The position numbers and the translations under genes are program-made. A stretch of 64,000 bases of DNA from Alphaproteobacteria bacterium (lineage in GTDB: Bacteria > Pseudomonadota > Alphaproteobacteria > Rhizobiales > GCA-2746425): positions 620,001 to 684,000 of the forward strand of contig JANSWZ010000001.1 of assembly GCA_024743215.1 (NCBI GenBank), given 5' to 3'. This document shows positions 1-64,000 of this stretch, one piece after another; the first letter of the stretch is position 1; every line of letters starts with the position of its first letter. The notes below the pieces were generated by a model, which ran no database searches, was not told where the DNA came from, and saw only the letters and a program-made list of their open reading frames with translations.

Positions 1-23
1 CTTATGACCAGTCGAGGCCTGAC

Positions 24-1013
24 ATGAAACATGGTGGTGATCCCCCATTCAAAAACAAGGCGGATCGCAGGGATTGGCTTGACCTGTCCACGGGTATCAA
101 TCCGCAGTCCTATTCCGTTCAAAACTTATCTGCGGCTGATTGGCAATCGCTTCCGAGCCAGTTCGGTCTGGATGAGTTGCAATCTGCTGCAAGACGTTAC
201 TATCAAGTCCCAGATTCAATCGGAATTATTGCTGTTCCGGGAACGGAAGCGGCCATCAGCCAGTTTCCAGCATTTTGTCCAGGTTCGGTTGATATCATCG
301 AACCAACCTATTCCAGCCATCGCAGCGCCTGGTCGGCTGATGGCCGAATAGCGACTTCGCGCAGCGCCTTGCCTGCCAAGCCTGCCCAGAACCATCTTGT
401 GGTTGTTAATCCAAACAATCCGACTGGGGAACTTGTGGCTCCGGGGGAATTACTGGCTGTCGCTCGCAGTCTGGTACCTGACCGGTTTTTGTTTGTGGAT
501 GAGGCTTTCATGGATTGCACCCCCGAGATGAGTGTTGTCCCACATTTGCTGCCCGACATGCCGGTTATCGTGTTGAAGTCATTTGGAAAGTTTTTTGGTC
601 TGGCCGGTTTGAGGCTTGGTTTCGTCATCGGTCATCCGGCGTTGCTTACCGAGTTTTCCAACCGCTTTGGCGAATGGTGCGTTAGCGGCCCTGCCCTGAA
701 AATCGGGGCGGCAGCTTTCAACGATACCCAGTGGCAGTCCACCATGCGTGGCCGGCTCGGCACAAAGATGGACACATTGGCGGATTTGTTGTCTCCCCGG
801 CTTGAGTTGGTGGGCAAAACAAATCTATTTCTGACATGTCGACACAGGGACGCTCAGGGCCTTCACCATTTTTTGGCCGATCATAAAATCTGGACCCGAA
901 TCTTTTCGTATGAACCAGATTGGTTACGTTTTGGCCTTCCCGAAACCGAATTTGACCTTATGCGTCTTGGGCAGTGCCTGGCTGCATTCGATGAACCGCT
1001 CGGCAGGCCCTGA
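24..1013 (+). CDS. cobC: Threonine-phosphate decarboxylase, cobalamin synthesis
   Basis: A 329-residue fold-type I PLP enzyme of the histidinol-phosphate aminotransferase family. In cobalamin synthesis this member decarboxylates L-threonine phosphate to (R)-1-amino-2-propanol phosphate, the linker of the nucleotide loop. Visible are the cofactor-site NPNNPTG (about 129-135), VDEAF with Asp159, and the PLP lysine in KSFGK (about Lys189), followed by GLAGLRLG. The fold alone would also fit HisC, but the adjoining cobD and the facing cob genes decide the role. The ATG at 24 is used. cobD begins three bases after the stop, so the two are co-transcribed. The 23 bases upstream contain no gene end that can be assigned with confidence. 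Confidence 0.9.
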   Translation: MKHGGDPPFKNKADRRDWLDLSTGINPQSYSVQNLSAADWQSLPSQFGLDELQSAARRYYQVPDSIGIIAVPGTEAAISQFPAFCPGSVDIIEPTYSSHRSAWSADGRIATSRSALPAKPAQNHLVVVNPNNPTGELVAPGELLAVARSLVPDRFLFVDEAFMDCTPEMSVVPHLLPDMPVIVLKSFGKFFGLAGLRLGFVIGHPALLTEFSNRFGEWCVSGPALKIGAAAFNDTQWQSTMRGRLGTKMDTLADLLSPRLELVGKTNLFLTCRHRDAQGLHHFLADHKIWTRIFSYEPDWLRFGLPETEFDLMRLGQCLAAFDEPLGRP

Positions 1014-1016
1014 GAG

Positions 1017-2003
1017 ATGTTGCTTGATTACACGCTTTTTCTATCCGGCACGCTTGCAAGTCTTCTGGTGGCTTTGCTGCTAGACGCTGTTTTTGGCGAT
1101 CCAGACTGGATCTGGCGGCGCCTGCCCCACCCTGTTTCCTGGATTGGGGCGCTCATTTCGGGTTCTGACAAACTCTTGAACTTCCGGGGAAACGGTACAG
1201 TCAATTATCTGTCTGGAACATTTGCCATTTTGGTTTTGGCCGGGCTGGCAGGAATTGCGGGATTGGGCATGCGCTGGGTGTCGGCTCAATCATTGGGCGG
1301 GTCAATTGCGATGATTGTCCTTGCTGCCATTCTGCTGGCTCAGAAGAGCCTCTATGTGCATGTTGCGCGCGTTGTCATCGCTCTGGGTGATCCCGACATT
1401 CAGGTAGCACGACGCGCGATTGCCATGATCGTTGGACGCAATCCGGATGATCTTGATCGTGACGCGATCTCACGCGCTGCTGTTGAATCCACAGCGGAAA
1501 ACCTTTCCGATGGTGTAATAGCACCAGCATTCTGGTTTGCCATTGCCGGTTTCCCCGGGTTGCTGGTTTACAAAACCGTCAATACCGCCGATTCCATGAT
1601 TGGGCACCGTAATGAGACTTATGGCGCTTTTGGATGGGCAACTGCGCGGCTGGATGATCTTCTCAATCTTATTCCTGCACGCTTGACGGCACTCTTACTG
1701 TCTCTGTGTGCCCCGATTGTCGGCGGGTCACCGCTCAGGTCCATTATCGGAGCTGTTCGTGAAGCAGGTTGGCACAAATCTCCGAATGCAGGGTGGCCGG
1801 AGGCCGCGACAGCATATGCGTTGGGTATTTCGTTGGCTGGACCCAGGCAATATGGCAATGAGACGGTCGATGCGCCCTTCTTCAATGCATCAGGGCGAAC
1901 TGATTGTGATAAGCAAGATGTGCGACGTGCATTGCGTTTGATGATTGCTGCTCTGGTTTTGCACTGGCTGATCTATTTGGGCCTTTATGCTTCTCTGGCG
2001 TAG
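1017..2003 (+). CDS. cobD: Adenosylcobinamide-phosphate synthase, membrane protein
   Basis: A 328-residue integral membrane protein of the CbiB/CobD family. It joins the aminopropanol phosphate made by CobC to adenosylcobyric acid. Several hydrophobic segments are seen (near residues 5-25, 65-115 and 300-325), with the conserved family blocks RNPDDLD, ESTAENLSDG and NTADSMIGH in the middle. Length fits the family. It starts at an ATG three bases after cobC and ends 19 bases inside the 3' end of the convergent cobQ, so the two stop codons lie in an antisense overlap. The product is expected in the inner membrane. Confidence 0.92.
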   Translation: MLLDYTLFLSGTLASLLVALLLDAVFGDPDWIWRRLPHPVSWIGALISGSDKLLNFRGNGTVNYLSGTFAILVLAGLAGIAGLGMRWVSAQSLGGSIAMIVLAAILLAQKSLYVHVARVVIALGDPDIQVARRAIAMIVGRNPDDLDRDAISRAAVESTAENLSDGVIAPAFWFAIAGFPGLLVYKTVNTADSMIGHRNETYGAFGWATARLDDLLNLIPARLTALLLSLCAPIVGGSPLRSIIGAVREAGWHKSPNAGWPEAATAYALGISLAGPRQYGNETVDAPFFNASGRTDCDKQDVRRALRLMIAALVLHWLIYLGLYASLA

Positions 2004-3451
2004 GCAATTTCCAACATCTGGTTGATATCGAGATTCGCTTCCAGGTGCTCAGCCAGATCATCCAACACCTTGTCAATGGATTGATTGTAGCTGTTGCCAG
2101 ATGCCGTGATGCCCAGATTTTCAAGAAAGTATCTGCGGAAATCGTCTGACGAGAAAATTCCGTGCATATAGGTCCCTGCCACAAGGCCGTCATTGCTTTG
2201 AGCGCCGTCGGCCTCGCCATCAATTTTGACAAAGGGGCGTTGGCAGTCGGAACCTGTGGTTTGCCCGAGGTGAATTTCGTAGCCTTCCACGGCCAGGCCG
2301 CTTTCACTGTGAATACCCTTGGCAGGTCTGGTTGTTTTCAAAGGGTCCAGAATTGTCTTCACATCCAGATATCCCAGACCGTCGACAGATTTTGCTGCCC
2401 CTTCAACGCCATGAGGGTCGGAGATTTGCTTACCCAGCATTTGATAGCCGCCGCAAAGTCCCATAACCGGTTTCCCATGACGCAGATGTGCGGCAATATC
2501 CAAGTCCCATCCTTCTGATTTCAAAACCGCCAGATCGGCGATAGTGGATTTGGAACCTGGTAGCAGTATCAAATCTGCGCTTTGAGGCAGTGGCTGACCC
2601 AATTCGATGATCTTCACTGAGACATTCGGTTCTGCCGCGAGTGGATCGAGATCATCAAAATTTGCAATTCGTGGCAGTTTTGGCACCACAATTGTAAAGT
2701 TTTCAGTGCGTCTCGTTTCACTTCGCAGGTCCAGAATATCTTCTGCCGGCAACAATTGGGCCTTCTGGAAAAATGGCAAGACACCTAAAGGTGCCCAATC
2801 TGTCCGTGTGGCAATCTCTGTCATGCCTTCTGTGAACAGTGAAACATCTCCACGAAATTTGTTGACGAGAAAGCCCTTTATCCGGGTTTGCTCTGCTTCT
2901 GGCAAAACGGCATAGGTACCAACCAGACTGGCAATCACACCACCACGATCGATATCGCCAATCAGAACAACCGGTACATCTGCAGCTTCGGCAAATCCCA
3001 TATTGGCGATGTCGCCAGCGCGCAAATTGATCTCTGCCGGGCTTCCGGCGCCTTCCACCAAAATCAAATCATATTGACTTTCAAGGGTTTCAAAGCTCTC
3101 CATGACTTTTGGCATGAGGGTTGTCTTATGTTTGCCGTAGTCTTTGGCGCGCATTGTGCCGACAAACCGTCCCTGAACAATGATCTGCGCGCCTAACTCG
3201 CTTTCCGGTTTCAACAGGACCGGATTCATATGGATGTTCGGGGCCAGACCAGCTGCACGTGCCTGCAGCATTTGTGCCCGACCAATCTCGCCGCCATTGG
3301 CCACGCCCGCATTGTTAGACATGTTCTGCGGCTTGAAGGGGGCAATCCTTATGCCCCTGTGCTTCATGGCGCGCGCCAGCCCGGCCACCAACACGGATTT
3401 CCCCACATTGGACCCGGTTCCCTGCAACATAAGTGCGGGTTTGCGCGCCAT
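1985..3451 (-). CDS. cobQ: Cobyric acid synthase, glutamine-hydrolysing
   Basis: A 488-residue CobQ. It amidates positions b, d, e and g of adenosylcobyrinic acid a,c-diamide using glutamine and ATP. The N-terminal BioD-like domain has the P-loop-like GTGSNVGKS (12-20) and the family block PQNMSNNAG. The C-terminal class I glutaminase domain has the nucleophile in GLCGGYQMLG (Cys333) and a late YMHGIF that supplies the histidine. Both domains look complete. It is the last gene of the minus-strand cob operon, six bases after cobO, and its 3' end overlaps that of cobD. Confidence 0.95.
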   Translation of the reverse strand: MARKPALMLQGTGSNVGKSVLVAGLARAMKHRGIRIAPFKPQNMSNNAGVANGGEIGRAQMLQARAAGLAPNIHMNPVLLKPESELGAQIIVQGRFVGTMRAKDYGKHKTTLMPKVMESFETLESQYDLILVEGAGSPAEINLRAGDIANMGFAEAADVPVVLIGDIDRGGVIASLVGTYAVLPEAEQTRIKGFLVNKFRGDVSLFTEGMTEIATRTDWAPLGVLPFFQKAQLLPAEDILDLRSETRRTENFTIVVPKLPRIANFDDLDPLAAEPNVSVKIIELGQPLPQSADLILLPGSKSTIADLAVLKSEGWDLDIAAHLRHGKPVMGLCGGYQMLGKQISDPHGVEGAAKSVDGLGYLDVKTILDPLKTTRPAKGIHSESGLAVEGYEIHLGQTTGSDCQRPFVKIDGEADGAQSNDGLVAGTYMHGIFSSDDFRRYFLENLGITASGNSYNQSIDKVLDDLAEHLEANLDINQMLEIAYAREA

Positions 3452-3456
3452 ATGTG

Positions 3457-4083
3457 TTAGAACTCGATACCGATTTGAGCTTTGACGCCAGATCTGAACG
3501 GGTGCTTGATCATGGTCATTTCCGTGACCAGATCGGCAAACTCAATCAGTGGTTCCTTGGCATTGCGTCCCGTGATGACAACGTGCTTGTCATAGGGTTT
3601 CTGCTTCAGAAACTCGACGACCTCTTCGACATCTATGTAGTCATAACGCAGCACAATGTTCAGCTCGTCCAACAGAACCAGCTTGTGTTCGTCATCCATG
3701 ATCAGCTCTTTTGCTTTCTCCCAGGCCTGCTGTGCGGCGATAATGTCGCGCTGGCGGTCTTGCGTCTCCCAGGTAAAGCCCTCTCCCATTGTGTGGTGCG
3801 AAACCAATTCCGGGAAACGCTCCAAGACCGTGCGCTCGCCGGTTTCCCATTTGCCTTTGACAAATTGGACGATTCCGATTTTGTGACCATGTCCAAGAGA
3901 CCGGAAAACCAGACCGAATGCGGCCGTTGATTTGCCTTTGCCCTTACCTGTATGGACGATGACGAGTCCCTTTTCGATCGTTTTGGTTGCAATGATTTTG
4001 TCCCGTGCGGCCTTTTTCTTTCTCATTTTTTCCGCATGACGGGCATTCAGTTCTTCTTCTGTCATCTCGTCTCTTTTGGTCAT
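3457..4083 (-). CDS. cobO: Cob(I)yrinic acid a,c-diamide adenosyltransferase
   Basis: A 208-residue CobO/BtuR-family corrinoid adenosyltransferase. It transfers the adenosyl group of ATP to the reduced cobalt of cobyrinic acid a,c-diamide. The P-loop HTGKGKGKST lies at about 44-53 after a charged, lysine-rich N-terminal extension typical of proteobacterial CobO. An upstream extension of 21 residues is open, but the ATG at 4083 was chosen because it overlaps the cobN stop codon in an ATGA arrangement and gives the usual family N-terminus. Tight coupling to cobN and cobQ indicates one operon. Confidence 0.93.
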   Translation of the reverse strand: MTKRDEMTEEELNARHAEKMRKKKAARDKIIATKTIEKGLVIVHTGKGKGKSTAAFGLVFRSLGHGHKIGIVQFVKGKWETGERTVLERFPELVSHHTMGEGFTWETQDRQRDIIAAQQAWEKAKELIMDDEHKLVLLDELNIVLRYDYIDVEEVVEFLKQKPYDKHVVITGRNAKEPLIEFADLVTEMTMIKHPFRSGVKAQIGIEF

Positions 4084-7000
4084 GCGGTGGTCTCCCCTTT
4101 GAGGTTCTTCAACTTGGCAAAGATGCTGTTGCGTCTGGGTTGCCATAATTCCTTATCAATGGCCTGCAGAAAACGGTCCGCCATTTCCGCCAAGGCGGCC
4201 GGATTATGCTGTTCGATAAACTCCCGAACAGTGTCATCGCCGAAATAGGCGTCGTAGAGCAGATCAAACTGATGGCTTTTGACAGCCCGCGTTGTGGCTG
4301 CGTAAGCAAACAGGTAATCCAGCGTTGCCGCCATTTCAAACGCGCCTTTGTAGCCGTGACGCATGACACCGGCGATCCATTTCGGGTTGGCAGCCCTGCC
4401 ACGAACGACACGGGACAGCTCTTCTTCCAGAGATCTGATTTTTGGTGTCTCCGGGCGAGAATGGTCGCCATGATAAACGGCAGGCTCATGGCTCGACAAG
4501 GTTGCGACAGCGGCGGTCAGTCCGCCCTGGAACTGATAATAGTCATCACTGTCCAGAATATCATGTTCTCTGTTGTCCTGATTTTGCAGCACCAGTTGGG
4601 TTCGTTCCAACCGCGTTTCCAGTAGTTGACGCGCGCTTGCGCCCTCTGCACCCGATCCATAAGCGAAACCACCCCAGGTGAGAAAGCTTTCGGAAAAGTC
4701 TGCGCGGTCTTCCCACAGGTTCTCGTCAATCAGGGCCTGTAGACCTGCGCCATAGGCACCGGGCATGGACCCGAAAATTCGATATCCGGCGCGCTTTTCT
4801 GCATCATGATCTGATAGCCCTTGCGCCATCAACGCTATGGTCTCCGACTTGAACCGTGCGGCAATCGGATTGGCATCAATCGGCTCATCCAACGCTGCGA
4901 CGCCGCGCACTGCACTGTCAAACAGGTCAATCTGTAACGGAAACGCATCACGGAAGAAGCCTGATATGCGAAGCGTGACATCAATGCGGGGGCGCTTCAG
5001 CTCTGCCAGCGGAATGACTTTGAAACCGGTTACGCGGCCGGACAAATCCTCCCAGACCGGCTCCGCACCGATGAGCGCCATGGCTTGCGCAATATCATCG
5101 CCGCCCGTGCGCATGTTTGACGTACCCCATGCGGTTAGCGCAATGGCTTGTGGCCATTCACCCTGTTCCTGAAAGTAACGCTCGGCAACCAGATCCGCAG
5201 ACTGAACACCGAGCTTCCACGCCGCTTTCGTGGGAACTGACCGGACATCAACAGAATAGAAATTACGGCCCGTTGGCAGGCAATCCAGACGTCCACGCGT
5301 GGGCGCACCCGATGGTCCCGGATCGATGAAGCTACCCTTTAGCGCTGACAAGCAGGCATTTATTTCTCTGGAACCGCTGTCATCCAGATTGACAGCAGTT
5401 TCAGTTTCAAGAATCTGAAGGATATCCGCTGTTCGTGTCCATTCCAATTGGCATTGTGTTGCGCCATTCACCAGTGATTTTGCCAGAATTTCAAGCCGCT
5501 CCACTGTATCTGCATTTGTGCGCCAGGCATCGTTGGAGACGCCTGCCAGAATTTGAGGTTTCGGGCCCGCCCAGTGTTCCGACATATCGCATGCCAAAGG
5601 ATCAAAACTGGCCAGGTTCAAATCAGCGGCAATTGCCCGGTGCAGTGACATGCCTGTTGGTCCCGGCACTCTTGCCAGGGCCGTCAGCGTGTCATCCCGT
5701 TGTTCGCCTTGCGGTGAGTGCCCAAGAATATGCAACCCATCTCGTATCTGCAGCTCCTTCAGCTCACAAATGTATCCATCAAGGCGCTGTAAAGCGTCCT
5801 GCTTGTCAAAACCTGGCTTCAGGCCCAACTCCGTTCCCAGTGAGTGGCGGTCAATGGCCTCAAAAATCTGGTCCTCAAGCAGCCTTACTCTTTTTTGGTC
5901 CACACCGGATGCCAGGAAATACTCATCGATCAGCGCTTCGATTTCCGACAAGGGACCATAAGTCTCTGCGCGCGTCATGGCCGGCATCAAATGATCGATG
6001 ATCACGGAACTCATGCGGCGCTTTGCCTGCGCCCCCTCACCTGGGTCATTGACGATAAAGGGGTATATGACCGGGAGGCCTTGCATGATTGCGTCAGGCC
6101 AGCAATTGGCCGACAGAGCTAATGCTTTTCCGGGCAGCCATTCCGTGTTGCCATGCTTGCCCATATGGACAAGCGCATCAGCACCAAATTCCAGACGCAG
6201 CCAGGCATAGAATGCGAGGTAATTGTGCGGTGGCACAAGCGCCGGATCATGATAGGTGTCCTTGGGGTCGATGTTGTATCCCCGCGCTGGCTGCACACCG
6301 ATGACGACATTGCCGAATTTGTGAATTGCCAGACGAAACAAACCATCAATGCAGGTGGGGTCGTCTTTCGGGGCGCCCCATCGCGTTTCAATCTGATCTC
6401 GCAAAAGCTGAGATAAACTGTTGTAATATTGCAAATATTTCTCAACTGGTAGGCTGAACTCGGCTTGTGTCAGACGTGTCAGATCGAAGGCATTTGTCGG
6501 ACCTGCCATAAAGCGATCCATCAGGGCTTTGCCGTTTTCTGGCGCCGCCTCGATTGTGTAGCCGTCAAGTTTCAAAGCCTGCAGCAGGGCAATCGTGCTG
6601 GCCGGCGTGTCCAGCCCAACACCATTGGCCATGCGCCCATCCTTGTTCGGATAGTTGGAGAGGATAATAGCCACCCGCTTGTCGGCTGCCGAAATGTTCT
6701 GCAACTTCCCCCAACTGGCTGCCTGTATAGCGAGCCGCGCAATCCGGTCCTTGATGGGGACGAATTGGGTTGGGCTGCATTCCGTTTTCGGATCAAAGGT
6801 CCCTTCTTCCTTAAAGGAAACAACCTGGGTCAGCACACGGCCATCAATCTCAGGAAGAACAACATGCATGGTCAGATCTTTGGCTGACAGGCCTCGCTCG
6901 CTCTCTTGCCATCCTGCTTGCGAGGTGCCGGACATGACAAATTGCAGCACCATGCAGCCGGTTTGATCCAGTGGCGTGGCTTTATGGGCGCCACCGGGTT

Positions 7001-7811
7001 TGGAAACGGCAAATGCTGTGCCGTTCAAGACAATGGTTGGTGGGGCCTGTTTGAAAAGATTGTCCAGGACGGCAATCGATTCGGGATCTTTCAAGCTGGA
7101 TACATAAATCGGCAGAACATTCATGCCTTCCCGATTGAGAGCTTCTATCAATCCATCGATGGGCGCGGTCGCATTCGCCTGTACCGTTGAACGATAGAAC
7201 ACAATGGCCGCCAAGCCGTTCTTGTGCTGCCTACCTTTCACAAGGTCAATATCGGGCTGTGCCGCACCGGGCCAATACAGCCCTGCCTTTGGCAGCGCTT
7301 TGGGTGGTTCAAAACTGGTTTCGTAGCCAATTTGTGAAGCCAGACACCGGAGGGCATTTTTCAGGTTTTCAACGCCGCCCTCAACGCAATAGTGCCAAAA
7401 GGTTCTTGCGTGGTTCAGTGCCAGCGTGGTCGCGGTCTCAAGATCGACATCCCAATTTGCATCTCCCGGGACGACGATGATCTTCGTATTATTAGCTCGC
7501 GCCAGTTCCGCCAGACGCTCCAAGCCATAGGGCCAGTAATTACGGCCTCCCAACAAACGCACAACAACCAGCTTTGCCTGAGACAGCGTCTTTTCCAGAT
7601 AGAGGTCCACAGAATATGGGTGGGACAATGCAAGCAGACTTGCCACGCGCAGGCTTGGGAACCCGGGTTCCAATGATTGCGCTGCGTAGGAGAAGCCAGA
7701 AATCTCGGTGTCAGCAGCTGTCAGTACAACAATGTCGCCGGGCGATTGACCAAGGTCAACGGCTTCCTCTCCATCATCTATGCGTCGTGTCTGGGCCTGG
7801 AGGACATGCAC
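4080..7811 (-). CDS. cobN: Aerobic cobaltochelatase subunit CobN
   Basis: A 1243-residue CobN, the large porphyrin-binding subunit of the ATP-dependent CobNST cobaltochelatase that inserts cobalt into hydrogenobyrinic acid a,c-diamide. The N-terminus (QSPGDIVVLTAADTE) and blocks such as HMGKHGNTEWLPGKAL and TWGTSNMRTGGDDIAQA are characteristic of the CobN/BchH family. Length is normal, without frameshift. The AAA and MIDAS partners CobS and CobT are not in the window, as in many alphaproteobacteria where they are unlinked. The gene sits three bases after cobW and overlaps cobO by four. BchH is the alternative, but the surrounding cob genes favour CobN. Confidence 0.95.
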   Translation of the reverse strand: MHVLQAQTRRIDDGEEAVDLGQSPGDIVVLTAADTEISGFSYAAQSLEPGFPSLRVASLLALSHPYSVDLYLEKTLSQAKLVVVRLLGGRNYWPYGLERLAELARANNTKIIVVPGDANWDVDLETATTLALNHARTFWHYCVEGGVENLKNALRCLASQIGYETSFEPPKALPKAGLYWPGAAQPDIDLVKGRQHKNGLAAIVFYRSTVQANATAPIDGLIEALNREGMNVLPIYVSSLKDPESIAVLDNLFKQAPPTIVLNGTAFAVSKPGGAHKATPLDQTGCMVLQFVMSGTSQAGWQESERGLSAKDLTMHVVLPEIDGRVLTQVVSFKEEGTFDPKTECSPTQFVPIKDRIARLAIQAASWGKLQNISAADKRVAIILSNYPNKDGRMANGVGLDTPASTIALLQALKLDGYTIEAAPENGKALMDRFMAGPTNAFDLTRLTQAEFSLPVEKYLQYYNSLSQLLRDQIETRWGAPKDDPTCIDGLFRLAIHKFGNVVIGVQPARGYNIDPKDTYHDPALVPPHNYLAFYAWLRLEFGADALVHMGKHGNTEWLPGKALALSANCWPDAIMQGLPVIYPFIVNDPGEGAQAKRRMSSVIIDHLMPAMTRAETYGPLSEIEALIDEYFLASGVDQKRVRLLEDQIFEAIDRHSLGTELGLKPGFDKQDALQRLDGYICELKELQIRDGLHILGHSPQGEQRDDTLTALARVPGPTGMSLHRAIAADLNLASFDPLACDMSEHWAGPKPQILAGVSNDAWRTNADTVERLEILAKSLVNGATQCQLEWTRTADILQILETETAVNLDDSGSREINACLSALKGSFIDPGPSGAPTRGRLDCLPTGRNFYSVDVRSVPTKAAWKLGVQSADLVAERYFQEQGEWPQAIALTAWGTSNMRTGGDDIAQAMALIGAEPVWEDLSGRVTGFKVIPLAELKRPRIDVTLRISGFFRDAFPLQIDLFDSAVRGVAALDEPIDANPIAARFKSETIALMAQGLSDHDAEKRAGYRIFGSMPGAYGAGLQALIDENLWEDRADFSESFLTWGGFAYGSGAEGASARQLLETRLERTQLVLQNQDNREHDILDSDDYYQFQGGLTAAVATLSSHEPAVYHGDHSRPETPKIRSLEEELSRVVRGRAANPKWIAGVMRHGYKGAFEMAATLDYLFAYAATTRAVKSHQFDLLYDAYFGDDTVREFIEQHNPAALAEMADRFLQAIDKELWQPRRNSIFAKLKNLKGETTA

Positions 7812-7814
7812 TGG

Positions 7815-8864
7815 TCAGCTGGCCTTTTTAGCGGCAATCACATTCGACAATGTGGCGCGAATGGCAGCCTGTTCGAGCCCCTTTTCACCGATGACCACAA
7901 GTTTTGGTGTTCCGCCGCTAGGCGTGGCGAACCATGTCTCAACGCGTGGTCCAACGGCTTGCACCGCTAGGGGCGCGGTTTTCCCCTGTATGGAAATGGC
8001 GCCTTTTATGCGCAGAACGCCATGACTGTTCATTGCCGCCAGAACAGCGGCCCTTGCGGTGTCCACGCTTTCATGGCTGCTGGCCTCCACCACAAATGTT
8101 TCAAAATCATCATGATCATGTTCGTGGTCATGATCATCATGGTGACTCTTGCGATTCTCCATGTCTTCTTCGGCCTGTGCGGTCAGGCCCAGCACCGCCG
8201 AGGGAGAAACGATTCCATTTGAAGCTTCCAGAAACTGAACCGCATCGCGTGTGTCATGGGCAGCAATTTCGCGTGCTTTTGCCAGGCCTTCCGCACTCAC
8301 CAGATCTGCCTTTGACAGAATGACGAGATCTGCGCATTTCAATTGATCTTCAAACAGTTCTTCAATCGGGCTTTCATGGTCCAGTGCTTCATCAGCGGTT
8401 CGCTGTTCCTGAAGCGCCGCTTCATCATGCACCATTTTGCCTTCTGACAATGCCGCTGCATCCACAACTGTAATCACGCCATCAACCGTGACTTTTGATT
8501 TCACGCTCGGCCACGAAAATGCGCGGACTAATGGTTGCGGCAGCGCCAGACCAGATGTTTCGATGATGATGTGGTCGGGTTGCTCGCTGCGGGACAGAAG
8601 TGTTTCCATCGTCGGCAGGAAATCATCAGCGACGGTGCAACAGATACAACCATTGGTCAGTTCCACAATGTCGTCTGCGCTACAGGCATCTGAATTGCAG
8701 CCTTTCAGAAGGTCAGCATCAAATCCCATATCACCAAATTCATTGATGATAAGCGCAATGCGGCGCCCTCCGGCGTTTTGCAACAGATGACGAATGAGCG
8801 TGGTTTTTCCCGCACCCAGAAAACCGGTGATAATTGTTGCAGGTATCTTTGAAGCCATGCTCAT
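7815..8864 (-). CDS. cobW: CobW-type GTPase metallochaperone
   Basis: A 349-residue G3E P-loop GTPase of the COG0523/CobW family, thought to deliver cobalt to the aerobic cobaltochelatase. It has Walker A GFLGAGKT (14-21), the metal-binding GCICC (71-75) that defines the family, the GTPase SKAD (about 183-186), and a histidine- and aspartate-rich stretch at about 240-252 before the CobW C-terminal domain. Start: the ATG at 8864 overlaps the cobP stop codon. A second ATG two codons in is possible. Position directly upstream of cobN supports cobalt rather than zinc delivery. Confidence 0.93.
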   Translation of the reverse strand: MSMASKIPATIITGFLGAGKTTLIRHLLQNAGGRRIALIINEFGDMGFDADLLKGCNSDACSADDIVELTNGCICCTVADDFLPTMETLLSRSEQPDHIIIETSGLALPQPLVRAFSWPSVKSKVTVDGVITVVDAAALSEGKMVHDEAALQEQRTADEALDHESPIEELFEDQLKCADLVILSKADLVSAEGLAKAREIAAHDTRDAVQFLEASNGIVSPSAVLGLTAQAEEDMENRKSHHDDHDHEHDHDDFETFVVEASSHESVDTARAAVLAAMNSHGVLRIKGAISIQGKTAPLAVQAVGPRVETWFATPSGGTPKLVVIGEKGLEQAAIRATLSNVIAAKKAS

Positions 8865-9409
8865 TGAATTGTCCTTTGAGGTTTCAGATTAAGAGGAAGC
8901 CCGGCAGCAATAAAATCCACACGGTCAACGATTGCGGCCAGCGACTGGTTCAAACGACCCTGATGGTCGCGAAAGGCGCGGGCCAGCGCATTTTCAGGCA
9001 CGATGCCCATGCCAACTTCATTGGATACAAATACAATGGGCTGACCAAGGCGTGGTATGAGTTCAAGCAACTGACTGGTTTCAACGTCTACATTGCGGTC
9101 ATGATGCATGAGGTTCGAAAGCCACAGGGTCAGGCAATCGACGAGAATGGCAGAACTGCTGGTTGGTACCGCCTCAATTGCCTCACACAGGTTTAATGGT
9201 TCTTCCGTGACACTCCATTGCGTCCCGCGGCGTTTCTGATGTTGATGCACGCGCTGTTTCATTTCATCGTCAAAAATTTGGGATGTGGCCACATAGTGAG
9301 GCGCGTTTCCGCAAGCCAGCACCATCTTTTCGGCATAAGTGCTCTTGCCGGACCGCGCACCACCCAGGATGAGTGCCGAGTTCTGCTCTGGCGTGAATAG
9401 AACACTCAT
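8861..9409 (-). CDS. cobP: Adenosylcobinamide kinase / guanylyltransferase
   Basis: A 182-residue bifunctional CobP (CobU) that phosphorylates adenosylcobinamide and transfers GMP to it. The Walker A GGARSGKST is at about 16-24. FVSNEVGMGIVPENALARAF is a recognised CobU block. The ATG at 9409 is preferred over upstream codons because it places the P-loop at the usual distance from the N-terminus. It is the first gene of the operon, about 210 bases downstream of the cobalamin riboswitch, and its stop overlaps the cobW start. Confidence 0.92.
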   Translation of the reverse strand: MSVLFTPEQNSALILGGARSGKSTYAEKMVLACGNAPHYVATSQIFDDEMKQRVHQHQKRRGTQWSVTEEPLNLCEAIEAVPTSSSAILVDCLTLWLSNLMHHDRNVDVETSQLLELIPRLGQPIVFVSNEVGMGIVPENALARAFRDHQGRLNQSLAAIVDRVDFIAAGLPLNLKPQRTIQ

Positions 9410-9621
9410 GCCGTCAGCCTGGCGCTGTGCAGAAAACTGGAAAACATGGTTTGTCCTCAAATGGCCGTCAGCGACGCAATTCGTCAGCTGATAGTCCCGT
9501 TTCCGGACATGTGTTCAATTGGGGAAGATGAACGGGTGCGGCAGAATCTCTGCCGCTCAAAGCACAGTAAGGCATCATTATCTCCTATCCGTCCGACCCG
9601 ACGGCAGTTTGATTCCAATGT

Positions 9622-9815
9622 GCTGGCAGGTCTCCTGACTCGCGGTTCACAGCCATTTGTTTCGCCTTCCCGGACATGTCCAGTGGCATTTGAAACAGTG
9701 GCTCACCGCTCACAGTTGCGGGGGCAGTCCCGGTTTACAGACCCCGGATTGGGTCATCTGTATCCGTGTTCCCTTTTCATTCGGTGCATCGCATCCACGA
9801 TGAACCAAAACCATC
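9622..9815 (-). promoter_or_regulatory. Cobalamin riboswitch controlling the cobP-cobQ operon
   Basis: Read on the minus strand, this leader contains the cobalamin riboswitch landmarks in order. First is AAAGGGAACACGG near the 5' end, then the conserved core GACTGCCCCCGCAACTGT followed by GAGCGGTGAGCC. GAAGGCG comes next, then the B12 box AGTCAGGAGACCTGCC at 9625-9640. It lies between the candidate promoter at 9824-9852 and cobP. The expected action is adenosylcobalamin-dependent repression of the five downstream genes. Outer boundaries are approximate. Confidence 0.95.
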
Positions 9816-9823
9816 ACATACTC

Positions 9824-9852
9824 ACATAAGCTTTTCGAGCGCGGTATTGCAA
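9824..9852 (-). promoter_or_regulatory. Candidate sigma-70 promoter of the cob operon
   Basis: On the minus strand TTGCAA (9847-9852) is separated by 17 bases from TTATGT (9824-9829). Transcription would begin about where the riboswitch starts. The position supports the call. The -10 match is imperfect. Confidence 0.5.
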
Positions 9853-9870
9853 GCGGCGTTGTGATTGCGT

Positions 9871-10245
9871 CTATTTTCTTTTCTGTTGCCTGTTCTGGAG
9901 CATCCTGCCCCACCAAACCGCAATCCGCCTTGTTCTGCGCCTTATAAACGGAACATCGTAGGATAGAATGATCATTCCAACAGGAATCATCCAGAACCCC
10001 ACGATTGGTAAAAATCCGACAACGCCGAACAACATAAACACGACGCCCAGGCTGACGCGCGCCAATTGCGACTGTGGGAGACTAAATGATTTTCCGGCGA
10101 ATTTTATCGAAGGCACTTGGCACCATCTTGGTTGGGTTGCGACCTGCCCGCAGATAAGGATCAAACAGGCGCACGTTAAGGCCAAATCAAACAAACAGAG
10201 CAGAAAACGTATTTTACGGGCAATCGGGTCTTGGCAACGCCCCAT
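9871..10245 (-). CDS. Small membrane protein of unknown function
   Basis: About 124 residues with two hydrophobic stretches: an N-terminal segment (FLLCLFDLALTCACLILICG) and a C-terminal pair (VSLGVVFMLFGVVGFLPIVG and FWMIPVGMIILSYD), followed by a basic tail rich in arginine (FIRRRTRRIAVWWGR). The C-terminal part resembles short conserved alphaproteobacterial membrane proteins without assigned function. The reading frame extends upstream into the tRNA-Asn gene, so the ATG at 10245 was chosen. It is transcribed toward the cob promoter region, and its 3' end lies about 20 bases from that promoter. The function is not recognised. Confidence 0.6.
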   Translation of the reverse strand: MGRCQDPIARKIRFLLCLFDLALTCACLILICGQVATQPRWCQVPSIKFAGKSFSLPQSQLARVSLGVVFMLFGVVGFLPIVGFWMIPVGMIILSYDVPFIRRRTRRIAVWWGRMLQNRQQKRK

Positions 10246-10272
10246 TCCTTTTGTATAGACGCTCACCACTGA

Positions 10273-10348
10273 TCCCCGATAGCTCAGTTGGTAGAGCAGG
10301 TGACTGTTAATCACCTTGTCGTTGGTTCGAGTCCGACTCGGGGAGCCA
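10273..10348 (+). tRNA. tRNA-Asn (anticodon GTT)
   Basis: A 76-base cloverleaf with encoded CCA. The acceptor TCCCCGA pairs with TCGGGGA, with discriminator G. The D-arm is AGCTCAGTTGGTAGAGC, the anticodon loop is CTGTTAA with GTT, and the T-loop is GGTTCGAGTCC. Confidence 0.97.
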
Positions 10349-10353
10349 TTTCA

Positions 10354-10388
10354 AACCCGCCGAAGCGTTTCGCTCGGCGGGTTTTTCT
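10354..10388 (+). terminator. Rho-independent terminator after tRNA-Asn
   Basis: The stem CCCGCCGA (10356-10363) pairs with TCGGCGGG (10374-10381), followed by TTTTTCTTT. It ends tRNA-Asn transcription. The stop codon of the convergent GH42 gene is at its edge, and an A-run on the other side may let it act in both directions. Confidence 0.85.
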
Positions 10389-10389
10389 T

Positions 10390-12372
10390 TCAGGAAATAC
10401 AGGTTATGGCGACGCCGGCAGACTGGATGTCGCCACCCTCGCCCTGAACAATAGATTCGGCGCCGATGATCTTCCCGATGTTTACAGGTGTTCTGCCGTA
10501 ATTCGTGTAGATCTTGTGTCGGCCCATCCTGCGAACCCTGATGCCATCCGGCATGATTTGTACTTGTATGCCGGCACGTTCAGCGGCTTTGATCAAAACA
10601 TCCTGCAACAGGTTTTCATCTGGCCAACCCGCCAAATAGGAAATCCTGCCGAATTGTACATAGGCTGGGTGACCATCAAGCATTTTATAGCAATTATCCG
10701 GTGCAGCCAGCACTGTGACATGCTCGCGCCATTTGGATATTGAGCCGCCGCCGGCCTGATGCGTAATTCCCGGACGCAGACTTTCAACACAATCGACCCT
10801 GAGTTGAAGCAATTGCGCCAAAGGACCCGGAGCCAGATTTTCGGGGATTGCAAGATCGTGTGTTTTTGAACCGGTTCTTGGACCAAACACAATTTGGGCA
10901 TTTGAAGCTTCAAAGGCTGTGACAGCATTCTCGCTGACCTGAAGAAGATTGGGCACGATAACCAGTTTGTAGCCGGAAAGGTCGGCGTCTGAGGCAACTA
11001 TGTCCACAGACAGCCCCAGTTTTCGGGCCGCGCCGTAAAAAGCGAAATGAAGTGCAATGGGATCGTAATCTTTTCCCTGAGGCTGGATTTGCGTCATCCA
11101 GATGCTCGGATAGTCCAGAATCAGTGCAACGTCTGCTTTTGACGTATCGACCGTCAGTTCCAGTTGATCCAGTTCGCTTGCAACTTGCGCAGCTTCATGC
11201 GCCGCGATATCTGCTGTGCCATCAGGTTTGTTTAATCCGGCATGCATCTGCTCCTGCGCAAAAGGTGCCTGACGCCAGCGAAAATACGAAACCACTTCTG
11301 CGCCGTGAGCAATGGCTTCCCACGTCCACAGCCGGACCATGCCGGGCAGCGGTGCAGGATTCCAGTCCGCCCAGTTTACCGGGCCTGGCTGTTGCTCCAT
11401 GACCCACCAGCGTCCTTTGCCGGTCCCGCGATAAAGATCATGATGAAAAGCCGTGAAATCAGGATCGCCCTGATTCAGGTAAGTTGTTTTGTGAGCGTCA
11501 CTGACATCTGCGCGACGTTCCAGAAAGCCAAGTGGATAGGAATCCCATGACGAAATGTCCAAATCTTCAGCGACGTCAAAGTGGTCGAATTCTGTAAACA
11601 TGCCCATGAAGTTGTGGACTATGTCGCGGCCAGGGCTGAGTTTACGCAGGATATTGACCTGCTCCCGGTTAAAGCTAACAACCTGATCTGAGGAGTATCG
11701 ACGGAACGCAAGGTGATGTGATGGATTGGCTTCAGTGACCGTGAGGTTCGGCAAATCAATTTCTGAAAAGTCGCGATATTCCATCGACCAGAACACATTG
11801 CCCCACGCCTTGTTCAAATTGCCTATGGAGCCATATTTAACTTCCAGCCAGCTTCTGAAGCCTGCCAGTGCAGCTTTTGAATAGGAATAGGTTGTATCAT
11901 GGCAGCCATATTCATTATCGGTTTGCCAGACAGTAACCGCAGGATGCGTGCCGAAAGTTTCCGCCAGTTTTGTTATTATACGAGCACATTCAATTCGATA
12001 TCCGCCGTGACTGAAATCGTAATGACGGCGGGAGCCGAAGCCCCGCTGCTGACCGTTCGGATCAACTGCAATCATATCCGGCATGCTATCGACCAGCCAT
12101 TTTGGCGGCGTCGCTGTGGGCGTTCCCAACACAATTTTCAATCCTGCCTGCCCCAGCACATCAATCGCGCGGGCCAGCCAGTCAAACTCATATTGTCCGG
12201 GATTTGGTTCCAGTCTGGACCAGGCAAACTCACCTATTCGGACATAGGACAGGCCGATTTCGACCATTTGCCGTGCGTGATCCATCCACTCGCTCTCGGG
12301 CCAGTGTTCAGGGTAGTAGCAGACGCCCAATTGCGGGCGTCTGTTCGTGATTTCAGCGGCGCGATCTGACAT
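10390..12372 (-). CDS. Beta-galactosidase, GH42
   Basis: A 660-residue glycoside hydrolase family 42 enzyme. It should hydrolyse beta-galactosides taken up by the linked ABC transporter and release galactose in the cytoplasm, since no signal peptide is present. The GH42 catalytic TIM barrel fills the first 380 residues. The acid/base is Glu154 in WQTDNEYG and the nucleophile is Glu326 in VMEQQPG. A trimerisation (glutaminase-like) domain and a C-terminal beta domain follow. The N-terminal LGVCYYPEHWPE is a family hallmark. It lies 68 bases after the ATPase gene on the same strand and may be co-transcribed. Confidence 0.93.
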   Translation of the reverse strand: MSDRAAEITNRRPQLGVCYYPEHWPESEWMDHARQMVEIGLSYVRIGEFAWSRLEPNPGQYEFDWLARAIDVLGQAGLKIVLGTPTATPPKWLVDSMPDMIAVDPNGQQRGFGSRRHYDFSHGGYRIECARIITKLAETFGTHPAVTVWQTDNEYGCHDTTYSYSKAALAGFRSWLEVKYGSIGNLNKAWGNVFWSMEYRDFSEIDLPNLTVTEANPSHHLAFRRYSSDQVVSFNREQVNILRKLSPGRDIVHNFMGMFTEFDHFDVAEDLDISSWDSYPLGFLERRADVSDAHKTTYLNQGDPDFTAFHHDLYRGTGKGRWWVMEQQPGPVNWADWNPAPLPGMVRLWTWEAIAHGAEVVSYFRWRQAPFAQEQMHAGLNKPDGTADIAAHEAAQVASELDQLELTVDTSKADVALILDYPSIWMTQIQPQGKDYDPIALHFAFYGAARKLGLSVDIVASDADLSGYKLVIVPNLLQVSENAVTAFEASNAQIVFGPRTGSKTHDLAIPENLAPGPLAQLLQLRVDCVESLRPGITHQAGGGSISKWREHVTVLAAPDNCYKMLDGHPAYVQFGRISYLAGWPDENLLQDVLIKAAERAGIQVQIMPDGIRVRRMGRHKIYTNYGRTPVNIGKIIGAESIVQGEGGDIQSAGVAITCIS

Positions 12373-12440
12373 TCGCCTACTCCAAAAACTAAGAATTCTT
12401 CAGTCAAGCGGCACAGATCTGCACATGCACAGGACAAGAA

Positions 12441-13526
12441 TCAGATTCGGCGCTCATTCTTGTCGAACAGCATACAAGTAGAAGGATCAACGCCCATTTT
12501 GGACACATGACCCGCTCTTTCGTCCGTAATGCCCTTCTGCTCAACCGTCAGTGGTGCACTACCGCCAATATCGACATAAAGGAAGGACGAGCCACCCAGT
12601 TGCTCGACAACACTGACTTTACCTTCGATATAACCACCGGACTGATCAAGGGGCACAAAATGCTCGGGACGCACGCCAAAGCTGACGGTATCACCGGCTT
12701 TTGGCATATTATCGCGCGCCTGAAGGGTCAATTTTTGTGTTCCGAATGGACCGCCCGTCACAACAACATCTTTGCCGGATACGGAATCGACCTGCACGTC
12801 AAAGAAGTTCATGCGCGGCGAGCCAATGAAGCCAGCCACAAACAAACTGTCAGGATCCGTGTAAAGGTGGATTGGCGAGCCAACCTGTTCGATTACGCCG
12901 GCCCTTAGTACGACAATCTTGTCGGCAAGCGTCATCGCTTCCGTCTGATCGTGCGTCACGTAAATCATGGTGTTGCCAAGATCCTGATGAAGCTTTGCAA
13001 TTTCCAGACGCATTTCAACTCGAAGTTCAGCGTCCAGGTTTGAAAGCGGTTCATCAAACAGGAATACTTCCGGCTCGCGAACAATGGCACGACCAATGGC
13101 GACACGTTGGCGTTGCCCACCCGACATCGCTTTAGGTTTACGATCCAACATGTGGTCCAGTTTCAGGATGGCTGCTGCCTTGGCAACACGTTCGTCAACT
13201 TCCTGCTTGCTGTGCCCTGTCATTTTCAGGCCAAAACCCATATTTTCTTCCACAGTCATGTGTGGGTAGAGGGCATATGACTGGAATACCATTGCGACGC
13301 CACGATCAGCTGGGTCCATTCGAGTCACATCGCGGTCACCAATCTTAAGAACACCACCGGAGGTATCCTCAAGGCCCGAAACCAGGCGAAGAAGTGTCGA
13401 CTTGCCACAACCGGACGGTCCTACAAAAACAACAAACTCGCCATCTTCGATATCCAGGTCGACACCATGAATAACTTTCACCTCGCCAAAAGATTTTTCG
13501 ATGCCTCGTAATTCAAGTCCAGCCAT
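12441..13526 (-). CDS. Sugar ABC transporter ATPase, MsmK/UgpC type
   Basis: A 361-residue ATPase of the MalK/UgpC/MsmK class that energises CUT1 sugar importers. Walker [10 protein letters not shown] is at 36-44, the signature [13 protein letters not shown] near 135, Walker [14 protein letters not shown] near 155, and a C-terminal TOBE regulatory domain ends the protein. Start: the ATG at 13526 with GGGAGGAAAACT just upstream. Longer in-frame openings run into the regulator gene and are disregarded. It is the missing energy-coupling partner of the divergent binding protein and permeases. Specificity for galactosides is inferred from the neighbouring glycosidases. Confidence 0.9.
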
Positions 13527-13546
13527 AGTTTTCCTCCCAGTTGCCC

Positions 13547-14416
13547 CTATCTTCGGGGTCCCATTCTGATATCTGCATCCGAACCGATATCGCTCGCAGT
13601 TGTCTGAACCCAATGGGTCCATTCTTCGTAAATTTCATCTGTAATCCGGTAGGCCGGAGCCGTAACGGATACGCCGCCTAGCAACGTTCCCAAACCATCT
13701 TTGATCGGGGCCGCTGCACAGCGTATTCCAGTTTCATGTTCTTCAGCGTCCACAGCAAAGCCGCGGGCGATGTTTATCTGTCTGTCCCGCTGAAGCTGTT
13801 CGAAATTAATTATGGTATTATCTGTAAATCTTTGAAAATTAATACTTTTTGCCAAAGTCTCAAATTCTTCATCTGGTAAACCAGAAAGGATCGCTTTTCC
13901 TACGCCAGTACAGTAGACCGGAGCAGACCTTCCGATCTGCGAATGCATGCGCAAGCTATTCTGTGCCTCGAACTTGTCGAGATAAACAACCTGATCGCCC
14001 TGCAATATGGCTAAGTGAACTGTCTCGCCAGCGAGTTCGTTGAGCGCCCGCAAATGTGGTTCCGCAATGCCGCGTAATTCGTTTTCGTTCCACGCTTGTG
14101 AGGCTAATTGCAAAAGTCTTGGGCCAAGCGAATAGATGTAAGTTTCGGGATTCATTGCGATCAAACCCTCTTCAAGCAGGTTTGAGATATTCCTGTGCAG
14201 GGTTCCCCGTGGCTGGCCGACGAGCTTTAGAAGGTCCGTGAACCTAAGCGGTGACTTTGAATCTGCTATTGCTGCAACCACATCCAGTGCTTTGCCAAGT
14301 GTTCCCGTTCCGCTCCCGGATGGAATTTCAGGAGGTGGTTTGGACGCACTGGTTTCGACGCGTTCATCCACGTCAAGTTTCACTTCCGTGTTTTGAGCGG
14401 CATTTATGCCAGCCAT
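13547..14416 (-). CDS. IclR-family transcriptional regulator
   Basis: A 289-residue regulator. A low-complexity N-terminal tail of about 40 residues precedes a winged helix (about 45-100, with the recognition region [17 protein letters not shown]). The IclR effector domain follows (about 115-270), with [14 protein letters not shown] and [12 protein letters not shown]. The ATG at 14416 follows GGGAGGCGGG, whereas a TTG six codons earlier lacks a comparable site. It sits between the ATPase gene and the divergent binding-protein gene, so it probably controls the galactoside cluster in response to a sugar or a catabolite such as a keto-deoxy acid. The effector is not known. Confidence 0.88.
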
Positions 14417-14557
14417 AGACGTCCCGCCTCCCAACGAGAATCAAAAATCGCCGCTGCGATTCTATCAACTGCTGAAGCTGTGTGCACGTCGGCTCCAACA
14501 CCAGAGAACGCGCCACTCCAACACTGTGCAAGCCGGAAATTGTGATTGGTTTTAAGC

Positions 14558-14622
14558 TTGACAGAAAGGCAAGAATAGCGAATTAATTCTAAATAGTCAA
14601 ACACTGTTCCATATAGCAGAAC
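14558..14622 (+). promoter_or_regulatory. Possible promoter and IclR site of the galactoside operon
   Basis: TTGACA (14558-14563) is followed after 17-18 bases by an AT-rich element, AATTAATT. Just downstream GTTC (14606-14609) and GAAC (14619-14622) form a short inverted repeat of the size some IclR proteins use. The rest of the 433-base divergent gap (14417-14849) holds no gene that can be supported. A GGGAGGA Shine-Dalgarno sequence stands before the binding-protein gene. Assignment is tentative. Confidence 0.3.
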
Positions 14623-14849
14623 TTAGACTGAACGAAGTTTGACTTCCTCCGGTGCACATTTTTAAGGTGCGCAGCCTCCATTTTTTGAGGCAAACACTGG
14701 CGTATCGGGAGGAAATTGAACGCCTGTATAATCGGATACTGGCATTCGCTCGTATTCTATTTTGAAGGGAAAGCATCGAGGAATCGAAGTTCAACTTCAC
14801 ACACCATCCCGCCGCGTTGGCGGAAAATGAAACTCTTGGGAGGAATTTC

Positions 14850-16088
14850 ATGTTGAAATCCATTGCTAAGCTTGCAAGTTTAGCTGGCGCACTCGCGCTT
14901 ATTACATCTGTCGCCACTGCGCGCGACCTCGTCATCAATTTTGATGATTTGAACCCTGGCCCGAAGAAGGGCTTTGACGATGCTGTTGAGGCTTTTAGAG
15001 CCGCTTATCCAGACATCAATGTCATCGTAAACAACACGGACCGCGAAGCACATAAAACCGCTATCCGTAACTTCCTGACCAATGATGCTCCTGATGTGAC
15101 ATCCTGGTACCCTGGAAACCGCATGGCACCTTTTGTTGATGCTGGTCTTTTCGCAGACATTTCTGATCTGTGGGCATCTGATGAAAACCTGTCTTCCAAC
15201 TTCGAAGCAATCAAGCCAACCATGACGCGTGATGGTAAGCAGTGGGGCGTGCCCTACTCCTACTACCAGTGGGGGGTGTATTACCGGAAAGACATTTTTG
15301 ACAAGTTGAACCTTGCTGAGCCAAAAACCTGGGACGAATTGCTGAGTGCCTGCGATGTCATGACAGAAAACGGCGTGACACCGTTCTCCATCGGGACCAA
15401 GTTCCTTTGGACAGCTGCTGGCGTGTTTGACTATCTTAACCTTCGTACCAATGGATATGATGTTCATAACGGTTTGACCGCAGGTGAAATCAAATACACC
15501 GACGATCGTATTCGTGCGACCTTTGCCAATTGGGCAACCATGCTGGAACGTTGTTCCTTTGTGAAGAACCACGCTACGATGTCCTGGCAGGAAGCTATTG
15601 CGCCATTCGCTAATGGTGACGCCGCCATGTATGTGATGGGCAACTTCGCGGTGGACGGCTTCAAAAATGCCGATTTGACCGAAGATCAGATTGATTTCTT
15701 CCAGTTCCCGGAAATCACACCTGGTTTGGCGCGCGCAGAAGAAGCACCTGCGGATGCGCTCTTCATCCCTGCAAAAGCCAAGAACAAGGAAGACGCACGT
15801 CTCTTCTTGTCCTTCGTTGCACAGGCTGACATTCAGTCACAATGGAACAAAACCATTGGCCAGCTGCCACCAAACTCTGCAGCTGCGATCAACGAAGACG
15901 ATAAATTCATTGTTGAAGGTTTTGCGACTGTGTCCACTGCAGCAGGTCTTGCTCAGTTCTTCGACCGTGATGCACCTGCAGCCATGGCGAAAGCTGGCAT
16001 GGAAGGCTTCCAGAAATTCATGCTGGAGCCAGGCTCATTGGATGAGATTTTGGAAAATCTCGATAAAGTCCAAGCAGAAGTTTACTAA
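14850..16088 (+). CDS. Sugar ABC transporter substrate-binding protein
   Basis: A 412-residue CUT1 extracellular solute-binding protein, cluster B/D type. A Sec signal peptide ends near residue 23 (LITSVATA before RDLVI), so the protein is periplasmic. Aromatic patches such as WYPGNRM, WGVPYSYYQWGVYYRKD and WTAAGVFDYLNLR fit a sugar pocket. The ATG at 14850 follows GGGAGGAATTTC. An in-frame ATG 11 codons upstream would spoil the signal peptide. It is the first gene of the plus-strand operon and is separated from the permeases by a strong hairpin, as usual for binding proteins made in excess. Confidence 0.92.
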   Translation: MLKSIAKLASLAGALALITSVATARDLVINFDDLNPGPKKGFDDAVEAFRAAYPDINVIVNNTDREAHKTAIRNFLTNDAPDVTSWYPGNRMAPFVDAGLFADISDLWASDENLSSNFEAIKPTMTRDGKQWGVPYSYYQWGVYYRKDIFDKLNLAEPKTWDELLSACDVMTENGVTPFSIGTKFLWTAAGVFDYLNLRTNGYDVHNGLTAGEIKYTDDRIRATFANWATMLERCSFVKNHATMSWQEAIAPFANGDAAMYVMGNFAVDGFKNADLTEDQIDFFQFPEITPGLARAEEAPADALFIPAKAKNKEDARLFLSFVAQADIQSQWNKTIGQLPPNSAAAINEDDKFIVEGFATVSTAAGLAQFFDRDAPAAMAKAGMEGFQKFMLEPGSLDEILENLDKVQAEVY

Positions 16089-16102
16089 GACGATTGTCAA
16101 GG

Positions 16103-16134
16103 ACGCCGGTTGCGATTTCGCAACCGGCGTTTTC
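16103..16134 (+). terminator. Intra-operon hairpin after the binding-protein gene
   Basis: A near-perfect stem, ACGCCGGTTGCGA pairing with TCGCAACCGGCGT (16103-16130), is followed by TTTT. The short T-run suggests partial termination or mRNA 3'-end protection rather than a full stop, because permease genes follow 100 bases later without a clear promoter. Confidence 0.7.
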
Positions 16135-16236
16135 CAACATACCAAGTCGCGCGCAGGTGCGACTGCGGAATTGAAATCCAGTTTCTCAATGCTTTCGAGC
16201 TTTTGATCTGAGACTGCTTCTGGGGAGGAAGATACG

Positions 16237-17424
16237 ATGGCGAGCACCGCTAGCCTACGTGCAAACAGATATCAGACCGCCAGCACCACCGTCGCGTTAT
16301 CAGCCATTGTTCTGATTATAGCGCTGATCGGCATGTTCACATTTGATGTGAGTTGGATGGTCGACAATCTTGGCTTTACAAAGCGTGTCGATGCACGCGT
16401 ACCGAGTTTCTTTGCGAGATTTTCGTGTCTCATTATCGCGCTTGGAGCAGCCTTCATCTGCTTCACCAACACATCGCTCTACAAACGTAACAAATTGACT
16501 TACGCCCCCTGGATTTTCCTGTTCATCGGCACAGCGTTCTTTTTGATCTACGTGATTATTCCCATTTTTCAGTCCATTTCCTATTCATTCACAAAGTGGG
16601 ACGGTCTTTACGACATCAATGGTTTTTGGACCGGCGAATGGGTTGGGCTTCGTAACTATGTCCAGTTGCTTGATGATCCCAACTTCTACACATCTTTGTG
16701 GAACAATATTCTCTGGCTTGTCCTCTATATGCTGGCTGTGCCGGCAGGTCTTGGTATCGCGCTGTTTTTGAACCAGACCGTTGGTGGCATTCGGATCTAT
16801 AAATCCTTGTTCTTCTTCCCCTTCGTAATTTCTCAGGTCGTTGTCGGTCTTATTTTTGCTTGGACATACAATCCCGAATTCGGGTTGTTGAGCGAGGTTT
16901 GGGGCTTCTTCTTCTGTGAGCAGACAACCAATATTATGGGAAACCTGACCACCACATGCACAGTCGACCCGCCTTCCATTCTGGGTGACCCGAAATATGC
17001 CACTTACGGTATCATCGCTGCCGGTCTTTGGCCGCAGATCGCTTACTGCATGATCCTGTATCTCACGGGTCTCAACAATGTATCACCTGACCAGATCGAA
17101 GCCGGTCGTCTTGACAATGCCAAGGGTTGGAAAATGCTGTGGCACATCATTCTGCCTCAGCTGAAGCCTGCGACCTTCATTGCTGTGGTCGTGACGGTTA
17201 TCGGAGCGCTGCGCTCGTTTGATATGGTGGCCACGATGACTCAGGGTGGGCCATTCGGCTCCACCAATGTGCTGGCTTACTACATGTTTGACCAAGCTGT
17301 AGGCGAAGGTGTTGGCCGTTATGGATATGGCTCAGCCATCGCTACGGTTCTCTTTGCTATCATGCTCATCTACATCAGCTATTTCCTGTGGCGGATGTAC
17401 CAAGACGAGAAGGAGGGCAACTGA
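16237..17424 (+). CDS. Sugar ABC transporter permease, MalF type
   Basis: A 395-residue inner-membrane permease. Two N-terminal hydrophobic segments (near 25-45 and 58-75) precede the conserved six-segment CUT1 permease core that starts near residue 85. The EAA loop is GRLDNAKGWKMLWHIILPQL (about 290-309), where the ATPase docks. The ATG at 16237 follows GGGGAGGAAG. The extra N-terminal part and the insert with paired cysteines (FFFCEQTTNIMG to TTCTVDPPS, about 225-245), probably periplasmic, make it longer than a typical 290-residue family member. It overlaps the next permease by one base (TGATG). Confidence 0.9.
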   Translation: MASTASLRANRYQTASTTVALSAIVLIIALIGMFTFDVSWMVDNLGFTKRVDARVPSFFARFSCLIIALGAAFICFTNTSLYKRNKLTYAPWIFLFIGTAFFLIYVIIPIFQSISYSFTKWDGLYDINGFWTGEWVGLRNYVQLLDDPNFYTSLWNNILWLVLYMLAVPAGLGIALFLNQTVGGIRIYKSLFFFPFVISQVVVGLIFAWTYNPEFGLLSEVWGFFFCEQTTNIMGNLTTTCTVDPPSILGDPKYATYGIIAAGLWPQIAYCMILYLTGLNNVSPDQIEAGRLDNAKGWKMLWHIILPQLKPATFIAVVVTVIGALRSFDMVATMTQGGPFGSTNVLAYYMFDQAVGEGVGRYGYGSAIATVLFAIMLIYISYFLWRMYQDEKEGN

Positions 17425-18275
17425 TGTTTCCCGCTCCTGTTGAAAAATCATCCGCTGGCATCCAGCTAACCTATAAACTGGCCCTGCCTGTTGCGTTGTT
17501 CTTATGGCTGTTGCCGCTTCTGGCAATTTTCATGACGTCAATCCGACCACTGTCAGACATCAACACCGGCAATGTGTTTGGTATTCCAAGCGATTTCGCG
17601 ATGCTGGAAAACTATTCGCAGGTCTTCGCGCAAACTGATGCCTGGCAGTACTTCATGAACACGATGGTGATCACATTGCCAACGGTTGCTGTTTCCATTG
17701 CACTTGCGTGTCTTACTGGTTACGCGCTTGCGGTCTATCAGTTCAGATGGGCACTGCCGATGTTTTTCCTGTTTGTGGCCGGTAATTTCGTACCATTTCA
17801 GATTCTCATGCTGCCGGTCATTGATTTGTCCAACAAGATGGAGATCTATAACACTGTGCCAGGTCTCGTCATGTTTCACGCGGCCTTCCAGACCGGGTTC
17901 TGTACGCTGTTCATGCGTAACTTCATCAAGGCCCTGCCCCGCGAACTGATTGAATCTGCTCGCATCGAAGGTGTTGGCGAGTTCCGGATTTTCTGGCACT
18001 TGGTGCTGCCGTTGGTGAAGCCTGCTGTGGCCGCTTTGGCGGTACTGATCTTCACATTCATCTGGAACGATTTCTTCTGGGCGACGGTGATGCTTCAGGA
18101 CGATGCGCGCTTGCCGATTACGGTTGGCATTCGTTCCCTGAATGGTGAATTCGTGCAGCAATGGCATCTGATTTCAGCTGCGTCCCTTTTGGCTGCAGTC
18201 CCACCGGTTGCGATGTTCTTTCTGATGCAGAAACACTTCATTGCCGGCCTCACTCTTGGCGCTACGAAAGGCTGA
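17424..18275 (+). CDS. Sugar ABC transporter permease, MalG type
   Basis: A 283-residue second permease subunit with six hydrophobic segments and the EAA loop SARIEGVGEFRIFWHLVLPL (about 178-197). Start: ATG at 17424 inside the stop of the previous gene, with AAGGAGGG nine bases upstream. A longer in-frame opening overlaps the previous permease by 36 bases and is not needed. Together with the first permease and the ATPase at 12441 it forms the CUT1 importer. Confidence 0.92.
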   Translation: MFPAPVEKSSAGIQLTYKLALPVALFLWLLPLLAIFMTSIRPLSDINTGNVFGIPSDFAMLENYSQVFAQTDAWQYFMNTMVITLPTVAVSIALACLTGYALAVYQFRWALPMFFLFVAGNFVPFQILMLPVIDLSNKMEIYNTVPGLVMFHAAFQTGFCTLFMRNFIKALPRELIESARIEGVGEFRIFWHLVLPLVKPAVAALAVLIFTFIWNDFFWATVMLQDDARLPITVGIRSLNGEFVQQWHLISAASLLAAVPPVAMFFLMQKHFIAGLTLGATKG

Positions 18276-18279
18276 CTAT

Positions 18280-20454
18280 ATGGATGCATCGGTGTCGATC
18301 AGCGGAACTACCGAGACAGCTCGTCTGGACAGTGGCACCACTACCGTGGTGTTTCACTGGACGGATGGAATTCCTGTAATTGTCCATCTTGGGGCAAAGC
18401 TTCCAGAGGATGTTGATCTCGACACCCTCGTCTCAGCATTGGTTCGTCCGACACCGCAAGCCTCGCTTGATGAAACAGCCCCGATCAGCTTGCTGCCGGA
18501 GTTTTCCCGGGGCTTTATGGGGCATCCGGGTCTGATTGCTCACCGCGCTGAAGATGCCCCGTCTGCCTGGGCGGGGCGTTTTACCTTCACCCGTTATGAC
18601 GCGACGGATACAGGTATCAGCTTTTATTGCCGCGATCCGTATCGTGGCCTTGATTTATGCATCACCTGTTCGCTGGACCCGCAAACGAACGTTCTGACAT
18701 TCCAGAATGAATTGGTAAACTCTAGCGATCGCTCGCTGCTGGTAGACTGGTTTGCTGCGCCCGTCGTCCCCGTTCCCTCTCGGCTGACCGAGTATTTGTC
18801 TTTTCATGGGCGTTGGTGCGCTGAGTTCGCGCTGGAACGAATGACGGTTCCAGTTGGTTTGACGAAAAAGGAAAACCGACGTGGACGTACCTCACATGAG
18901 GGTTTTCCTGGCATTGTCCTTCTCGGGGAAAATACCAGCGAAGATAGCGGGCCTTGTCTGGCCGCCCACCTTGGCTGGAGTGGCAATCACCGTATGGTGC
19001 TGGAACGGCTGCCAAGCGGGGAAATGCAATTGCAAATGGGCGCTCTGCATTTTGCTGGCGAGTTGTTACTGAGGCCTGGCGATAGTCTTAAAACGCCTGA
19101 TCTCTATGTGACCGCATCCAGTGTTGGATTGTCGGCAATGAGCCAGGCATTTCACGAGGAAATCAGACGTAAAATTTTGAAATTTCCCGAACCGCAAAAA
19201 CCACGCCCTGTGACTGTGAACACCTGGGAAGCGCTTTACTTCGATCATGGTTGGGACAAGATGACCCAACTTGTGGACAGTGCTGTTGACGTTGGCGCAG
19301 AGCGATTTGTTCTCGATGATGGCTGGTTTAAAAACCGGGACAGTGATCGTGCTGGTCTTGGCGACTGGTTTGCCGATGAGGAAAAATTTCCCGACGGTCT
19401 GGATCCGCTTATAGATTATGTGACCAAGAACGGCCTTGAATTCGGGCTTTGGGTGGAGCCGGAGATGGTCAATCCGGATTCTGATCTTTACAGAACACAT
19501 CCTGATTGGGTGCTTGGACTGGCTGACTATCCGAATCCGCTTAGCCGCAATCAATTGGTGCTGGACCTCACAAATGATGATGTCACGCAATATTTGTACG
19601 ATTGTCTGGAAAAGCTTCTTACCGATCATGCAATCGGCTATTTGAAATGGGATATGAACCGGGATCTTGTGATGCCGGGAAACCGTGAAGGTCGTGCAGC
19701 TGCTCATAAGCAGACTTTGGCGCTTTATGCCCTCCTGGATCGGATCAGGGCTGCCTTTCCTCATGTTGAGATAGAAAGCTGTGCGTCCGGTGGTGGCCGT
19801 ATTGATATGGAAATCCTGAAGCGTACCCATCGCTTCTGGACTTCAGATTCAAATGATCCTGTCGAGCGTGCGCGCATTCAGTCCGGGTTCTCCTTTTTCT
19901 TCCCGCCGGAAGTGATGGGTGCTCATATCGGACCGGCATGGAGCCACACATCGGGACGCGGATTTCTGCCCGGATTTCGCGGCCTTGTTGCTGGCGTTGG
20001 TCATCTGGGACTGGAGTTGGATTTAGGTGGCACGACTGAACGCGAGCTTCCTGACATGCGTCACGCCGTTGAGCGCTACAAGGCGGATCGGCACATTTGG
20101 CATGGCGGCAACTTCTACCGTCTGCCAAGCATTGATCCAGCATTGATCGGCTTTGCATCTGTATCAATGGACAAACATCAGGCGCGGGCCTGTGTCGTGC
20201 AAATCGACCGGCCACGTTCGACTGTTCCGGCGTTGGTTCGCATACCCGGTCTCGATCCAGATGTTCAATATCATGTTGTCATGGATGATCCTGATGATCT
20301 TCTGGGCAAGGCGAACCGTGGGTTCAACAATCAGTTGGCAAGCGGCCATCTGGTTGTGTCAGGGGCCGTGTTGACGCAGGTAGGCTTGCAGCTTCCTGTT
20401 CTTTACGCACAGACCGGGCTCTATCTTACTATCAACAAGTCGGAGATAACGTGA
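18280..20454 (+). CDS. Alpha-galactosidase, GH36
   Basis: A 724-residue glycoside hydrolase family 36 enzyme of the AgaA/RafA type. It removes alpha-1,6-galactose from melibiose or raffinose-type sugars. An N-terminal beta-sandwich (about 1-290) precedes the TIM barrel. The nucleophile is Asp458 in YLKWDMNRD and the acid/base lies in SDSND (about Asp523). No signal peptide is seen, so it acts on imported sugar. The ATG at 18280 lies five bases after the permease stop. An upstream in-frame opening within the permease gene was rejected. Its stop overlaps dgoK. Confidence 0.93.
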   Translation: MDASVSISGTTETARLDSGTTTVVFHWTDGIPVIVHLGAKLPEDVDLDTLVSALVRPTPQASLDETAPISLLPEFSRGFMGHPGLIAHRAEDAPSAWAGRFTFTRYDATDTGISFYCRDPYRGLDLCITCSLDPQTNVLTFQNELVNSSDRSLLVDWFAAPVVPVPSRLTEYLSFHGRWCAEFALERMTVPVGLTKKENRRGRTSHEGFPGIVLLGENTSEDSGPCLAAHLGWSGNHRMVLERLPSGEMQLQMGALHFAGELLLRPGDSLKTPDLYVTASSVGLSAMSQAFHEEIRRKILKFPEPQKPRPVTVNTWEALYFDHGWDKMTQLVDSAVDVGAERFVLDDGWFKNRDSDRAGLGDWFADEEKFPDGLDPLIDYVTKNGLEFGLWVEPEMVNPDSDLYRTHPDWVLGLADYPNPLSRNQLVLDLTNDDVTQYLYDCLEKLLTDHAIGYLKWDMNRDLVMPGNREGRAAAHKQTLALYALLDRIRAAFPHVEIESCASGGGRIDMEILKRTHRFWTSDSNDPVERARIQSGFSFFFPPEVMGAHIGPAWSHTSGRGFLPGFRGLVAGVGHLGLELDLGGTTERELPDMRHAVERYKADRHIWHGGNFYRLPSIDPALIGFASVSMDKHQARACVVQIDRPRSTVPALVRIPGLDPDVQYHVVMDDPDDLLGKANRGFNNQLASGHLVVSGAVLTQVGLQLPVLYAQTGLYLTINKSEIT

Positions 20455-21395
20455 GCGAGCCAGACAAAACACAAGCTGATATGATTGCAATCGATTGGGG
20501 CACCACCAATTGCAGGGCTTCGCTTCTGGCCACGGATGGTCGGGAGCTTGATACCAGACGAGCGCCTGAAGGTGCTGGTGGCCTGCAATCATCTGAATTT
20601 GAAGCTGTGTTCGAACGATTGGTCGATGGATGGCCCGATCTGCCTGTCTGGATTTGCGGTATGGCCGGTTCAAGGCAGGGCTGGCGTGAGGCACCCTACC
20701 TCTCCTGCCCGGCGAAACTGGCAGACCTTGGATGCCAGATTACCAGAGTTACAACCGCTTCCGGGCGCACCGTGCGCATTGTGCCCGGGCTTTTGTACCG
20801 GGACTTAAGAAACAATAGTGATATCATGCGGGGCGAGGAAACCCAGATTGCCGGACTTTTGGCCAAGCAAGACGATTTTTCAGGTCTTGTCATTTTGCCC
20901 GGCACGCATTGCAAATGGGTGGAAATTCAAGACGGAATGGTCCTGCGGTTTCAAACATTTCTTACCGGAGAACTTTACTCACTCTTGGCGACCGCTTCCA
21001 TTTTGCGTCACTCAGTTTCCGCCCATGAGGCAGATATTCCGGCTGATCACCCAGCTTTTCTGGAAGGCTTTCTGGATGTGACCAGTGGCCGGGTTCCGCT
21101 TGTGGCCGGTCTGTTTCAGATCAGGACTCAGGATGTTCTCAACGGTGCGCAGAAAGACGATAGCGCAGCCCGCTTGTCAGGTTTGATGATTGGAGCAGAG
21201 TTTGAGGCGGCAAAATCGGGCGGCTGGCTGGAAGGCACACAAGACAGTTTCATCATTGGTGGACGTGGACTGACGCCACTTTACGAGAAGGCTTGCGAAT
21301 TGGTCGGCATCAAATCCCAATCGGTGTTTGGGCTGGATGCAAGCACCAAGGGACTTTGGTATCTTGCACACAGGCAGAAGATTACTGCGGGCTGA
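20451..21395 (+). CDS. dgoK: 2-dehydro-3-deoxygalactonokinase
   Basis: A 314-residue DgoK-family sugar-acid kinase that phosphorylates 2-keto-3-deoxygalactonate at O6 with ATP. The phosphate-binding DWGTTNCRA (about 15-23), the family block RGEETQIAGL, and GTHCKWVE (about 152-159) are seen. It uses a GTG start overlapping the alpha-galactosidase stop codon (GTGA). With the next gene it forms the lower De Ley-Doudoroff pathway. Galactose dehydrogenase and galactonate dehydratase are not in this cluster. Confidence 0.92.
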   Translation: MSEPDKTQADMIAIDWGTTNCRASLLATDGRELDTRRAPEGAGGLQSSEFEAVFERLVDGWPDLPVWICGMAGSRQGWREAPYLSCPAKLADLGCQITRVTTASGRTVRIVPGLLYRDLRNNSDIMRGEETQIAGLLAKQDDFSGLVILPGTHCKWVEIQDGMVLRFQTFLTGELYSLLATASILRHSVSAHEADIPADHPAFLEGFLDVTSGRVPLVAGLFQIRTQDVLNGAQKDDSAARLSGLMIGAEFEAAKSGGWLEGTQDSFIIGGRGLTPLYEKACELVGIKSQSVFGLDASTKGLWYLAHRQKITAG

Positions 21396-21412
21396 CCGCG
21401 AGGGAAAAATTC

Positions 21413-22039
21413 ATGAATTGGCTGAACGAACTGAAAAACCATCGCGGTATTGTTGCGATTTTGCGTGGCATCCGGCCTGACGAGATCGAGGCCGTTGCAG
21501 AAGAACTCATCGCATCGGGCATCACCCTGATAGAAGTGCCTCTCAATTCACCCGATCCATTTGACAGCATTGCTCGATTGGTAGAACTCAGTCGTGGCAA
21601 AGCACTGGTGGGTGCCGGTACGGTTTTGACGGTTGAAGCCGTTGAACGCCTTTCGGAGTTGGGGTCACAACTCGTGATTTCGCCAAATGCAAACGCTGAC
21701 GTCATTCGGCGCACCCGCGCATTGGGCATGTTCTCAATGCCGGGTGTGTTCACTGCAACCGAGGCTTTTTGTGCATTGGATGCAGGCGCCCAGGTGCTCA
21801 AATTCTTTCCTGCTGACATGCTCGGAGCTTCTGGAATTGCCGGTGTCAAAGCTGTTCTTCCTGCAGACACAGAAATTGCTGCCGTAGGAGGCGTTGGTGA
21901 AAGCTCTTTTGCGGAGTATCGCGCCAAGGGTATTCACAATTTTGGTGTTGGTGGAACGCTATACAGGCCTGGCCGAAAAGCTGGTGAAATCGGGCAGATT
22001 GCCAGAGGGCTGGTTACTGCATTTGATGCGGCGTCATAG
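21413..22039 (+). CDS. dgoA: 2-dehydro-3-deoxy-6-phosphogalactonate aldolase
   Basis: A 208-residue class I KDPG/KDPGal aldolase (TIM barrel) that cleaves KDPGal to pyruvate and glyceraldehyde 3-phosphate. AILRGIRPDE near the N-terminus, GAGTVLT, and the Schiff-base lysine in VLKFFPAD (about 125-132) are conserved. The ATG at 21413 has GAGGGA eight bases upstream. A longer opening overlapping dgoK is rejected. KDPG specificity is possible by sequence, but pairing with DgoK favours KDPGal. It is the last gene of the galactoside operon. Confidence 0.9.
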   Translation: MNWLNELKNHRGIVAILRGIRPDEIEAVAEELIASGITLIEVPLNSPDPFDSIARLVELSRGKALVGAGTVLTVEAVERLSELGSQLVISPNANADVIRRTRALGMFSMPGVFTATEAFCALDAGAQVLKFFPADMLGASGIAGVKAVLPADTEIAAVGGVGESSFAEYRAKGIHNFGVGGTLYRPGRKAGEIGQIARGLVTAFDAAS

Positions 22040-22076
22040 TCCTATTGGGTTATTCAAAACTTTGGTAAAATGATGA

Positions 22077-22106
22077 TGATCCGTTGCTTGGTCTACGGCG
22101 TATAGC
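22077..22106 (+). promoter_or_regulatory. Candidate RpoE (ECF11-type) promoter of the photolyase operon
   Basis: TGATCC (22077-22082), an 18-base spacer, then TATAGC (22101-22106). The -35 hexamer and spacing agree with the RpoE/ChrR-controlled promoters known from Rhodobacter as I recall them. The same arrangement stands before the ChrR-like gene at the other end of the module. The site lies 28 bases before the photolyase start codon. Confidence 0.6.
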
Positions 22107-22134
22107 TAGTTAGAGAACCAGGTTAGCAGTTCAT

Positions 22135-23625
22135 ATGAAACATACTGAAAACACCGTCGTAGAATCGGTGGAAACTGAGCCTAAAAAATCGGACGCACCC
22201 AGCATTGTCTGGTTTCGCAACGATCTGCGCGTCGCTGACAATCCTGCTTTGGTGGCTGCGACGGAACGTGGAGGGCCGGTAATTTGTCTTTTCATACTTG
22301 AATCCGGCCGACGCGATTTAGGCGGTGCCTCCAAATGGTGGTTGAACCAAAGCCTCACGGCTTTGTCCAAATCCATCGATGAACTCGGTGGAACTCTTGT
22401 TTTGCGTGCGGGAGAGCCGCTATCCATCATCCGGGAAATTATTGAACACACAGGCGCGCGCGCAGCTTTTTGGAACCGGCGTTACGACAAGACAGGCATG
22501 ACGACTGATAAGGTCGTCAAGCAGCAACTGAAAGAACAAGGCCTTGAGGCGAAAAGCTTCAAGGCGAATGTGATGTTCGAACCCTGGGAAGTTGAGAAAA
22601 AAACAGGCGGATATTACAAAGTCTATACGCCATTCAAACGCACTTGTTTGTCTCTGGGAGTTGACCGGTCCCCGTACCCCGCGCCAAAGCGCATTTGCGG
22701 ATCGGAAACCAAAACCACTTCGGACGCGCTGTCTGATTGGAAGTTGCATCCCCAATCTCCCGACTGGTCGGACCCTTTGGCCAGAACCTGGAATGTCGGA
22801 GAAGAGGGAGCCAGAGAGCGCCTGAATGCGTTTCTTCATGAAGGTGGCATAATTGACTACCACAAGGACAGGGATTTACCCGCTAAAGAAGGCGGAACTT
22901 CCTGCCTTTCGCCTTTCCTGGCTTTCGGAGAAATAAGCCCCTACCAGATATGGTCAGCAGCCTCCGCCCCTGATTTGGATGTGCCCTCACAAGATCGGGA
23001 AAAGTTCCTGTCACAAATTTTGTGGCGCGAGTTTTCGTATACGTTGCTGTACTTCAATCCTGACCTTCGCAAGCGGAACTTTCAACCAAGGTTTGACGCG
23101 TTTCCATGGGGTGGACGCATGGAACTGTTGCCGAGTTGGCAAAAAGGCCAGACAGGTTATCCCATGGTAGATGCCGGCATGCGACAATTGTGGCAGACCG
23201 GTTGGATGCATAATCGTGTACGCATGATTGTAGGTTCTTTCCTGGTGAAGCACCTGCTCCTGGATTGGCGGCACGGTGAGGAATGGTTCTGGGATACACT
23301 TGTGGATGCGGACCCGGCAAACAATGCTGCAAGTTGGCAATGGATTGCAGGTTCAGGTGCGGATGCTGCGCCTTACTTCCGAATTTTTAATCCTATGACG
23401 CAGGGTGCCAAGTTTGATCAGGAGGGCACGTATATTCGCAAATATGTAACTGAACTGAAGGGCCTGCCAGACAAATATCTGAACGCGCCGTGGGAAGCGC
23501 CGGACGATGTTTTGAAACGCGCCGGGGTGGAGTTGGGGAAAACTTATCCAAATCCGATTGTTGATCATTCAGTCGCGCGTGAAAAAGCCCTCTCGGCATT
23601 CAAAAAAACAAAAGAAGACGCATAG
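22135..23625 (+). CDS. phrB: Deoxyribodipyrimidine photolyase (CPD class I)
   Basis: A 496-residue cryptochrome/photolyase that splits cyclobutane pyrimidine dimers using blue light. The N-terminal antenna-binding Rossmann domain begins at IVWFRNDLRVADNPAL (about 23-38). The helical FAD domain carries the block WMHNRVRMIVGSFLVKHLL and then GADAAPYFRIFNP. About 20 extra residues precede the Rossmann domain. ATG at 22135. It is the first gene of a five-gene operon matching the RpoE-ChrR photooxidative stress gene set. Confidence 0.95.
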   Translation: MKHTENTVVESVETEPKKSDAPSIVWFRNDLRVADNPALVAATERGGPVICLFILESGRRDLGGASKWWLNQSLTALSKSIDELGGTLVLRAGEPLSIIREIIEHTGARAAFWNRRYDKTGMTTDKVVKQQLKEQGLEAKSFKANVMFEPWEVEKKTGGYYKVYTPFKRTCLSLGVDRSPYPAPKRICGSETKTTSDALSDWKLHPQSPDWSDPLARTWNVGEEGARERLNAFLHEGGIIDYHKDRDLPAKEGGTSCLSPFLAFGEISPYQIWSAASAPDLDVPSQDREKFLSQILWREFSYTLLYFNPDLRKRNFQPRFDAFPWGGRMELLPSWQKGQTGYPMVDAGMRQLWQTGWMHNRVRMIVGSFLVKHLLLDWRHGEEWFWDTLVDADPANNAASWQWIAGSGADAAPYFRIFNPMTQGAKFDQEGTYIRKYVTELKGLPDKYLNAPWEAPDDVLKRAGVELGKTYPNPIVDHSVAREKALSAFKKTKEDA

Positions 23626-23654
23626 GCAACTTGCCGAAAGATTGGGACAACTCT

Positions 23655-24953
23655 ATGAAAATCGCTGTCATTGGCTCTGGAATCTCCGGCAATTCCGCCG
23701 CCTGGGCCCTCCATCAAAAACATCAGGTGACACTTTACGAGAAACGCAACCGGCCGGGTGGCCATAGCGCAACTGTCGATGTGGATTATGATGGCGAGAC
23801 GATCAGTGTTGATACTGGTTTTATTGTTTATAACGGTTTGAATTACCCAAATCTGACAGCTTTGTTTGATCACCTTGGTGTCGCGACCGCAGCTAGCGAT
23901 ATGAGCTTTTCATTTAGCAGGCGCGGTGGCTCTGAGTGGAGCGGCAGCATTCCGCGCGGCATCTTTGCCCAAAAGCGGAATCTGTTTTCACCGAGCTTTT
24001 TGTGGATGCTGAAGGAAATCTTTCGCTTCAATCGGCAATGTCTTGATGATTTGGCGACCAATAAATTGTCCGGTCTGTCTCTGGGGTCTTATCTCGACAA
24101 ACGGAAATTCTCACAGAGATTTCGCAATGAATATCTTGTGCCGATGGGGTCAGCGATCTGGTCTACGCCGGCAGCGGAAATGCTGGCCTTTCCGGTTGAG
24201 AGTTTTGCAAACTTTTTCAACAATCATCGCCTTTTGCACTTTGAGCGGCCAAATTGGCGAACCGTTACAGGCGGCAGCAGGAACTATGTGGAGAAATTGC
24301 TTGCTCCACTGCAATCCAACATCAAGTTGGATTGCGAAGTTCTCTCAGTGATACGTAACAGCGATGGCGTGGCCGTTACTGACAGTCACGGCGCTACCGA
24401 GACTTATGATCAGGTGATCATGGCCGGACACAGCGACCAGACCCTGAAAATCCTTGGCGATGCCTCAGAAGATGAGACCGATATTTTATCGCGGGTGCGC
24501 TTCAAACCCAATTCAGTGTATTTGCATCGCGACCCGTCTCTGATGCCGCGCAGCAAGGGGGCCTGGGCTGCCTGGAACTATCTGAGCGATGGCGAGCCTG
24601 AGGATCCCGATGTTTCGGTGACTTACTGGATGAACAAGCTGCAGGGCATCGATTTGGAAAAGCCGCTCTTCGTTAGCCTCAATCCTGTCAGAAAACCTGC
24701 CGAGCATCTGGTTTTTGACGTATTTCAATATGATCATCCTCAATATGACAGTTCCGCTTTGGCCGCACAGAAGGAACTGGAACGCATTCAAGGCATCAAT
24801 CGCACCTGGTTTTGCGGCGCATGGACGGGCTATGGCTTCCATGAGGATGGCCTGTCCTCCGGATTGCGTGTTGCAGAAAAGCTGGGCGGAATAATTCCAT
24901 GGCGTCCGGTGGCCGCGAATGATCAGCATGCCTTTGTTGAGGCCGCAGAATAA
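23655..24953 (+). CDS. FAD-dependent oxidoreductase, amine-oxidase-like (COG2907)
   Basis: A 432-residue flavoprotein with the dinucleotide fold VIGSGISGNSAAWAL near the N-terminus and the second FAD block YEKRNRPGGHS, as in phytoene desaturase/amine oxidase relatives. The C-terminal CGAWTGYGFHEDGLSSGLR completes the FAD site. This COG2907 type is regularly found next to DUF1365 and a CFA-synthase-like gene in photooxidative stress loci, where lipid modification is proposed. The ATG at 23655 gives the flavin fold at residue 5. An eight-codon longer start is unlikely. Its stop overlaps the next start (TAATG). Confidence 0.88.
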   Translation: MKIAVIGSGISGNSAAWALHQKHQVTLYEKRNRPGGHSATVDVDYDGETISVDTGFIVYNGLNYPNLTALFDHLGVATAASDMSFSFSRRGGSEWSGSIPRGIFAQKRNLFSPSFLWMLKEIFRFNRQCLDDLATNKLSGLSLGSYLDKRKFSQRFRNEYLVPMGSAIWSTPAAEMLAFPVESFANFFNNHRLLHFERPNWRTVTGGSRNYVEKLLAPLQSNIKLDCEVLSVIRNSDGVAVTDSHGATETYDQVIMAGHSDQTLKILGDASEDETDILSRVRFKPNSVYLHRDPSLMPRSKGAWAAWNYLSDGEPEDPDVSVTYWMNKLQGIDLEKPLFVSLNPVRKPAEHLVFDVFQYDHPQYDSSALAAQKELERIQGINRTWFCGAWTGYGFHEDGLSSGLRVAEKLGGIIPWRPVAANDQHAFVEAAE

Positions 24954-25756
24954 TGGCGAATGCTTCACTGGTTTCTGACAGCGCCTTTTACAAAGGCACT
25001 GTCATGCATGCCCGGTTGAAGCCAATGGGTCATCGATTTAAGTATCGTGTCTACGCGATGCTTTTGGACCTCGACAATCTTTCCACTGCAGTAAGAAGCC
25101 CGATTTTTTCACATAACCGTTTCAACTTATTGAGCTTCTTCGATAAGGATCATGGTGCGCGGGATGGTTCATCGCTGCGAGCTCATGTTGACAGCCTGTT
25201 GTTGAAGGCTGGGGCGGAGCGTCCCCACTCCATAAAGCTGCTTTGCTATCCCCGTATTCTGGGTTGGGTCTTCAACCCTTTGTCGGTTTACTATTGTTAT
25301 GATGCTGTGGGTGCCTTGAGTGCCATTATTTATGAAGTGCGCAACACGTTCGGCGAGACCCATACCTATGTCGCTCCCATCCAGGAAGGCGAAATGCGCG
25401 ATGGTTTGGTTCGTCAGGAAAGGGACAAGCGCTTTTATGTCTCCCCTTTCATCAAAATGGAGATGCGCTATCGGTTTCGGTTAAACGAGCCTGATGAAAG
25501 GCTTCTCTTGCGCATTCTTGAATGCGACAATGAAGGGCCATTATTGTCAGCCACCTTCAGCGGTGATCGCTTTCCGCTAACAAGTGCAATGCTTTTGCGC
25601 GCTTTCATTCAGGTGCCATTTCAAACATTGAAAATCGTTGGTGGCATCCATTGGGAAGCGTTGAAACTGTGGACAAAGGGCGCGAAATTTCATCGTCGTC
25701 CCAAGCGTCCAAAACCAGTTTCCTATGGCGATAATGTTGAACCGATTGATGTTTGA
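24953..25756 (+). CDS. DUF1365 family protein
   Basis: A 267-residue DUF1365 protein. Family blocks are the N-terminal MHARLKPMGHRFKYRVYAM, then SIKLLCYPRILGWVFNPLSVYYC and VRNTFGETHTY. No signal peptide or clear membrane segment is present. The biochemical role is unknown. The family travels with COG2907 and CFA-synthase-like genes, and a part in modified fatty acid synthesis has been suggested. ATG at 24953 overlaps the previous stop. Confidence 0.88.
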   Translation: MANASLVSDSAFYKGTVMHARLKPMGHRFKYRVYAMLLDLDNLSTAVRSPIFSHNRFNLLSFFDKDHGARDGSSLRAHVDSLLLKAGAERPHSIKLLCYPRILGWVFNPLSVYYCYDAVGALSAIIYEVRNTFGETHTYVAPIQEGEMRDGLVRQERDKRFYVSPFIKMEMRYRFRLNEPDERLLLRILECDNEGPLLSATFSGDRFPLTSAMLLRAFIQVPFQTLKIVGGIHWEALKLWTKGAKFHRRPKRPKPVSYGDNVEPIDV

Positions 25757-25840
25757 TGTCATTTTTTACGGCAAGCTTGAGATTATAACCATCTTGATGC
25801 TAAGCTTTTGTGCGAATTTGAAGCAGGAATTAACGACCCT

Positions 25841-27085
25841 ATGACCATATCCGCACCTGATCGGCCAGCCATTCTGGTGACGCGTGACAACGTCAAAGAG
25901 GCAACCGGATCACAGCCGCGCATCATGCGCGCAGCCATCCGTTTTGCCACCGGACTTGAGGCTGGTTCACTGGTTCTCCACGTGCCGAATGGCGAAGTTT
26001 TCAAAATAGTTGGAAGCGAGCCTGGCCCTGCTGCAGAGTTGATCGTCCACGACTATAATTTTGCTTCTCGTCTCTTCAAACGCGGCGAAATTGGCGTCGC
26101 TGAAGGATATATGGATGAGGAGTGGAGTAGTCCTGATGTCACACGGTTCCTGGAGCTTTTTTGCGTCAATCAAGGGCTTATTTCGCAAGCGATAGAAAAC
26201 CGACAGGGAGTGAAGCTTTTTCTCAAGCTTCGCGGCTGGCTGAATCGCAACACACGACGTGGATCACGTAAGAATATTTCAGCGCATTATGATCTGGGAA
26301 ATGCCTTCTACCGGCAATGGCTTGATCCAACGATGACGTATTCTTCCGCCGTTTTTGAAAGCGGTCAGGAAGATTTGTCCACGGCACAGACCCAGAAATA
26401 CCGTGCGCTTGCTACGGAAACCGGTTTTCAGTCTTCCGATGAGATCCTTGAGATTGGTTGCGGTTGGGGGGGATTTGCCGAATTTGCGGCCATGGAAATT
26501 GGTTGCAATGTTACTGCATTGACCATTTCTCAAGAGCAGTTTGAGTTTGCCAAAGAACGTGTGTTCAAAGCCGGATTGAATGAGAAAGTAAATATCAAGT
26601 TTCAGGACTATCGGGACGAAGTAGGTCAATATGACCGCATTGCCTCCATTGAGATGTTCGAAGCTGTTGGCGAGCAATATTGGCCGGTGTTTTTTGAGCG
26701 TATGAAAAGGTGCCTTAAACCTGGCGGGATGGCTGGATTGCAGATCATCACCATTCAGGACCGCTTCTTTGAATCCTATCGTAGCGAGATGGACTTTATA
26801 CGTCGATATATCTTCCCCGGCGGTATGCTTCCCTCCCCTCTCATTCTGAAAACACTGGGCGATGAGGCCGATTTGCAAATGGTTTCCGAGCGCGTGTTCG
26901 GTCATGACTATGCAAAAACATTGCAGATTTGGCGCGAGCGATTTGAAGAAGCTTGGCCTACCATCATGCCTCTCGGATTTGATCAACGCTTCAAACATTT
27001 GTGGCGTTACTATCTGCATTATTGTGAGGCAGGTTTTCGCTCCGAAAACATCGATGTCCGTCAACTCGTTTTTGCGCGCAAGTAA
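25841..27085 (+). CDS. CFA-synthase-family SAM methyltransferase
   Basis: A 414-residue member of the cyclopropane fatty acid synthase family (COG2230). It should act on unsaturated acyl chains of membrane phospholipids with S-adenosylmethionine. The SAM motif EIGCGWGG is near 204-211, followed by SIEMFEAVG and the C-terminal LHYCEAGFR. At the position of the catalytic-site cysteine of E. coli Cfa (YSC) this protein has YSS (Ser169), so simple cyclopropanation is not certain and another methyl transfer is possible. ATG at 25841 was chosen. A TTG 11 codons earlier is also open. It lies 84 bases after DUF1365. Confidence 0.88.
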   Translation: MTISAPDRPAILVTRDNVKEATGSQPRIMRAAIRFATGLEAGSLVLHVPNGEVFKIVGSEPGPAAELIVHDYNFASRLFKRGEIGVAEGYMDEEWSSPDVTRFLELFCVNQGLISQAIENRQGVKLFLKLRGWLNRNTRRGSRKNISAHYDLGNAFYRQWLDPTMTYSSAVFESGQEDLSTAQTQKYRALATETGFQSSDEILEIGCGWGGFAEFAAMEIGCNVTALTISQEQFEFAKERVFKAGLNEKVNIKFQDYRDEVGQYDRIASIEMFEAVGEQYWPVFFERMKRCLKPGGMAGLQIITIQDRFFESYRSEMDFIRRYIFPGGMLPSPLILKTLGDEADLQMVSERVFGHDYAKTLQIWRERFEEAWPTIMPLGFDQRFKHLWRYYLHYCEAGFRSENIDVRQLVFARK

Positions 27086-27088
27086 CGG

Positions 27089-28408
27089 GTGTCAGGCACG
27101 CAGGGCTTGCGTTGGAGCCAGATTTTTATCTACGGGCTTCCCGCGGTTCCTATATCGGTCCTGACGCTTCCATTTTTCATTTTCGTTCCAACCTATTACA
27201 CCAAGGCACTGGGCCTTGATCTGGCGCTTGTTGGTATTGTGCTGTCTGCCATCAGATTGTTCGACGCCGTTAATGACCCCATGATCGGCTGGATGAGTGA
27301 TCGAATTCGGCCGTCGTTCGGACGACGACGAAGCTGGTTTCTCGCCGGTGTGCCGCTGACCATTCTTGGCACCTGGATGATCTTTGTACCGGGCGATACT
27401 CCGTCTATCTTCTACCTGTCGATGTGGGGCCTTCTTCTTTCGATTGGCTGGAGTATGGTCCAATTGCCCTATGCAGCATGGGGTGCGGAATTGAGCGGCG
27501 ATTATCAGATGCGCTCACGATTGAGTGGTATGCGTGAGGGACTGGTTGTCTTTGGAACACTGATTGCCATCACACTGCCGATACTGGCTTCAGGCTCTCA
27601 GGATATGGACGCAAGCGGCTTGTTGGCGTTGGCCGTTTTCGTTTGTCTGGGCTTGCCCCTTGCTGCGGCTTTGACTGTCTGGCGGGTTCCTGAACCAAAG
27701 GAGCATACGCGCCAGAGCGTCGGGATTGTCGAAGGGCTGCGGTTTCTGCGCAAGAATACTGTCTTCATGCGGCTGCTTTTGTCGTTCTTTGTCAATGGCT
27801 TGGCGAATGGTCTTCCTGCGACACTTTTTCTATTGTTTGTCGGAAATTTCCTGAATGCCTCATCAGCGCAGGGACCATTGCTTATCCTGTATTTTCTGTG
27901 CGGGATTGCCGGTGTGCCAATCTGGTTGAAGATCTCCAAGCGAATGGGGAAACACCGAACCTGGTGTATTGCAATGATTTTGGCCCTGCCGGTGTTTTTG
28001 CTGGTTCTGCTGCTGGGTGATGGCGATGTATGGTGGTTCGCGATCATATGTGTGCTGACAGGACTGACCCTTGGCGCAGACCTGACCTTGCCTGCTTCCA
28101 TACAGGCCGACGTAATTGACATAGATACAGCAGCGACCGGAGAACAACGCAGCGGTCTTTATTTCGCATTCTGGGGTCTGGCGACAAAGGCCTCCCTCGC
28201 TCTGGGCGTTGGGCTGGCCTTCCCATTGTTGTCATGGGCCGGGTTTGATGCTCAGACGGACAATACATCCTCTGCACTGTTAACACTGGCTTTGCTTTAT
28301 GGTGGTCTGCCTGTGCTCCTGAAGGCATTGGCAATAGGATTGATGTGGAATTTTCCGCTGGATGAAGCGCGACAGATTGAACTGAGGCGAAAAATTGAGG
28401 CGAAATGA
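27089..28408 (+). CDS. MFS carrier of the GPH (MelB-like) family
   Basis: A 439-residue membrane protein with about 12 hydrophobic segments and the GPH-family block LFDAVNDPMIGWMSDR followed by FGRRRSW (about 52-82). Members carry sugars or lysophospholipids coupled to cations. In this lipid-modifying, photooxidative stress operon a lipid-related substrate is plausible but unproven. Start is a GTG at 27089, three bases after the previous stop. It is the last gene of the photolyase operon. Confidence 0.85.
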   Translation: MSGTQGLRWSQIFIYGLPAVPISVLTLPFFIFVPTYYTKALGLDLALVGIVLSAIRLFDAVNDPMIGWMSDRIRPSFGRRRSWFLAGVPLTILGTWMIFVPGDTPSIFYLSMWGLLLSIGWSMVQLPYAAWGAELSGDYQMRSRLSGMREGLVVFGTLIAITLPILASGSQDMDASGLLALAVFVCLGLPLAAALTVWRVPEPKEHTRQSVGIVEGLRFLRKNTVFMRLLLSFFVNGLANGLPATLFLLFVGNFLNASSAQGPLLILYFLCGIAGVPIWLKISKRMGKHRTWCIAMILALPVFLLVLLLGDGDVWWFAIICVLTGLTLGADLTLPASIQADVIDIDTAATGEQRSGLYFAFWGLATKASLALGVGLAFPLLSWAGFDAQTDNTSSALLTLALLYGGLPVLLKALAIGLMWNFPLDEARQIELRRKIEAK

Positions 28409-28466
28409 GTTCTGATCATGATCGACCCACTCCATTGACTGGGTCCGGGTGACCATGAGTTCAGTC

Positions 28467-29252
28467 TTATTTTTCCCAACCTGTTGCTCGTTTTACAAGC
28501 CAGAAATACACCGGGTATGGCAATAGATTGATCAGTTTGAGACCCCAGGTAAAGCGCTTGGGAAAGGTGATTTCAAATCCGCTTGATCTCAACCCATCAA
28601 CAAGCCGGTCTGCAGCGTCCTCTACTTCCATCAAAAATGGCATTGAAAATGGGTTTGATTCCGTCGCGGGCGTGTCAATGAATCCCGGATGCACGATCTG
28701 GATGTGGATGTTCAACAGATCAAGATCAAACTTCAGGCTTTCGGCCATGTTTGTCAGGCCCGCCTTTGTAGCGCCGTAGGCAGCTGAGGTGGGCAGTCCG
28801 CCATAGCCGGCCACGGATGACACAACTGCAATCTGGCCACGTCCTGCCTGACGCATATGATCAAGACAGGGCACTAAGCAGTTGGTCACACCATTCAGGT
28901 TCACGGCGATGGTCTTGTCGAAATCAGCCAGCTTCAACTCACTTGCTCTCAGGGGCAGATAAATGCCCGCGTTGAGAATGAGTAACGCAATGCTGCCGTG
29001 GTCAGAGATCAGCTCCGAAGCAATCTTCGACATTGCAGCCTGATCTGTCACATCTCCGGGCATTGGAAGCACCTGTCCCGACAGGGAGACACATTCTGAC
29101 ACCAAGGCCTCCAGATCATCAACACCACGTGCGGTGGCGGCGACGGTCCATCCGGCAGCAGCCAGTTTTTTGGCGACGTGATATCCCAAGCCGCTGCTGG
29201 CTCCGGTAATCCAAGCGATACCATCAGATGGTTTGGCAAGATATTGCGGCAT
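28467..29252 (-). CDS. Short-chain dehydrogenase/reductase
   Basis: A 261-residue classical SDR. The NAD(P) motif TGASSGLG is near 16-23, NAG in LILNAGIYL, the serine in VVSSVAGYGG, and the catalytic YGATK (YxxxK) near 158-162. A hydrophobic, basic C-terminal tail of about 30 residues (LINLLPYPVYFWLVKRATGWEK) could anchor it at the membrane. It follows the ChrR-like gene by 42 bases and is convergent with the MFS gene. SDRs accompany this stress module in other proteobacteria. The substrate is unknown. Confidence 0.88.
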   Translation of the reverse strand: MPQYLAKPSDGIAWITGASSGLGYHVAKKLAAAGWTVAATARGVDDLEALVSECVSLSGQVLPMPGDVTDQAAMSKIASELISDHGSIALLILNAGIYLPLRASELKLADFDKTIAVNLNGVTNCLVPCLDHMRQAGRGQIAVVSSVAGYGGLPTSAAYGATKAGLTNMAESLKFDLDLLNIHIQIVHPGFIDTPATESNPFSMPFLMEVEDAADRLVDGLRSSGFEITFPKRFTWGLKLINLLPYPVYFWLVKRATGWEK

Positions 29253-29294
29253 GATGCCCTTTATAGAGAGAGGTACAGTACGCGCCGAAACAGG

Positions 29295-29939
29295 TTATAC
29301 GCGTATGAAAGGCGCGATGAAGCGTCCCAGTGGTCCTGTCAAACGAAGCGGCGCGTCTGTGACTGCAAAGCAAATGCAATCCTCGTCCGTATCGGCAATG
29401 GGCCTGTGATCTACTGTTCCATCAGCAATGGAAATCTGACCTTTCCCATAGTGGCCGGTGCCGTCGCTAAACGCTCCCTTTAACACCAGGGTTATCTCGG
29501 TACCGTGATGGGTATGGTGCGGAACGCCCTGCCCGGCCTGAAGTCGAAACAGAGTTGCCTTACAGCCGTCGAACTCGCCCAATTTCACTTCATCGATACT
29601 GGCAAAGCGATTTCGCTTCCAGGGGATGTCTGAAACGGTTGATCCAATAAAACGCCGAAGTGAATCCGGCGTTTCATCTTCTGTCGTGACTTCGCTAATG
29701 CTTTCCTGTCCGGGCTTTGAGGCCAGAATGCGCGCCAGCATTGCGTCTCGGTCAGACAATTCAACCGGTTCAATGTCAGCCAGCTCCAGGCCTGCCAAAG
29801 CTTCAAGGTTAGAAACCCATTCGCTGTTTGATTTGTTCATTTCCAAATGGGACGCAAGCAACACCTGAAGCGGTGTTGGCAAGGTTCCCGAAACGAATTC
29901 CGCCATCAATGCGTCAATGGCGTCGGCTTGTTCAAGCAT
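29295..29939 (-). CDS. ChrR-like cupin protein with degenerate anti-sigma domain
   Basis: About 214 residues, similar over its whole length to ChrR, the zinc anti-sigma factor of RpoE that senses singlet oxygen. The C-terminal cupin keeps the zinc ligands (HTHHGTE and VDHRP) and the DCICFAVTDAPLR block. The N-terminal anti-sigma domain keeps the fold (DALMAEFVSGTL, LLASHLEM), but three of its four zinc ligands are replaced: the first His by Asp, and the CxxC cysteines after the conserved His by Asn (HLEMNKSN). No sigma factor gene is adjacent. ATG at 29939; a GTG one codon upstream is equally open. A TGATCC-type promoter precedes it. Confidence 0.82.
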   Translation of the reverse strand: MLEQADAIDALMAEFVSGTLPTPLQVLLASHLEMNKSNSEWVSNLEALAGLELADIEPVELSDRDAMLARILASKPGQESISEVTTEDETPDSLRRFIGSTVSDIPWKRNRFASIDEVKLGEFDGCKATLFRLQAGQGVPHHTHHGTEITLVLKGAFSDGTGHYGKGQISIADGTVDHRPIADTDEDCICFAVTDAPLRLTGPLGRFIAPFIRV

Positions 29940-30022
29940 CACTAGTCAATCCCAAATCTGCCTGCGGTGGTCGTAATGGATTTTGCTGCCAAATCAACCA
30001 CGCGCATAAATTTTTCTCAATT

Positions 30023-30052
30023 GTGTTACGATGCTTTTGCAGGAGTGGATCA
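30023..30052 (-). promoter_or_regulatory. Candidate RpoE (ECF11-type) promoter of the chrR-like operon
   Basis: On the minus strand TGATCC (30047-30052), an 18-base spacer and TAACAC (30023-30028). The hexamer and spacing are the same as before the photolyase gene, in the right orientation for the ChrR-like and SDR genes. Confidence 0.55.
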
Positions 30053-30070
30053 CACTGGCAGAAGCTCATT

Positions 30071-30205
30071 ATGAATGAAGAAATTTGTATTCCAATGATT
30101 CTCGAAAAAACAGCACATGCTTCCTGTTCTCGCCATTGTTCCAGAACAGCAAAAGAACGATATAAAGATGACCAACTCATTATAGAAGATTTCGCTTGTG
30201 TTTAA
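30071..30205 (+). CDS. Possible 44-codon cysteine-containing leader ORF
   Basis: A short frame starting with ATG, encoding MNEEICIPM and later SCSRHCS, with cysteines at 6, 19, 23 and 43. It ends eight bases inside the cysteine synthase gene in another frame, so translation of the two could be coupled. Two mutually exclusive hairpins share one arm. CTGTTCT (30124-30130) pairs with AGAACAG (30143-30149), and TGTTC (30137-30141) pairs with GAACA (30144-30148). The first hairpin's left arm contains the codon for Cys19. A cysteine-responsive attenuator is an inference. No strong ribosome site is visible. Confidence 0.3.
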   Translation: MNEEICIPMILEKTAHASCSRHCSRTAKERYKDDQLIIEDFACV

Positions 30206-31235
30206 AAATATTCTGGAAGCTATCGGTAATACGCCCCTTATTCGCCTTAACAAGGTATCAGATGAAACAGGGTGTGAAATCCTTGGAAAGGCTGAGTTTC
30301 TCAACCCCGGTCAGTCTGTAAAAGATAGGGCAGCTTTGTTTATCATCAAGGAAGCTGTCGCAAGCGGAGCGCTAAAACCCGGCGGCACTGTTGTAGAAGG
30401 CACGGCCGGTAACACCGGTATCGGAATTTCCATGGTGGCCAACGCCATGGGGTTCAAATCGGTTATCGTTATTCCTGAAACCCAGTCTCAGGAAAAAAAG
30501 GATGCCCTAAGGCTGATGGGTGCCCAATTGGTTGAAGTCCCAGCGGTCCCGTATAAAAATCCGAACAATTACGTAAAGCTGTCGGCACGTTTAGCTGAAC
30601 AAATTGCAGCGACTGATCCTAATGGAGCTGTATGGGCCAACCAGTTTGACAATGTAGCCAATCGCCAGGCCCACATCGAAACGACCGGCCCGGAAATCTG
30701 GCGCCAGACCGACGGAAAAGTCGATGGCTTCATTTGTTCTGTTGGATCCGGCGGCACATTGGCTGGTGTCGGAATGGCTTTGAAAGCAGAAAATCCAAAT
30801 GTAAAAATTGGGCTTGCGGACCCGCACGGTTCGGCCCTTTTCAAATATTATACACAAGGTGAATTCGGAGCGACCGGTTCCTCCATCACCGAAGGTATCG
30901 GCCAGGGCCGGGAAACCGCCAATCTTGTGGATGCACCGATTGATGTTGCTTATCAGATATCCGATACGGATGCTTTGAACCATGTCTTTCACCTTCTGGA
31001 ACATGAAGGACTGGTGCTTGGTGGCTCGTCTGGAATCAATGTTGAGGGGGCGGTTCGTCTGGCTAGGGAACTAGGCCCCGGTCATACGATTGTTACCATT
31101 CTGTGTGACTATGGCAATCGCTATCAATCCAAGCTGTTCAACGCTGAATTTCTTCGTTCCAAGGACTTGCCCGTTCCTGCATGGCTTGAGGCACAATCTG
31201 AAATCGAGCCCCCATTTGTAGACGTTCCATCATGA
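30198..31235 (+). CDS. cysK: Cysteine synthase family protein
   Basis: A 345-residue PLP enzyme of the O-acetylserine sulfhydrylase family that makes cysteine from O-acetylserine and sulfide. NTPLIRL is near 11-17, the PLP lysine is Lys42 in SVKDRAA, and the phosphate cup GTAGNTG is near 69-75. It is somewhat longer than enteric CysK, about 310 residues, and lacks the CBS domains of eukaryotic cystathionine beta-synthase. Start is a GTG at 30198 within the end of the short upstream frame. Its stop overlaps the alaX start by four bases. Cystathionine synthase activity cannot be excluded. Confidence 0.88.
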   Translation: MFKNILEAIGNTPLIRLNKVSDETGCEILGKAEFLNPGQSVKDRAALFIIKEAVASGALKPGGTVVEGTAGNTGIGISMVANAMGFKSVIVIPETQSQEKKDALRLMGAQLVEVPAVPYKNPNNYVKLSARLAEQIAATDPNGAVWANQFDNVANRQAHIETTGPEIWRQTDGKVDGFICSVGSGGTLAGVGMALKAENPNVKIGLADPHGSALFKYYTQGEFGATGSSITEGIGQGRETANLVDAPIDVAYQISDTDALNHVFHLLEHEGLVLGGSSGINVEGAVRLARELGPGHTIVTILCDYGNRYQSKLFNAEFLRSKDLPVPAWLEAQSEIEPPFVDVPS

Positions 31236-31963
31236 GCCATTCTGTCAAAAAACTGTTTCTTGATGATGCCTATCAGACGGCATGTTCTGCAACTGTTGTG
31301 GAGGTGAATGATCGTGGTGGCATCATTCTTGATCAAAGTGTGTTTTACGGCACGAGCGGCGGGCAACCGGGCGACACAGGAAGCTTGATATTGTCGGATG
31401 GCTCTACCATCCAGATTGCAACGACAGTCTGCGGATCCGACAAGGATGAGTTAATTCTGGTTCCCGCATCAACGGACAAACTGCCTCAAAGTGGCGATAC
31501 AATTGCTGTGCAGATGGATTGGGACCGTCGGTATAAATTGATGCGCATGCACACCGCGCTGCATCTGATGTGTGCATCCATCTCCTTTCCTGTTACCGGT
31601 GGGCAGATCGGCGAGACAGAAAGCCGGTTGGATTTCAATATGCCAGAGAACCCGGACCGCGATGCACTCACCGTGCATTTGAATGCTCTGGTGGAAGAAG
31701 ATCATCCGGTCACCGACCGTTGGATTGAGGACAGTGCTCTGGAAGCACAGCCTGACTTGATACGCACCATGTCTGTAAAGCCGCCCATGGGCACCGGCAA
31801 GGTGCGTCTTGTGTCCATTGGCGCTGATGATGCTGTGGACCTTCAGCCTTGTGGAGGGACTCATGTGAGATCCACCGCCGAGATCGGCAAGCTGGAAATC
31901 TACAAGGTGGAAAACAAGGGCAAGCAGAACCGACGAGTTCGTGTTCGGCTCCTGGAGGACTGA
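31232..31963 (+). CDS. alaX: Alanyl-tRNA editing protein AlaX
   Basis: A 243-residue stand-alone editing domain that hydrolyses mischarged Ser-tRNA(Ala) or Gly-tRNA(Ala). A short beta-barrel segment with FYGTSGGQPGDTG (about 38-50) precedes the editing domain. The zinc ligands are in HTALH (107-111) and in CGGTH near 210, and the RRVRVRL end is typical. Start ATG overlaps the cysK-like stop. The cysK-alaX-sseA order is common in alphaproteobacteria. Confidence 0.92.
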   Translation: MSHSVKKLFLDDAYQTACSATVVEVNDRGGIILDQSVFYGTSGGQPGDTGSLILSDGSTIQIATTVCGSDKDELILVPASTDKLPQSGDTIAVQMDWDRRYKLMRMHTALHLMCASISFPVTGGQIGETESRLDFNMPENPDRDALTVHLNALVEEDHPVTDRWIEDSALEAQPDLIRTMSVKPPMGTGKVRLVSIGADDAVDLQPCGGTHVRSTAEIGKLEIYKVENKGKQNRRVRVRLLED

Positions 31964-31967
31964 TTTT

Positions 31968-32816
31968 ATGTCGGGATCAAAAAATCTCGTGTCAGCCGAT
32001 TGGCTGCTGCAAAATCTGGGCGACTCTAGCGTAAAGGTGATTGACGGATCCTGGTATTTGCCGCAACAGGGCCGTGATGCCGTTGCTGAATACGCGGCCG
32101 GACATATTCCCGGCGCGGTGTTTTTTGATCTTGATGGGCATTCCGACAAGAGCAGCGACCTTCCACATATGATGCCATCTGCTGAGGTCTTTGCAGCGGC
32201 GGTGAGCGGGTTGGGGATTTCAAATTCAGACCACATCATCATTTATGACGGGCTGGGCTTCATGTCTGCGCCGCGTATCTGGTGGATGTTTAAGGCATTC
32301 GGCCATGAGAATGTGTCTGTCCTGGACGGCGGAATGCCAGCCTGGAACCGCGCCGATGGTCCGGTTGAAAATCAGCAGACCGATGTCACGCCATCAAAAT
32401 ACTTGGCCGTACTGAATGAGAAATACATTGCCACCAGAGATTCAATCCTGACTTTTGTCGAAATTGGTGATCGGCAAATCATTGATGCACGAAGTGCTGA
32501 GCGGTTTAGCGGCCGCGCTCCAGAGCCACGAGAAGGTCTGAAAAGCGGGCATATGCCCGGCGCGAAAAACCTGCCATTTCAAAAGCTTGTTGGATCAGGC
32601 GGAGTTTTCAGGTCAGGAACAGAGCTGCAGCAGGCTTTTGAAGATTCTGGAATCGACCTCTCTCGGCCTGTTGTGACGACATGTGGATCTGGCGTCACTG
32701 CAGCCATTCTGACATTAGGTCTTGAAGAACTCGGCCATGATGACAACAAGCTGTATGATGGATCTTGGGCGGAATGGGGTTCTCATCCTGAAACGTCGGA
32801 CAAAATCATAGGATAA
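31968..32816 (+). CDS. sseA: 3-mercaptopyruvate sulfurtransferase
   Basis: A 282-residue tandem rhodanese protein. The inactive N-terminal domain has GHIPGAVFFDLD, and the C-terminal domain has the active-site loop CGSGVT (Cys239), the form found in mercaptopyruvate sulfurtransferases rather than thiosulfate rhodaneses. It moves sulfur from mercaptopyruvate to thiol acceptors. ATG at 31968, four bases after alaX, with GGAGGACTGA upstream. Being co-transcribed with a cysteine synthase gives a sulfur amino acid context. Confidence 0.92.
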   Translation: MSGSKNLVSADWLLQNLGDSSVKVIDGSWYLPQQGRDAVAEYAAGHIPGAVFFDLDGHSDKSSDLPHMMPSAEVFAAAVSGLGISNSDHIIIYDGLGFMSAPRIWWMFKAFGHENVSVLDGGMPAWNRADGPVENQQTDVTPSKYLAVLNEKYIATRDSILTFVEIGDRQIIDARSAERFSGRAPEPREGLKSGHMPGAKNLPFQKLVGSGGVFRSGTELQQAFEDSGIDLSRPVVTTCGSGVTAAILTLGLEELGHDDNKLYDGSWAEWGSHPETSDKIIG

Positions 32817-32823
32817 ATTCCGA

Positions 32824-33136
32824 GGCAGTTTGGACAGGTATGCGGGCTTGCGGCTGATAGCGTACCCTCTGCATCCTGACAGATTGATGCCAATACGGGC
32901 GCTCGCAGTGGTGAGGCTGGCTGGTCGATCGCACTGCGTAACAGGCTGTGCGCATGGATCAGAGTGTTTTCGAGATCATCGCGGTATTCAGCGATACCCT
33001 CGTTCGGCATGTCTCGGTCTCCAGAGCGAATTTGGATCAGATGCGGCAGCTAAAGCTCGTTGGCCCTCGCCGCTCCAGATCACGCGCCTGTCACGTCTGA
33101 TGCACCACATGCAACTGATGCCTTGGCAGTTTGGAC
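32824..33136. repeat. 12-bp direct repeat flanking a gene remnant
   Basis: GGCAGTTTGGAC occurs at 32824-32835 and again at 33125-33136, 301 bases apart, in the 398-base gap between sseA and the LacI gene. The segment between them holds the pyridoxamine-phosphate-oxidase-like remnant. No transposase or terminal inverted repeats are seen, so a small deletion or rearrangement scar is as likely as an insertion. Confidence 0.4.
32861..33010 (-). pseudogene. Truncated remnant, pyridoxamine 5'-phosphate oxidase-like N-terminus
   Basis: An ATG-started frame of which the first 50 codons (EYRDDLENTLIHAHSLLRSA then SPLRAPVLASI) resemble the start of flavin-binding PNPOx-like proteins. The sequence then departs after CQDAEGT into unrelated residues and stops near 32783. 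The FMN-binding remainder is absent on either strand nearby. It is best read as a 5' gene fragment. The match rests on pattern recognition of a short region. Confidence 0.35.
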
Positions 33137-33214
33137 GGTTCGTGCATTCAAGAACAGAACAGAATATGCTCTGCTAATATTCCAAAACCGTTCGGCAAAA
33201 ATGTAAAGGGCGAT

Positions 33215-34225
33215 ATGAGTGTGCAACCTACGCTGAAAGATGTGGCAAAAGCCTGTGGGGTCACATCCATGACCGTCTCGAACGTTCTTAATGGTCGTGA
33301 AGGCGAAGTCGGCTCGGAAACCCGTAAACGGATTCTTGCGGCAATCGACGAACTTGGCTACCGCCCCAATTTTGCGGCAAAACGACTTCGGGCACAGCGA
33401 ACGTCGGCCATCGGGATGCTTATTCTCGACGATGTGCCGGAATTTCTCAATGATCCCTTCACGACCCAGGTGGTCGCAGGCCTGTCCAATTTTGCCACGC
33501 AGCAGGGATACAGCCTGATCTTGCAGGGTCTGCGCTCAGAGAGCCAGACAACACCTCCCATTTTGGGACACCTTCAAGCGGACGGCATTTGTGCAATTTT
33601 GTCAGGGTCGCGCGACCTGCGTCGAAAATTCATTGAACGCGCCCTCGACCTTCGTGTGCCGCTCATCTTGATCCAGGAAGAATTTGATCACCCCCTCGTT
33701 TGCAGCATGCGCCAAGATGACCACGGCGCTGCTAGGCAGATCGCAAAGTACCTTGTTGGCAAGGGAGCAAAGCACTTTCACTATCTCGCACCATCGGGGC
33801 ATTGGCCGGCGATTGGCGCACGAATTGCTGGTTCTCGCGAAATCTGTGAGGAAACGGGGGGCACCCTGAAAGTCATTGAGTGTGGGGATGAAAGTTTTGA
33901 GGCCACCCAGAGGGCGGTTGCTGGCAGTATTGCCTCGGACGGATTGCCTGACGCTTATATTGGGGGAAACGACCGTATGGCGATGGCTACGCTTCGATTG
34001 CTTGATGATCGTAATATTGCAGTACCTGATCAGGTCCGAGTAACCGGTTTCAACGCATTTGATTTTGCATCCTTTGCCACACCCAGCCTGGTGACAGCGA
34101 AGTCTGATGCTTACGAAATGGGTCGCCGTTCGGGTGTCGAGATGTTGAATGCCATCGAACTGGGTGCGTTTGAAAACGACAACATTCTTCTGCCAGTAAA
34201 CCTTGTGTCCGGAAACTCTGCCTGA
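33215..34225 (+). CDS. LacI-family transcriptional regulator
   Basis: A 336-residue regulator. The N-terminal helix-turn-helix and hinge helix (TLKDVAKACGVTSMTVSNVL, then YRPNFAAKRLR) are followed by a periplasmic-binding-protein-like effector domain. The ATG at 33215 gives the standard LacI N-terminus. An upstream opening is longer but unlike the family. It stands 127 bases before, and in the same direction as, a carbohydrate ABC operon with a palindromic operator candidate at its promoter. It is therefore probably the operon's repressor. Confidence 0.92.
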   Translation: MSVQPTLKDVAKACGVTSMTVSNVLNGREGEVGSETRKRILAAIDELGYRPNFAAKRLRAQRTSAIGMLILDDVPEFLNDPFTTQVVAGLSNFATQQGYSLILQGLRSESQTTPPILGHLQADGICAILSGSRDLRRKFIERALDLRVPLILIQEEFDHPLVCSMRQDDHGAARQIAKYLVGKGAKHFHYLAPSGHWPAIGARIAGSREICEETGGTLKVIECGDESFEATQRAVAGSIASDGLPDAYIGGNDRMAMATLRLLDDRNIAVPDQVRVTGFNAFDFASFATPSLVTAKSDAYEMGRRSGVEMLNAIELGAFENDNILLPVNLVSGNSA

Positions 34226-34292
34226 AGGCTACTTTTCTGCACGCCAGTTGCAACTAAGTCGAATTCAATTCCTGACCGAAATTTTTCGCGAC

Positions 34293-34338
34293 TTGACAGA
34301 TGTTCTCTCACTGCGTTTACTGACTTTAACGATAAAGT
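34293..34338 (+). promoter_or_regulatory. Promoter and LacI-type operator of the RraA-ABC operon
   Basis: TTGACA (34293-34298), a 17-base spacer and TTTACT (34316-34321) form a plausible promoter. Overlapping its start region is the palindrome ACTTTA-ACGA-TAAAGT (34323-34338), with a central CG as LacI proteins prefer. Repressor bound there would block initiation. The first gene starts 14 bases further on. Confidence 0.6.
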
Positions 34339-34352
34339 AAAGGCGAGCAGGC

Positions 34353-35051
34353 ATGAATGACACCATTACCGGACTCCCCCCTGAGCCATCAGTTGATGCT
34401 GTCGTTGCCGAAATGCGCGACACATTTTTCTGTGCGTTGATCTCTGATGCACTCGACGAACTGGGACATATGGCTCAGGCGATGGAACCTTGTATTCGGC
34501 CTCTTGATGAGGCGCTTGTACTCGTCGGGCGCGCAAGAACAATGCTTTACATGGATGTTTATGCGCGACCTGGCCCGGACGAAAACCACTACGCGCTGGA
34601 GATCGCTCTGGTTGATGATCTTCAACCCGGCGACGTGGTCGTTGCAGCGTGCGGCAAATCCGGGCGCATCGCGCCTTGGGGCGGACTGCTCAGCACCGCC
34701 GCAACCATTCGGGGGGCAGCAGGTGCTGTGATGGACGGATTTGTTCGGGACATCCGACATGTGCGTGAGTTGAAGCTTCCGGTCTATTCTGGCGGAATTG
34801 CGCCGTTGGATAGCAATGGCAGAGGTAAGGTCGTTGAAACCGATGTCCCGGTCGAGTGTGCAGGCGTATTGGTTCATCCCGGAGACATCATTTTTGGCGA
34901 CGCTGATGGCTGCATTGTGATCCCACAGGCGCTGGAAATGGACGTTCTGGAAGCCGGCCGCAGGAAACTGACGGCTGAGAAACACACATTGGACGCGCTG
35001 AAAGCCGGGAAAAAACTAGTCGACGTCTACAATGAATTCGGCGTGTTGTAA
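34353..35051 (+). CDS. RraA-family protein, possible aldolase/decarboxylase
   Basis: A 232-residue RraA-like protein with the family core GGLLSTAATIRGAAGAVMDG followed by FVRDIRHV (about 110-138), including the DGxxRD metal/substrate motif of class II pyruvate aldolases such as HMG/CHA aldolase. Similar proteins are found in sugar-acid catabolic operons, where they act as aldolases or oxaloacetate-type decarboxylases rather than as RNase E inhibitors. It is the first gene of the LacI-controlled operon. The substrate is unknown. Confidence 0.82.
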   Translation: MNDTITGLPPEPSVDAVVAEMRDTFFCALISDALDELGHMAQAMEPCIRPLDEALVLVGRARTMLYMDVYARPGPDENHYALEIALVDDLQPGDVVVAACGKSGRIAPWGGLLSTAATIRGAAGAVMDGFVRDIRHVRELKLPVYSGGIAPLDSNGRGKVVETDVPVECAGVLVHPGDIIFGDADGCIVIPQALEMDVLEAGRRKLTAEKHTLDALKAGKKLVDVYNEFGVL

Positions 35052-35052
35052 C

Positions 35053-36087
35053 ATGCAGGGAAAGGCTAGCCCCACAAACTCCGGACCTGGCTTGATCCGT
35101 CGATTTTTTCAATTGGACGGTGCGTCAATCGCGCTCGTTTTTGTGCTTCTGATTTTGATATTCATGATCACAGCGCCAAAGGCGTTTCTCGGCTACCGGG
35201 TTTACATGAGCTTTATGGCCACCGTTCCTCCGCCGCTGATCATCGCCCTTGGTGTGACTTTGGTGGCTGTCGCTGGCGAGATGGATTTGTCATTTCCGTC
35301 GGTGGTTGCAGCGGCAAGTTTCGTTTTTGGCATCATGTTCAAACAATGGGATGTTACCTGGATTGCATTTCTTTGCGCCATTGCGGTCGGTGCTGGCATG
35401 GGCCTTGTTAACGGCCTTGTTGTTACCCTTCTTGGGATCCCTTCCCTAATTGCAACGCTGGCCATGCTGTTCCTTTGGGGCGGGTTGGTAACCGTGTTGT
35501 CTGGCGGTATTCAGCTCGCGATTCCAGACATTTACGGAACTGCCATGCACAGTATATTTGTGGGGCGTATTGGCGGTGTTTTCCCCGCTCAAATGATTTG
35601 GGCGCTTTTGATTTCAGCGTTCATCTGGATGCTTCTCAATCGGCACCGGTTCGGTGAAAGTCTTCTGTTCATCGGAGATAATCTCGAAGTCGCCCGGGTG
35701 GTCGGCATCAATGCTACGCGCGAGAAAATAAAACTCTTCACATTGTCAGGAACACTGGCCGCTATGGGTGGTGTTTTACTCACACTTGAGACAACGGCCT
35801 ATTTCTCCAGTCAAGGGATGGGCTATTTGCTGACAGTCATCGCAGCTGTCTTCATTGGTGGCACGTCCATTTTTGGCGGGTCCGGAAAGGTCGTCGGCAC
35901 TGTATTCGCAGCCTTCATTGTCACCGTAATCGAAGCTGGATTGGTTGCGTCCGGCATTCAGGGGTTCTGGACCCGGTTCTTTATTGGCTTTGTCTTCATT
36001 CTTTCAGTGACTGCCAACGCGATCATTGAGGATCCTGACAAGGTTCCGCTGGTGCGCATGTTGCGGACCAAAATGCCAAGTCGCTGA
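35053..36087 (+). CDS. Carbohydrate ABC transporter permease, RbsC type
   Basis: A 344-residue permease of the BPD_transp_2/ribose (CUT2) family with eight to ten hydrophobic segments. The loop FIGDNLEVARVVGINATREK (about 210-229) and GGTSIFGGSGKVVGTVFAAF (about 276-295) are characteristic. ATG at 35053, one base after the RraA-like stop. A single permease gene is normal for CUT2, which uses a homodimer. Confidence 0.9.
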   Translation: MQGKASPTNSGPGLIRRFFQLDGASIALVFVLLILIFMITAPKAFLGYRVYMSFMATVPPPLIIALGVTLVAVAGEMDLSFPSVVAAASFVFGIMFKQWDVTWIAFLCAIAVGAGMGLVNGLVVTLLGIPSLIATLAMLFLWGGLVTVLSGGIQLAIPDIYGTAMHSIFVGRIGGVFPAQMIWALLISAFIWMLLNRHRFGESLLFIGDNLEVARVVGINATREKIKLFTLSGTLAAMGGVLLTLETTAYFSSQGMGYLLTVIAAVFIGGTSIFGGSGKVVGTVFAAFIVTVIEAGLVASGIQGFWTRFFIGFVFILSVTANAIIEDPDKVPLVRMLRTKMPSR

Positions 36088-36129
36088 ACGGCTTACTGAA
36101 ATTCACACTAAACAGGAGGAACACCAGAA

Positions 36130-37110
36130 ATGAAAAGTTTAATAGGTACATTCCTAATGGCGCTGACTGCCTTCACGATCGGCACAAGCGAGACACCCGC
36201 CCAAGATCGAGATCCGGTTGATGGTGGGCTTACAATCTATATGCAATTGGGTGGAAATCCAGGTGGTCCAGCTACACTTGCGCGAGAACTCGGTGCGCGC
36301 GATGCAGCGCGCGTCCTTGACGTAAACCTGATCGAACAGCACTCGCAATGGAACCCGCAGCGGATGTTGCAACAAGCAAACGAAGCTCTGGCTGGAGCTC
36401 CCGATGCCATTATCGTCATGGGACATCCCGGGACAGATGCGATGACTGGCTTCCTCAAGCGCGCAAAGAGCGACGGCGTAACAGTTGTCGTTGGCAACAA
36501 TAATCTTCCCGGTTCTGGCGCCAGTTACTTTGGCCTGAACAATTACGATGCAGGCGTCAATCTTGCCCGCTTGGCAACCCAGGAAGGCGGATTGAATTCA
36601 GGTGATAAAGTTGTCGTCTACGGCGCCTTCATTGAAGGTGCGCCAGGCGCCAATGTCGCTGAAGGTTCACTTGCTGCTCTGGATGAAGCGGGCATTGCCT
36701 ATGACAAGCTTCAGTGGTCCGATGAAGCTGTGCAGGACGCCTCACTCGCTGTGCCTGTTCTCGTCAGCTATCTGGAAAGCAATCCAGACACGCGCGGCAT
36801 CATCGTACCGGGTCATGGTGGTATCACCGCGTTTCTTGGCAAGGTCGTTCGTGATTCTGGAAAAGATGCTGGTGAAATCGTAACTGCTGGCTTCGACATT
36901 TCACCTGCAGCTATCGACGAAGTAAAACGCGGGTATCTGACGCTCGTACTTGACCAACAGCCTTATCTTCAGGGGTTCATGCCTGTTGTTGCAGCCGTTC
37001 TGGAAGTCAAATACGGGCTTGGTGGCCTGTTTTTGAACACTGGTGGTGGTGTTGTCACGAAGGACAATGTTGAAATGATCGAGAGCCTGGTTGCCCAAGG
37101 CCTCCGATAA
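36130..37110 (+). CDS. Periplasmic sugar-binding protein, RbsB type
   Basis: A 326-residue periplasmic binding protein type I. A Sec signal peptide ends near residue 24 (GTSETPAQ before DRDPV). The two-lobed domain has QANEALAGAPDAIIVMGHPG and the hinge-region LDQQPYLQGFMPV. It delivers substrate to the RbsC-type permease. Preceded by ACAGGAGGAAC, a strong ribosome site. Ligand is unknown; a monosaccharide or polyol is likely for the family. Confidence 0.9.
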   Translation: MKSLIGTFLMALTAFTIGTSETPAQDRDPVDGGLTIYMQLGGNPGGPATLARELGARDAARVLDVNLIEQHSQWNPQRMLQQANEALAGAPDAIIVMGHPGTDAMTGFLKRAKSDGVTVVVGNNNLPGSGASYFGLNNYDAGVNLARLATQEGGLNSGDKVVVYGAFIEGAPGANVAEGSLAALDEAGIAYDKLQWSDEAVQDASLAVPVLVSYLESNPDTRGIIVPGHGGITAFLGKVVRDSGKDAGEIVTAGFDISPAAIDEVKRGYLTLVLDQQPYLQGFMPVVAAVLEVKYGLGGLFLNTGGGVVTKDNVEMIESLVAQGLR

Positions 37111-37189
37111 GCTTTGAATGCAGGGGCGGAAGATTATCAACGCCCCTGCAACTTCTCAGCCAGGTACGACGACACATTGGAGCCCCAAG

Positions 37190-37987
37190 ATGGCCGATCA
37201 ATCCACTGCCGATCAACCCATTGTAAGCCTGAATAATGTTGGCAAGGCTTACGGGCCAGTTGTCAGCCTTCAGGATGTATCTCTGGAGATTGGCAGTAAC
37301 GAAATTGTTGGCTTGATAGGCGACAATGGTGCGGGGAAATCGACACTGATCAAAATAATGACGGGCGTCGAAACACCAACCACCGGCGAGGTATTTATCC
37401 GCGGCGAGCGCGTGGATTTTTCGAACTACTCAGTCCAGCGGGCCCATGAACTTCGTATTGAGACTGTCTACCAAACCTCCTCTCTTGGGACCAAACAACC
37501 GCTATGGCGGAACTTTTTTGTCGGGCGACCACTGACGAATGCTTTTGGTTTCATAAAGGTGCGCGAACAAAAACGCATTTCAGAACAGATAATGCGCGAG
37601 ACAATTGGTTTTCGCAGCGCAGGGATAGATGTAAACACTCCAGTGGGTCGATTGTCTGGCGGCGAACGACAAGGTGTTGCCATCGGCCGCGCAATGCATT
37701 TCGACAGCGACTTGATCGTTCTTGATGAACCAACAGTGGCACTGGCGCTTTCTGAAGTTGAAAAAGTTCTGAATTTTATTCGTTCAATCAAGGAAAACGG
37801 GCGGTCATGCATCTACATCGAACATAATATCCACCACGTGCACGCCGTCTGCGACCGACTGATCGTGCTGGATCGTGGTCAGCTTGTTCTGGATTGCGAA
37901 GCCAAATCGATGACCTACACAGAGTTGACCGAATTTTTGCGTGATCTTCATTTCAGAGGTGATCACGACACCAAAGTTGCCTCCTGA
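37190..37987 (+). CDS. Sugar ABC transporter ATPase, single-domain CUT2 type
   Basis: A 265-residue ATPase. Walker A GDNGAGKST is at about 45-53, the Q-loop region ETVYQTSSLG near 96-105, the signature LSGGERQGVAIGRA near 153-166, Walker B LIVLDEPTVAL near 174, and the switch IEHNIHHVH near 207. It equals only the first half of RbsA, as in FrcA-like transporters. ATG at 37190. An earlier in-frame ATG at 37118 adds 24 unlikely residues. Confidence 0.9.
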   Translation: MADQSTADQPIVSLNNVGKAYGPVVSLQDVSLEIGSNEIVGLIGDNGAGKSTLIKIMTGVETPTTGEVFIRGERVDFSNYSVQRAHELRIETVYQTSSLGTKQPLWRNFFVGRPLTNAFGFIKVREQKRISEQIMRETIGFRSAGIDVNTPVGRLSGGERQGVAIGRAMHFDSDLIVLDEPTVALALSEVEKVLNFIRSIKENGRSCIYIEHNIHHVHAVCDRLIVLDRGQLVLDCEAKSMTYTELTEFLRDLHFRGDHDTKVAS

Positions 37988-38046
37988 TATCGCATTCAAC
38001 GCCGGCAGGACATTCCATCAGCCGGCCATAAACTGGAAATCAACCA

Positions 38047-39438
38047 ATGTCGGACCAAAACTCAATTCCCCCTTTGGCGCAGAACGAGTTTGACGGCCTG
38101 ATTGGTGTGGCATTCACGGAAATAAACCCGCCAGAGGGCATGTATGCCCGCACCTGGGGCAGTGCCAAACATGATTTATCCGATGGTCTCCATCGTCCCC
38201 TTCGCGCAACTTGCGTTGCCTTCGCAGCACAGGAAGATTCAGAGCCTCTTTTTTTCATGACCCTGGACCTTATGGTGTGGATGTCAAGAGAGGACGAAGA
38301 AGGCATACGGAACCCCATCGAAACCGCCTTGGGTATTTCACCCGGAAGGCTGTTATTGCAGTTGTCGCACAGCCATGCTGCCCCATTCACGGACCCTGCC
38401 CTGAGCGCTACGCCTGGTGGTCATCTCATTCCGCAATATCGCTCCGAAGTCATTGAAGCCTGCATCAAAATTGCAAATTCGGCCAAGACCGCAATGAAGC
38501 CTTCAATTCTAAGCTGGGGCACCGGCAAATGCGGGCTTGCGTATAATCGCGATCTGGTTTTGCCGGAGACAGGTGAAATTGTCTGTGGTGTCAATCCGTT
38601 GATCAAGGCCGAAGACACGCTTGTCGTTGGTCGCGTTTGCGATATGTCCGGAACCATCCAAACTACCCTGGTTCACTATGCTGCCCATCCGACGTCATTG
38701 GGCGGAGAAAACCGATTAACCTCACCAGATTACATCGGGGCGATGCGCGAATTGGTGGAACGCGAAACCGACGGGGCCGTTTGCGTGTTTCTGCATGGAG
38801 CCGATGGCGAATTAACCCCTCGACGCAGCTTTGAAGCCAACACGGAAGCTGCGGATCAAAACGGGCGTGAGCTTGGTTACGCTGCACTGTCTGTTCTCGC
38901 TGGCCTTTTCAGGCCTGGCGAGAGAATGGTTTTCGACAAACGTCTGGAATCTGGTGCCACCCTGGGTCTTTGGCGATTTGAAAAACAAGCACCAGAGCAT
39001 TGCGCGTTGGTTCAAAAGGACAGCGTGAGACTGGAAGTCGGTCAATTGCCTTCCATCGAAGAATGTCGCGCTGAATATAAAAGCGCTCCGGTGGGCTTTG
39101 AAAAGGAAAGAGCGCAGCGCAGATTGGCTTTGCGGGAAAAGGTGGGAGATGTAGCAGAATTCGATCTGCCAATTTACGTCTGGAAGTTGGGAAGATCTTT
39201 TCTCGTCGGCGCGCCAGTTGAATTTTACAGCGACGTTCAGACATCCCTTCGGGAGAAATTTCCAGACTTCACAGTGCTCGTCCTTGATGTGTGCAATGGC
39301 TTTTTGAATTATCTTCCAAGACAGGAAGATTTTGAGCGAAACACCTATCCGGTTCGCATTTCATTGTTCGCCGCCGGAAGTATGGAACGTGCCGAGGATA
39401 AGGCCGCCGAAATGATTGCCTCCATGATACGCGACTAG
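38047..39438 (+). CDS. Cytoplasmic ceramidase-fold protein of unknown substrate
   Basis: A 463-residue protein resembling the N-terminal catalytic domain of neutral/alkaline non-lysosomal ceramidase. Family-like metal positions are SHSH (107-110) and VHYAAHPTSLGG with His214. There is no signal peptide, and the C-terminal immunoglobulin-like domain of true ceramidases is missing. The hexapeptide GDVSPN, which holds the ceramidase nucleophile serine, reads GELTPR here (Thr257). It is the last gene of the sugar ABC operon, 59 bases after the ATPase. A role as amidase, esterase or deacetylase on an imported sugar derivative is possible but unproven. Confidence 0.75.
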   Translation: MSDQNSIPPLAQNEFDGLIGVAFTEINPPEGMYARTWGSAKHDLSDGLHRPLRATCVAFAAQEDSEPLFFMTLDLMVWMSREDEEGIRNPIETALGISPGRLLLQLSHSHAAPFTDPALSATPGGHLIPQYRSEVIEACIKIANSAKTAMKPSILSWGTGKCGLAYNRDLVLPETGEIVCGVNPLIKAEDTLVVGRVCDMSGTIQTTLVHYAAHPTSLGGENRLTSPDYIGAMRELVERETDGAVCVFLHGADGELTPRRSFEANTEAADQNGRELGYAALSVLAGLFRPGERMVFDKRLESGATLGLWRFEKQAPEHCALVQKDSVRLEVGQLPSIEECRAEYKSAPVGFEKERAQRRLALREKVGDVAEFDLPIYVWKLGRSFLVGAPVEFYSDVQTSLREKFPDFTVLVLDVCNGFLNYLPRQEDFERNTYPVRISLFAAGSMERAEDKAAEMIASMIRD

Positions 39439-39626
39439 GATGATCAAGCAGGCCCGACAAGATGCGCGTCAGACGGCTTAGAAAGGCGCATGGAAGATTG
39501 CTGGCAAAAGCCTTGTACAACGTGCCACGGGCTTTTGCTTCAGGTTCTAACAGCAAACGAATTCGCAGCATGAAACCGGCTAACTTATAGCTAAAGCGTT
39601 GAAATATTGTGTATTTTACTGGGAAA

Positions 39627-39703
39627 TGGTGACCCCGGTAGGACTCGAACCTACGACCTGCGGATTAGAAGTCCGCTGCTCTATCCAGCTGAGCTACGGG
39701 GCC
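39627..39703 (-). tRNA. tRNA-Arg (anticodon TCT)
   Basis: A 77-base cloverleaf with encoded CCA. Acceptor GGCCCCG pairs with CGGGGTC (one G-T pair). The D-arm is AGCTCAGCTGGATAGAGC, the anticodon stem GCGGA/TCCGC with loop CTTCTAA, and the T-arm GTAGGTTCGAGTCCTAC. Confidence 0.96.
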
Positions 39704-39722
39704 TGAATTGTGGTGTCAGCTG

Positions 39723-40028
39723 CTAATGTGTCCACGATTGTTTGCGGTCAAACTTGAAATTTTCCGAGTAGGACGTTATCCGGATTTTTCGCTGTTTCTG
39801 GTTGGCAAGCTGGTATGCAATGCCATTCCTCTCAGCATAAGCAATGGCGTCTTCCTGATTGTCAAAGTTCAACTTGATCTGCTGCTTCATGTCCGATGAA
39901 GATGTGTATCCCATCAATGGCTCAATCTGCCGAGGCGTTTCCCGTACATATTCGAGAATCCAATTACCGGTTTTACCCCGTCCTGATTGCATGGGATTTT
40001 TGGTTGGCTGGTAAATGCGTGCGACCAT
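39723..40028 (-). CDS. NADH dehydrogenase accessory subunit, NDUFS4-like
   Basis: A 101-residue ETC complex I subunit conserved region protein, the bacterial counterpart of NDUFS4 (18 kDa subunit) found in alphaproteobacteria. Conserved blocks are [19 protein letters not shown] near the N-terminus and [17 protein letters not shown] and FDRKQSWTH at the end. The ATG at 40028 follows GAAGAGATCAAA. The longer upstream opening is not family-like. It lies between tRNA-Arg and tRNA-Pro on the same strand. Confidence 0.9.
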
Positions 40029-40238
40029 TTTGATCTCTTCGGTTTGCAGCAGAATGTTGTGACAATAGATACAGCCACGATCCATGATGTGGCAAGAACC
40101 GAATTGTGTTTTTGATGAGTTGATTCTCATCGAGAGTGCTCTCAATGCACCGTCTATGTATTCTGGCAGCCCACACCACACAGTGCGGTGTCGAAGCGCC
40201 CGGACGACGCTTCAAAGACAATTGATTTTCAGTGAAAA

Positions 40239-40315
40239 TGGTCGGGGCAGAAAGATTCGAACTCTCGACCCCTGGTTCCCAAAACCAGTGCTCTACCAGG
40301 CTGAGCTATACCCCG
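40239..40315 (-). tRNA. tRNA-Pro (anticodon TGG)
   Basis: A 77-base cloverleaf with encoded CCA. Acceptor CGGGGTA pairs with TGCCCCG. The D-arm is AGCTCAGCCTGGTAGAGC, the anticodon stem CTGGT/ACCAG with loop TTTGGGA, and the T-arm GAGAGTTCGAATCTTTC. Confidence 0.95.
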
Positions 40316-40457
40316 TACCAATATCTGAAACAGTTTTCTGCGTCAGAGACACGCCTATTACACGGACTATCGGGCCACGACAAGAGCCGTTTTGGGTAAT
40401 TTACAAAAAGGTTGAAACGGCCAACTGGGATTCGGCATCATGCGCCAGTTAGTGGCA

Positions 40458-40976
40458 TCAGTTGGAACCAAGATTCTTGGTGAGTAAGGGATGGCTCACC
40501 TTATCTCCCGCACGGATTCCATGGCCCGACGCGACGCCGGCATTGAGTTCCAATACATAGCGTACAGGTTCTCGCGATGAAATGATGTCGGTCGAGAATG
40601 GTGTCGTATTTTCAGCAACCCGAACAATTGTTCCAGAGCGGTCAATGAACACCATATCCAGCGACAAGGGCGTATTGCGCATCCACATTGTAACCAGTCG
40701 ATCTGTGTCAAAATCAAAGAGCATGCCCTGATCCTGTGGAAGATCCTTTCGGAACATCAGACCAACTTCCCGCTCCTCCTGTTCATCTGCAATCTCAACA
40801 ATAAAGCGCTGAATGCCTGTTCTCGTCTCGATTGCTAAAAAGACAGGACTTGGCGCTATTGATTGAGGTTCCTGCGCGTAAAGCGAGAGGTTCGCAATCC
40901 CAAACAACAGAGATGCAGCAACGATTATCGTGCTGAGCCCGCGGCGGAATGTGACTGGGTCGAAATTTTTACTCAT
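40458..40976 (-). CDS. Exported DUF192 family protein
   Basis: A 172-residue protein with a Sec-type signal or membrane anchor (about 12-35) and a DUF192 domain (about 50-165). Conserved blocks are EREVGLMFRKDL, MLFDFDTDR, MWMRNTPLSLDMVFID and GVASGHGIRAGD. The molecular function of DUF192 is unknown. It follows the cold-shock gene by 96 bases on the same strand, an arrangement often conserved in rhizobia. Confidence 0.88.
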   Translation of the reverse strand: MSKNFDPVTFRRGLSTIIVAASLLFGIANLSLYAQEPQSIAPSPVFLAIETRTGIQRFIVEIADEQEEREVGLMFRKDLPQDQGMLFDFDTDRLVTMWMRNTPLSLDMVFIDRSGTIVRVAENTTPFSTDIISSREPVRYVLELNAGVASGHGIRAGDKVSHPLLTKNLGSN

Positions 40977-41072
40977 GAACCGATATGCCCTTGGTCATTT
41001 TTGAAAGGGAGATGACAGCATCCCCTTACAGCAAAGCTGCAGGCGGTCTTTGTCATGTCATATTGGCAAAAT

Positions 41073-41705
41073 TTAGTGTGAAACAGGCTGGCCCGGGCCT
41101 TCAGCCGGACGAACTTCTGCACACATCAGTCCTTTGGGCCCTTTGCCATAACGCACCAGTACCTTTTGGCCTGGCCGCAATTCAGTCAGACCAAACTGGC
41201 GCAGGGTTTCCATATGGATGAAGATATCAGGGGCCTCTTCACTTTCGGTCACAAAACCGAAGCCCTTGGTGCGATTGAACCATTTGACGGTTACCAGAAT
41301 CATATCGCTTTCAGGCTCAACCTGAGTGTGCGTTCTGGCTGGCTCGGAGGCCGAAGGTTGCACAGCAGTGCTGTAATCCATGGACAATACACGGAAAGCC
41401 TGCAAGCCTTTACTCTGCCGAGTTACCTCGCAGACGATGCGTGCGCCCTCCATAGCGGTCAGGAACCCATCCCGGCGCAACGTCGTGACGTGGAGCAAAA
41501 CATCATTGGTTCCATCATCGGGAACGATGAATCCATATCCCTTGGAAACGTCGAACCATTTGATCGAGCCGGCGACGAGTTCAATATCAACTGGTATTTC
41601 GGTGCCAATGTGGCTGTCTAAACCGGTTTTGGCGTCAGTCGTGGTCGCAGATACATTATCAGCGGCCTGAGCAGAAACTGCATCTTCTGGCTGTTTTGCG
41701 CCCAT
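41073..41705 (-). CDS. Two-domain cold-shock protein
   Basis: A 210-residue protein with two cold-shock domains, about 46-109 (GSIKWFDVSKGYGFIVPDDG) and 137-200 (VTVKWFNRTKGFGFV), joined by a flexible linker and preceded by a low-complexity N-terminal tail. The RNP1-like motifs KGYGFI and KGFGFV are present. The second motif LLHVTTL/IFIHMETL has the expected histidine. Double-domain Csp proteins of this length are characteristic of alphaproteobacteria and bind single-stranded RNA or DNA. Confidence 0.92.
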   Translation of the reverse strand: MGAKQPEDAVSAQAADNVSATTTDAKTGLDSHIGTEIPVDIELVAGSIKWFDVSKGYGFIVPDDGTNDVLLHVTTLRRDGFLTAMEGARIVCEVTRQSKGLQAFRVLSMDYSTAVQPSASEPARTHTQVEPESDMILVTVKWFNRTKGFGFVTESEEAPDIFIHMETLRQFGLTELRPGQKVLVRYGKGPKGLMCAEVRPAEGPGQPVSH

Positions 41706-42156
41706 TTAAACTGCCCTCTTGACCAAGCGATTGCCTGCACAACATCTGTTCTGCGCACAAAAATGAAGCGCTAAGATGACCTGCAAACGTCAGCGATTTG
41801 TCAGAATCACCAACTGCCCCACAACTTTAGATGCCACGCGTTTTTCGCCTATGCAATTAAGCCCGAAAAGCCCGGACCAATTCGCCCCGATGCGTATCAT
41901 CTGATTCTGTTTATTATTAAACACTGTGACGGCCCCATTCATCAAGCAGCTTGCGGTGAGTCGATGTAAATTTCGTACCTGTATGGAAGTTGAATTGTTC
42001 GATCGGGCAATCATTTCTTCACATTGCCGGAGCAATGCCTATGTTCCTGTGCGGGCCGGTGGGTGATACAATCACCGCGAAATCAACCACGAATGCCTGG
42101 CGAAACACAAACCTATTGTGGGCAAAGATTTAGGCCTGCATCATTTGGAGCCTTAC
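41706..42156. other. 451-base intergenic region between csp and gloA
   Basis: A divergent gap. It must contain the promoters and leaders of the cold-shock gene (minus) and of gloA (plus). An 81-codon minus frame at 41790-42035 has no recognisable features. No convincing promoter, terminator or RNA structure was found. Confidence 0.4.
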
Positions 42157-42576
42157 ATGAAATATCTACACACAATGGTCCGAGTTACCGATGTCGACGC
42201 GTCTTTAAAATTTTACTGCGATGGTCTGGGATTGCAGGAAACACGCCGCATTGACAACGAAAAGGGGCGTTTCACCCTGATTTTTCTATCCGCACCTGGT
42301 GATGAATCTGCACAGGTAGAACTGACTCATAATTGGGATCCAGAGCCCTATGGCGAAGGACGCAATTTCGGACACCTGGCTTACCGGGTTACTGACATCT
42401 ATGCGCTGTGCCAAAAACTTAAGGATATGGGTGTGGTGATCAACCGCCCACCGCGAGACGGCCACATGGCTTTCGTACGCTCGCCTGATAATATTTCGGT
42501 CGAACTGTTGCAAGAAGGTGACGCTTTGCCTTCACAGGAGCCTTGGGCTTCAATGCCCAATACCGGTCACTGGTAA
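42157..42576 (+). CDS. gloA: Lactoylglutathione lyase (glyoxalase I)
   Basis: A 139-residue glyoxalase I that converts the hemithioacetal of methylglyoxal and glutathione to lactoylglutathione. All four metal ligands are visible: His5 (LHTMVRV), Glu55 (VELTHNW), His73 (FGHLAYRV) and Glu116 (SVELLQ). This is the short nickel-type bacterial form. ATG at 42157 after GGAGCCTTAC. Confidence 0.93.
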   Translation: MKYLHTMVRVTDVDASLKFYCDGLGLQETRRIDNEKGRFTLIFLSAPGDESAQVELTHNWDPEPYGEGRNFGHLAYRVTDIYALCQKLKDMGVVINRPPRDGHMAFVRSPDNISVELLQEGDALPSQEPWASMPNTGHW

Positions 42577-42767
42577 GCTTGACTTGGCCGTTCTGCGGCC
42601 ATCTTTCCTTGGTTCCCAAATGCAGAGACAGCCCCTATTCGTTTCGGATTTCCGGCTCTCCGCAATTGGGAATTCTGGAATTGTATAGCTCGGCTTCAAA
42701 AAAACTGTCTGCGACGGATTATGAGGGTTGCTACCCCTAAGAATCCTCTCTATAAGCCACTCCCGAA

Positions 42768-42843
42768 GCGCCCTTCGTCTAGCGGTCTAGGACGCCGCCC
42801 TTTCACGGCGGAAACACGGGTTCGAGTCCCGTAGGGCGTGCCA
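42768..42843 (+). tRNA. tRNA-Glu (anticodon TTC)
   Basis: A 76-base cloverleaf with encoded CCA. Acceptor GCGCCCT pairs with AGGGCGT, with a G-T pair at the end. The anticodon stem CCGCC/GGCGG holds loop CTTTCAC, and the T-arm is ACGGGTTCGAGTCCCGT. A hairpin GTGCCAC/GTGGCAC (42838-42859) overlaps the 3' end and may affect termination or processing; it has no T-run after it. Confidence 0.96.
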
Positions 42844-43087
42844 CCTTTTTGTGTGGCACGCATGCCGATGTGATTGGGCAATCAATTCTCCCGTATGTTT
42901 GTTTGATAACGAAATTAGACGAAGAGCTTCAGTCTCTGACGTCAAATCGGCTGCTTTGACGGATTGTCCACTTCCCCCAATTTTATTTCGAAATAATTTG
43001 TCGCTTCCGTTCATGCTTGCGGTTTTGAGCCTGAGCATTAGTATAACAGTCATCGGTTCGGCATAATTTCACCGAAGGTAGCTACTC

Positions 43088-43477
43088 ATGGATTTAACTT
43101 GGATTTTTGATGGTCTCGACAAACCGGACAAGACTCGTATTGGTCTTGCAAAGGCGCTTGGCCGCGATGTTTCTGTAGTCAGTAAAATTCTTTCGGGAAA
43201 ACGCCGTTTGGCTGTGGAAGACGAGGAGATAATCCGGAACTATCTGGAAATGCCTTATGGCGGCAGCAGTGGTGGAAACGGAATATCATCCAGAGTCGTC
43301 TACAACGTTGCGTTTCATATCGTTAAGGACAAGCAAATTAAGGAAGGCGATCCTAGGGAATTTGCTGATTTGTTTCTGGAGTTGTGCCACTACCTTCAGG
43401 ATCAGGAAGATGCGCCAATCGATAAGATCGTTTCCTTCGAGGCACAGCGCCGCGCCCGTCGCAGTTCTCAATCATAA
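43088..43477 (+). CDS. Small helix-turn-helix (XRE-like) protein
   Basis: A 129-residue protein. Its N-terminal part (TRIGLAKALGRDVSVVSKIL, about 17-36) reads as a Cro/XRE helix-turn-helix. The rest is charged and helical without a recognised domain (FADLFLELCHYLQDQED). ATG at 43088. Its last 125 bases overlap, in antisense, the 3' end of the acetyltransferase gene, so the two could influence each other's expression. Target genes are not known. Confidence 0.7.
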   Translation: MDLTWIFDGLDKPDKTRIGLAKALGRDVSVVSKILSGKRRLAVEDEEIIRNYLEMPYGGSSGGNGISSRVVYNVAFHIVKDKQIKEGDPREFADLFLELCHYLQDQEDAPIDKIVSFEAQRRARRSSQS

Positions 43478-44012
43478 CATTCAACCGATGATACAGTTGC
43501 TGAAGTGGCGGGCTTATATATCCGTATTCAGCAACCTCTATTCCATCAATCGTGCGTGAGCGCTCGATGAATTTTTTCCATCCCAATTGAGCATACCAAA
43601 TTCGCATGGGATTTTGGCGAAACACCCAAATTATGAGCGGAATCTTATGGTGCTCTTCGAGAAATTGAGCCATTGTAAGCATGAGTTTGGGACCGGCTGA
43701 CGTCCCTCTCCATTTTGGTAGGACGTAACCTGCATGGAGTTCACCTGCGCCAACCGGGGCGTCTTTGTCGTCACACGGCTTGGCAAAGCAGAAACCAATG
43801 CCGGATTGTCCACTACGAATGACATAGAGACATTCAGCCAGACCCGGATTTCTGATCCATCGGCTCCATTGGGCCCGGCGAAACGCTTTATTTCGCCGGC
43901 TGAGAAGTTCGGAAGGTAAAAAACGATAACAATTATGCCAACAATCCACATGTATACGGGCAATTTCCGTCACATCATGTATGGTGGCAGGAATGACTTG
44001 AATGGTTTTCAT
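43353..44012 (-). CDS. GNAT family N-acetyltransferase
   Basis: A 219-residue protein whose first 165 residues fit a GNAT acetyltransferase: PATIHDVTEIARIHVDCWHN at the start, the acetyl-CoA loop region LPKWRGTSAGPKLM, and LGWKKFIERSRTIDG at the end of the fold. About 45 residues beyond the domain are rich in basic and polar residues. This tail is the part antisense to the XRE-like gene. ATG at 44012 rather than an earlier codon at 44045. The substrate is unknown. Confidence 0.82.
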   Translation of the reverse strand: MKTIQVIPATIHDVTEIARIHVDCWHNCYRFLPSELLSRRNKAFRRAQWSRWIRNPGLAECLYVIRSGQSGIGFCFAKPCDDKDAPVGAGELHAGYVLPKWRGTSAGPKLMLTMAQFLEEHHKIPLIIWVFRQNPMRIWYAQLGWKKFIERSRTIDGIEVAEYGYISPPLQQLYHRLNVMIENCDGRGAVPRRKRSYRLAHLPDPEGSGTTPETNQQIP

Positions 44013-44106
44013 CGGCTTCCCTGTCTTCAACCGAGGAATGGGCAAACGACTCGTAAATTATTTTTCTGGTGGTTTTATTATAACAATTTCTATCTTGGCG
44101 GGAAAT

Positions 44107-44442
44107 ATGCTCGACTTTGAGCTACAAGAAAAACTGAAACACCATAAGGTTGACCTCAATGAGGATAACCGGAAGCGGTTTGCTCTGATTGGGGTTTCAA
44201 TGTTGATTGGTCTGGTGATGGGCCTGACTGCCGCATACATATTCCATCAGGCAAATGTCGATAATTACCAGGCTGAGTTGAGTTTGATGGTGGTTTTGGC
44301 TGCTGAGAGTAAAAATCTTGATTCTGCCGCTACTCTCAAAGCTGTAGAAACCGAGATCGGGAAACCGATTTCAGAGTTTTCTGAAAAGGACACGCTGGAA
44401 GCATTTCAGTATTTGGTCCGTAATACAAAACTCGCAAACTGA
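44107..44442 (+). CDS. Small single-pass membrane protein, unknown
   Basis: About 111 residues. A charged N-terminal helix (LDFELQEKLKHHKVDLNED) is followed by one hydrophobic segment (FALIGVSMLIGLVMGLTAAYIF, about 22-43) and a soluble tail of about 65 residues. ATG at 44107 preceded by GGCGGGAAA. A longer opening begins in the divergent acetyltransferase region. No family is recognised. Confidence 0.6.
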   Translation: MLDFELQEKLKHHKVDLNEDNRKRFALIGVSMLIGLVMGLTAAYIFHQANVDNYQAELSLMVVLAAESKNLDSAATLKAVETEIGKPISEFSEKDTLEAFQYLVRNTKLAN

Positions 44443-44502
44443 CTTTTGCGTGTTGCAAAATGATCTGTTTGGCAGGAACGGTTCCGAAGAATCACCTCAG
44501 TT

Positions 44503-45306
44503 CTAATTCGGCAGCAACTCGCCGACGACTGTGATGACGCCTGCATAATTGTTTTTGGTCCACGTAAAAAGCGTAAGTCCACCGTTGATGTCAATCAGTT
44601 CAATGCCGGTAAATGACATCGAATCGTTGATGTGACTGATGAGATCGTTGGAAAGTTGCAATCCTGATGGGCGGCTGACCATAACATCCATGTCACTTGT
44701 CAGCACCACCGACACACAAAGAGCGCAGTTGCTGTCCTCAGGCAAAAGTGTTTCCGGACCCATTATGCCGACGACTACGCCAATTGCGACCCCTTCCACG
44801 TTGAACAAGCCACGCGTGATGGGAATAAATGGAAGGCCGCTCTGTCGGCCGACGACGGGTGGATTGATTCGCAAATCACCACTTCCCTGCCGAACAGCCT
44901 CCCGGACATACAGCCGATCACCGAGGTTTATGTCGGGCGCAGGCAAATTATAGCTGTCAAACAACAGAGTGCCATCTGCAGCGATGGCCAGAATTGAACG
45001 CAACCCGGCAGCAGCGCGTTGATAGCGTTTCATGCGTGAATGGGCTATCGGCGCTGAAATGTCTGGATTTGCACTCAGGAAGTCGCCAACAGCCAGCAAT
45101 GCAAGATCGTTCTGCTTGAGATGACTGTCGACCTGCTTGGCGAGCAAAGCGCCCTTTAGTTCAACGCGCATTCTGGTCAAATCAGTGACCAAAGGAGCGC
45201 GGTGTGAACCGATTTCCAGCGCCACGGCACTCTGGGAGCCAGCGAGGCACAATCCAGCCAACAGCATGCCAACACAGGAGAGACTAATTAACTTGGTTCC
45301 AATCAT
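44503..45306 (-). CDS. Stand-alone periplasmic Cache/PDC-like sensor domain
   Basis: A 267-residue exported protein with a signal peptide ending near residue 29 (SAVALEIG region). The mature part resembles the extracellular double-Cache (PDC) domain of histidine kinases and chemoreceptors: a long first helix (LTRMRVELKGALLAKQVDSH), then IAADGTLLFDSYN, LGDRLYVREAV and PITRGLFNVEGVAIGVVVGI. No second membrane segment and no kinase, methyl-accepting or cyclase domain follows. The two cysteines in NCALCVSVV may form a disulfide. It could be a free ligand-binding protein or a truncated receptor. Confidence 0.6.
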   Translation of the reverse strand: MIGTKLISLSCVGMLLAGLCLAGSQSAVALEIGSHRAPLVTDLTRMRVELKGALLAKQVDSHLKQNDLALLAVGDFLSANPDISAPIAHSRMKRYQRAAAGLRSILAIAADGTLLFDSYNLPAPDINLGDRLYVREAVRQGSGDLRINPPVVGRQSGLPFIPITRGLFNVEGVAIGVVVGIMGPETLLPEDSNCALCVSVVLTSDMDVMVSRPSGLQLSNDLISHINDSMSFTGIELIDINGGLTLFTWTKNNYAGVITVVGELLPN

Positions 45307-45460
45307 TATCCGTACGTCTTGAAATTTAATGGAGTAAGAGCATCTGATTGCAACCCATATATAGCTGCAGACAAATTTTGGGAGTCAGAATGGCCGATTT
45401 TCTACTAATAGTTAAGTATCAGAGAATATAAAATTTCTGTCTCGTACTTTAGTTGCGAAT

Positions 45461-47269
45461 TTATCGCCTGATGGACGGTCTCGCCAAATCCAGAATTCTA
45501 AATTGAACACTGGGGCGACCGCCCCAATGATCAAGTGAGAAAGTGCCTGCAAGATGGAATGTCCCTTCCCTGTTTTTCAACATCGTCTGACCTATGGGAT
45601 TATCAGCGGCCCGAAAAGCAATCGCATTTATGCGTGTGCCTTGACCGGAGGAAACACTTGCACGGACATGCCCGGATCCGACAATTTTGGCCGGGCCTAT
45701 GAAATGCGCTGGTAATGCGAACACAGGCTGTGAGTGCCCTGAGCCGTATGGACCAGCCCGCTCCACCAGATCCATGAACTCAATTGTTGCGCCATTGGCG
45801 GTAATTGCACCATCAATCCGCAATTGATTTTGCCCCCGCGCTGCATCGACTGCCCGGGACAAATGTTCTTCAAGGTATTCGCGAAACCGGCCAAGCTGCG
45901 CGCGCTCAATTGTAAGACCAGCTGCCATGGCATGGCCGCCTCCCTTGGTGAGAATGCCCGCTTCGACAGCCCCCCTGACGGCCGCCCCCACATCCACCCC
46001 TGGAACTGAACGAGCCGAACCGGTGCCAATTCCGTTGGGATTGTATGAGATGGCAAAAGCTGGCCTGTGGAAACGTTCTTTCAACCGGGCTGCAAGCAAG
46101 CCGACGATGCCTGGATGCCAGTCATCCTGACCAGTGATCAGAACAGAGGGCCCTGGACCTGTACCAATGTCTCTTTCAGCCTCGGCAATTGCCTCTGCCA
46201 GCATGTCTGTTTCGATGGCCTGGCGCTGCTTGTTCAGATCATCCAGTTGCACCGCAATGGTTTCAGCCGCTATGGAATCATCCATCGTAAGCAGCCTTGC
46301 CCCAAGTGACGCATCACCAATGCGTCCTCCAGCATTGATGCGTGGGCCAACCAGAAACCCCAAATGGTAGGCATTTGCAGGTCCAGTCAGTCTGGCCGTC
46401 TTCATCAGGGCGTTAAGACCGGCATTGCGTCCGTGCCGAATAGCCACTAGACCCTTTGTGATGTAAGCGCGGTTCAACCCTTTGAGTGGCACCACATCGC
46501 AGACAGTGCCAAGCGCTACCAGGTCAAGCCATGCCAAGAGATCACAGCTTTTGGCTTGCGGGTGATTGGTGGCTTTAAGAACGGCCAAAGTGGCAACCAG
46601 AGTTAAAAACACAACGCCAACGGCAGCCAGATGTCCCTGCCCAGACAGATCATCCTGCCTGTTTGGATTTACCAGCGCCACGGCATGCGGCAATTGCTCT
46701 CCAAGTTGATGATGATCGAGAATGACGACATCGCATTTTCGACGGGCAGCATGTTCCAGGGCTTCAAAGCTTGTGGATCCGCAATCGACAGTGACAATCA
46801 ATTGGGCGCCGTCATCAATCAGTCCATCAATGGCCGGACCATTTGGTCCATAGCCTTCAAAAATCCGATCCGGGATGTAGATTTTTGCGGATATTCCGAA
46901 ATGCTGCAGGAACCGAAACAGGAGAGCGGAACTGGTTGCGCCGTCGACATCATAGTCCCCAAAAATCGCTACTTTCTGTTTGTCGACGATTGCTTTTGTC
47001 AGCCGATCTGCCGCCTTCTCCATGTCAGTGAGCGCTTTGGGGTCCGGCATCATATCGCGGAGAGAAGGCGTCAGAAATTGAGCTGCACTGTCAATGTCCA
47101 CGCCGCGCGCCGCAAGCACGCGGCCGAGAAGCTCGGGCAACTGATGGCGTTGCGAGATAGCCGTTGCAATGGGCTGCGTCTTTGTATCGAGGCTTTCGAC
47201 CCACGCCTTGCCGGTCAGGGATTTTTCAACTCCTAGAAAGTGGCGTGGCTGCAAAAGCAACTCTCCCAA
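45461..47269 (-). CDS. recJ: Single-stranded-DNA-specific exonuclease RecJ
   Basis: A 602-residue RecJ, a 5'-3' exonuclease on single-stranded DNA for recombination and mismatch repair. Phosphoesterase motifs are FGDYDVDGA (about 103-111), VDCGS (161-165) and LDHHQLG with DHH at 185-187. The DHHA1 part has KGGGHAMAAGLT, and an OB-fold end follows. No ATG is near the expected N-terminus. The TTG at 47269 is used, but the exact start is uncertain. It is the third of the hom-glpX-recJ series on this strand. Confidence 0.94.
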   Translation of the reverse strand: MGELLLQPRHFLGVEKSLTGKAWVESLDTKTQPIATAISQRHQLPELLGRVLAARGVDIDSAAQFLTPSLRDMMPDPKALTDMEKAADRLTKAIVDKQKVAIFGDYDVDGATSSALLFRFLQHFGISAKIYIPDRIFEGYGPNGPAIDGLIDDGAQLIVTVDCGSTSFEALEHAARRKCDVVILDHHQLGEQLPHAVALVNPNRQDDLSGQGHLAAVGVVFLTLVATLAVLKATNHPQAKSCDLLAWLDLVALGTVCDVVPLKGLNRAYITKGLVAIRHGRNAGLNALMKTARLTGPANAYHLGFLVGPRINAGGRIGDASLGARLLTMDDSIAAETIAVQLDDLNKQRQAIETDMLAEAIAEAERDIGTGPGPSVLITGQDDWHPGIVGLLAARLKERFHRPAFAISYNPNGIGTGSARSVPGVDVGAAVRGAVEAGILTKGGGHAMAAGLTIERAQLGRFREYLEEHLSRAVDAARGQNQLRIDGAITANGATIEFMDLVERAGPYGSGHSQPVFALPAHFIGPAKIVGSGHVRASVSSGQGTRINAIAFRAADNPIGQTMLKNREGTFHLAGTFSLDHWGGRPSVQFRILDLARPSIRR

Positions 47270-47290
47270 TGCTGAAAAGCCTGTCCGAGC

Positions 47291-48280
47291 TTATGAAAAA
47301 CGGTCGGTCTGGCGGTGTCTGGCTTTAATCCATCTGACCGTGTGACTGGAGGACCGCATAACAACTGTATGCGTGGTAATACTATCCTGGCCGAACCGAA
47401 CTCCGGACAACATGTTGCCATCAGTTACGCCCGTTGCCGCAAACAGAACATCACCCTTGGCCATTTCCAGCATGTCGAACTTCTTGTTCACATCTTCAAT
47501 GCCCATTTTGATGGCACGGTCGCGCTGCTGCTGGGTATTGATAACCAATCGACCCTGCATCTGACCGCCGATACAACGTAGTGCGGCCGCTGCAAGCACG
47601 CCCTCAGGCGCTCCGCCAATGCCCATGTAAATATCGATGCCAGTCTCTTCGGGGTCGGTTGTGTGAATAACACCCGCGACATCGCCATCCCCAATCAATC
47701 GGATGGCAGCGCCGGTCTGACGCACTTCCTCAATGATCTTGGCATGGCGCGGACGATCAAGAATACAGGCCGTCACTTGATCAATGGAAACACCTTTCGC
47801 TGCAGCCACGCGCGCCATGTTTTCAGCAGGCGGCAAATCCAGATCGACTGTTCCCGCCTCATAGCCAGGTCCAATGGCAATTTTTTCCATATATACGTCG
47901 GGTGCGTTCAGAAGATTGCCTTCATTTGCAATAGCAACCACAGCCAGAGAGTTCGGCAGGTTTTTGGCACAAATCGTGGTGCCTTCCAGGGGGTCAAGGG
48001 CGATATCAACCTTGGGACCTCCGCCCTTCCTGCCAACTTTTTCACCGATGTAAAGCATGGGCGCTTCATCACGTTCGCCTTCGCCAATGACAACTGTTCC
48101 TTCAATCGGCAAGGCGTTCAGCTCGTTTCGCATAGCGTCGACAGCCACTTGATCCGCTGCTTTTTCATCGCCCCGCCCCCGTAAGCGGGCCGCAGCGACG
48201 GCTGCACGTTCTGTTACCCTTGCCAGTTCCAGCGTGAGAATACGGTCAAGCACAACATCTTCTAATGTCTCAGTGTTCAT
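47291..48280 (-). CDS. glpX: Class II fructose-1,6-bisphosphatase
   Basis: A 329-residue GlpX, a lithium-sensitive metal-dependent phosphatase used in gluconeogenesis. Family blocks are GEGERDEAPMLYIGEKVG (about 66-83), DPLEGTT and GGAPEGVLAAAALRC. ATG at 48280. A start four codons earlier is open but less typical. It lies 60 bases after hom. Confidence 0.94.
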   Translation of the reverse strand: MNTETLEDVVLDRILTLELARVTERAAVAAARLRGRGDEKAADQVAVDAMRNELNALPIEGTVVIGEGERDEAPMLYIGEKVGRKGGGPKVDIALDPLEGTTICAKNLPNSLAVVAIANEGNLLNAPDVYMEKIAIGPGYEAGTVDLDLPPAENMARVAAAKGVSIDQVTACILDRPRHAKIIEEVRQTGAAIRLIGDGDVAGVIHTTDPEETGIDIYMGIGGAPEGVLAAAALRCIGGQMQGRLVINTQQQRDRAIKMGIEDVNKKFDMLEMAKGDVLFAATGVTDGNMLSGVRFGQDSITTHTVVMRSSSHTVRWIKARHRQTDRFS

Positions 48281-48340
48281 ATTTCTCTCCAAGGCTGCTT
48301 TGCGAAAATAATTCCAGAGCCTATACCCTAAGGTTGAAAC

Positions 48341-49654
48341 TCAGGCTTTTTCAAGCCGTATTAGTTGAGGATCGCCAACAATGTGGCCATCTGAACGAAT
48401 GTGCACGAGCGCCTCACGAATGGCGCTTTCAGTTGTCTTGTGAGTAATCAGCAAAACTGTCTTTGTCTCAGGGCCATTTGATAATTCAGGCTGACCATCG
48501 CGATTTTTCTGCATAATGCTGGCAAGAGAAATTCCTGCCTCAGCCATACGGCCGGCTATGGAGGCAAATGCTCCCAGACGGTCGCTGACGGTCAATCTGA
48601 TGTAGTAACCACCTTCATGGGCCCGCATTCTGGCTTTTACATAAGGCTTTTGATCTGCAACCTTTATGCCCAGTGTTGGAGCCATCAAGCCACGGGCAAT
48701 GTCAACAATGTCACCCAGGACAGCAGATGCTGTTGCATCTCCCCCCGCTCCCGGTCCGGACATGGTGACATTTCCGACAGCATCCGCATCAATAGACACC
48801 GCATTTGTGACATCGGTTATCTGAGCCAAAGAGCCTTCCAACGGAACCATTGTGGGGTGCACGCGTTGTTCGATGCCCGTCGCCAGCTTCTGCGCGACAC
48901 CCAAAAGCCTGATTCGATACCCCAATTCGGTTGCTGCCTGAATGTCCTGCGGCGTTATCGAGGAAATTCCTTCAACGTAGATTTCGTCGCTGTTGATCTC
49001 GGTTCCAAATGCCAGGCTCGTCAACAGCGACAGTTTGTGCGCTGTGTCATATCCTTCAACATCAAAGGTCGGGTCTGCTTCGGCGTATCCAAGTTGCTGG
49101 GCCTGGTCCAGACAAGCAGAAAAGGACAAATTATCCTCTTCCATACGTGTGAGGATATAGTTGCAGGTTCCGTTCAGGATACCAGAGACGCGACTGACCT
49201 GATTGCCCGCCAGGCTTTCCCGCAAAGCTTTGATGACCGGAATTCCGCCGGCAACAGCTGCTTCGAAATTCAGTGAAACACCGTTTTGTTCTGCAAGTCT
49301 GGCAAGCTCTCCACCATGTTTTGCAAGCAATGCCTTGTTGGCGGTCACAACATGTTTCCCGCTTTCAAGGGCAGCGCGTACGGCCACATCAGCCGGACCG
49401 TTGTCACCACCAATCAATTCGACAAAGACATCAATGTTGTCGGCGGTTGCAAGTGTGACCGGATCATCATGCCAATCCATGTCTTCAATTGAAATGCCCC
49501 GGTCGCGCCCTCGCGTGCGTGCACTGATACCGGTTACGGAAAGCGGCCTGCCAGAGCGGGTTTCCAAAATTTCATTCTGTTTCGCCAAAAGCTGAATCAG
49601 GGCGCAGCCAACGGTTCCAAGCCCGGCCATGCCGAGTCGCAACGCATCTGTCAT
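48341..49654 (-). CDS. hom: Homoserine dehydrogenase
   Basis: A 437-residue enzyme that reduces aspartate semialdehyde to homoserine for threonine and methionine. It has the NAD(P) motif GLGTVGCAL near 11-19, the catalytic-domain block GILNGTCNYIL, then GYAEADPTFDVEGYDTAHK and a C-terminal ACT domain (about 350-430) for threonine feedback. It follows the aminotransferase gene by 35 bases. Confidence 0.95.
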   Translation of the reverse strand: MTDALRLGMAGLGTVGCALIQLLAKQNEILETRSGRPLSVTGISARTRGRDRGISIEDMDWHDDPVTLATADNIDVFVELIGGDNGPADVAVRAALESGKHVVTANKALLAKHGGELARLAEQNGVSLNFEAAVAGGIPVIKALRESLAGNQVSRVSGILNGTCNYILTRMEEDNLSFSACLDQAQQLGYAEADPTFDVEGYDTAHKLSLLTSLAFGTEINSDEIYVEGISSITPQDIQAATELGYRIRLLGVAQKLATGIEQRVHPTMVPLEGSLAQITDVTNAVSIDADAVGNVTMSGPGAGGDATASAVLGDIVDIARGLMAPTLGIKVADQKPYVKARMRAHEGGYYIRLTVSDRLGAFASIAGRMAEAGISLASIMQKNRDGQPELSNGPETKTVLLITHKTTESAIREALVHIRSDGHIVGDPQLIRLEKA

Positions 49655-49689
49655 CGATGATCTTTCCGAATTTGCTCAGGACACAGCGT

Positions 49690-50901
49690 CTATGCGCTGA
49701 TTGGCACGACGTTTGGCATGGATTGCTGGGAAGATGCAAGGAAGCGACGCAAGTTTCGCGCAGCCTGACGTATTCGTTGTTCATTTTCTACCAGAGCGAT
49801 ACGTACATGCTCATCGCCATGCTCACCAAACCCGATCCCGGGAGCAACGGCAACGTCGGCTTCTTCAATCAAGAGACGGGAAAACTCAAACGAGCCCATA
49901 TGCTTGAAATTTTCTGGCAGTGGTGCCCAGGCAAACATGGTTGCGCCAGGCGATGGCACATCCCAGCCGGCACGTGCAAACGAGTCGACCATGACATCAC
50001 GTCGGCCTTTGTAAATTTTGCGTGCTTCATCGATACAGTCTTCGCTGCCATTCAATGCCGCAGCGGCTGCCACCTGGATCGGCGTAAAGGCACCGTAATC
50101 AAGATAGGATTTGACCCGCGCCAGTGCGGCAATCAAACGTTCATTGCCGACCGCAAAGCCCATGCGCCAACCGGGCATGGAGAAGGTTTTCGACATGCTG
50201 GTAAATTCAACAGCAATATCAATCGCGCCTTCGACCTCAAGAATTGACGGTGGCGGCGTTCCTTCAAAATAGATTTCCGAATAGGCCAGATCCGAAAGGA
50301 TCAGCAAATCATGTTTTTTAGCGAAAGCGACAACATCTTTGTAGAAGTCCAGATTTGCCAGATAGGCAGTCGGATTTGACGGGTAGTTGAGGATGAGTGC
50401 CAGCGGTTTGGGAATCGAATGCCGAATGGCGCGTTCTGCCGTGCGGAAAAACTCTGGGCCCGGTTCTGCAGGAATCGAACGAATAACCCCGCCAGACATA
50501 ATGAAGCCGAAAGAGTGAATCGGATAGGTTGGGTTTGGAACCAAAATGACATCGCCCGGTGCTGTGATGGCCTGTGCCATATTGGCAAAGCCTTCCTTGG
50601 AACCAAGTGTCGCGACAATCTGTGTGTCCGGATTGAGTTTCACGCCAAATCGACGCTCGTAATATCCAGCCTGAGCCTTGCGCAAGCCGGGAATACCGCG
50701 AGATGTTGAATAGCGATGTGTCCGCGGATTGGAGACCGTCTCGACCAACTTGTCGACAATGTGCTGAGGTGTCGGCAAATCGGGATTGCCCATGCCCAGA
50801 TCAATGATATCTGCTCCACCCGCCCGCGCCTTCGCCTTGATCTTGTTGACGTGTTCAAAAACATAGACTGGCAGCCGTTTGACCTTGTGGAACTCTTCCA
50901 T
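49690..50901 (-). CDS. PLP aminotransferase, AlaC/LL-DAP aminotransferase-like
   Basis: A 403-residue class I aminotransferase similar to alanine-synthesising AlaC and to LL-diaminopimelate aminotransferases. Visible are DLGMGNPDLPTP near 37-48, NYPSNPTA, and the PLP lysine in SMSKTFSMPGWRMGF (about 237-251). ATG at 50901 gives the family N-terminus EEFHKVKRLPVYVF. The upstream opening is not conserved. It is linked to hom as in many rhizobia, which suggests a role in amino acid supply. Exact amino donor is not determinable here. Confidence 0.9.
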   Translation of the reverse strand: MEEFHKVKRLPVYVFEHVNKIKAKARAGGADIIDLGMGNPDLPTPQHIVDKLVETVSNPRTHRYSTSRGIPGLRKAQAGYYERRFGVKLNPDTQIVATLGSKEGFANMAQAITAPGDVILVPNPTYPIHSFGFIMSGGVIRSIPAEPGPEFFRTAERAIRHSIPKPLALILNYPSNPTAYLANLDFYKDVVAFAKKHDLLILSDLAYSEIYFEGTPPPSILEVEGAIDIAVEFTSMSKTFSMPGWRMGFAVGNERLIAALARVKSYLDYGAFTPIQVAAAAALNGSEDCIDEARKIYKGRRDVMVDSFARAGWDVPSPGATMFAWAPLPENFKHMGSFEFSRLLIEEADVAVAPGIGFGEHGDEHVRIALVENEQRIRQAARNLRRFLASSQQSMPNVVPISA

Positions 50902-51091
50902 CGTATCTCTCGCTTTGGGATGGCATGGACTTGGGAATTTGATTTGTTTCACGATAGTGCGGCCATGAAAAGGCCCCAAATGGCTAAAATGCGCTCAAAC
51001 ATTCGGGCGCTCGGGCAATTGTCGCGCTTTCGCTTGTGTTGCGTCGATGATACACAGTCAGAAGAAAAACAAAAAACATCTTTCAGGGACC

Positions 51092-52915
51092 ATGACGGAA
51101 TCACCCAAAGACCCCGGTCGGGACAACCATCTTCTAGAGTATATCGTGCAGAATCCGGAAGCATTTGCCAACAATCTGGCACGTGCTGCTGAGGAGGCTG
51201 GTCGTGCTGTGGCTGCTTTCCTGAAACCACGAGAGGAAGGTCGCCGGGATGGCGAAGATGTTAACGACGAGATTTCCGAAATCGTGACAACTCTGTCGAA
51301 GGTCGGCGAGTATTGGATTTCGGATCCGGAACGGGCGGTGCAGGCTCAGACAGCCCTGTGGACAAATTACATGAGTTTGTGGAGCTCTTCGCTTCAACGC
51401 ATGCAGGGACAGGAAGCTCAACCCGCCATAAAACCCACTCAAGGCGACAAGCGTTTTTCTGCTGAAGACTGGGAGCAGAACCAGTTTTTTGATTTTCTGA
51501 AGCAATTCTATCTGATCACGTCGAAGTGGGCGCAGCAGATGGTGGAAGAAGCTGATGATCTGGATGAACACACCAAGAGTAAAGCCGACTTTTATGTTCA
51601 GCAATTGTCAAATGCTGTGTCGCCGTCCAACTTCCTGTTGACCAATCCGGAATTGCTGAAAGAGACGGTCCAGAGCGACGGGGAAAATCTGGTGCGCGGC
51701 ATGCGGATGCTGGCAGAGGATATGATTGCCGGTGATGGCGAATTGAAAATGCGCCAGTCTGATCCGAAGAAATTCAAGGTCGGCGAGAACATGGCCGTGA
51801 CGCCGGGCAAAGTCATCTTTCAGAATGATATCTGCCAGTTGCTCCAATATACGCCAATAACAACCAAGGTGTTGAAGCGACCATTGTTGATCGTTCCGCC
51901 ATGGATCAACAAATTCTATGTGCTGGACCTCAATCCGGAGAAGTCCTTTATCCGCTGGGCCGTCGAGCGCGGTCATACCGTGTTTGTGATTTCATGGATC
52001 AACCCCGATGAGCGCCAGTCGGGAAAAAGTTTTGAACACTACATGAAAGAAGGCATTTTAGAGGCCTTGAATCAGGTTGAGACCGCGACTGGCGAAAAGA
52101 AGGTGAATGCCATTGGCTATTGCGTTGGCGGCACATTGCTGTCTGTCACACTGGCCTATATGGCCGCAAAAAAAGACACCCGCATTGCGTCGGCCACCCT
52201 GTTTACCACACAGGTGGACTTCACCCATGCGGGCGAGTTGAAAATATTCGTCGATGAAGAACAGATCAGCGCGCTTGAGAAACACATGGAAAAGCGCGGC
52301 TATCTGGAAGGCTCAAAAATGTCGACAGCCTTCAACATGCTGCGCTCCAATGATCTGGTCTGGCCATATTTCGTGAACAACTACATGCGTGGAAAAGACC
52401 CCTTCCCGTTTGATCTTTTGTACTGGAATTCAGACAGTACGCGCATGCCGGCTGCGAACCATTCATTCTATATGCGGAACTGTTATCTTGAAAATAATCT
52501 GTCCCGTGGAAAAATGGTCGTAGGCGATGAGACCCTTGACCTGTCGAAGGTCAAAATCCCGATCTACAATCTTGCAACCAAGGAAGATCACATCGCGCCT
52601 GCCCTGTCCGTGTTCAAAGGGTCGTCGTGTTTTGGTGGTCCGGTGCAATTTGTGATGGCGGGCTCAGGTCACATTGCCGGTGTGGTCAATCCACCTCATA
52701 GAAACAAGTATCAGCATTGGACCGGCGCTGAACCAAAAGGTGACTTTGACGAATGGGTCTCAAAGGCTGAAGAACATCCCGGATCCTGGTGGCCACATTG
52801 GCACGCCTGGATTGAAGAACTGAACGACACCCAAGTCTCTGCGCGACAGCCCGGCGAGAATGGCATTGAAATCCTCGAGGACGCACCGGGCTCCTACGTA
52901 AAAACCAAGGCTTGA
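51092..52915 (+). CDS. phaC: Class I polyhydroxyalkanoate synthase
   Basis: A 607-residue PhaC that polymerises 3-hydroxyacyl-CoA at the surface of storage granules. The lipase-box-like GYCVGGTLL gives the catalytic cysteine (Cys344). The catalytic aspartate lies in YNLATKEDHIAP and the histidine in GSGHIAGVVNPP. Length and motifs fit class I enzymes for short-chain monomers. ATG at 51092 is preferred; another ATG 15 codons earlier is open. It is divergent from the aminotransferase gene and four bases upstream of rnd. Confidence 0.94.
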   Translation: MTESPKDPGRDNHLLEYIVQNPEAFANNLARAAEEAGRAVAAFLKPREEGRRDGEDVNDEISEIVTTLSKVGEYWISDPERAVQAQTALWTNYMSLWSSSLQRMQGQEAQPAIKPTQGDKRFSAEDWEQNQFFDFLKQFYLITSKWAQQMVEEADDLDEHTKSKADFYVQQLSNAVSPSNFLLTNPELLKETVQSDGENLVRGMRMLAEDMIAGDGELKMRQSDPKKFKVGENMAVTPGKVIFQNDICQLLQYTPITTKVLKRPLLIVPPWINKFYVLDLNPEKSFIRWAVERGHTVFVISWINPDERQSGKSFEHYMKEGILEALNQVETATGEKKVNAIGYCVGGTLLSVTLAYMAAKKDTRIASATLFTTQVDFTHAGELKIFVDEEQISALEKHMEKRGYLEGSKMSTAFNMLRSNDLVWPYFVNNYMRGKDPFPFDLLYWNSDSTRMPAANHSFYMRNCYLENNLSRGKMVVGDETLDLSKVKIPIYNLATKEDHIAPALSVFKGSSCFGGPVQFVMAGSGHIAGVVNPPHRNKYQHWTGAEPKGDFDEWVSKAEEHPGSWWPHWHAWIEELNDTQVSARQPGENGIEILEDAPGSYVKTKA

Positions 52916-52918
52916 AAC

Positions 52919-54088
52919 TTGTCTGATATTATTACCGTAACTGATACGAAGACGCTCGCTGATATGTGCGCGCGCCTGGCTCAACATTCTTTCGTGACCG
53001 TTGACACAGAATTTCTACGTGAAAGCACGTATTGGCCTATCCTGTGCCTCATTCAGGTTGCCAGCGACGATGAAGCGGCTCTGATTGACCCGATGGCAGA
53101 CGGCCTGGATCTTGCGCCCTTCTTTGAACTCATGGCTGATCGCAATGTGGTGAAAGTCTTTCATTCTGCGCGTCAGGATCTTGAGATAATTCTCAAGCTT
53201 GGGGATTTAATTCCCGCTCCACTGTTTGACACCCAAATTGCAGCGATGGTTTGTGGATTTGGCGACAGCATCAGTTACGATCATCTGGTGCAAAAAATCT
53301 GCAATGTTCAGATCGACAAGTCCTCCCGTTTCACCGATTGGAGCCAGCGACCGCTTACTGCCAAGCAGCAGACTTACGCTCTGGCCGATGTGACCCATCT
53401 GCGCGACATCTACAAATCACTGGCCGCCAAACTTGAGCAGCAAAGCCGCACGGATTGGCTGACTGAGGAAATGGCCATACTGGAGAGTCGCGGAACCTAT
53501 ATTGTGGAGCCGCAAGACGCCTGGAAACGGCTGAAGATGCGGGCGCGCAAACCAATTGAACTGGCCGTTACCAAAGAACTGGCCGCCTGGCGCGAAACAG
53601 AAGCAAAATCTCGCAACCAACCGCGTGGCCGCATCATCAAGGATGATGCGATCTACGAATTGGCATCGCAGCAACCGGAAAATGTACAGGCACTGGCACG
53701 CATGCGTGCTTTGCCCAAAGGTTTTGACCGCTCAAGATTTGCAGATTCTGTGATTGCAGCCGTCAAGCGGGCGAAATCCATTCCGAAAGAAGACTTGCCA
53801 ACCGTGCCGCGCCCTCCCCGTCGACCTGAAGGCGCAAGTGCCGTGGTTGAATTGCTGAAAGTCTTGCTGAAACTTGTCTGTGAGCAACATGGTGTCGCTT
53901 CAAAAATCATTGCCAATGTGGATGATCTGGAAAAAATCGCAGACAGTGACACAGCGGACGTGGCCGCACTGAAAGGCTGGCGGCGTGAGTTGTTCGGTGA
54001 AGCTGCGTTACAGGTGAAAGAAGGAAAACTTGGCTTTGCGCTGTCTCAGCGCAAGAAGGTCATTCTGGTGCCAATCGATACTGAATAA
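52919..54088 (+). CDS. rnd: Ribonuclease D
   Basis: A 389-residue RNase D, a 3'-5' exoribonuclease that matures tRNA 3' ends. The DEDD exonuclease domain has VDTEF (Asp29, Glu31), FHSARQDLEI, and motif III YALADVTHL (about 154-162). An HRDC nucleic-acid-binding domain follows (about 210-290), with a second helical region to the end. TTG start at 52919, after AAGG in the end of phaC. Residues 163 to the end are duplicated, at about 90 percent protein identity by eye, in the chimeric gene at 57248. Confidence 0.94.
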   Translation: MSDIITVTDTKTLADMCARLAQHSFVTVDTEFLRESTYWPILCLIQVASDDEAALIDPMADGLDLAPFFELMADRNVVKVFHSARQDLEIILKLGDLIPAPLFDTQIAAMVCGFGDSISYDHLVQKICNVQIDKSSRFTDWSQRPLTAKQQTYALADVTHLRDIYKSLAAKLEQQSRTDWLTEEMAILESRGTYIVEPQDAWKRLKMRARKPIELAVTKELAAWRETEAKSRNQPRGRIIKDDAIYELASQQPENVQALARMRALPKGFDRSRFADSVIAAVKRAKSIPKEDLPTVPRPPRRPEGASAVVELLKVLLKLVCEQHGVASKIIANVDDLEKIADSDTADVAALKGWRRELFGEAALQVKEGKLGFALSQRKKVILVPIDTE

Positions 54089-54091
54089 ACA

Positions 54092-54538
54092 CTATTTATT
54101 GCGTGCCACTTCAAAGGCCATTTTCAGTTCTTCAATGGCTTTAAGTGTGTTTGACAGATCTTCATTTGTGCGGCCAGCGAACAAATCCTTGAGAGCCAGG
54201 CCAAGATTGCTGTAACGCTTCTCGGCCTCTTCCCGGGTTTCATCTGTCAGACTGATGACCCAGCTCCGTCTGTCCGTCGGAGAGTGTGTTCGGTTTATGT
54301 GTCCACCCTTTTCCAGTCGGTCCAGCATTGCAGTAACAGAAGCCGTGGTTATACCCAGCTTGACTGCGAAGTCTTTTGGGTGAAGTTCCGTTTCCTTTAG
54401 CGCGTCGATTGCCCGCAATGCGGTTCGATCAATCCCTATGCTGTCTGCAATATACTCATCAAAGCGACCGACTTCTGCATAAAGACCCCGAATCGAGTCG
54501 ACCAAATCCTGCGGACTCGGCTCTGAACCAATTGACAC
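54092..54538 (-). CDS. MarR-family transcriptional regulator
   Basis: A 148-residue winged-helix regulator. The DNA-binding part is LGITTASVTAMLDRLEKGGH (about 65-84), with the wing RTHSPTDRRSWVISLT. It is convergent with rnd and divergent from the first autotransporter. A palindromic site lies just upstream, so it probably represses itself and perhaps the autotransporter. This gene is absent at the equivalent place in the second duplication copy. Confidence 0.9.
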   Translation of the reverse strand: MSIGSEPSPQDLVDSIRGLYAEVGRFDEYIADSIGIDRTALRAIDALKETELHPKDFAVKLGITTASVTAMLDRLEKGGHINRTHSPTDRRSWVISLTDETREEAEKRYSNLGLALKDLFAGRTNEDLSNTLKAIEELKMAFEVARNK

Positions 54539-54555
54539 TGTGATGCCTCCAGTTT

Positions 54556-54579
54556 ATCTAGTTTTTGAACTAACTAGAT
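54556..54579. promoter_or_regulatory. MarR operator candidate in the marR/autotransporter gap
   Basis: Two nested inverted repeats: ATCTAG (54556-54561) with CTAGAT (54574-54579), and TAGTT-TTTG-AACTA (54559-54572). They lie 17-40 bases before the marR start codon, where the regulator would block its own promoter. A related sequence stands at 58290-58312 in the second copy. Confidence 0.5.
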
Positions 54580-54692
54580 AGTCTAGGTATATTCTGCAAC
54601 CCCAGTTTCACAGAACCCGTGTGATCACAATAGTGATTAAGCCTCGGAATTCAATAGATAATCTGCGGGCAATCTGGTGGCAGGAGAGCTGA

Positions 54693-56921
54693 TTGGAGTG
54701 TTTGAATTTGACGACAGAATCCGTATATTCCGATATCACTGTTACATCAGTGAAAGTGGCTGAACCGCTTGTGGGCCGGGCCGGCAAAAAGCGGCTCCTG
54801 ATTTTGAGCGTTGCTGCAATAGCACTGTTCGCAAGCTACTCCAGCACTTACGCAGCAGACTTTCTTGTCGACACGCCAACCGTCATCACCAATGGGTCTG
54901 CAGCCAATATACTGGATGGCAATGACAGCCTGATCATTACAGGCGATGGTGCTATTACGACCGTACCAAACGACACCTATGGTGTTGAAGCAACCGGCTC
55001 ATTCAACAGCATCACGAATGGCGGTTCCATAGTCACCAGTGGCGAAAGTAGTAACGGCATTCAAGCAGTCGATCAAACGATCATCAGCAATACTGGAACA
55101 ATCGAAACGCATGGATTGTTTAGTGAAGGCATAGAGGCAAATGAATACACTACAATCATGAATAGCGGCATCATAATTACAAGGGGTGACGACGCGGCCG
55201 CAATTTATCTGCGTGATCACGGCATGGTAATCAACTCCGGGTCGATTATCACCTACGGCAGCGGTGGAGCTGCTGGTATCGATGCCGGCGACGACCACAT
55301 AATTATAAATAGCGGCCTGATCGAAACACGCGGCGATGATGGCGTGAATGTTGGAGCCGACAGCCATGTCACGAATACCGGTGTTATCAGAATATATGAG
55401 GATGATGGAAGTGCAATTCAACTTGGTGATAACAGCCATGGTTTCAACAGTGGCGACATTGTAACTTTCAGTAGGAGTGCAAGAGGCATTCGATCCTTTT
55501 CAGGCACCATTTTCACAAATAGCGGATCAATTCGAACCTATGGTGACTTCGCCCGTGCCATTGATGGACGCGATAGCAACACTGTCATAAACAGTGGATT
55601 GCTGTTTACCGCAGGTGCCAATGCTGCTGGGATCGATGTTACTGGCGGCAGCACTGTGACAAATTCGGGCAAGATTGTTGCCGCTCAATACAACTCCATT
55701 ACGTTCATAAATGGCGGCAGCACATTAAACCTTCTGGCGCCGTCTTTTATCGGCGGAGAAATTGACCTTGGTGCGGGTGTTGAAATCAACATTACCACCG
55801 GCCCGTCCCATTCCAACCTTTGGGACTTCAGCACTGGCACTATAATTGGTGGAGACCCCACCATAGGTGACACGGTTCCCTGGTTCTACAACCGTTCAAC
55901 CAAGCAGTTTGCAACACTTGATCCCTCGGTTCTTGCAGCAAAAACCGAAACACTCATCGACCGAACAGCGCTGATCTCGGCGGTGATGCAACGGCGACTG
56001 GAGCACAGCCAACTGAACATGGAGAACAGGGGCCGTCATAACCTGGAACAGAGTGCCGGACCGTTCGACAAGTCTGGTGCATGGCTGCAGGTGATGGCCA
56101 GCAAAAGCAAATATGACGGCGACGCGGTTACTTTGGACCGCGATATTGAGTTGGGAGGGTTTGCGGTCGGGTATGATGTCAGTCATGACAATGACACACG
56201 CTTTGGTATGATGGCAGGCTATATTGACGGCCGCTCAGAAGCCGCCAGTCATTGGGCAAATTCTTTTGAAAGCCGCAGTTCCGGCCTGTTTGCTGCTGGT
56301 TATGGACGCAAGAACTTTGGCCGAATATTTGTTGATCTGGGCCTGAGTGCGGGCATAGGCACGGACAATGAAACCAAGCGCTTTGTGAATGACAATCTGA
56401 CCGCTTTGGGTGAAAGCCATGCAACAGGCGATCTTGGTGTCAGTTTCTGGATCAGCCCCGAGATCGCTGTAGGCACCGAAATCGGCACCCTGTCCAACTG
56501 GACATTCGCACCCTCAGCAAAGCTGCGTTATGCCGCTGAATGGTTTGGTGGTTACACGGAAACCGGCCCGTCTGCCGATGCTAATGCGACTGTCGATGAC
56601 CGCATGGTCGCTTTTAGTGAAGCACGGCTGGAACTTGCCGCCTCTCGTTACGTGTCGTTTGGCAATTCTGTCACTGCACTGATTACCGCCAGAGGGGGCG
56701 CACTTGGACGCAGTTCCTTTGGCGAGGATGCCACCATAACCCTGTGGGGTGTCACACAAGATGTTTCTGATTTTTACGAAGATAATTTTGCGATCTTTGC
56801 CGGGCTGGACGCCAGCTTCTCTGTGAGCGACAGGCTCTATCTCGATTTGTCCACCTCAACCACCCAAGGCAATGACATAACCAACTGGCAGGGAGCAGGC
56901 ACTTTAGGCGTCCGTTTTTGA
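54693..56921 (+). CDS. Autotransporter (type Va) surface protein, copy 1
   Basis: A 742-residue classical autotransporter. A long signal region (about 1-54, hydrophobic core ILSVAAIALFASYSS, cleavage near YAA before DFLVD) precedes a passenger of about 400 residues. The passenger is built of short degenerate repeats (NSGxIxTxGDxAxxI) that should form a beta-helix. The C-terminal barrel (about 459-742) begins DKSGAWLQVMASKSK and ends in a phenylalanine (LGVRF). No protease triad is seen. TTG start at 54693 with GGAG upstream. The barrel and passenger are clearly related to the gene at 58549. Confidence 0.85.
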   Translation: MECLNLTTESVYSDITVTSVKVAEPLVGRAGKKRLLILSVAAIALFASYSSTYAADFLVDTPTVITNGSAANILDGNDSLIITGDGAITTVPNDTYGVEATGSFNSITNGGSIVTSGESSNGIQAVDQTIISNTGTIETHGLFSEGIEANEYTTIMNSGIIITRGDDAAAIYLRDHGMVINSGSIITYGSGGAAGIDAGDDHIIINSGLIETRGDDGVNVGADSHVTNTGVIRIYEDDGSAIQLGDNSHGFNSGDIVTFSRSARGIRSFSGTIFTNSGSIRTYGDFARAIDGRDSNTVINSGLLFTAGANAAGIDVTGGSTVTNSGKIVAAQYNSITFINGGSTLNLLAPSFIGGEIDLGAGVEINITTGPSHSNLWDFSTGTIIGGDPTIGDTVPWFYNRSTKQFATLDPSVLAAKTETLIDRTALISAVMQRRLEHSQLNMENRGRHNLEQSAGPFDKSGAWLQVMASKSKYDGDAVTLDRDIELGGFAVGYDVSHDNDTRFGMMAGYIDGRSEAASHWANSFESRSSGLFAAGYGRKNFGRIFVDLGLSAGIGTDNETKRFVNDNLTALGESHATGDLGVSFWISPEIAVGTEIGTLSNWTFAPSAKLRYAAEWFGGYTETGPSADANATVDDRMVAFSEARLELAASRYVSFGNSVTALITARGGALGRSSFGEDATITLWGVTQDVSDFYEDNFAIFAGLDASFSVSDRLYLDLSTSTTQGNDITNWQGAGTLGVRF

Positions 56922-57247
56922 AACCGAGATTTGTTACCAATGCCTGATTTCAACTCCTCAAGATTATGAACTAAGATCGACCCTTTGCCTCAATTCAACA
57001 CGCTATTGAAGAGATGAAAATGCTGAGGATCCCAATGAAGCAATTGGGCCTCCTGTTGCATACCTGACCATATTTTTATTTGTGCTGACTGTGTTTGTCA
57101 GCCATGGGCACCTGCAAAATGAAACGATTTTTCCCTCACAAGAACCTTCAATAAGGGCATCACAGTAACGCTTGCTCTTTTAAGAGTCTCCATTAATATC
57201 GATTTTCTATATCAATTAATAAATAAATCGGTATTTTGGATGATCAA
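56922..57247. other. 326-base gap before the chimeric gene
   Basis: No gene is supported. It holds the palindrome CTCTTTTAAGAG (about 57175-57186) and the conserved inverted repeat at 57195-57235. No strong terminator follows the autotransporter. Confidence 0.4.
57195..57235 (+). promoter_or_regulatory. Inverted repeat upstream of MBL-type gene, copy 1
   Basis: AATATCGATTT (57195-57205) and AAATCGGTATT (57225-57235) are complementary apart from one G-T position. The element ends 12 bases before the start codon. The same element, with a similar loop, precedes the intact MBL gene at 63831, so it belongs to that gene's control region, either as an operator or as an RNA hairpin near the ribosome site. 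Confidence 0.45.
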
Positions 57248-58267
57248 ATGAAACATACGACTCTGGCAACGGCGCTGATTGCGAGCTGGGCATTGTTCGG
57301 GATTTCTGGAACAGATGCGCAGGCAGCAGCCTGCATGAAAGTAACGTTGACGGGCACACAGGGTGGTCCTCCTGTCTTTAATGGACAGGCCGGATCAGGA
57401 ACTCTGGTGCAATTCGGTAATGAGGAAAACAAATGTGCTGGGGTCAATCTTCAATTTGACACCGGTCGTGGAACGACCCAGCAGCTCTCCAAACTCAAAC
57501 TGCCAGTTGGCAAGCTCAATGCGATTTTTCTGACCCATATGCATTCCGATCATACAGAAGGTCTTGCGGATATGATGCAGTTGCGCGCGATCTACAAGTC
57601 TTTGAAAGCCAGACTGGAGCAGCAAAACCGCAGCGAATGGCTGTCAGAAGAAATGGCTATATTAGAGAGTCGTGGCACCTATATTGTTGAGCCAGAAGAT
57701 GCATGGAAACGGCTCAAGATGCGGGCGAGAAAACCAATTGAACTGGCCATTACAAAAGAGCTTGCGGCCTGGCGCGAGGCAGAAGCAAAGTCTCGTAACC
57801 AGCCACGGGGCCGCATTATCAAGGATGATGCAATTTATGAACTGGCCTCGCAACAGCCGGAAAATGTTCAGGCATTGGGGCGCATGCGAGCACTGCCAAA
57901 AGGTTTTGACCGTTCAAAATTTGCTGATGCGATTATTGCAGCCGTGAAGCGGGCAAAATCGATTCCAAAACATCAATTGCCTGTTGTGCCACGCCCTCCC
58001 AGACGACCAGAAGGTGCGAGTGCGGTGGTAGAGCTATTGAAGGTGCTGTTAAAGCTGGTGTGTGAGCAAAATGGCGTTGCCTCTAAGATTATTGCCAATG
58101 TGGACGATCTGGAAAAGATCGCTGATAGCGATACGGCGGATGTGGCAGCCTTAAAAGGGTGGCGACGGGAGTTGTTTGGGGAAGCTGCGCTACAGGTGAA
58201 GGCCGGACAACTTGGATTTGCGCTGTCGAATCGAAAGAAAGTGGTTCTGGTGCCGATTGATGCTTGA
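57248..58267 (+). CDS. Chimeric gene: secreted MBL N-terminus fused to RNase D C-terminus
   Basis: A 339-residue in-frame fusion. Residues 1-113 are a secreted metallo-beta-lactamase-fold protein. A signal peptide ends near residue 26 (GTDAQA), TGTQGGPPVFNGQAG follows, and the metal motif HMHSDH is at 97-102. Residues 114-339 match residues 163-389 of the RNase D at 52919, including the HRDC domain, with about 23 substitutions by eye. The exonuclease domain and most of the MBL domain are missing. The join falls at the shared bases TGCGCG (57582-57587). As translated, an RNA-binding domain would be exported, so function is doubtful. ATG at 57248; the frame is fully open. Confidence 0.85.
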   Translation: MKHTTLATALIASWALFGISGTDAQAAACMKVTLTGTQGGPPVFNGQAGSGTLVQFGNEENKCAGVNLQFDTGRGTTQQLSKLKLPVGKLNAIFLTHMHSDHTEGLADMMQLRAIYKSLKARLEQQNRSEWLSEEMAILESRGTYIVEPEDAWKRLKMRARKPIELAITKELAAWREAEAKSRNQPRGRIIKDDAIYELASQQPENVQALGRMRALPKGFDRSKFADAIIAAVKRAKSIPKHQLPVVPRPPRRPEGASAVVELLKVLLKLVCEQNGVASKIIANVDDLEKIADSDTADVAALKGWRRELFGEAALQVKAGQLGFALSNRKKVVLVPIDA

Positions 58268-58289
58268 TCTTCCTAATTGATTCAGATTC

Positions 58290-58312
58290 GAACTAATTGG
58301 CATAACCTAAGT
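58290..58312. promoter_or_regulatory. Decayed copy of the marR/autotransporter operator region
   Basis: GAACTAATTGGCATAACC and the following TAAGT align with GAACTAACTAGATAGTC and TAGGT in the operator at 54567-54588. One gap is needed, and the mismatches are all transitions. It lies 23 bases after the chimera stop, in the 281-base gap before the second autotransporter. This suggests that marR was deleted and part of its operator left. Confidence 0.3.
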
Positions 58313-58548
58313 TCTATGAGTTTTGTCGTTCGAATCGGTCTGGACAGGATTGATTGCGCATTGCTCGACTTTTTTGCTTTCAAGACGACGTCGGGCCATT
58401 TGACAAGACTTCATTGCCTCGTTATTTCTTAACTGACCGCCTGAGACACCCCATATCTCGACATTACTGCCCTATAACATGTAGTTGAGGGAGCCACTAT
58501 TTTGCGCATCTATCGATTGGACTTGCGCCTCTTCGCGAAAGGTTCAAT

Positions 58549-60855
58549 ATGTCTGACACCATTGCCTGCTCGGCCAATATCTCCGACCAAATCTCGATGA
58601 GGAAATGTAGAATTCAAGGCTTGATGCTGGGTGTGGCGGTCTCAGGAATAATTGCTGGCTGTGGCGGCGGCTATGCGGCGGATTTTGTTGTTGACACACC
58701 GACAATTATTCAAAACGGGTCTGCGACCAATACTTTGGATGGCAATGACAGTCTCACCATTACCAAAAGCGGCGAAGTTGCCGTCACTGGTGCCCATGCT
58801 GTTGATGCTTCGGGGAATTCCAATGAAGTAACAAATGCTGGTCTCGTCGAGGTAAATGGTGACTTCTTCAATGGTATTAATCTGCTAGCTGACTTCAATA
58901 CTATCACAAATACCAGCATGGGCACAATTACAACCAACGGTGAAGAAAGTGTTGGAATTGAAGGGGAAAGCTACACGACGGTCATGAATGATGGTCAAAT
59001 TGCCGCCACCGGCTTGGATGCAAGAGGCATTGATCTTCGTGACCATAATCAGGTCACAAACAATGGCTCAATTTCGACTGGTGTCGGTGGTGAGGATGCA
59101 ATCCGCGTATTAGAATTTAATACCGTGATCAACTCCGGAACGATCACAACCATGGGGGATGACGCCAATGCAATTGAAGCGAATTCCGACAATGTTATTA
59201 TAAACAATGGCGTTCTCACAACCTATGGAATCAGCAGCTATGGCATAAACTCTACCGATGATGTCTTCCTGACCAATAATGGGTCAATTATGGTAATGGA
59301 TGGCACCGGCATGCGGGGAACAAAAGTTGCGACCATTGTAAACAATGGCGCTATCTTCATCGAAGATGGAGAAGGCATAAATGCTGAGGATGACGCAGTT
59401 GTCATAAACACCGGAACGATTGAGATCGTTGCAGGTGATGCTTCCAATAATGGTATTGACATCACGAGTGGTGTCGTTGTGAACAGCGGCTCCATTATAA
59501 CTCGAGGCGTAGATACCGACGCAATTGAGTCTGACCGCAGTGCCATTGTTTCCAATTCGGGGAAAGTTGTATCCGCTGGTGCAAATTCGTTTCATTTTAG
59601 CGATGAATCCATTTTTACGGGAGAAAACAAACTCAATGTTTTGGCACCCTCGTTTATTGGCGGCACAATTGACCTTGGAACTGCATTCACGACCGATACA
59701 GCGGTGAACATTAAAACTGGAGCATCTCATTCGATATTGTGGGATTTCAGCACGGGGAACATGTTGGGTGCAGACCCCACCATTGGTGGTACCGTGCCGT
59801 GGTTTTACGACAGTGCAACCAAGCAGATTGCGACATTTGACCCATCGGTTCTGGCTGCATCTGTTGAAACGTTGACTGATCGAACCGCATTGATATCGGC
59901 CACTATCCAGCGTCGACTGGCGGCCGCCGATATGGTGATTAATGGCATTCAACGCGGCAAGCCTGATGACTACGATTCGGAAATCAACGTCGGTAATTTC
60001 GATAAATCCGGTGCTTGGGTGCAGGTGCTCGGAAGCAAAAGCAATAATGGTGGCAATGCCTCATTGCTTGATCGGGACATTGTTCTTGGTGGTTTGGCGG
60101 TTGGCTATGATGGACGAATTAGCGACAACAAACGCTTTGGTGTCATGGCGGGCTATATTGATGGTAGCTCAGAAGCCTCCAGCCGCTGGTCAAAATCATT
60201 TGAAAGTGACAGTTCCGGCTTCTTTGCAGCAGGTTATGCGCGCAAGAGCATTGGCTCTTTGTTTGTTGACCTGGGTTTAAGCGCGGGCTTTGGCACGGAC
60301 AATGAGACCAAGCGTTTTGTGAATGATAATCTTGCCGCACTTGGAGAAAGCTATGCGATGGGCGATCCTGGAACAAGTTTCTGGCTCAGCCCCGAGATAG
60401 CGATTGGAACCCAAATCGGCACCATGTCCAATTGGACCGTCGCGCCTTCGGCAAAACTTCGTTATGCCGCTGAATGGTTTGGTAGTTATACTGAGACAGC
60501 TCCGTCTGCTGCGGCGAACGCCAAAGTCGATGACCGGATGGTTGCCATTGGAGAAGCCCGACTGGAACTCGCCGCCTCGCGCGATGTCATGATCAGTAAT
60601 TCGATGCGGGCATCAGTTACAGTACGCGGTGGTGCGCTAGGCCGGGCATCTCTTGGCGAGGACGCTACCATTACATTGCTTGGCGTTACTCGGGATGTTT
60701 CTGATTTTTACGAAGACAGCTTTGCAATCTTTGCCGGACTGGACGCCAGAGTTACTGTGAGCGACCGGCTGAGTCTCGATCTGTCGACCTCCGCTACCCA
60801 TGGCAATGACATGACCAATTTTCAGGGTGCAGCGGCTCTTGGTGTGGCGTTCTAA
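58549..60855 (+). CDS. Autotransporter (type Va) surface protein, copy 2
   Basis: A 768-residue paralogue of the protein at 54693. The signal region contains SGIIAGC (Cys38), a fitting lipobox. Ordinary cleavage after YAA before DFVVD, as in copy 1, is the alternative. The passenger (about 48-420) consists of degenerate beta-helix repeats such as INSGTITTMGDDANAIEANS. The C-terminal barrel (about 485-768) starts DKSGAWVQVLGSKSN and ends LGVAF. ATG at 58549 with AAAGG upstream. Barrel sequence is nearly superimposable on copy 1, while the passenger has diverged more, as expected for an exposed region. Confidence 0.85.
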   Translation: MSDTIACSANISDQISMRKCRIQGLMLGVAVSGIIAGCGGGYAADFVVDTPTIIQNGSATNTLDGNDSLTITKSGEVAVTGAHAVDASGNSNEVTNAGLVEVNGDFFNGINLLADFNTITNTSMGTITTNGEESVGIEGESYTTVMNDGQIAATGLDARGIDLRDHNQVTNNGSISTGVGGEDAIRVLEFNTVINSGTITTMGDDANAIEANSDNVIINNGVLTTYGISSYGINSTDDVFLTNNGSIMVMDGTGMRGTKVATIVNNGAIFIEDGEGINAEDDAVVINTGTIEIVAGDASNNGIDITSGVVVNSGSIITRGVDTDAIESDRSAIVSNSGKVVSAGANSFHFSDESIFTGENKLNVLAPSFIGGTIDLGTAFTTDTAVNIKTGASHSILWDFSTGNMLGADPTIGGTVPWFYDSATKQIATFDPSVLAASVETLTDRTALISATIQRRLAAADMVINGIQRGKPDDYDSEINVGNFDKSGAWVQVLGSKSNNGGNASLLDRDIVLGGLAVGYDGRISDNKRFGVMAGYIDGSSEASSRWSKSFESDSSGFFAAGYARKSIGSLFVDLGLSAGFGTDNETKRFVNDNLAALGESYAMGDPGTSFWLSPEIAIGTQIGTMSNWTVAPSAKLRYAAEWFGSYTETAPSAAANAKVDDRMVAIGEARLELAASRDVMISNSMRASVTVRGGALGRASLGEDATITLLGVTRDVSDFYEDSFAIFAGLDARVTVSDRLSLDLSTSATHGNDMTNFQGAAALGVAF

Positions 60856-61473
60856 AGCCGGGCACTGGTCCATAAACACCTGTTTCAATGCCTACCATGC
60901 AACTTGTGATGGATTCATTGAAACGGGCATAAGGGCTCGTATTGTTGATTGGGTACTACAGAGACAACACTGGTGCGACCCGATGGTGAGACGTTAAGTT
61001 GTCACGGTTTTGATTGAAGCCTTTATCGACGGACATATCTCAGCATTTTGTCGAAGGCCTGTTTTCAGTCTTTTCATCTGATAATGAACGATCAGGCGGG
61101 TTTGCATGGCCGAAGCTGGGTTTTCGTCATCAGCGCATGGCTTCTCAGCCAAACCGCATCCATGATTCCATGCTCATGAGTTTGTTGCTTTTAAGTGCTG
61201 CTGACGCTTATTTTTAACGTCTGGATCTGCTGAATCACCACTCACCCAGGTTGAACCGAATTTGCTCCAGAACGTCGCGGCGGTCACTCCAGAACCAACC
61301 CATTTCGGACAAAATTGGCCGCGTATCAGCCAAAGCCCAGACCGAGTGTTTATCCCGGCATGCTCATCTGTATCACTGTCGACGTGTAATCAGTCAGATC
61401 ATGGGTGGTGTCGTTTCTCACCGTGATTCTGATCGAGACTTTCGTGAGCAATCAATCGGGGCGCAGAATTTCA
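60856..61473. other. 618-base gap between autotransporter 2 and the inverse-autotransporter-like gene
   Basis: GTTTCAAT (60882-60889) and ATTGAAAC (60917-60924) form a perfect inverted repeat shortly after the stop codon, without a T-run. Part of this flank (TGATGGATTCATTGA) recurs after the autotransporter remnant near 63617. A 67-codon frame at 61014-61217 has no recognisable features. The remainder presumably holds the promoter of the next gene. Confidence 0.4.
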
Positions 61474-63267
61474 ATGACAGTCAGATGCAGATATCAGCAG
61501 GGACACAAGTCGAGGACCCTAGTGCTGGCAACGACTGCTTTTTTCGCCCTTTCCTGCATGGCTCATGCAGGTGAAATTGAGCGGAAGTGGAACTCGTGGA
61601 TTGAATTGGGCGGCTATGGCGGGTCGGATGGTTCAGCCCGCGGTGAAACTGTTATTTTCCACCCATTTCTTCAAACAGATACGACCTTACTTTTTGCCGA
61701 CATCCGCGGGAAATTCTTTTCCGAAGACGCACAGGAAGGCAATTTGGCATTCGGATATCGCAGAATGCTGAATTCCGGTTGGAATGCAGGAATCTGGTCT
61801 GGTCTCGATATTCGCAGAACTGAAAATGACAATGTGTTCTATCAGGCTGCTTTGGGTCTGGAATTTTTGTCTGATCGTTATGATGTTCGGGTCAATGGCT
61901 ACGTGCCTTTGAATGCTGATCCTCAGGTTGCATCATCATCAGCCACGGTGGCGTTGTCCGGCAGTTCTATTTTCATGAGTGGCGGCCAGGAAATGCCACT
62001 TTACGGGGTTGATGCGGAAGTCGGGATGAAGCTTGCAGGATTTCAGATTGATCCTGAATCGAACCGGCTTCACGAGTTACGGCTATATGGCGGTGGCTTC
62101 TGGTTTTCGTCTGATGATGCGGCGGAAGACATTGCGGGGCCTGCTGCCCGTCTGGAATATCGTATTGAAAATATCTCCTCCATTCTCCCCGGCAGTCGTC
62201 TGACCGTTGAAAGTGAATTCTCTTACGATGACGTTCGCGAGGAACGCTGGGAAGTCGGCGCACGCTTCAGAATTCCCTTCGGTGGATCAGACGGGGAACT
62301 CAGCCCTCTGACCGCGCAGGAACGGCGCATGGCAGACGGACTTGAGCGAGATACGGACATTGTCATTGGTTCCAGCGGCAAAGAGATGGTCGCTGACGCC
62401 ACTACCGATGTGGTGTTTGAGAGCGTTGTACAAACAGATGCAACAAGCAACCTTCAAACGACAGCGAACAATGCCGGTTCCGATGTTCTCATCATCGTTG
62501 ATGGCAGCGCAGGTGATTACAGCTCTGGAGCTGATGTGCAGGAAGACCAGACCTGGCAGGGCGGTGCCTCAAGCATCATGGTTCGAGGCCTGGAATCCGG
62601 GGTGACCGCTTCCTTCACTGCACCAGGTAGCAGGCCGACTGTAAACAACAGTACTTTTTCAACCATAGAGCTTGAGGACAATTCTCATATTGCCGGCTTC
62701 AACATCAATGCGGTCAATGCAGCCACAAACTGGACTGCACTGACTGTGGGTAACAATGGCTCTAACCGTGCAGCTACGAACAACACCATTTCTACGCTAG
62801 CGGATTCTGCTACTGGTATTTCTCTTGGGAATGGAAATTCTGACATCTATATCTCGGGCAACTCGGTGACACTAGCCGGAGACGCGATCGGGATTTCCAT
62901 GTCGGGAACCAATACAGGCATTGTTATCGACAACAATCGTATAAATGCACCAAACGGCAATGGAATTTTTATCGGCATTTTTGATAATGATGTGCGGATC
63001 ACAAACAATGTTGTTTCCAACAGCGGCGACGCTTTCGGACTGCGGATTGATGGTGATGGCACACGAGCTCATATTGCCAATAACCGGTTTGAAGGCGCAT
63101 TTGGGACAGATGTCATAGTGCTGAATGAAACCAACGGTCTTGGCAATATCCTGTCCGGTTCCGGGAACATTTTTGATGGTACGCTCGGTGGTGTCTTCTG
63201 TAATGTTTCCGGCACCCATACGGGTTCAATTGAGTTTGAAGGCAGTGTTGGCAATTGCCCACCTTAA
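61474..63267 (+). CDS. Inverse-autotransporter-like protein with beta-helix passenger
   Basis: About 597 residues. A signal peptide (about 1-32, ending MAHA before GEIER) is followed by an N-terminal beta-domain (about 40-270) that reads like the inverse autotransporter barrel of intimin/invasin: LLFADIRGKFFSEDAQEGN, LAFGYRRMLNSGWNAGIWSG, LGLEFLSDRYDVRVNGYVPL. A linker leads to a C-terminal passenger (about 310-597) of right-handed beta-helix repeats (NNTISTLADSATGISLG, NNRINAPNGNGIFIG). Immunoglobulin-like or LysM modules are absent. Two cysteines near the end (VFCNVSG, VGNCPP) may pair. ATG at 61474 fits the signal peptide; a start 23 codons earlier is open. Confidence 0.72.
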   Translation: MTVRCRYQQGHKSRTLVLATTAFFALSCMAHAGEIERKWNSWIELGGYGGSDGSARGETVIFHPFLQTDTTLLFADIRGKFFSEDAQEGNLAFGYRRMLNSGWNAGIWSGLDIRRTENDNVFYQAALGLEFLSDRYDVRVNGYVPLNADPQVASSSATVALSGSSIFMSGGQEMPLYGVDAEVGMKLAGFQIDPESNRLHELRLYGGGFWFSSDDAAEDIAGPAARLEYRIENISSILPGSRLTVESEFSYDDVREERWEVGARFRIPFGGSDGELSPLTAQERRMADGLERDTDIVIGSSGKEMVADATTDVVFESVVQTDATSNLQTTANNAGSDVLIIVDGSAGDYSSGADVQEDQTWQGGASSIMVRGLESGVTASFTAPGSRPTVNNSTFSTIELEDNSHIAGFNINAVNAATNWTALTVGNNGSNRAATNNTISTLADSATGISLGNGNSDIYISGNSVTLAGDAIGISMSGTNTGIVIDNNRINAPNGNGIFIGIFDNDVRITNNVVSNSGDAFGLRIDGDGTRAHIANNRFEGAFGTDVIVLNETNGLGNILSGSGNIFDGTLGGVFCNVSGTHTGSIEFEGSVGNCPP

Positions 63268-63294
63268 GCAGCAAGTGATGTCTTAGTGGGCGCA

Positions 63295-63562
63295 CTTTGG
63301 AATTCGCTTCACATGGTGTCGCCAAGGCTGAGAACGAACTGTGCCAGAAATATATGCCACTGTTGATGACAGCATAATTGCCGTTTGGGGTGGCGCAGTT
63401 TGGCCGCGCGTCACTTGCAGAAAACACCAAAATGACTTTGCCGAACTGGATACCGGTTTCTCCGTTGGAGATAGGCTCGCCCCAGATCTGTCCACCTCAA
63501 CAACCCATGGCAATGACATGACCAATGTTCAGGGTGCAGTGGCACCGGGTGTTTTGTTCTAA
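63295..63562 (+). pseudogene. Remnant of an autotransporter C-terminus
   Basis: Degenerate sequence whose last part (SVGDRLAPDLSTSTTHGNDM then TNVQGAVAPGVLF) matches the final barrel strands of the autotransporters at 54693 and 58549. Earlier pieces (ATVDDSIIAV, GGAVWPR) correspond to barrel segments with deletions and lost frame. No start, signal or passenger remains. It is evidently a third, decayed autotransporter copy, placed just before the MBL gene as copy 1 is. Confidence 0.75.
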
Positions 63563-63777
63563 GGTCGAGCATAGGTTCGTTCAACACCTCGATTATGCTG
63601 TTCAACAGGCGTGTTCTGATGGATTCAGTGATATTGGCATTGGTCGCCCGGGTGTCAGGGCATTTGGCGTCTGTTTGCCCGGGGCTACTATCTGACTAAA
63701 GAATGCGAAGTGTGTAGTCTGATTGGTCCATAATGGCAGTCACGATAGTGTCACTTGCCGTTTTGTCTGGTTCCGTT

Positions 63778-63818
63778 AATCTCGATTTTATTACGAAAAG
63801 CCGAAATAAATCGGTATT
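63778..63818 (+). promoter_or_regulatory. Inverted repeat upstream of MBL gene, copy 2
   Basis: AATCTCGATTT (63778-63788) and AAATCGGTATT (63808-63818), the counterpart of the element at 57195-57235, again ending 12 bases before the start codon. GGGAGGA follows and serves as ribosome site. Confidence 0.45.
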
Positions 63819-63830
63819 AGGGAGGATCAG

Positions 63831-64000
63831 ATGAAGCATTTTGCACTTCTATCAACACTTTTTGCAGGCTGTGCGCTGTTCGGCATGACAGGAACGCAGG
63901 CGCAGGCAGCGGGCTGTATGAAGGTAACCTTGACTGGAACACAAGGTGGCCCTCCCGTTTTCAATGGACAGGCGGGCGCCGGAACCCTGGTTCAATTCGG
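63831..64000 (+). CDS. Secreted MBL-fold protein, 5' part, runs off the window
   Basis: The first 56 codons of a gene whose N-terminus parallels the chimera at 57248: signal peptide with GMTGTQAQA near residue 26, then AGCMKVTLTGTQGGPPVFNG and GTLVQFG. In the chimera the same segment leads to HMHSDH, so this is expected to be the intact exported metallo-beta-lactamase-fold hydrolase. The window ends before the metal motif. ATG at 63831 after GGGAGGATCAG. Confidence 0.8.
   Translation, partial: MKHFALLSTLFAGCALFGMTGTQAQAAGCMKVTLTGTQGGPPVFNGQAGAGTLVQF

Follow-up and report, generated by a model that had tools for sequence, protein, structure and literature searches.

An in-frame fusion between an exported MBL-fold hydrolase gene and an RNase D gene at a probable tandem-duplication joint in an alphaproteobacterium

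Fresh tandem duplications have near-identical copies, and the fusions that form at bacterial tandem-duplication joints are mostly short-lived by-products. Tandem duplication through 9-bp microhomology has been described in bacteria (PMC11111574). A fusion of an MBL-fold protein with RNase D was not described in any of the literature titles and abstract openings covered. Here, we analyzed such a fusion in a 64,000-nt stretch of an alphaproteobacterial contig (JANSWZ010000001.1), referred to as the window, whose genome is denoted G000.

The fusion gene forms a single frame without stop at positions 57248–58267 (339 codons), as the preliminary description had stated. Its division into MBL residues 1–113 and RNase D residues 114–339 was likewise confirmed by the matches to both parents, and so were the signal-peptide-like N-terminus and the HRDC-containing C-terminal tail. 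In a search of the whole genome, residues 1–118 matched the genome's own MBL gene at 80% amino acid identity and residues 102–338 its own RNase D at 88%; the third match was one weak MBL-like place (37%) containing one stop. The 5′ half (57248–57586, plus strand) comprises the signal-peptide-like start and the first 113 of 353 MBL residues. It keeps the HMHSDH sequence of the HxHxDH motif and, judged by hydropathy only, the hydrophobic core and AQA-A end of the signal peptide, while the C-terminal part with the other metal ligands and the full fold is absent. According to Pfam, sequence comparison, and fold model, the 3′ half (57587–58267, plus strand) is the C-terminal region of RNase D with HRDC and without the exonuclease domain. 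Pfam matches on the fusion were a partial Lactamase_B_2 (residues 70–126) and HRDC (PF00570, residues 166–232), with no match to the DEDD exonuclease domain DNA_pol_A_exo1. Judged by sequence, a product, if made, would have no complete catalytic site of either enzyme. As the assembly is a draft of 19 contigs, an assembly or sequencing artefact was considered. The fusion is, however, only about 80% (RNase D) and 75% (MBL start) identical to its parents at the nucleotide level, and the longest exact runs it has in common with them are 18 and 15 nt, so that accidental gluing of parental reads or contigs is very unlikely. The joint also lies inside a 1.29-Mb contig, and the flanking duplication is consistent with it. 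An artefact is thus very unlikely, and the fusion gene is real.

The order of genes around the fusion is that of a duplication joint. On the left stands RNase D (52919–54088, plus strand; 389 aa), the parent of the 3′ half, which matches DNA_pol_A_exo1 and HRDC in Pfam and scores above the cut-off of NCBIfam TIGR01388 (rnd). It is directly followed by a gene for a MarR-type regulator (54092–54538, minus strand), which also occurs in G003, the closest among the four other genomes of the genus; the MarR-type gene converges on RNase D at a distance of 3 bp. Next come AT1 (54693–56921, plus strand), an autotransporter according to its Pfam match (Autotransporter), the fusion, and a second autotransporter, AT2 (58549–60855, plus strand), in which AT1 is repeated. 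An inverse-autotransporter-like ORF (61405–63267, plus strand) separates AT2 from the 3′-end remnant of an autotransporter (63436–63576, plus strand), and the row ends with the intact exported MBL gene, the parent of the 5′ half, which starts at 63831 on the plus strand and extends beyond the window end at 64000. With RNase D as A and the MBL gene as C, this arrangement corresponds to A-B-C(5′)/A(3′)-B′-C with A and C intact. Within AT1 and AT2 (54693–60855), the beta-domains are better conserved and the passengers highly diverged; contig C4 of this genome carries another relative of these tandem autotransporters. Rfam gave no match at E ≤ 1 over 52800–64000.

In G003, the locus is unduplicated (RNase D, MarR, autotransporter, MBL, and downstream genes). 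The flanks of the two genomes are about 85% identical, from 52000 to the AT1 start and from the remnant onward (63436–65898). The inner block, which holds AT1, the fusion, AT2, the inverse-autotransporter-like ORF, and the remnant, reaches 65–78% where aligned. Its left boundary could not be fixed: beyond about 54960, the identity between the AT1 passenger and G003 drops to about 50%, although the gapped BLAST match extends to 55315. Among ORFs of at least 90 aa between RNase D and the downstream genes, G002, G004, and G001 (there compared outside about 0.9 kb of this interval) revealed no match to MarR, autotransporter, or MBL. For the inverse-autotransporter-like ORF, no match at E ≤ 0.001 was found in G002–G004, and G001 gave a weak one (29%). 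Not every gene of the unit is present twice, as no match to a second MarR copy was found after the fusion, and the stop context behind the fusion resembles that of G002, which has no MarR there, rather than that of G000 or G003. On the simplest reading, the missing MarR copy would reflect either insertion of MarR next to the native RNase D at a later time or a block from a MarR-less lineage.

By this order of genes, the joint would belong to an extended, diverged tandem duplication in which the autotransporters are also contained, and the fusion very probably originated as its joint. In the mechanism that we propose on the basis of the observed order and homologies, a segment from the 3′ part of RNase D through the autotransporter to the 5′ part of the MBL gene would have been duplicated in tandem. 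A short patch of partial similarity would have connected its end (inside MBL) with its beginning (inside RNase D), and the locus would be left with an in-frame fusion in the middle and intact parents on either side. Such a patch is found at 57560–57586 (plus strand). Over these 27 nt, which end at the joint, the parents agree at 17 positions in G003 and 16 in G000, similarities that occurred at frequencies of 7 in 100,000 and 3 in 10,000, respectively, among the offset pairs scanned, and the patch encodes xLADxxxLR in both parents. The preliminary description had placed the joint at a TGCGCG common to both parents. This motif is missing from the MBL parent, which reads TTACGCTGG in G000 and TTGCGCTGG in G003; its occurrences at 53400 and 57582 belong to RNase D and to the fusion itself. 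The exact run common to the parents spans CGC to TGCGC within the looser 27-nt similarity. The first codon past the joint, Ala114 (GCG), is unlike either parent (Asp, GAC/GAT; Trp, TGG), and Asp occupies this position in at least 90% of aligned RNase D sequences. In the fold model, a single helix (residues 104–125) passes through the joint.

The fused RNase D tail is well diverged from its parent and strongly constrained. Compared with the RNase D of this genome, it has a YN00 dS of 0.88, against 0.32 between the RNase D tails of G000 and G003, and three methods gave a dN/dS of 0.04–0.07 for the former comparison. Codon models of this half (six sequences, 223 codons, four topologies) favored the fusion as sister to the pair of G000 and G003, with the next topology 6.9 lnL units worse. 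For the RNase D half, the duplicated block thus split from the native copies after the G002 split and before that of G000 and G003; G003 would then have lost the block by recombination between autotransporter copies, or the present genome would have taken it from an unsampled sister lineage. Omega was 0.021 on the fusion branch and 0.050 elsewhere (2 × ΔlnL = 4.1), and fixing it at 1 on the fusion branch cost 36 lnL units. The value of 0.02 covers the entire branch, along which the point of fusion is not datable. None of 62 near-invariant RNase D columns (97% conservation) is changed in the fusion, and five RNase D sequences of the genus likewise change none. These columns were taken from 80 distinct sequences, i.e., segments from 77 of the 78 loci L017–L094 plus the fusion and the five genus sequences, minus three identical ones (L015 and L016 were omitted as copies of G002 and G001); as short peptide patterns from the fusion had served to retrieve these loci, the choice of columns is somewhat biased towards it. 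A neutral portion above about 3% of the branch would be expected to leave at least one of the 62 columns changed (P ≤ 0.05 for no change), and the observation therefore calls for either selection or a recent joint. In random simulations, a fully neutral branch accumulated a mean of 12 stops and kept the frame open in 0 of 400 runs, whereas with a neutral tenth the frame was still open in 6%.

Of the 42 columns without variation among six homologues, the MBL half changes only one, and a three-gene test yielded an omega of 0.07, with omega = 1 worse by 33 lnL units. With two outgroups (86 codons; G215 and G354 left out), the rejection of omega = 1 was marginal (lnL −918.3 versus −916.3), probably due to a poorly placed root. 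Lengths of the fusion branch were similar between the halves (2.4–3.0 for RNase D, 2.5–2.9 for MBL), and both halves are thus comparably diverged from their parents, as expected for a novel joint formed by duplication. Third-position changes on the fusion branch (20 from G/C to A/T, 11 in reverse) were too few for dating, and composition dating by GC3 (0.484 versus 0.543 and 0.496 versus 0.593) comprised too few changes for a decision.

Constraint in both halves does not by itself require a function of the fusion. The block might have been imported recently from an unsampled sister species, in which case the fusion would have arisen during the transfer or shortly before it, as a passive by-product without function; the low dN/dS would then be inherited from the donor's intact RNase D and MBL genes. 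Such an import would explain why both halves retain the constraint of intact parents and why G003 is without the block, and it would supply the recent joint that is the alternative to selection. On the other hand, the donor is hypothetical and would already have to carry, or make, the same tandem structure. In the clock test of the fusion branch, the evidence was weak under one omega (lnL −2651.9 with clock versus −2650.5 without; 2 × ΔlnL = 2.9); under two omegas, the fusion branch was longer than the sister path (−2651.5 versus −2648.4; 2 × ΔlnL = 6.2), which is suggestive of a paralogue more than of a donor orthologue. We regard the import as a serious possibility, though one that falls short of even chances.

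The leader also bears on the import. The 73-nt leaders of the intact MBL genes in G000 and G003 are identical at 72 positions; the leader of the fusion (57175–57247, plus strand) has kept only 48 of 73 in alignment with that of the genome's own MBL gene. Pairing energy of the Shine-Dalgarno sequence drops from −11.8 kcal/mol in the intact MBL gene to −4.2 in the fusion, close to RNase D itself (−4.0), while all four intact MBL genes compared range from −10.3 to −12.2 kcal/mol. The ribosome region, which had been described as intact, is thus not so. The divergence of leader and Shine-Dalgarno sequence counts against the recent import, and the diverged leader fits an older fusion slightly better; the unbroken constraint fits an old, selected fusion and a recent import alike. 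Because of the diverged leader and the weakened Shine-Dalgarno sequence, translation from 57248 would be weak at best. The signal for a conserved hairpin in the fusion leader is weak (z = −2.0; 9 of 200 shuffles equally good). As a separate observation, the hairpin of the intact MBL leader (63753–63843) covers the Shine-Dalgarno sequence and the start codon (−29.1 kcal/mol, z = −3.8, none of 200 shuffles as good), and this leader is conserved although the MBL starts of the two species have a dS near 0.4–0.5. It had no match in Rfam and possibly acts as a regulatory RNA, for example a thermometer.

Alternatively, the useful product might be a cytosolic HRDC-only protein made from an in-frame ATG pair at 57572, with the MBL half as a dead leader. 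The Shine-Dalgarno energy there is −4.6 kcal/mol, near that at 57248. The fold model, whose alignment held only six MBL rows, points the same way: 229 of 339 residues reach a pLDDT of at least 70, the 102 residues below 50 are exactly residues 1–102, and confident modelling mostly extends over residues 103–339. However, the MBL half is also conserved, as described above, and the same ATG context is simply MBL coding sequence, which makes an internal start improbable. The best PDB match of the model was E. coli RNase D (1yt3; E = 6.7e-08, TM-score 0.49 by query length), which was also matched by sequence. If made, the predicted product would at most be a binding protein with HRDC-type helices behind an export signal.

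To trace the fusion elsewhere, related genomes were searched as the preliminary description had suggested, and it was seen in none among the matches listed. In the best 80 of 183 relatives, the loci with up to 8 kb of flank revealed no match to fusion residues 1–108 (E ≤ 1e-3); this match search replaced an earlier, narrow regular-expression check, which had found both exonuclease motifs in 55 of the 80. A match was obtained in 289 of 297 genomes of the order, and among the matches listed only the fusion itself begins before residue 96. No match in the four other genomes of the genus spans both halves. Plasmids contributed 31 matching records, two of which cover at least 80% of the query. The best among the plasmid matches listed, from Shinella, starts at residue 28 and was taken for an RNase D extended into the exonuclease domain, because L037, a similar type of match, reads as RNase D. 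The MBL gene is sporadic, being found in six of the 297 order genomes (E 1e-20; only a fragment in G033) and in three of 398 phylum genomes (E 1e-40), with the present genome included in both counts and G215 in both searches. This distribution agrees with horizontal transfer of the gene.

Taken as one statement, an origin at a duplication joint with the coding sequence kept under purifying selection is the reading we moderately favor; its odds overlap with those of the import, as the two have the duplication origin in common and are not exclusive. According to this preferred reading, purifying selection would have kept the coding sequence for a low-level protein with a signal peptide, a fragment of MBL from which the C-terminal two thirds are absent, and an HRDC region of the RNase D type that is intact but has no nuclease domain attached. 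An exported protein may be made: the coding constraint argues for it, and the weakened Shine-Dalgarno sequence and diverged leader argue against strong expression. Selection on the product of the fusion itself is possible, with the balance tilting against it. Retention of the MBL half is surprising given the loss of most of that protein, and a tail with every near-invariant residue is also expected of a recently fused, formerly intact RNase D. Rather doubtful is the most specific proposal, in which a signal–HRDC fusion has been selected since before the split from the nearest sampled relative and yields a protein that is exported or held in the membrane and binds nucleic acids but has no catalytic domain.

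If true, a duplication joint would here have given rise to a new bacterial gene. With constraint at the level of RNase D, diverged copies, and an intact frame, it would offer a test case for the origin and persistence of new domain combinations, and for whether an HRDC domain is able to function apart from its nuclease. Like described fusions at novel joints of tandem duplications, it has intact parents on both sides, a hybrid gene at the joint, and short similarity at the breakpoint; unlike fresh duplications, its copies have diverged to the degree given above, and the fusion ORF has been kept. In its C-terminal HRDC region, it resembles Ribonuclease D (TIGR01388), from which it differs by the absence of the whole exonuclease domain, with a score of 191 against a family cut-off of 299. 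With an exported MBL-fold hydrolase, which in sub-cut-off matches only is related to RNase Z and arylsulfatase-like proteins, it shares the signal-peptide-like start, the N-terminal third, and HMHSDH, but not the remaining two thirds.
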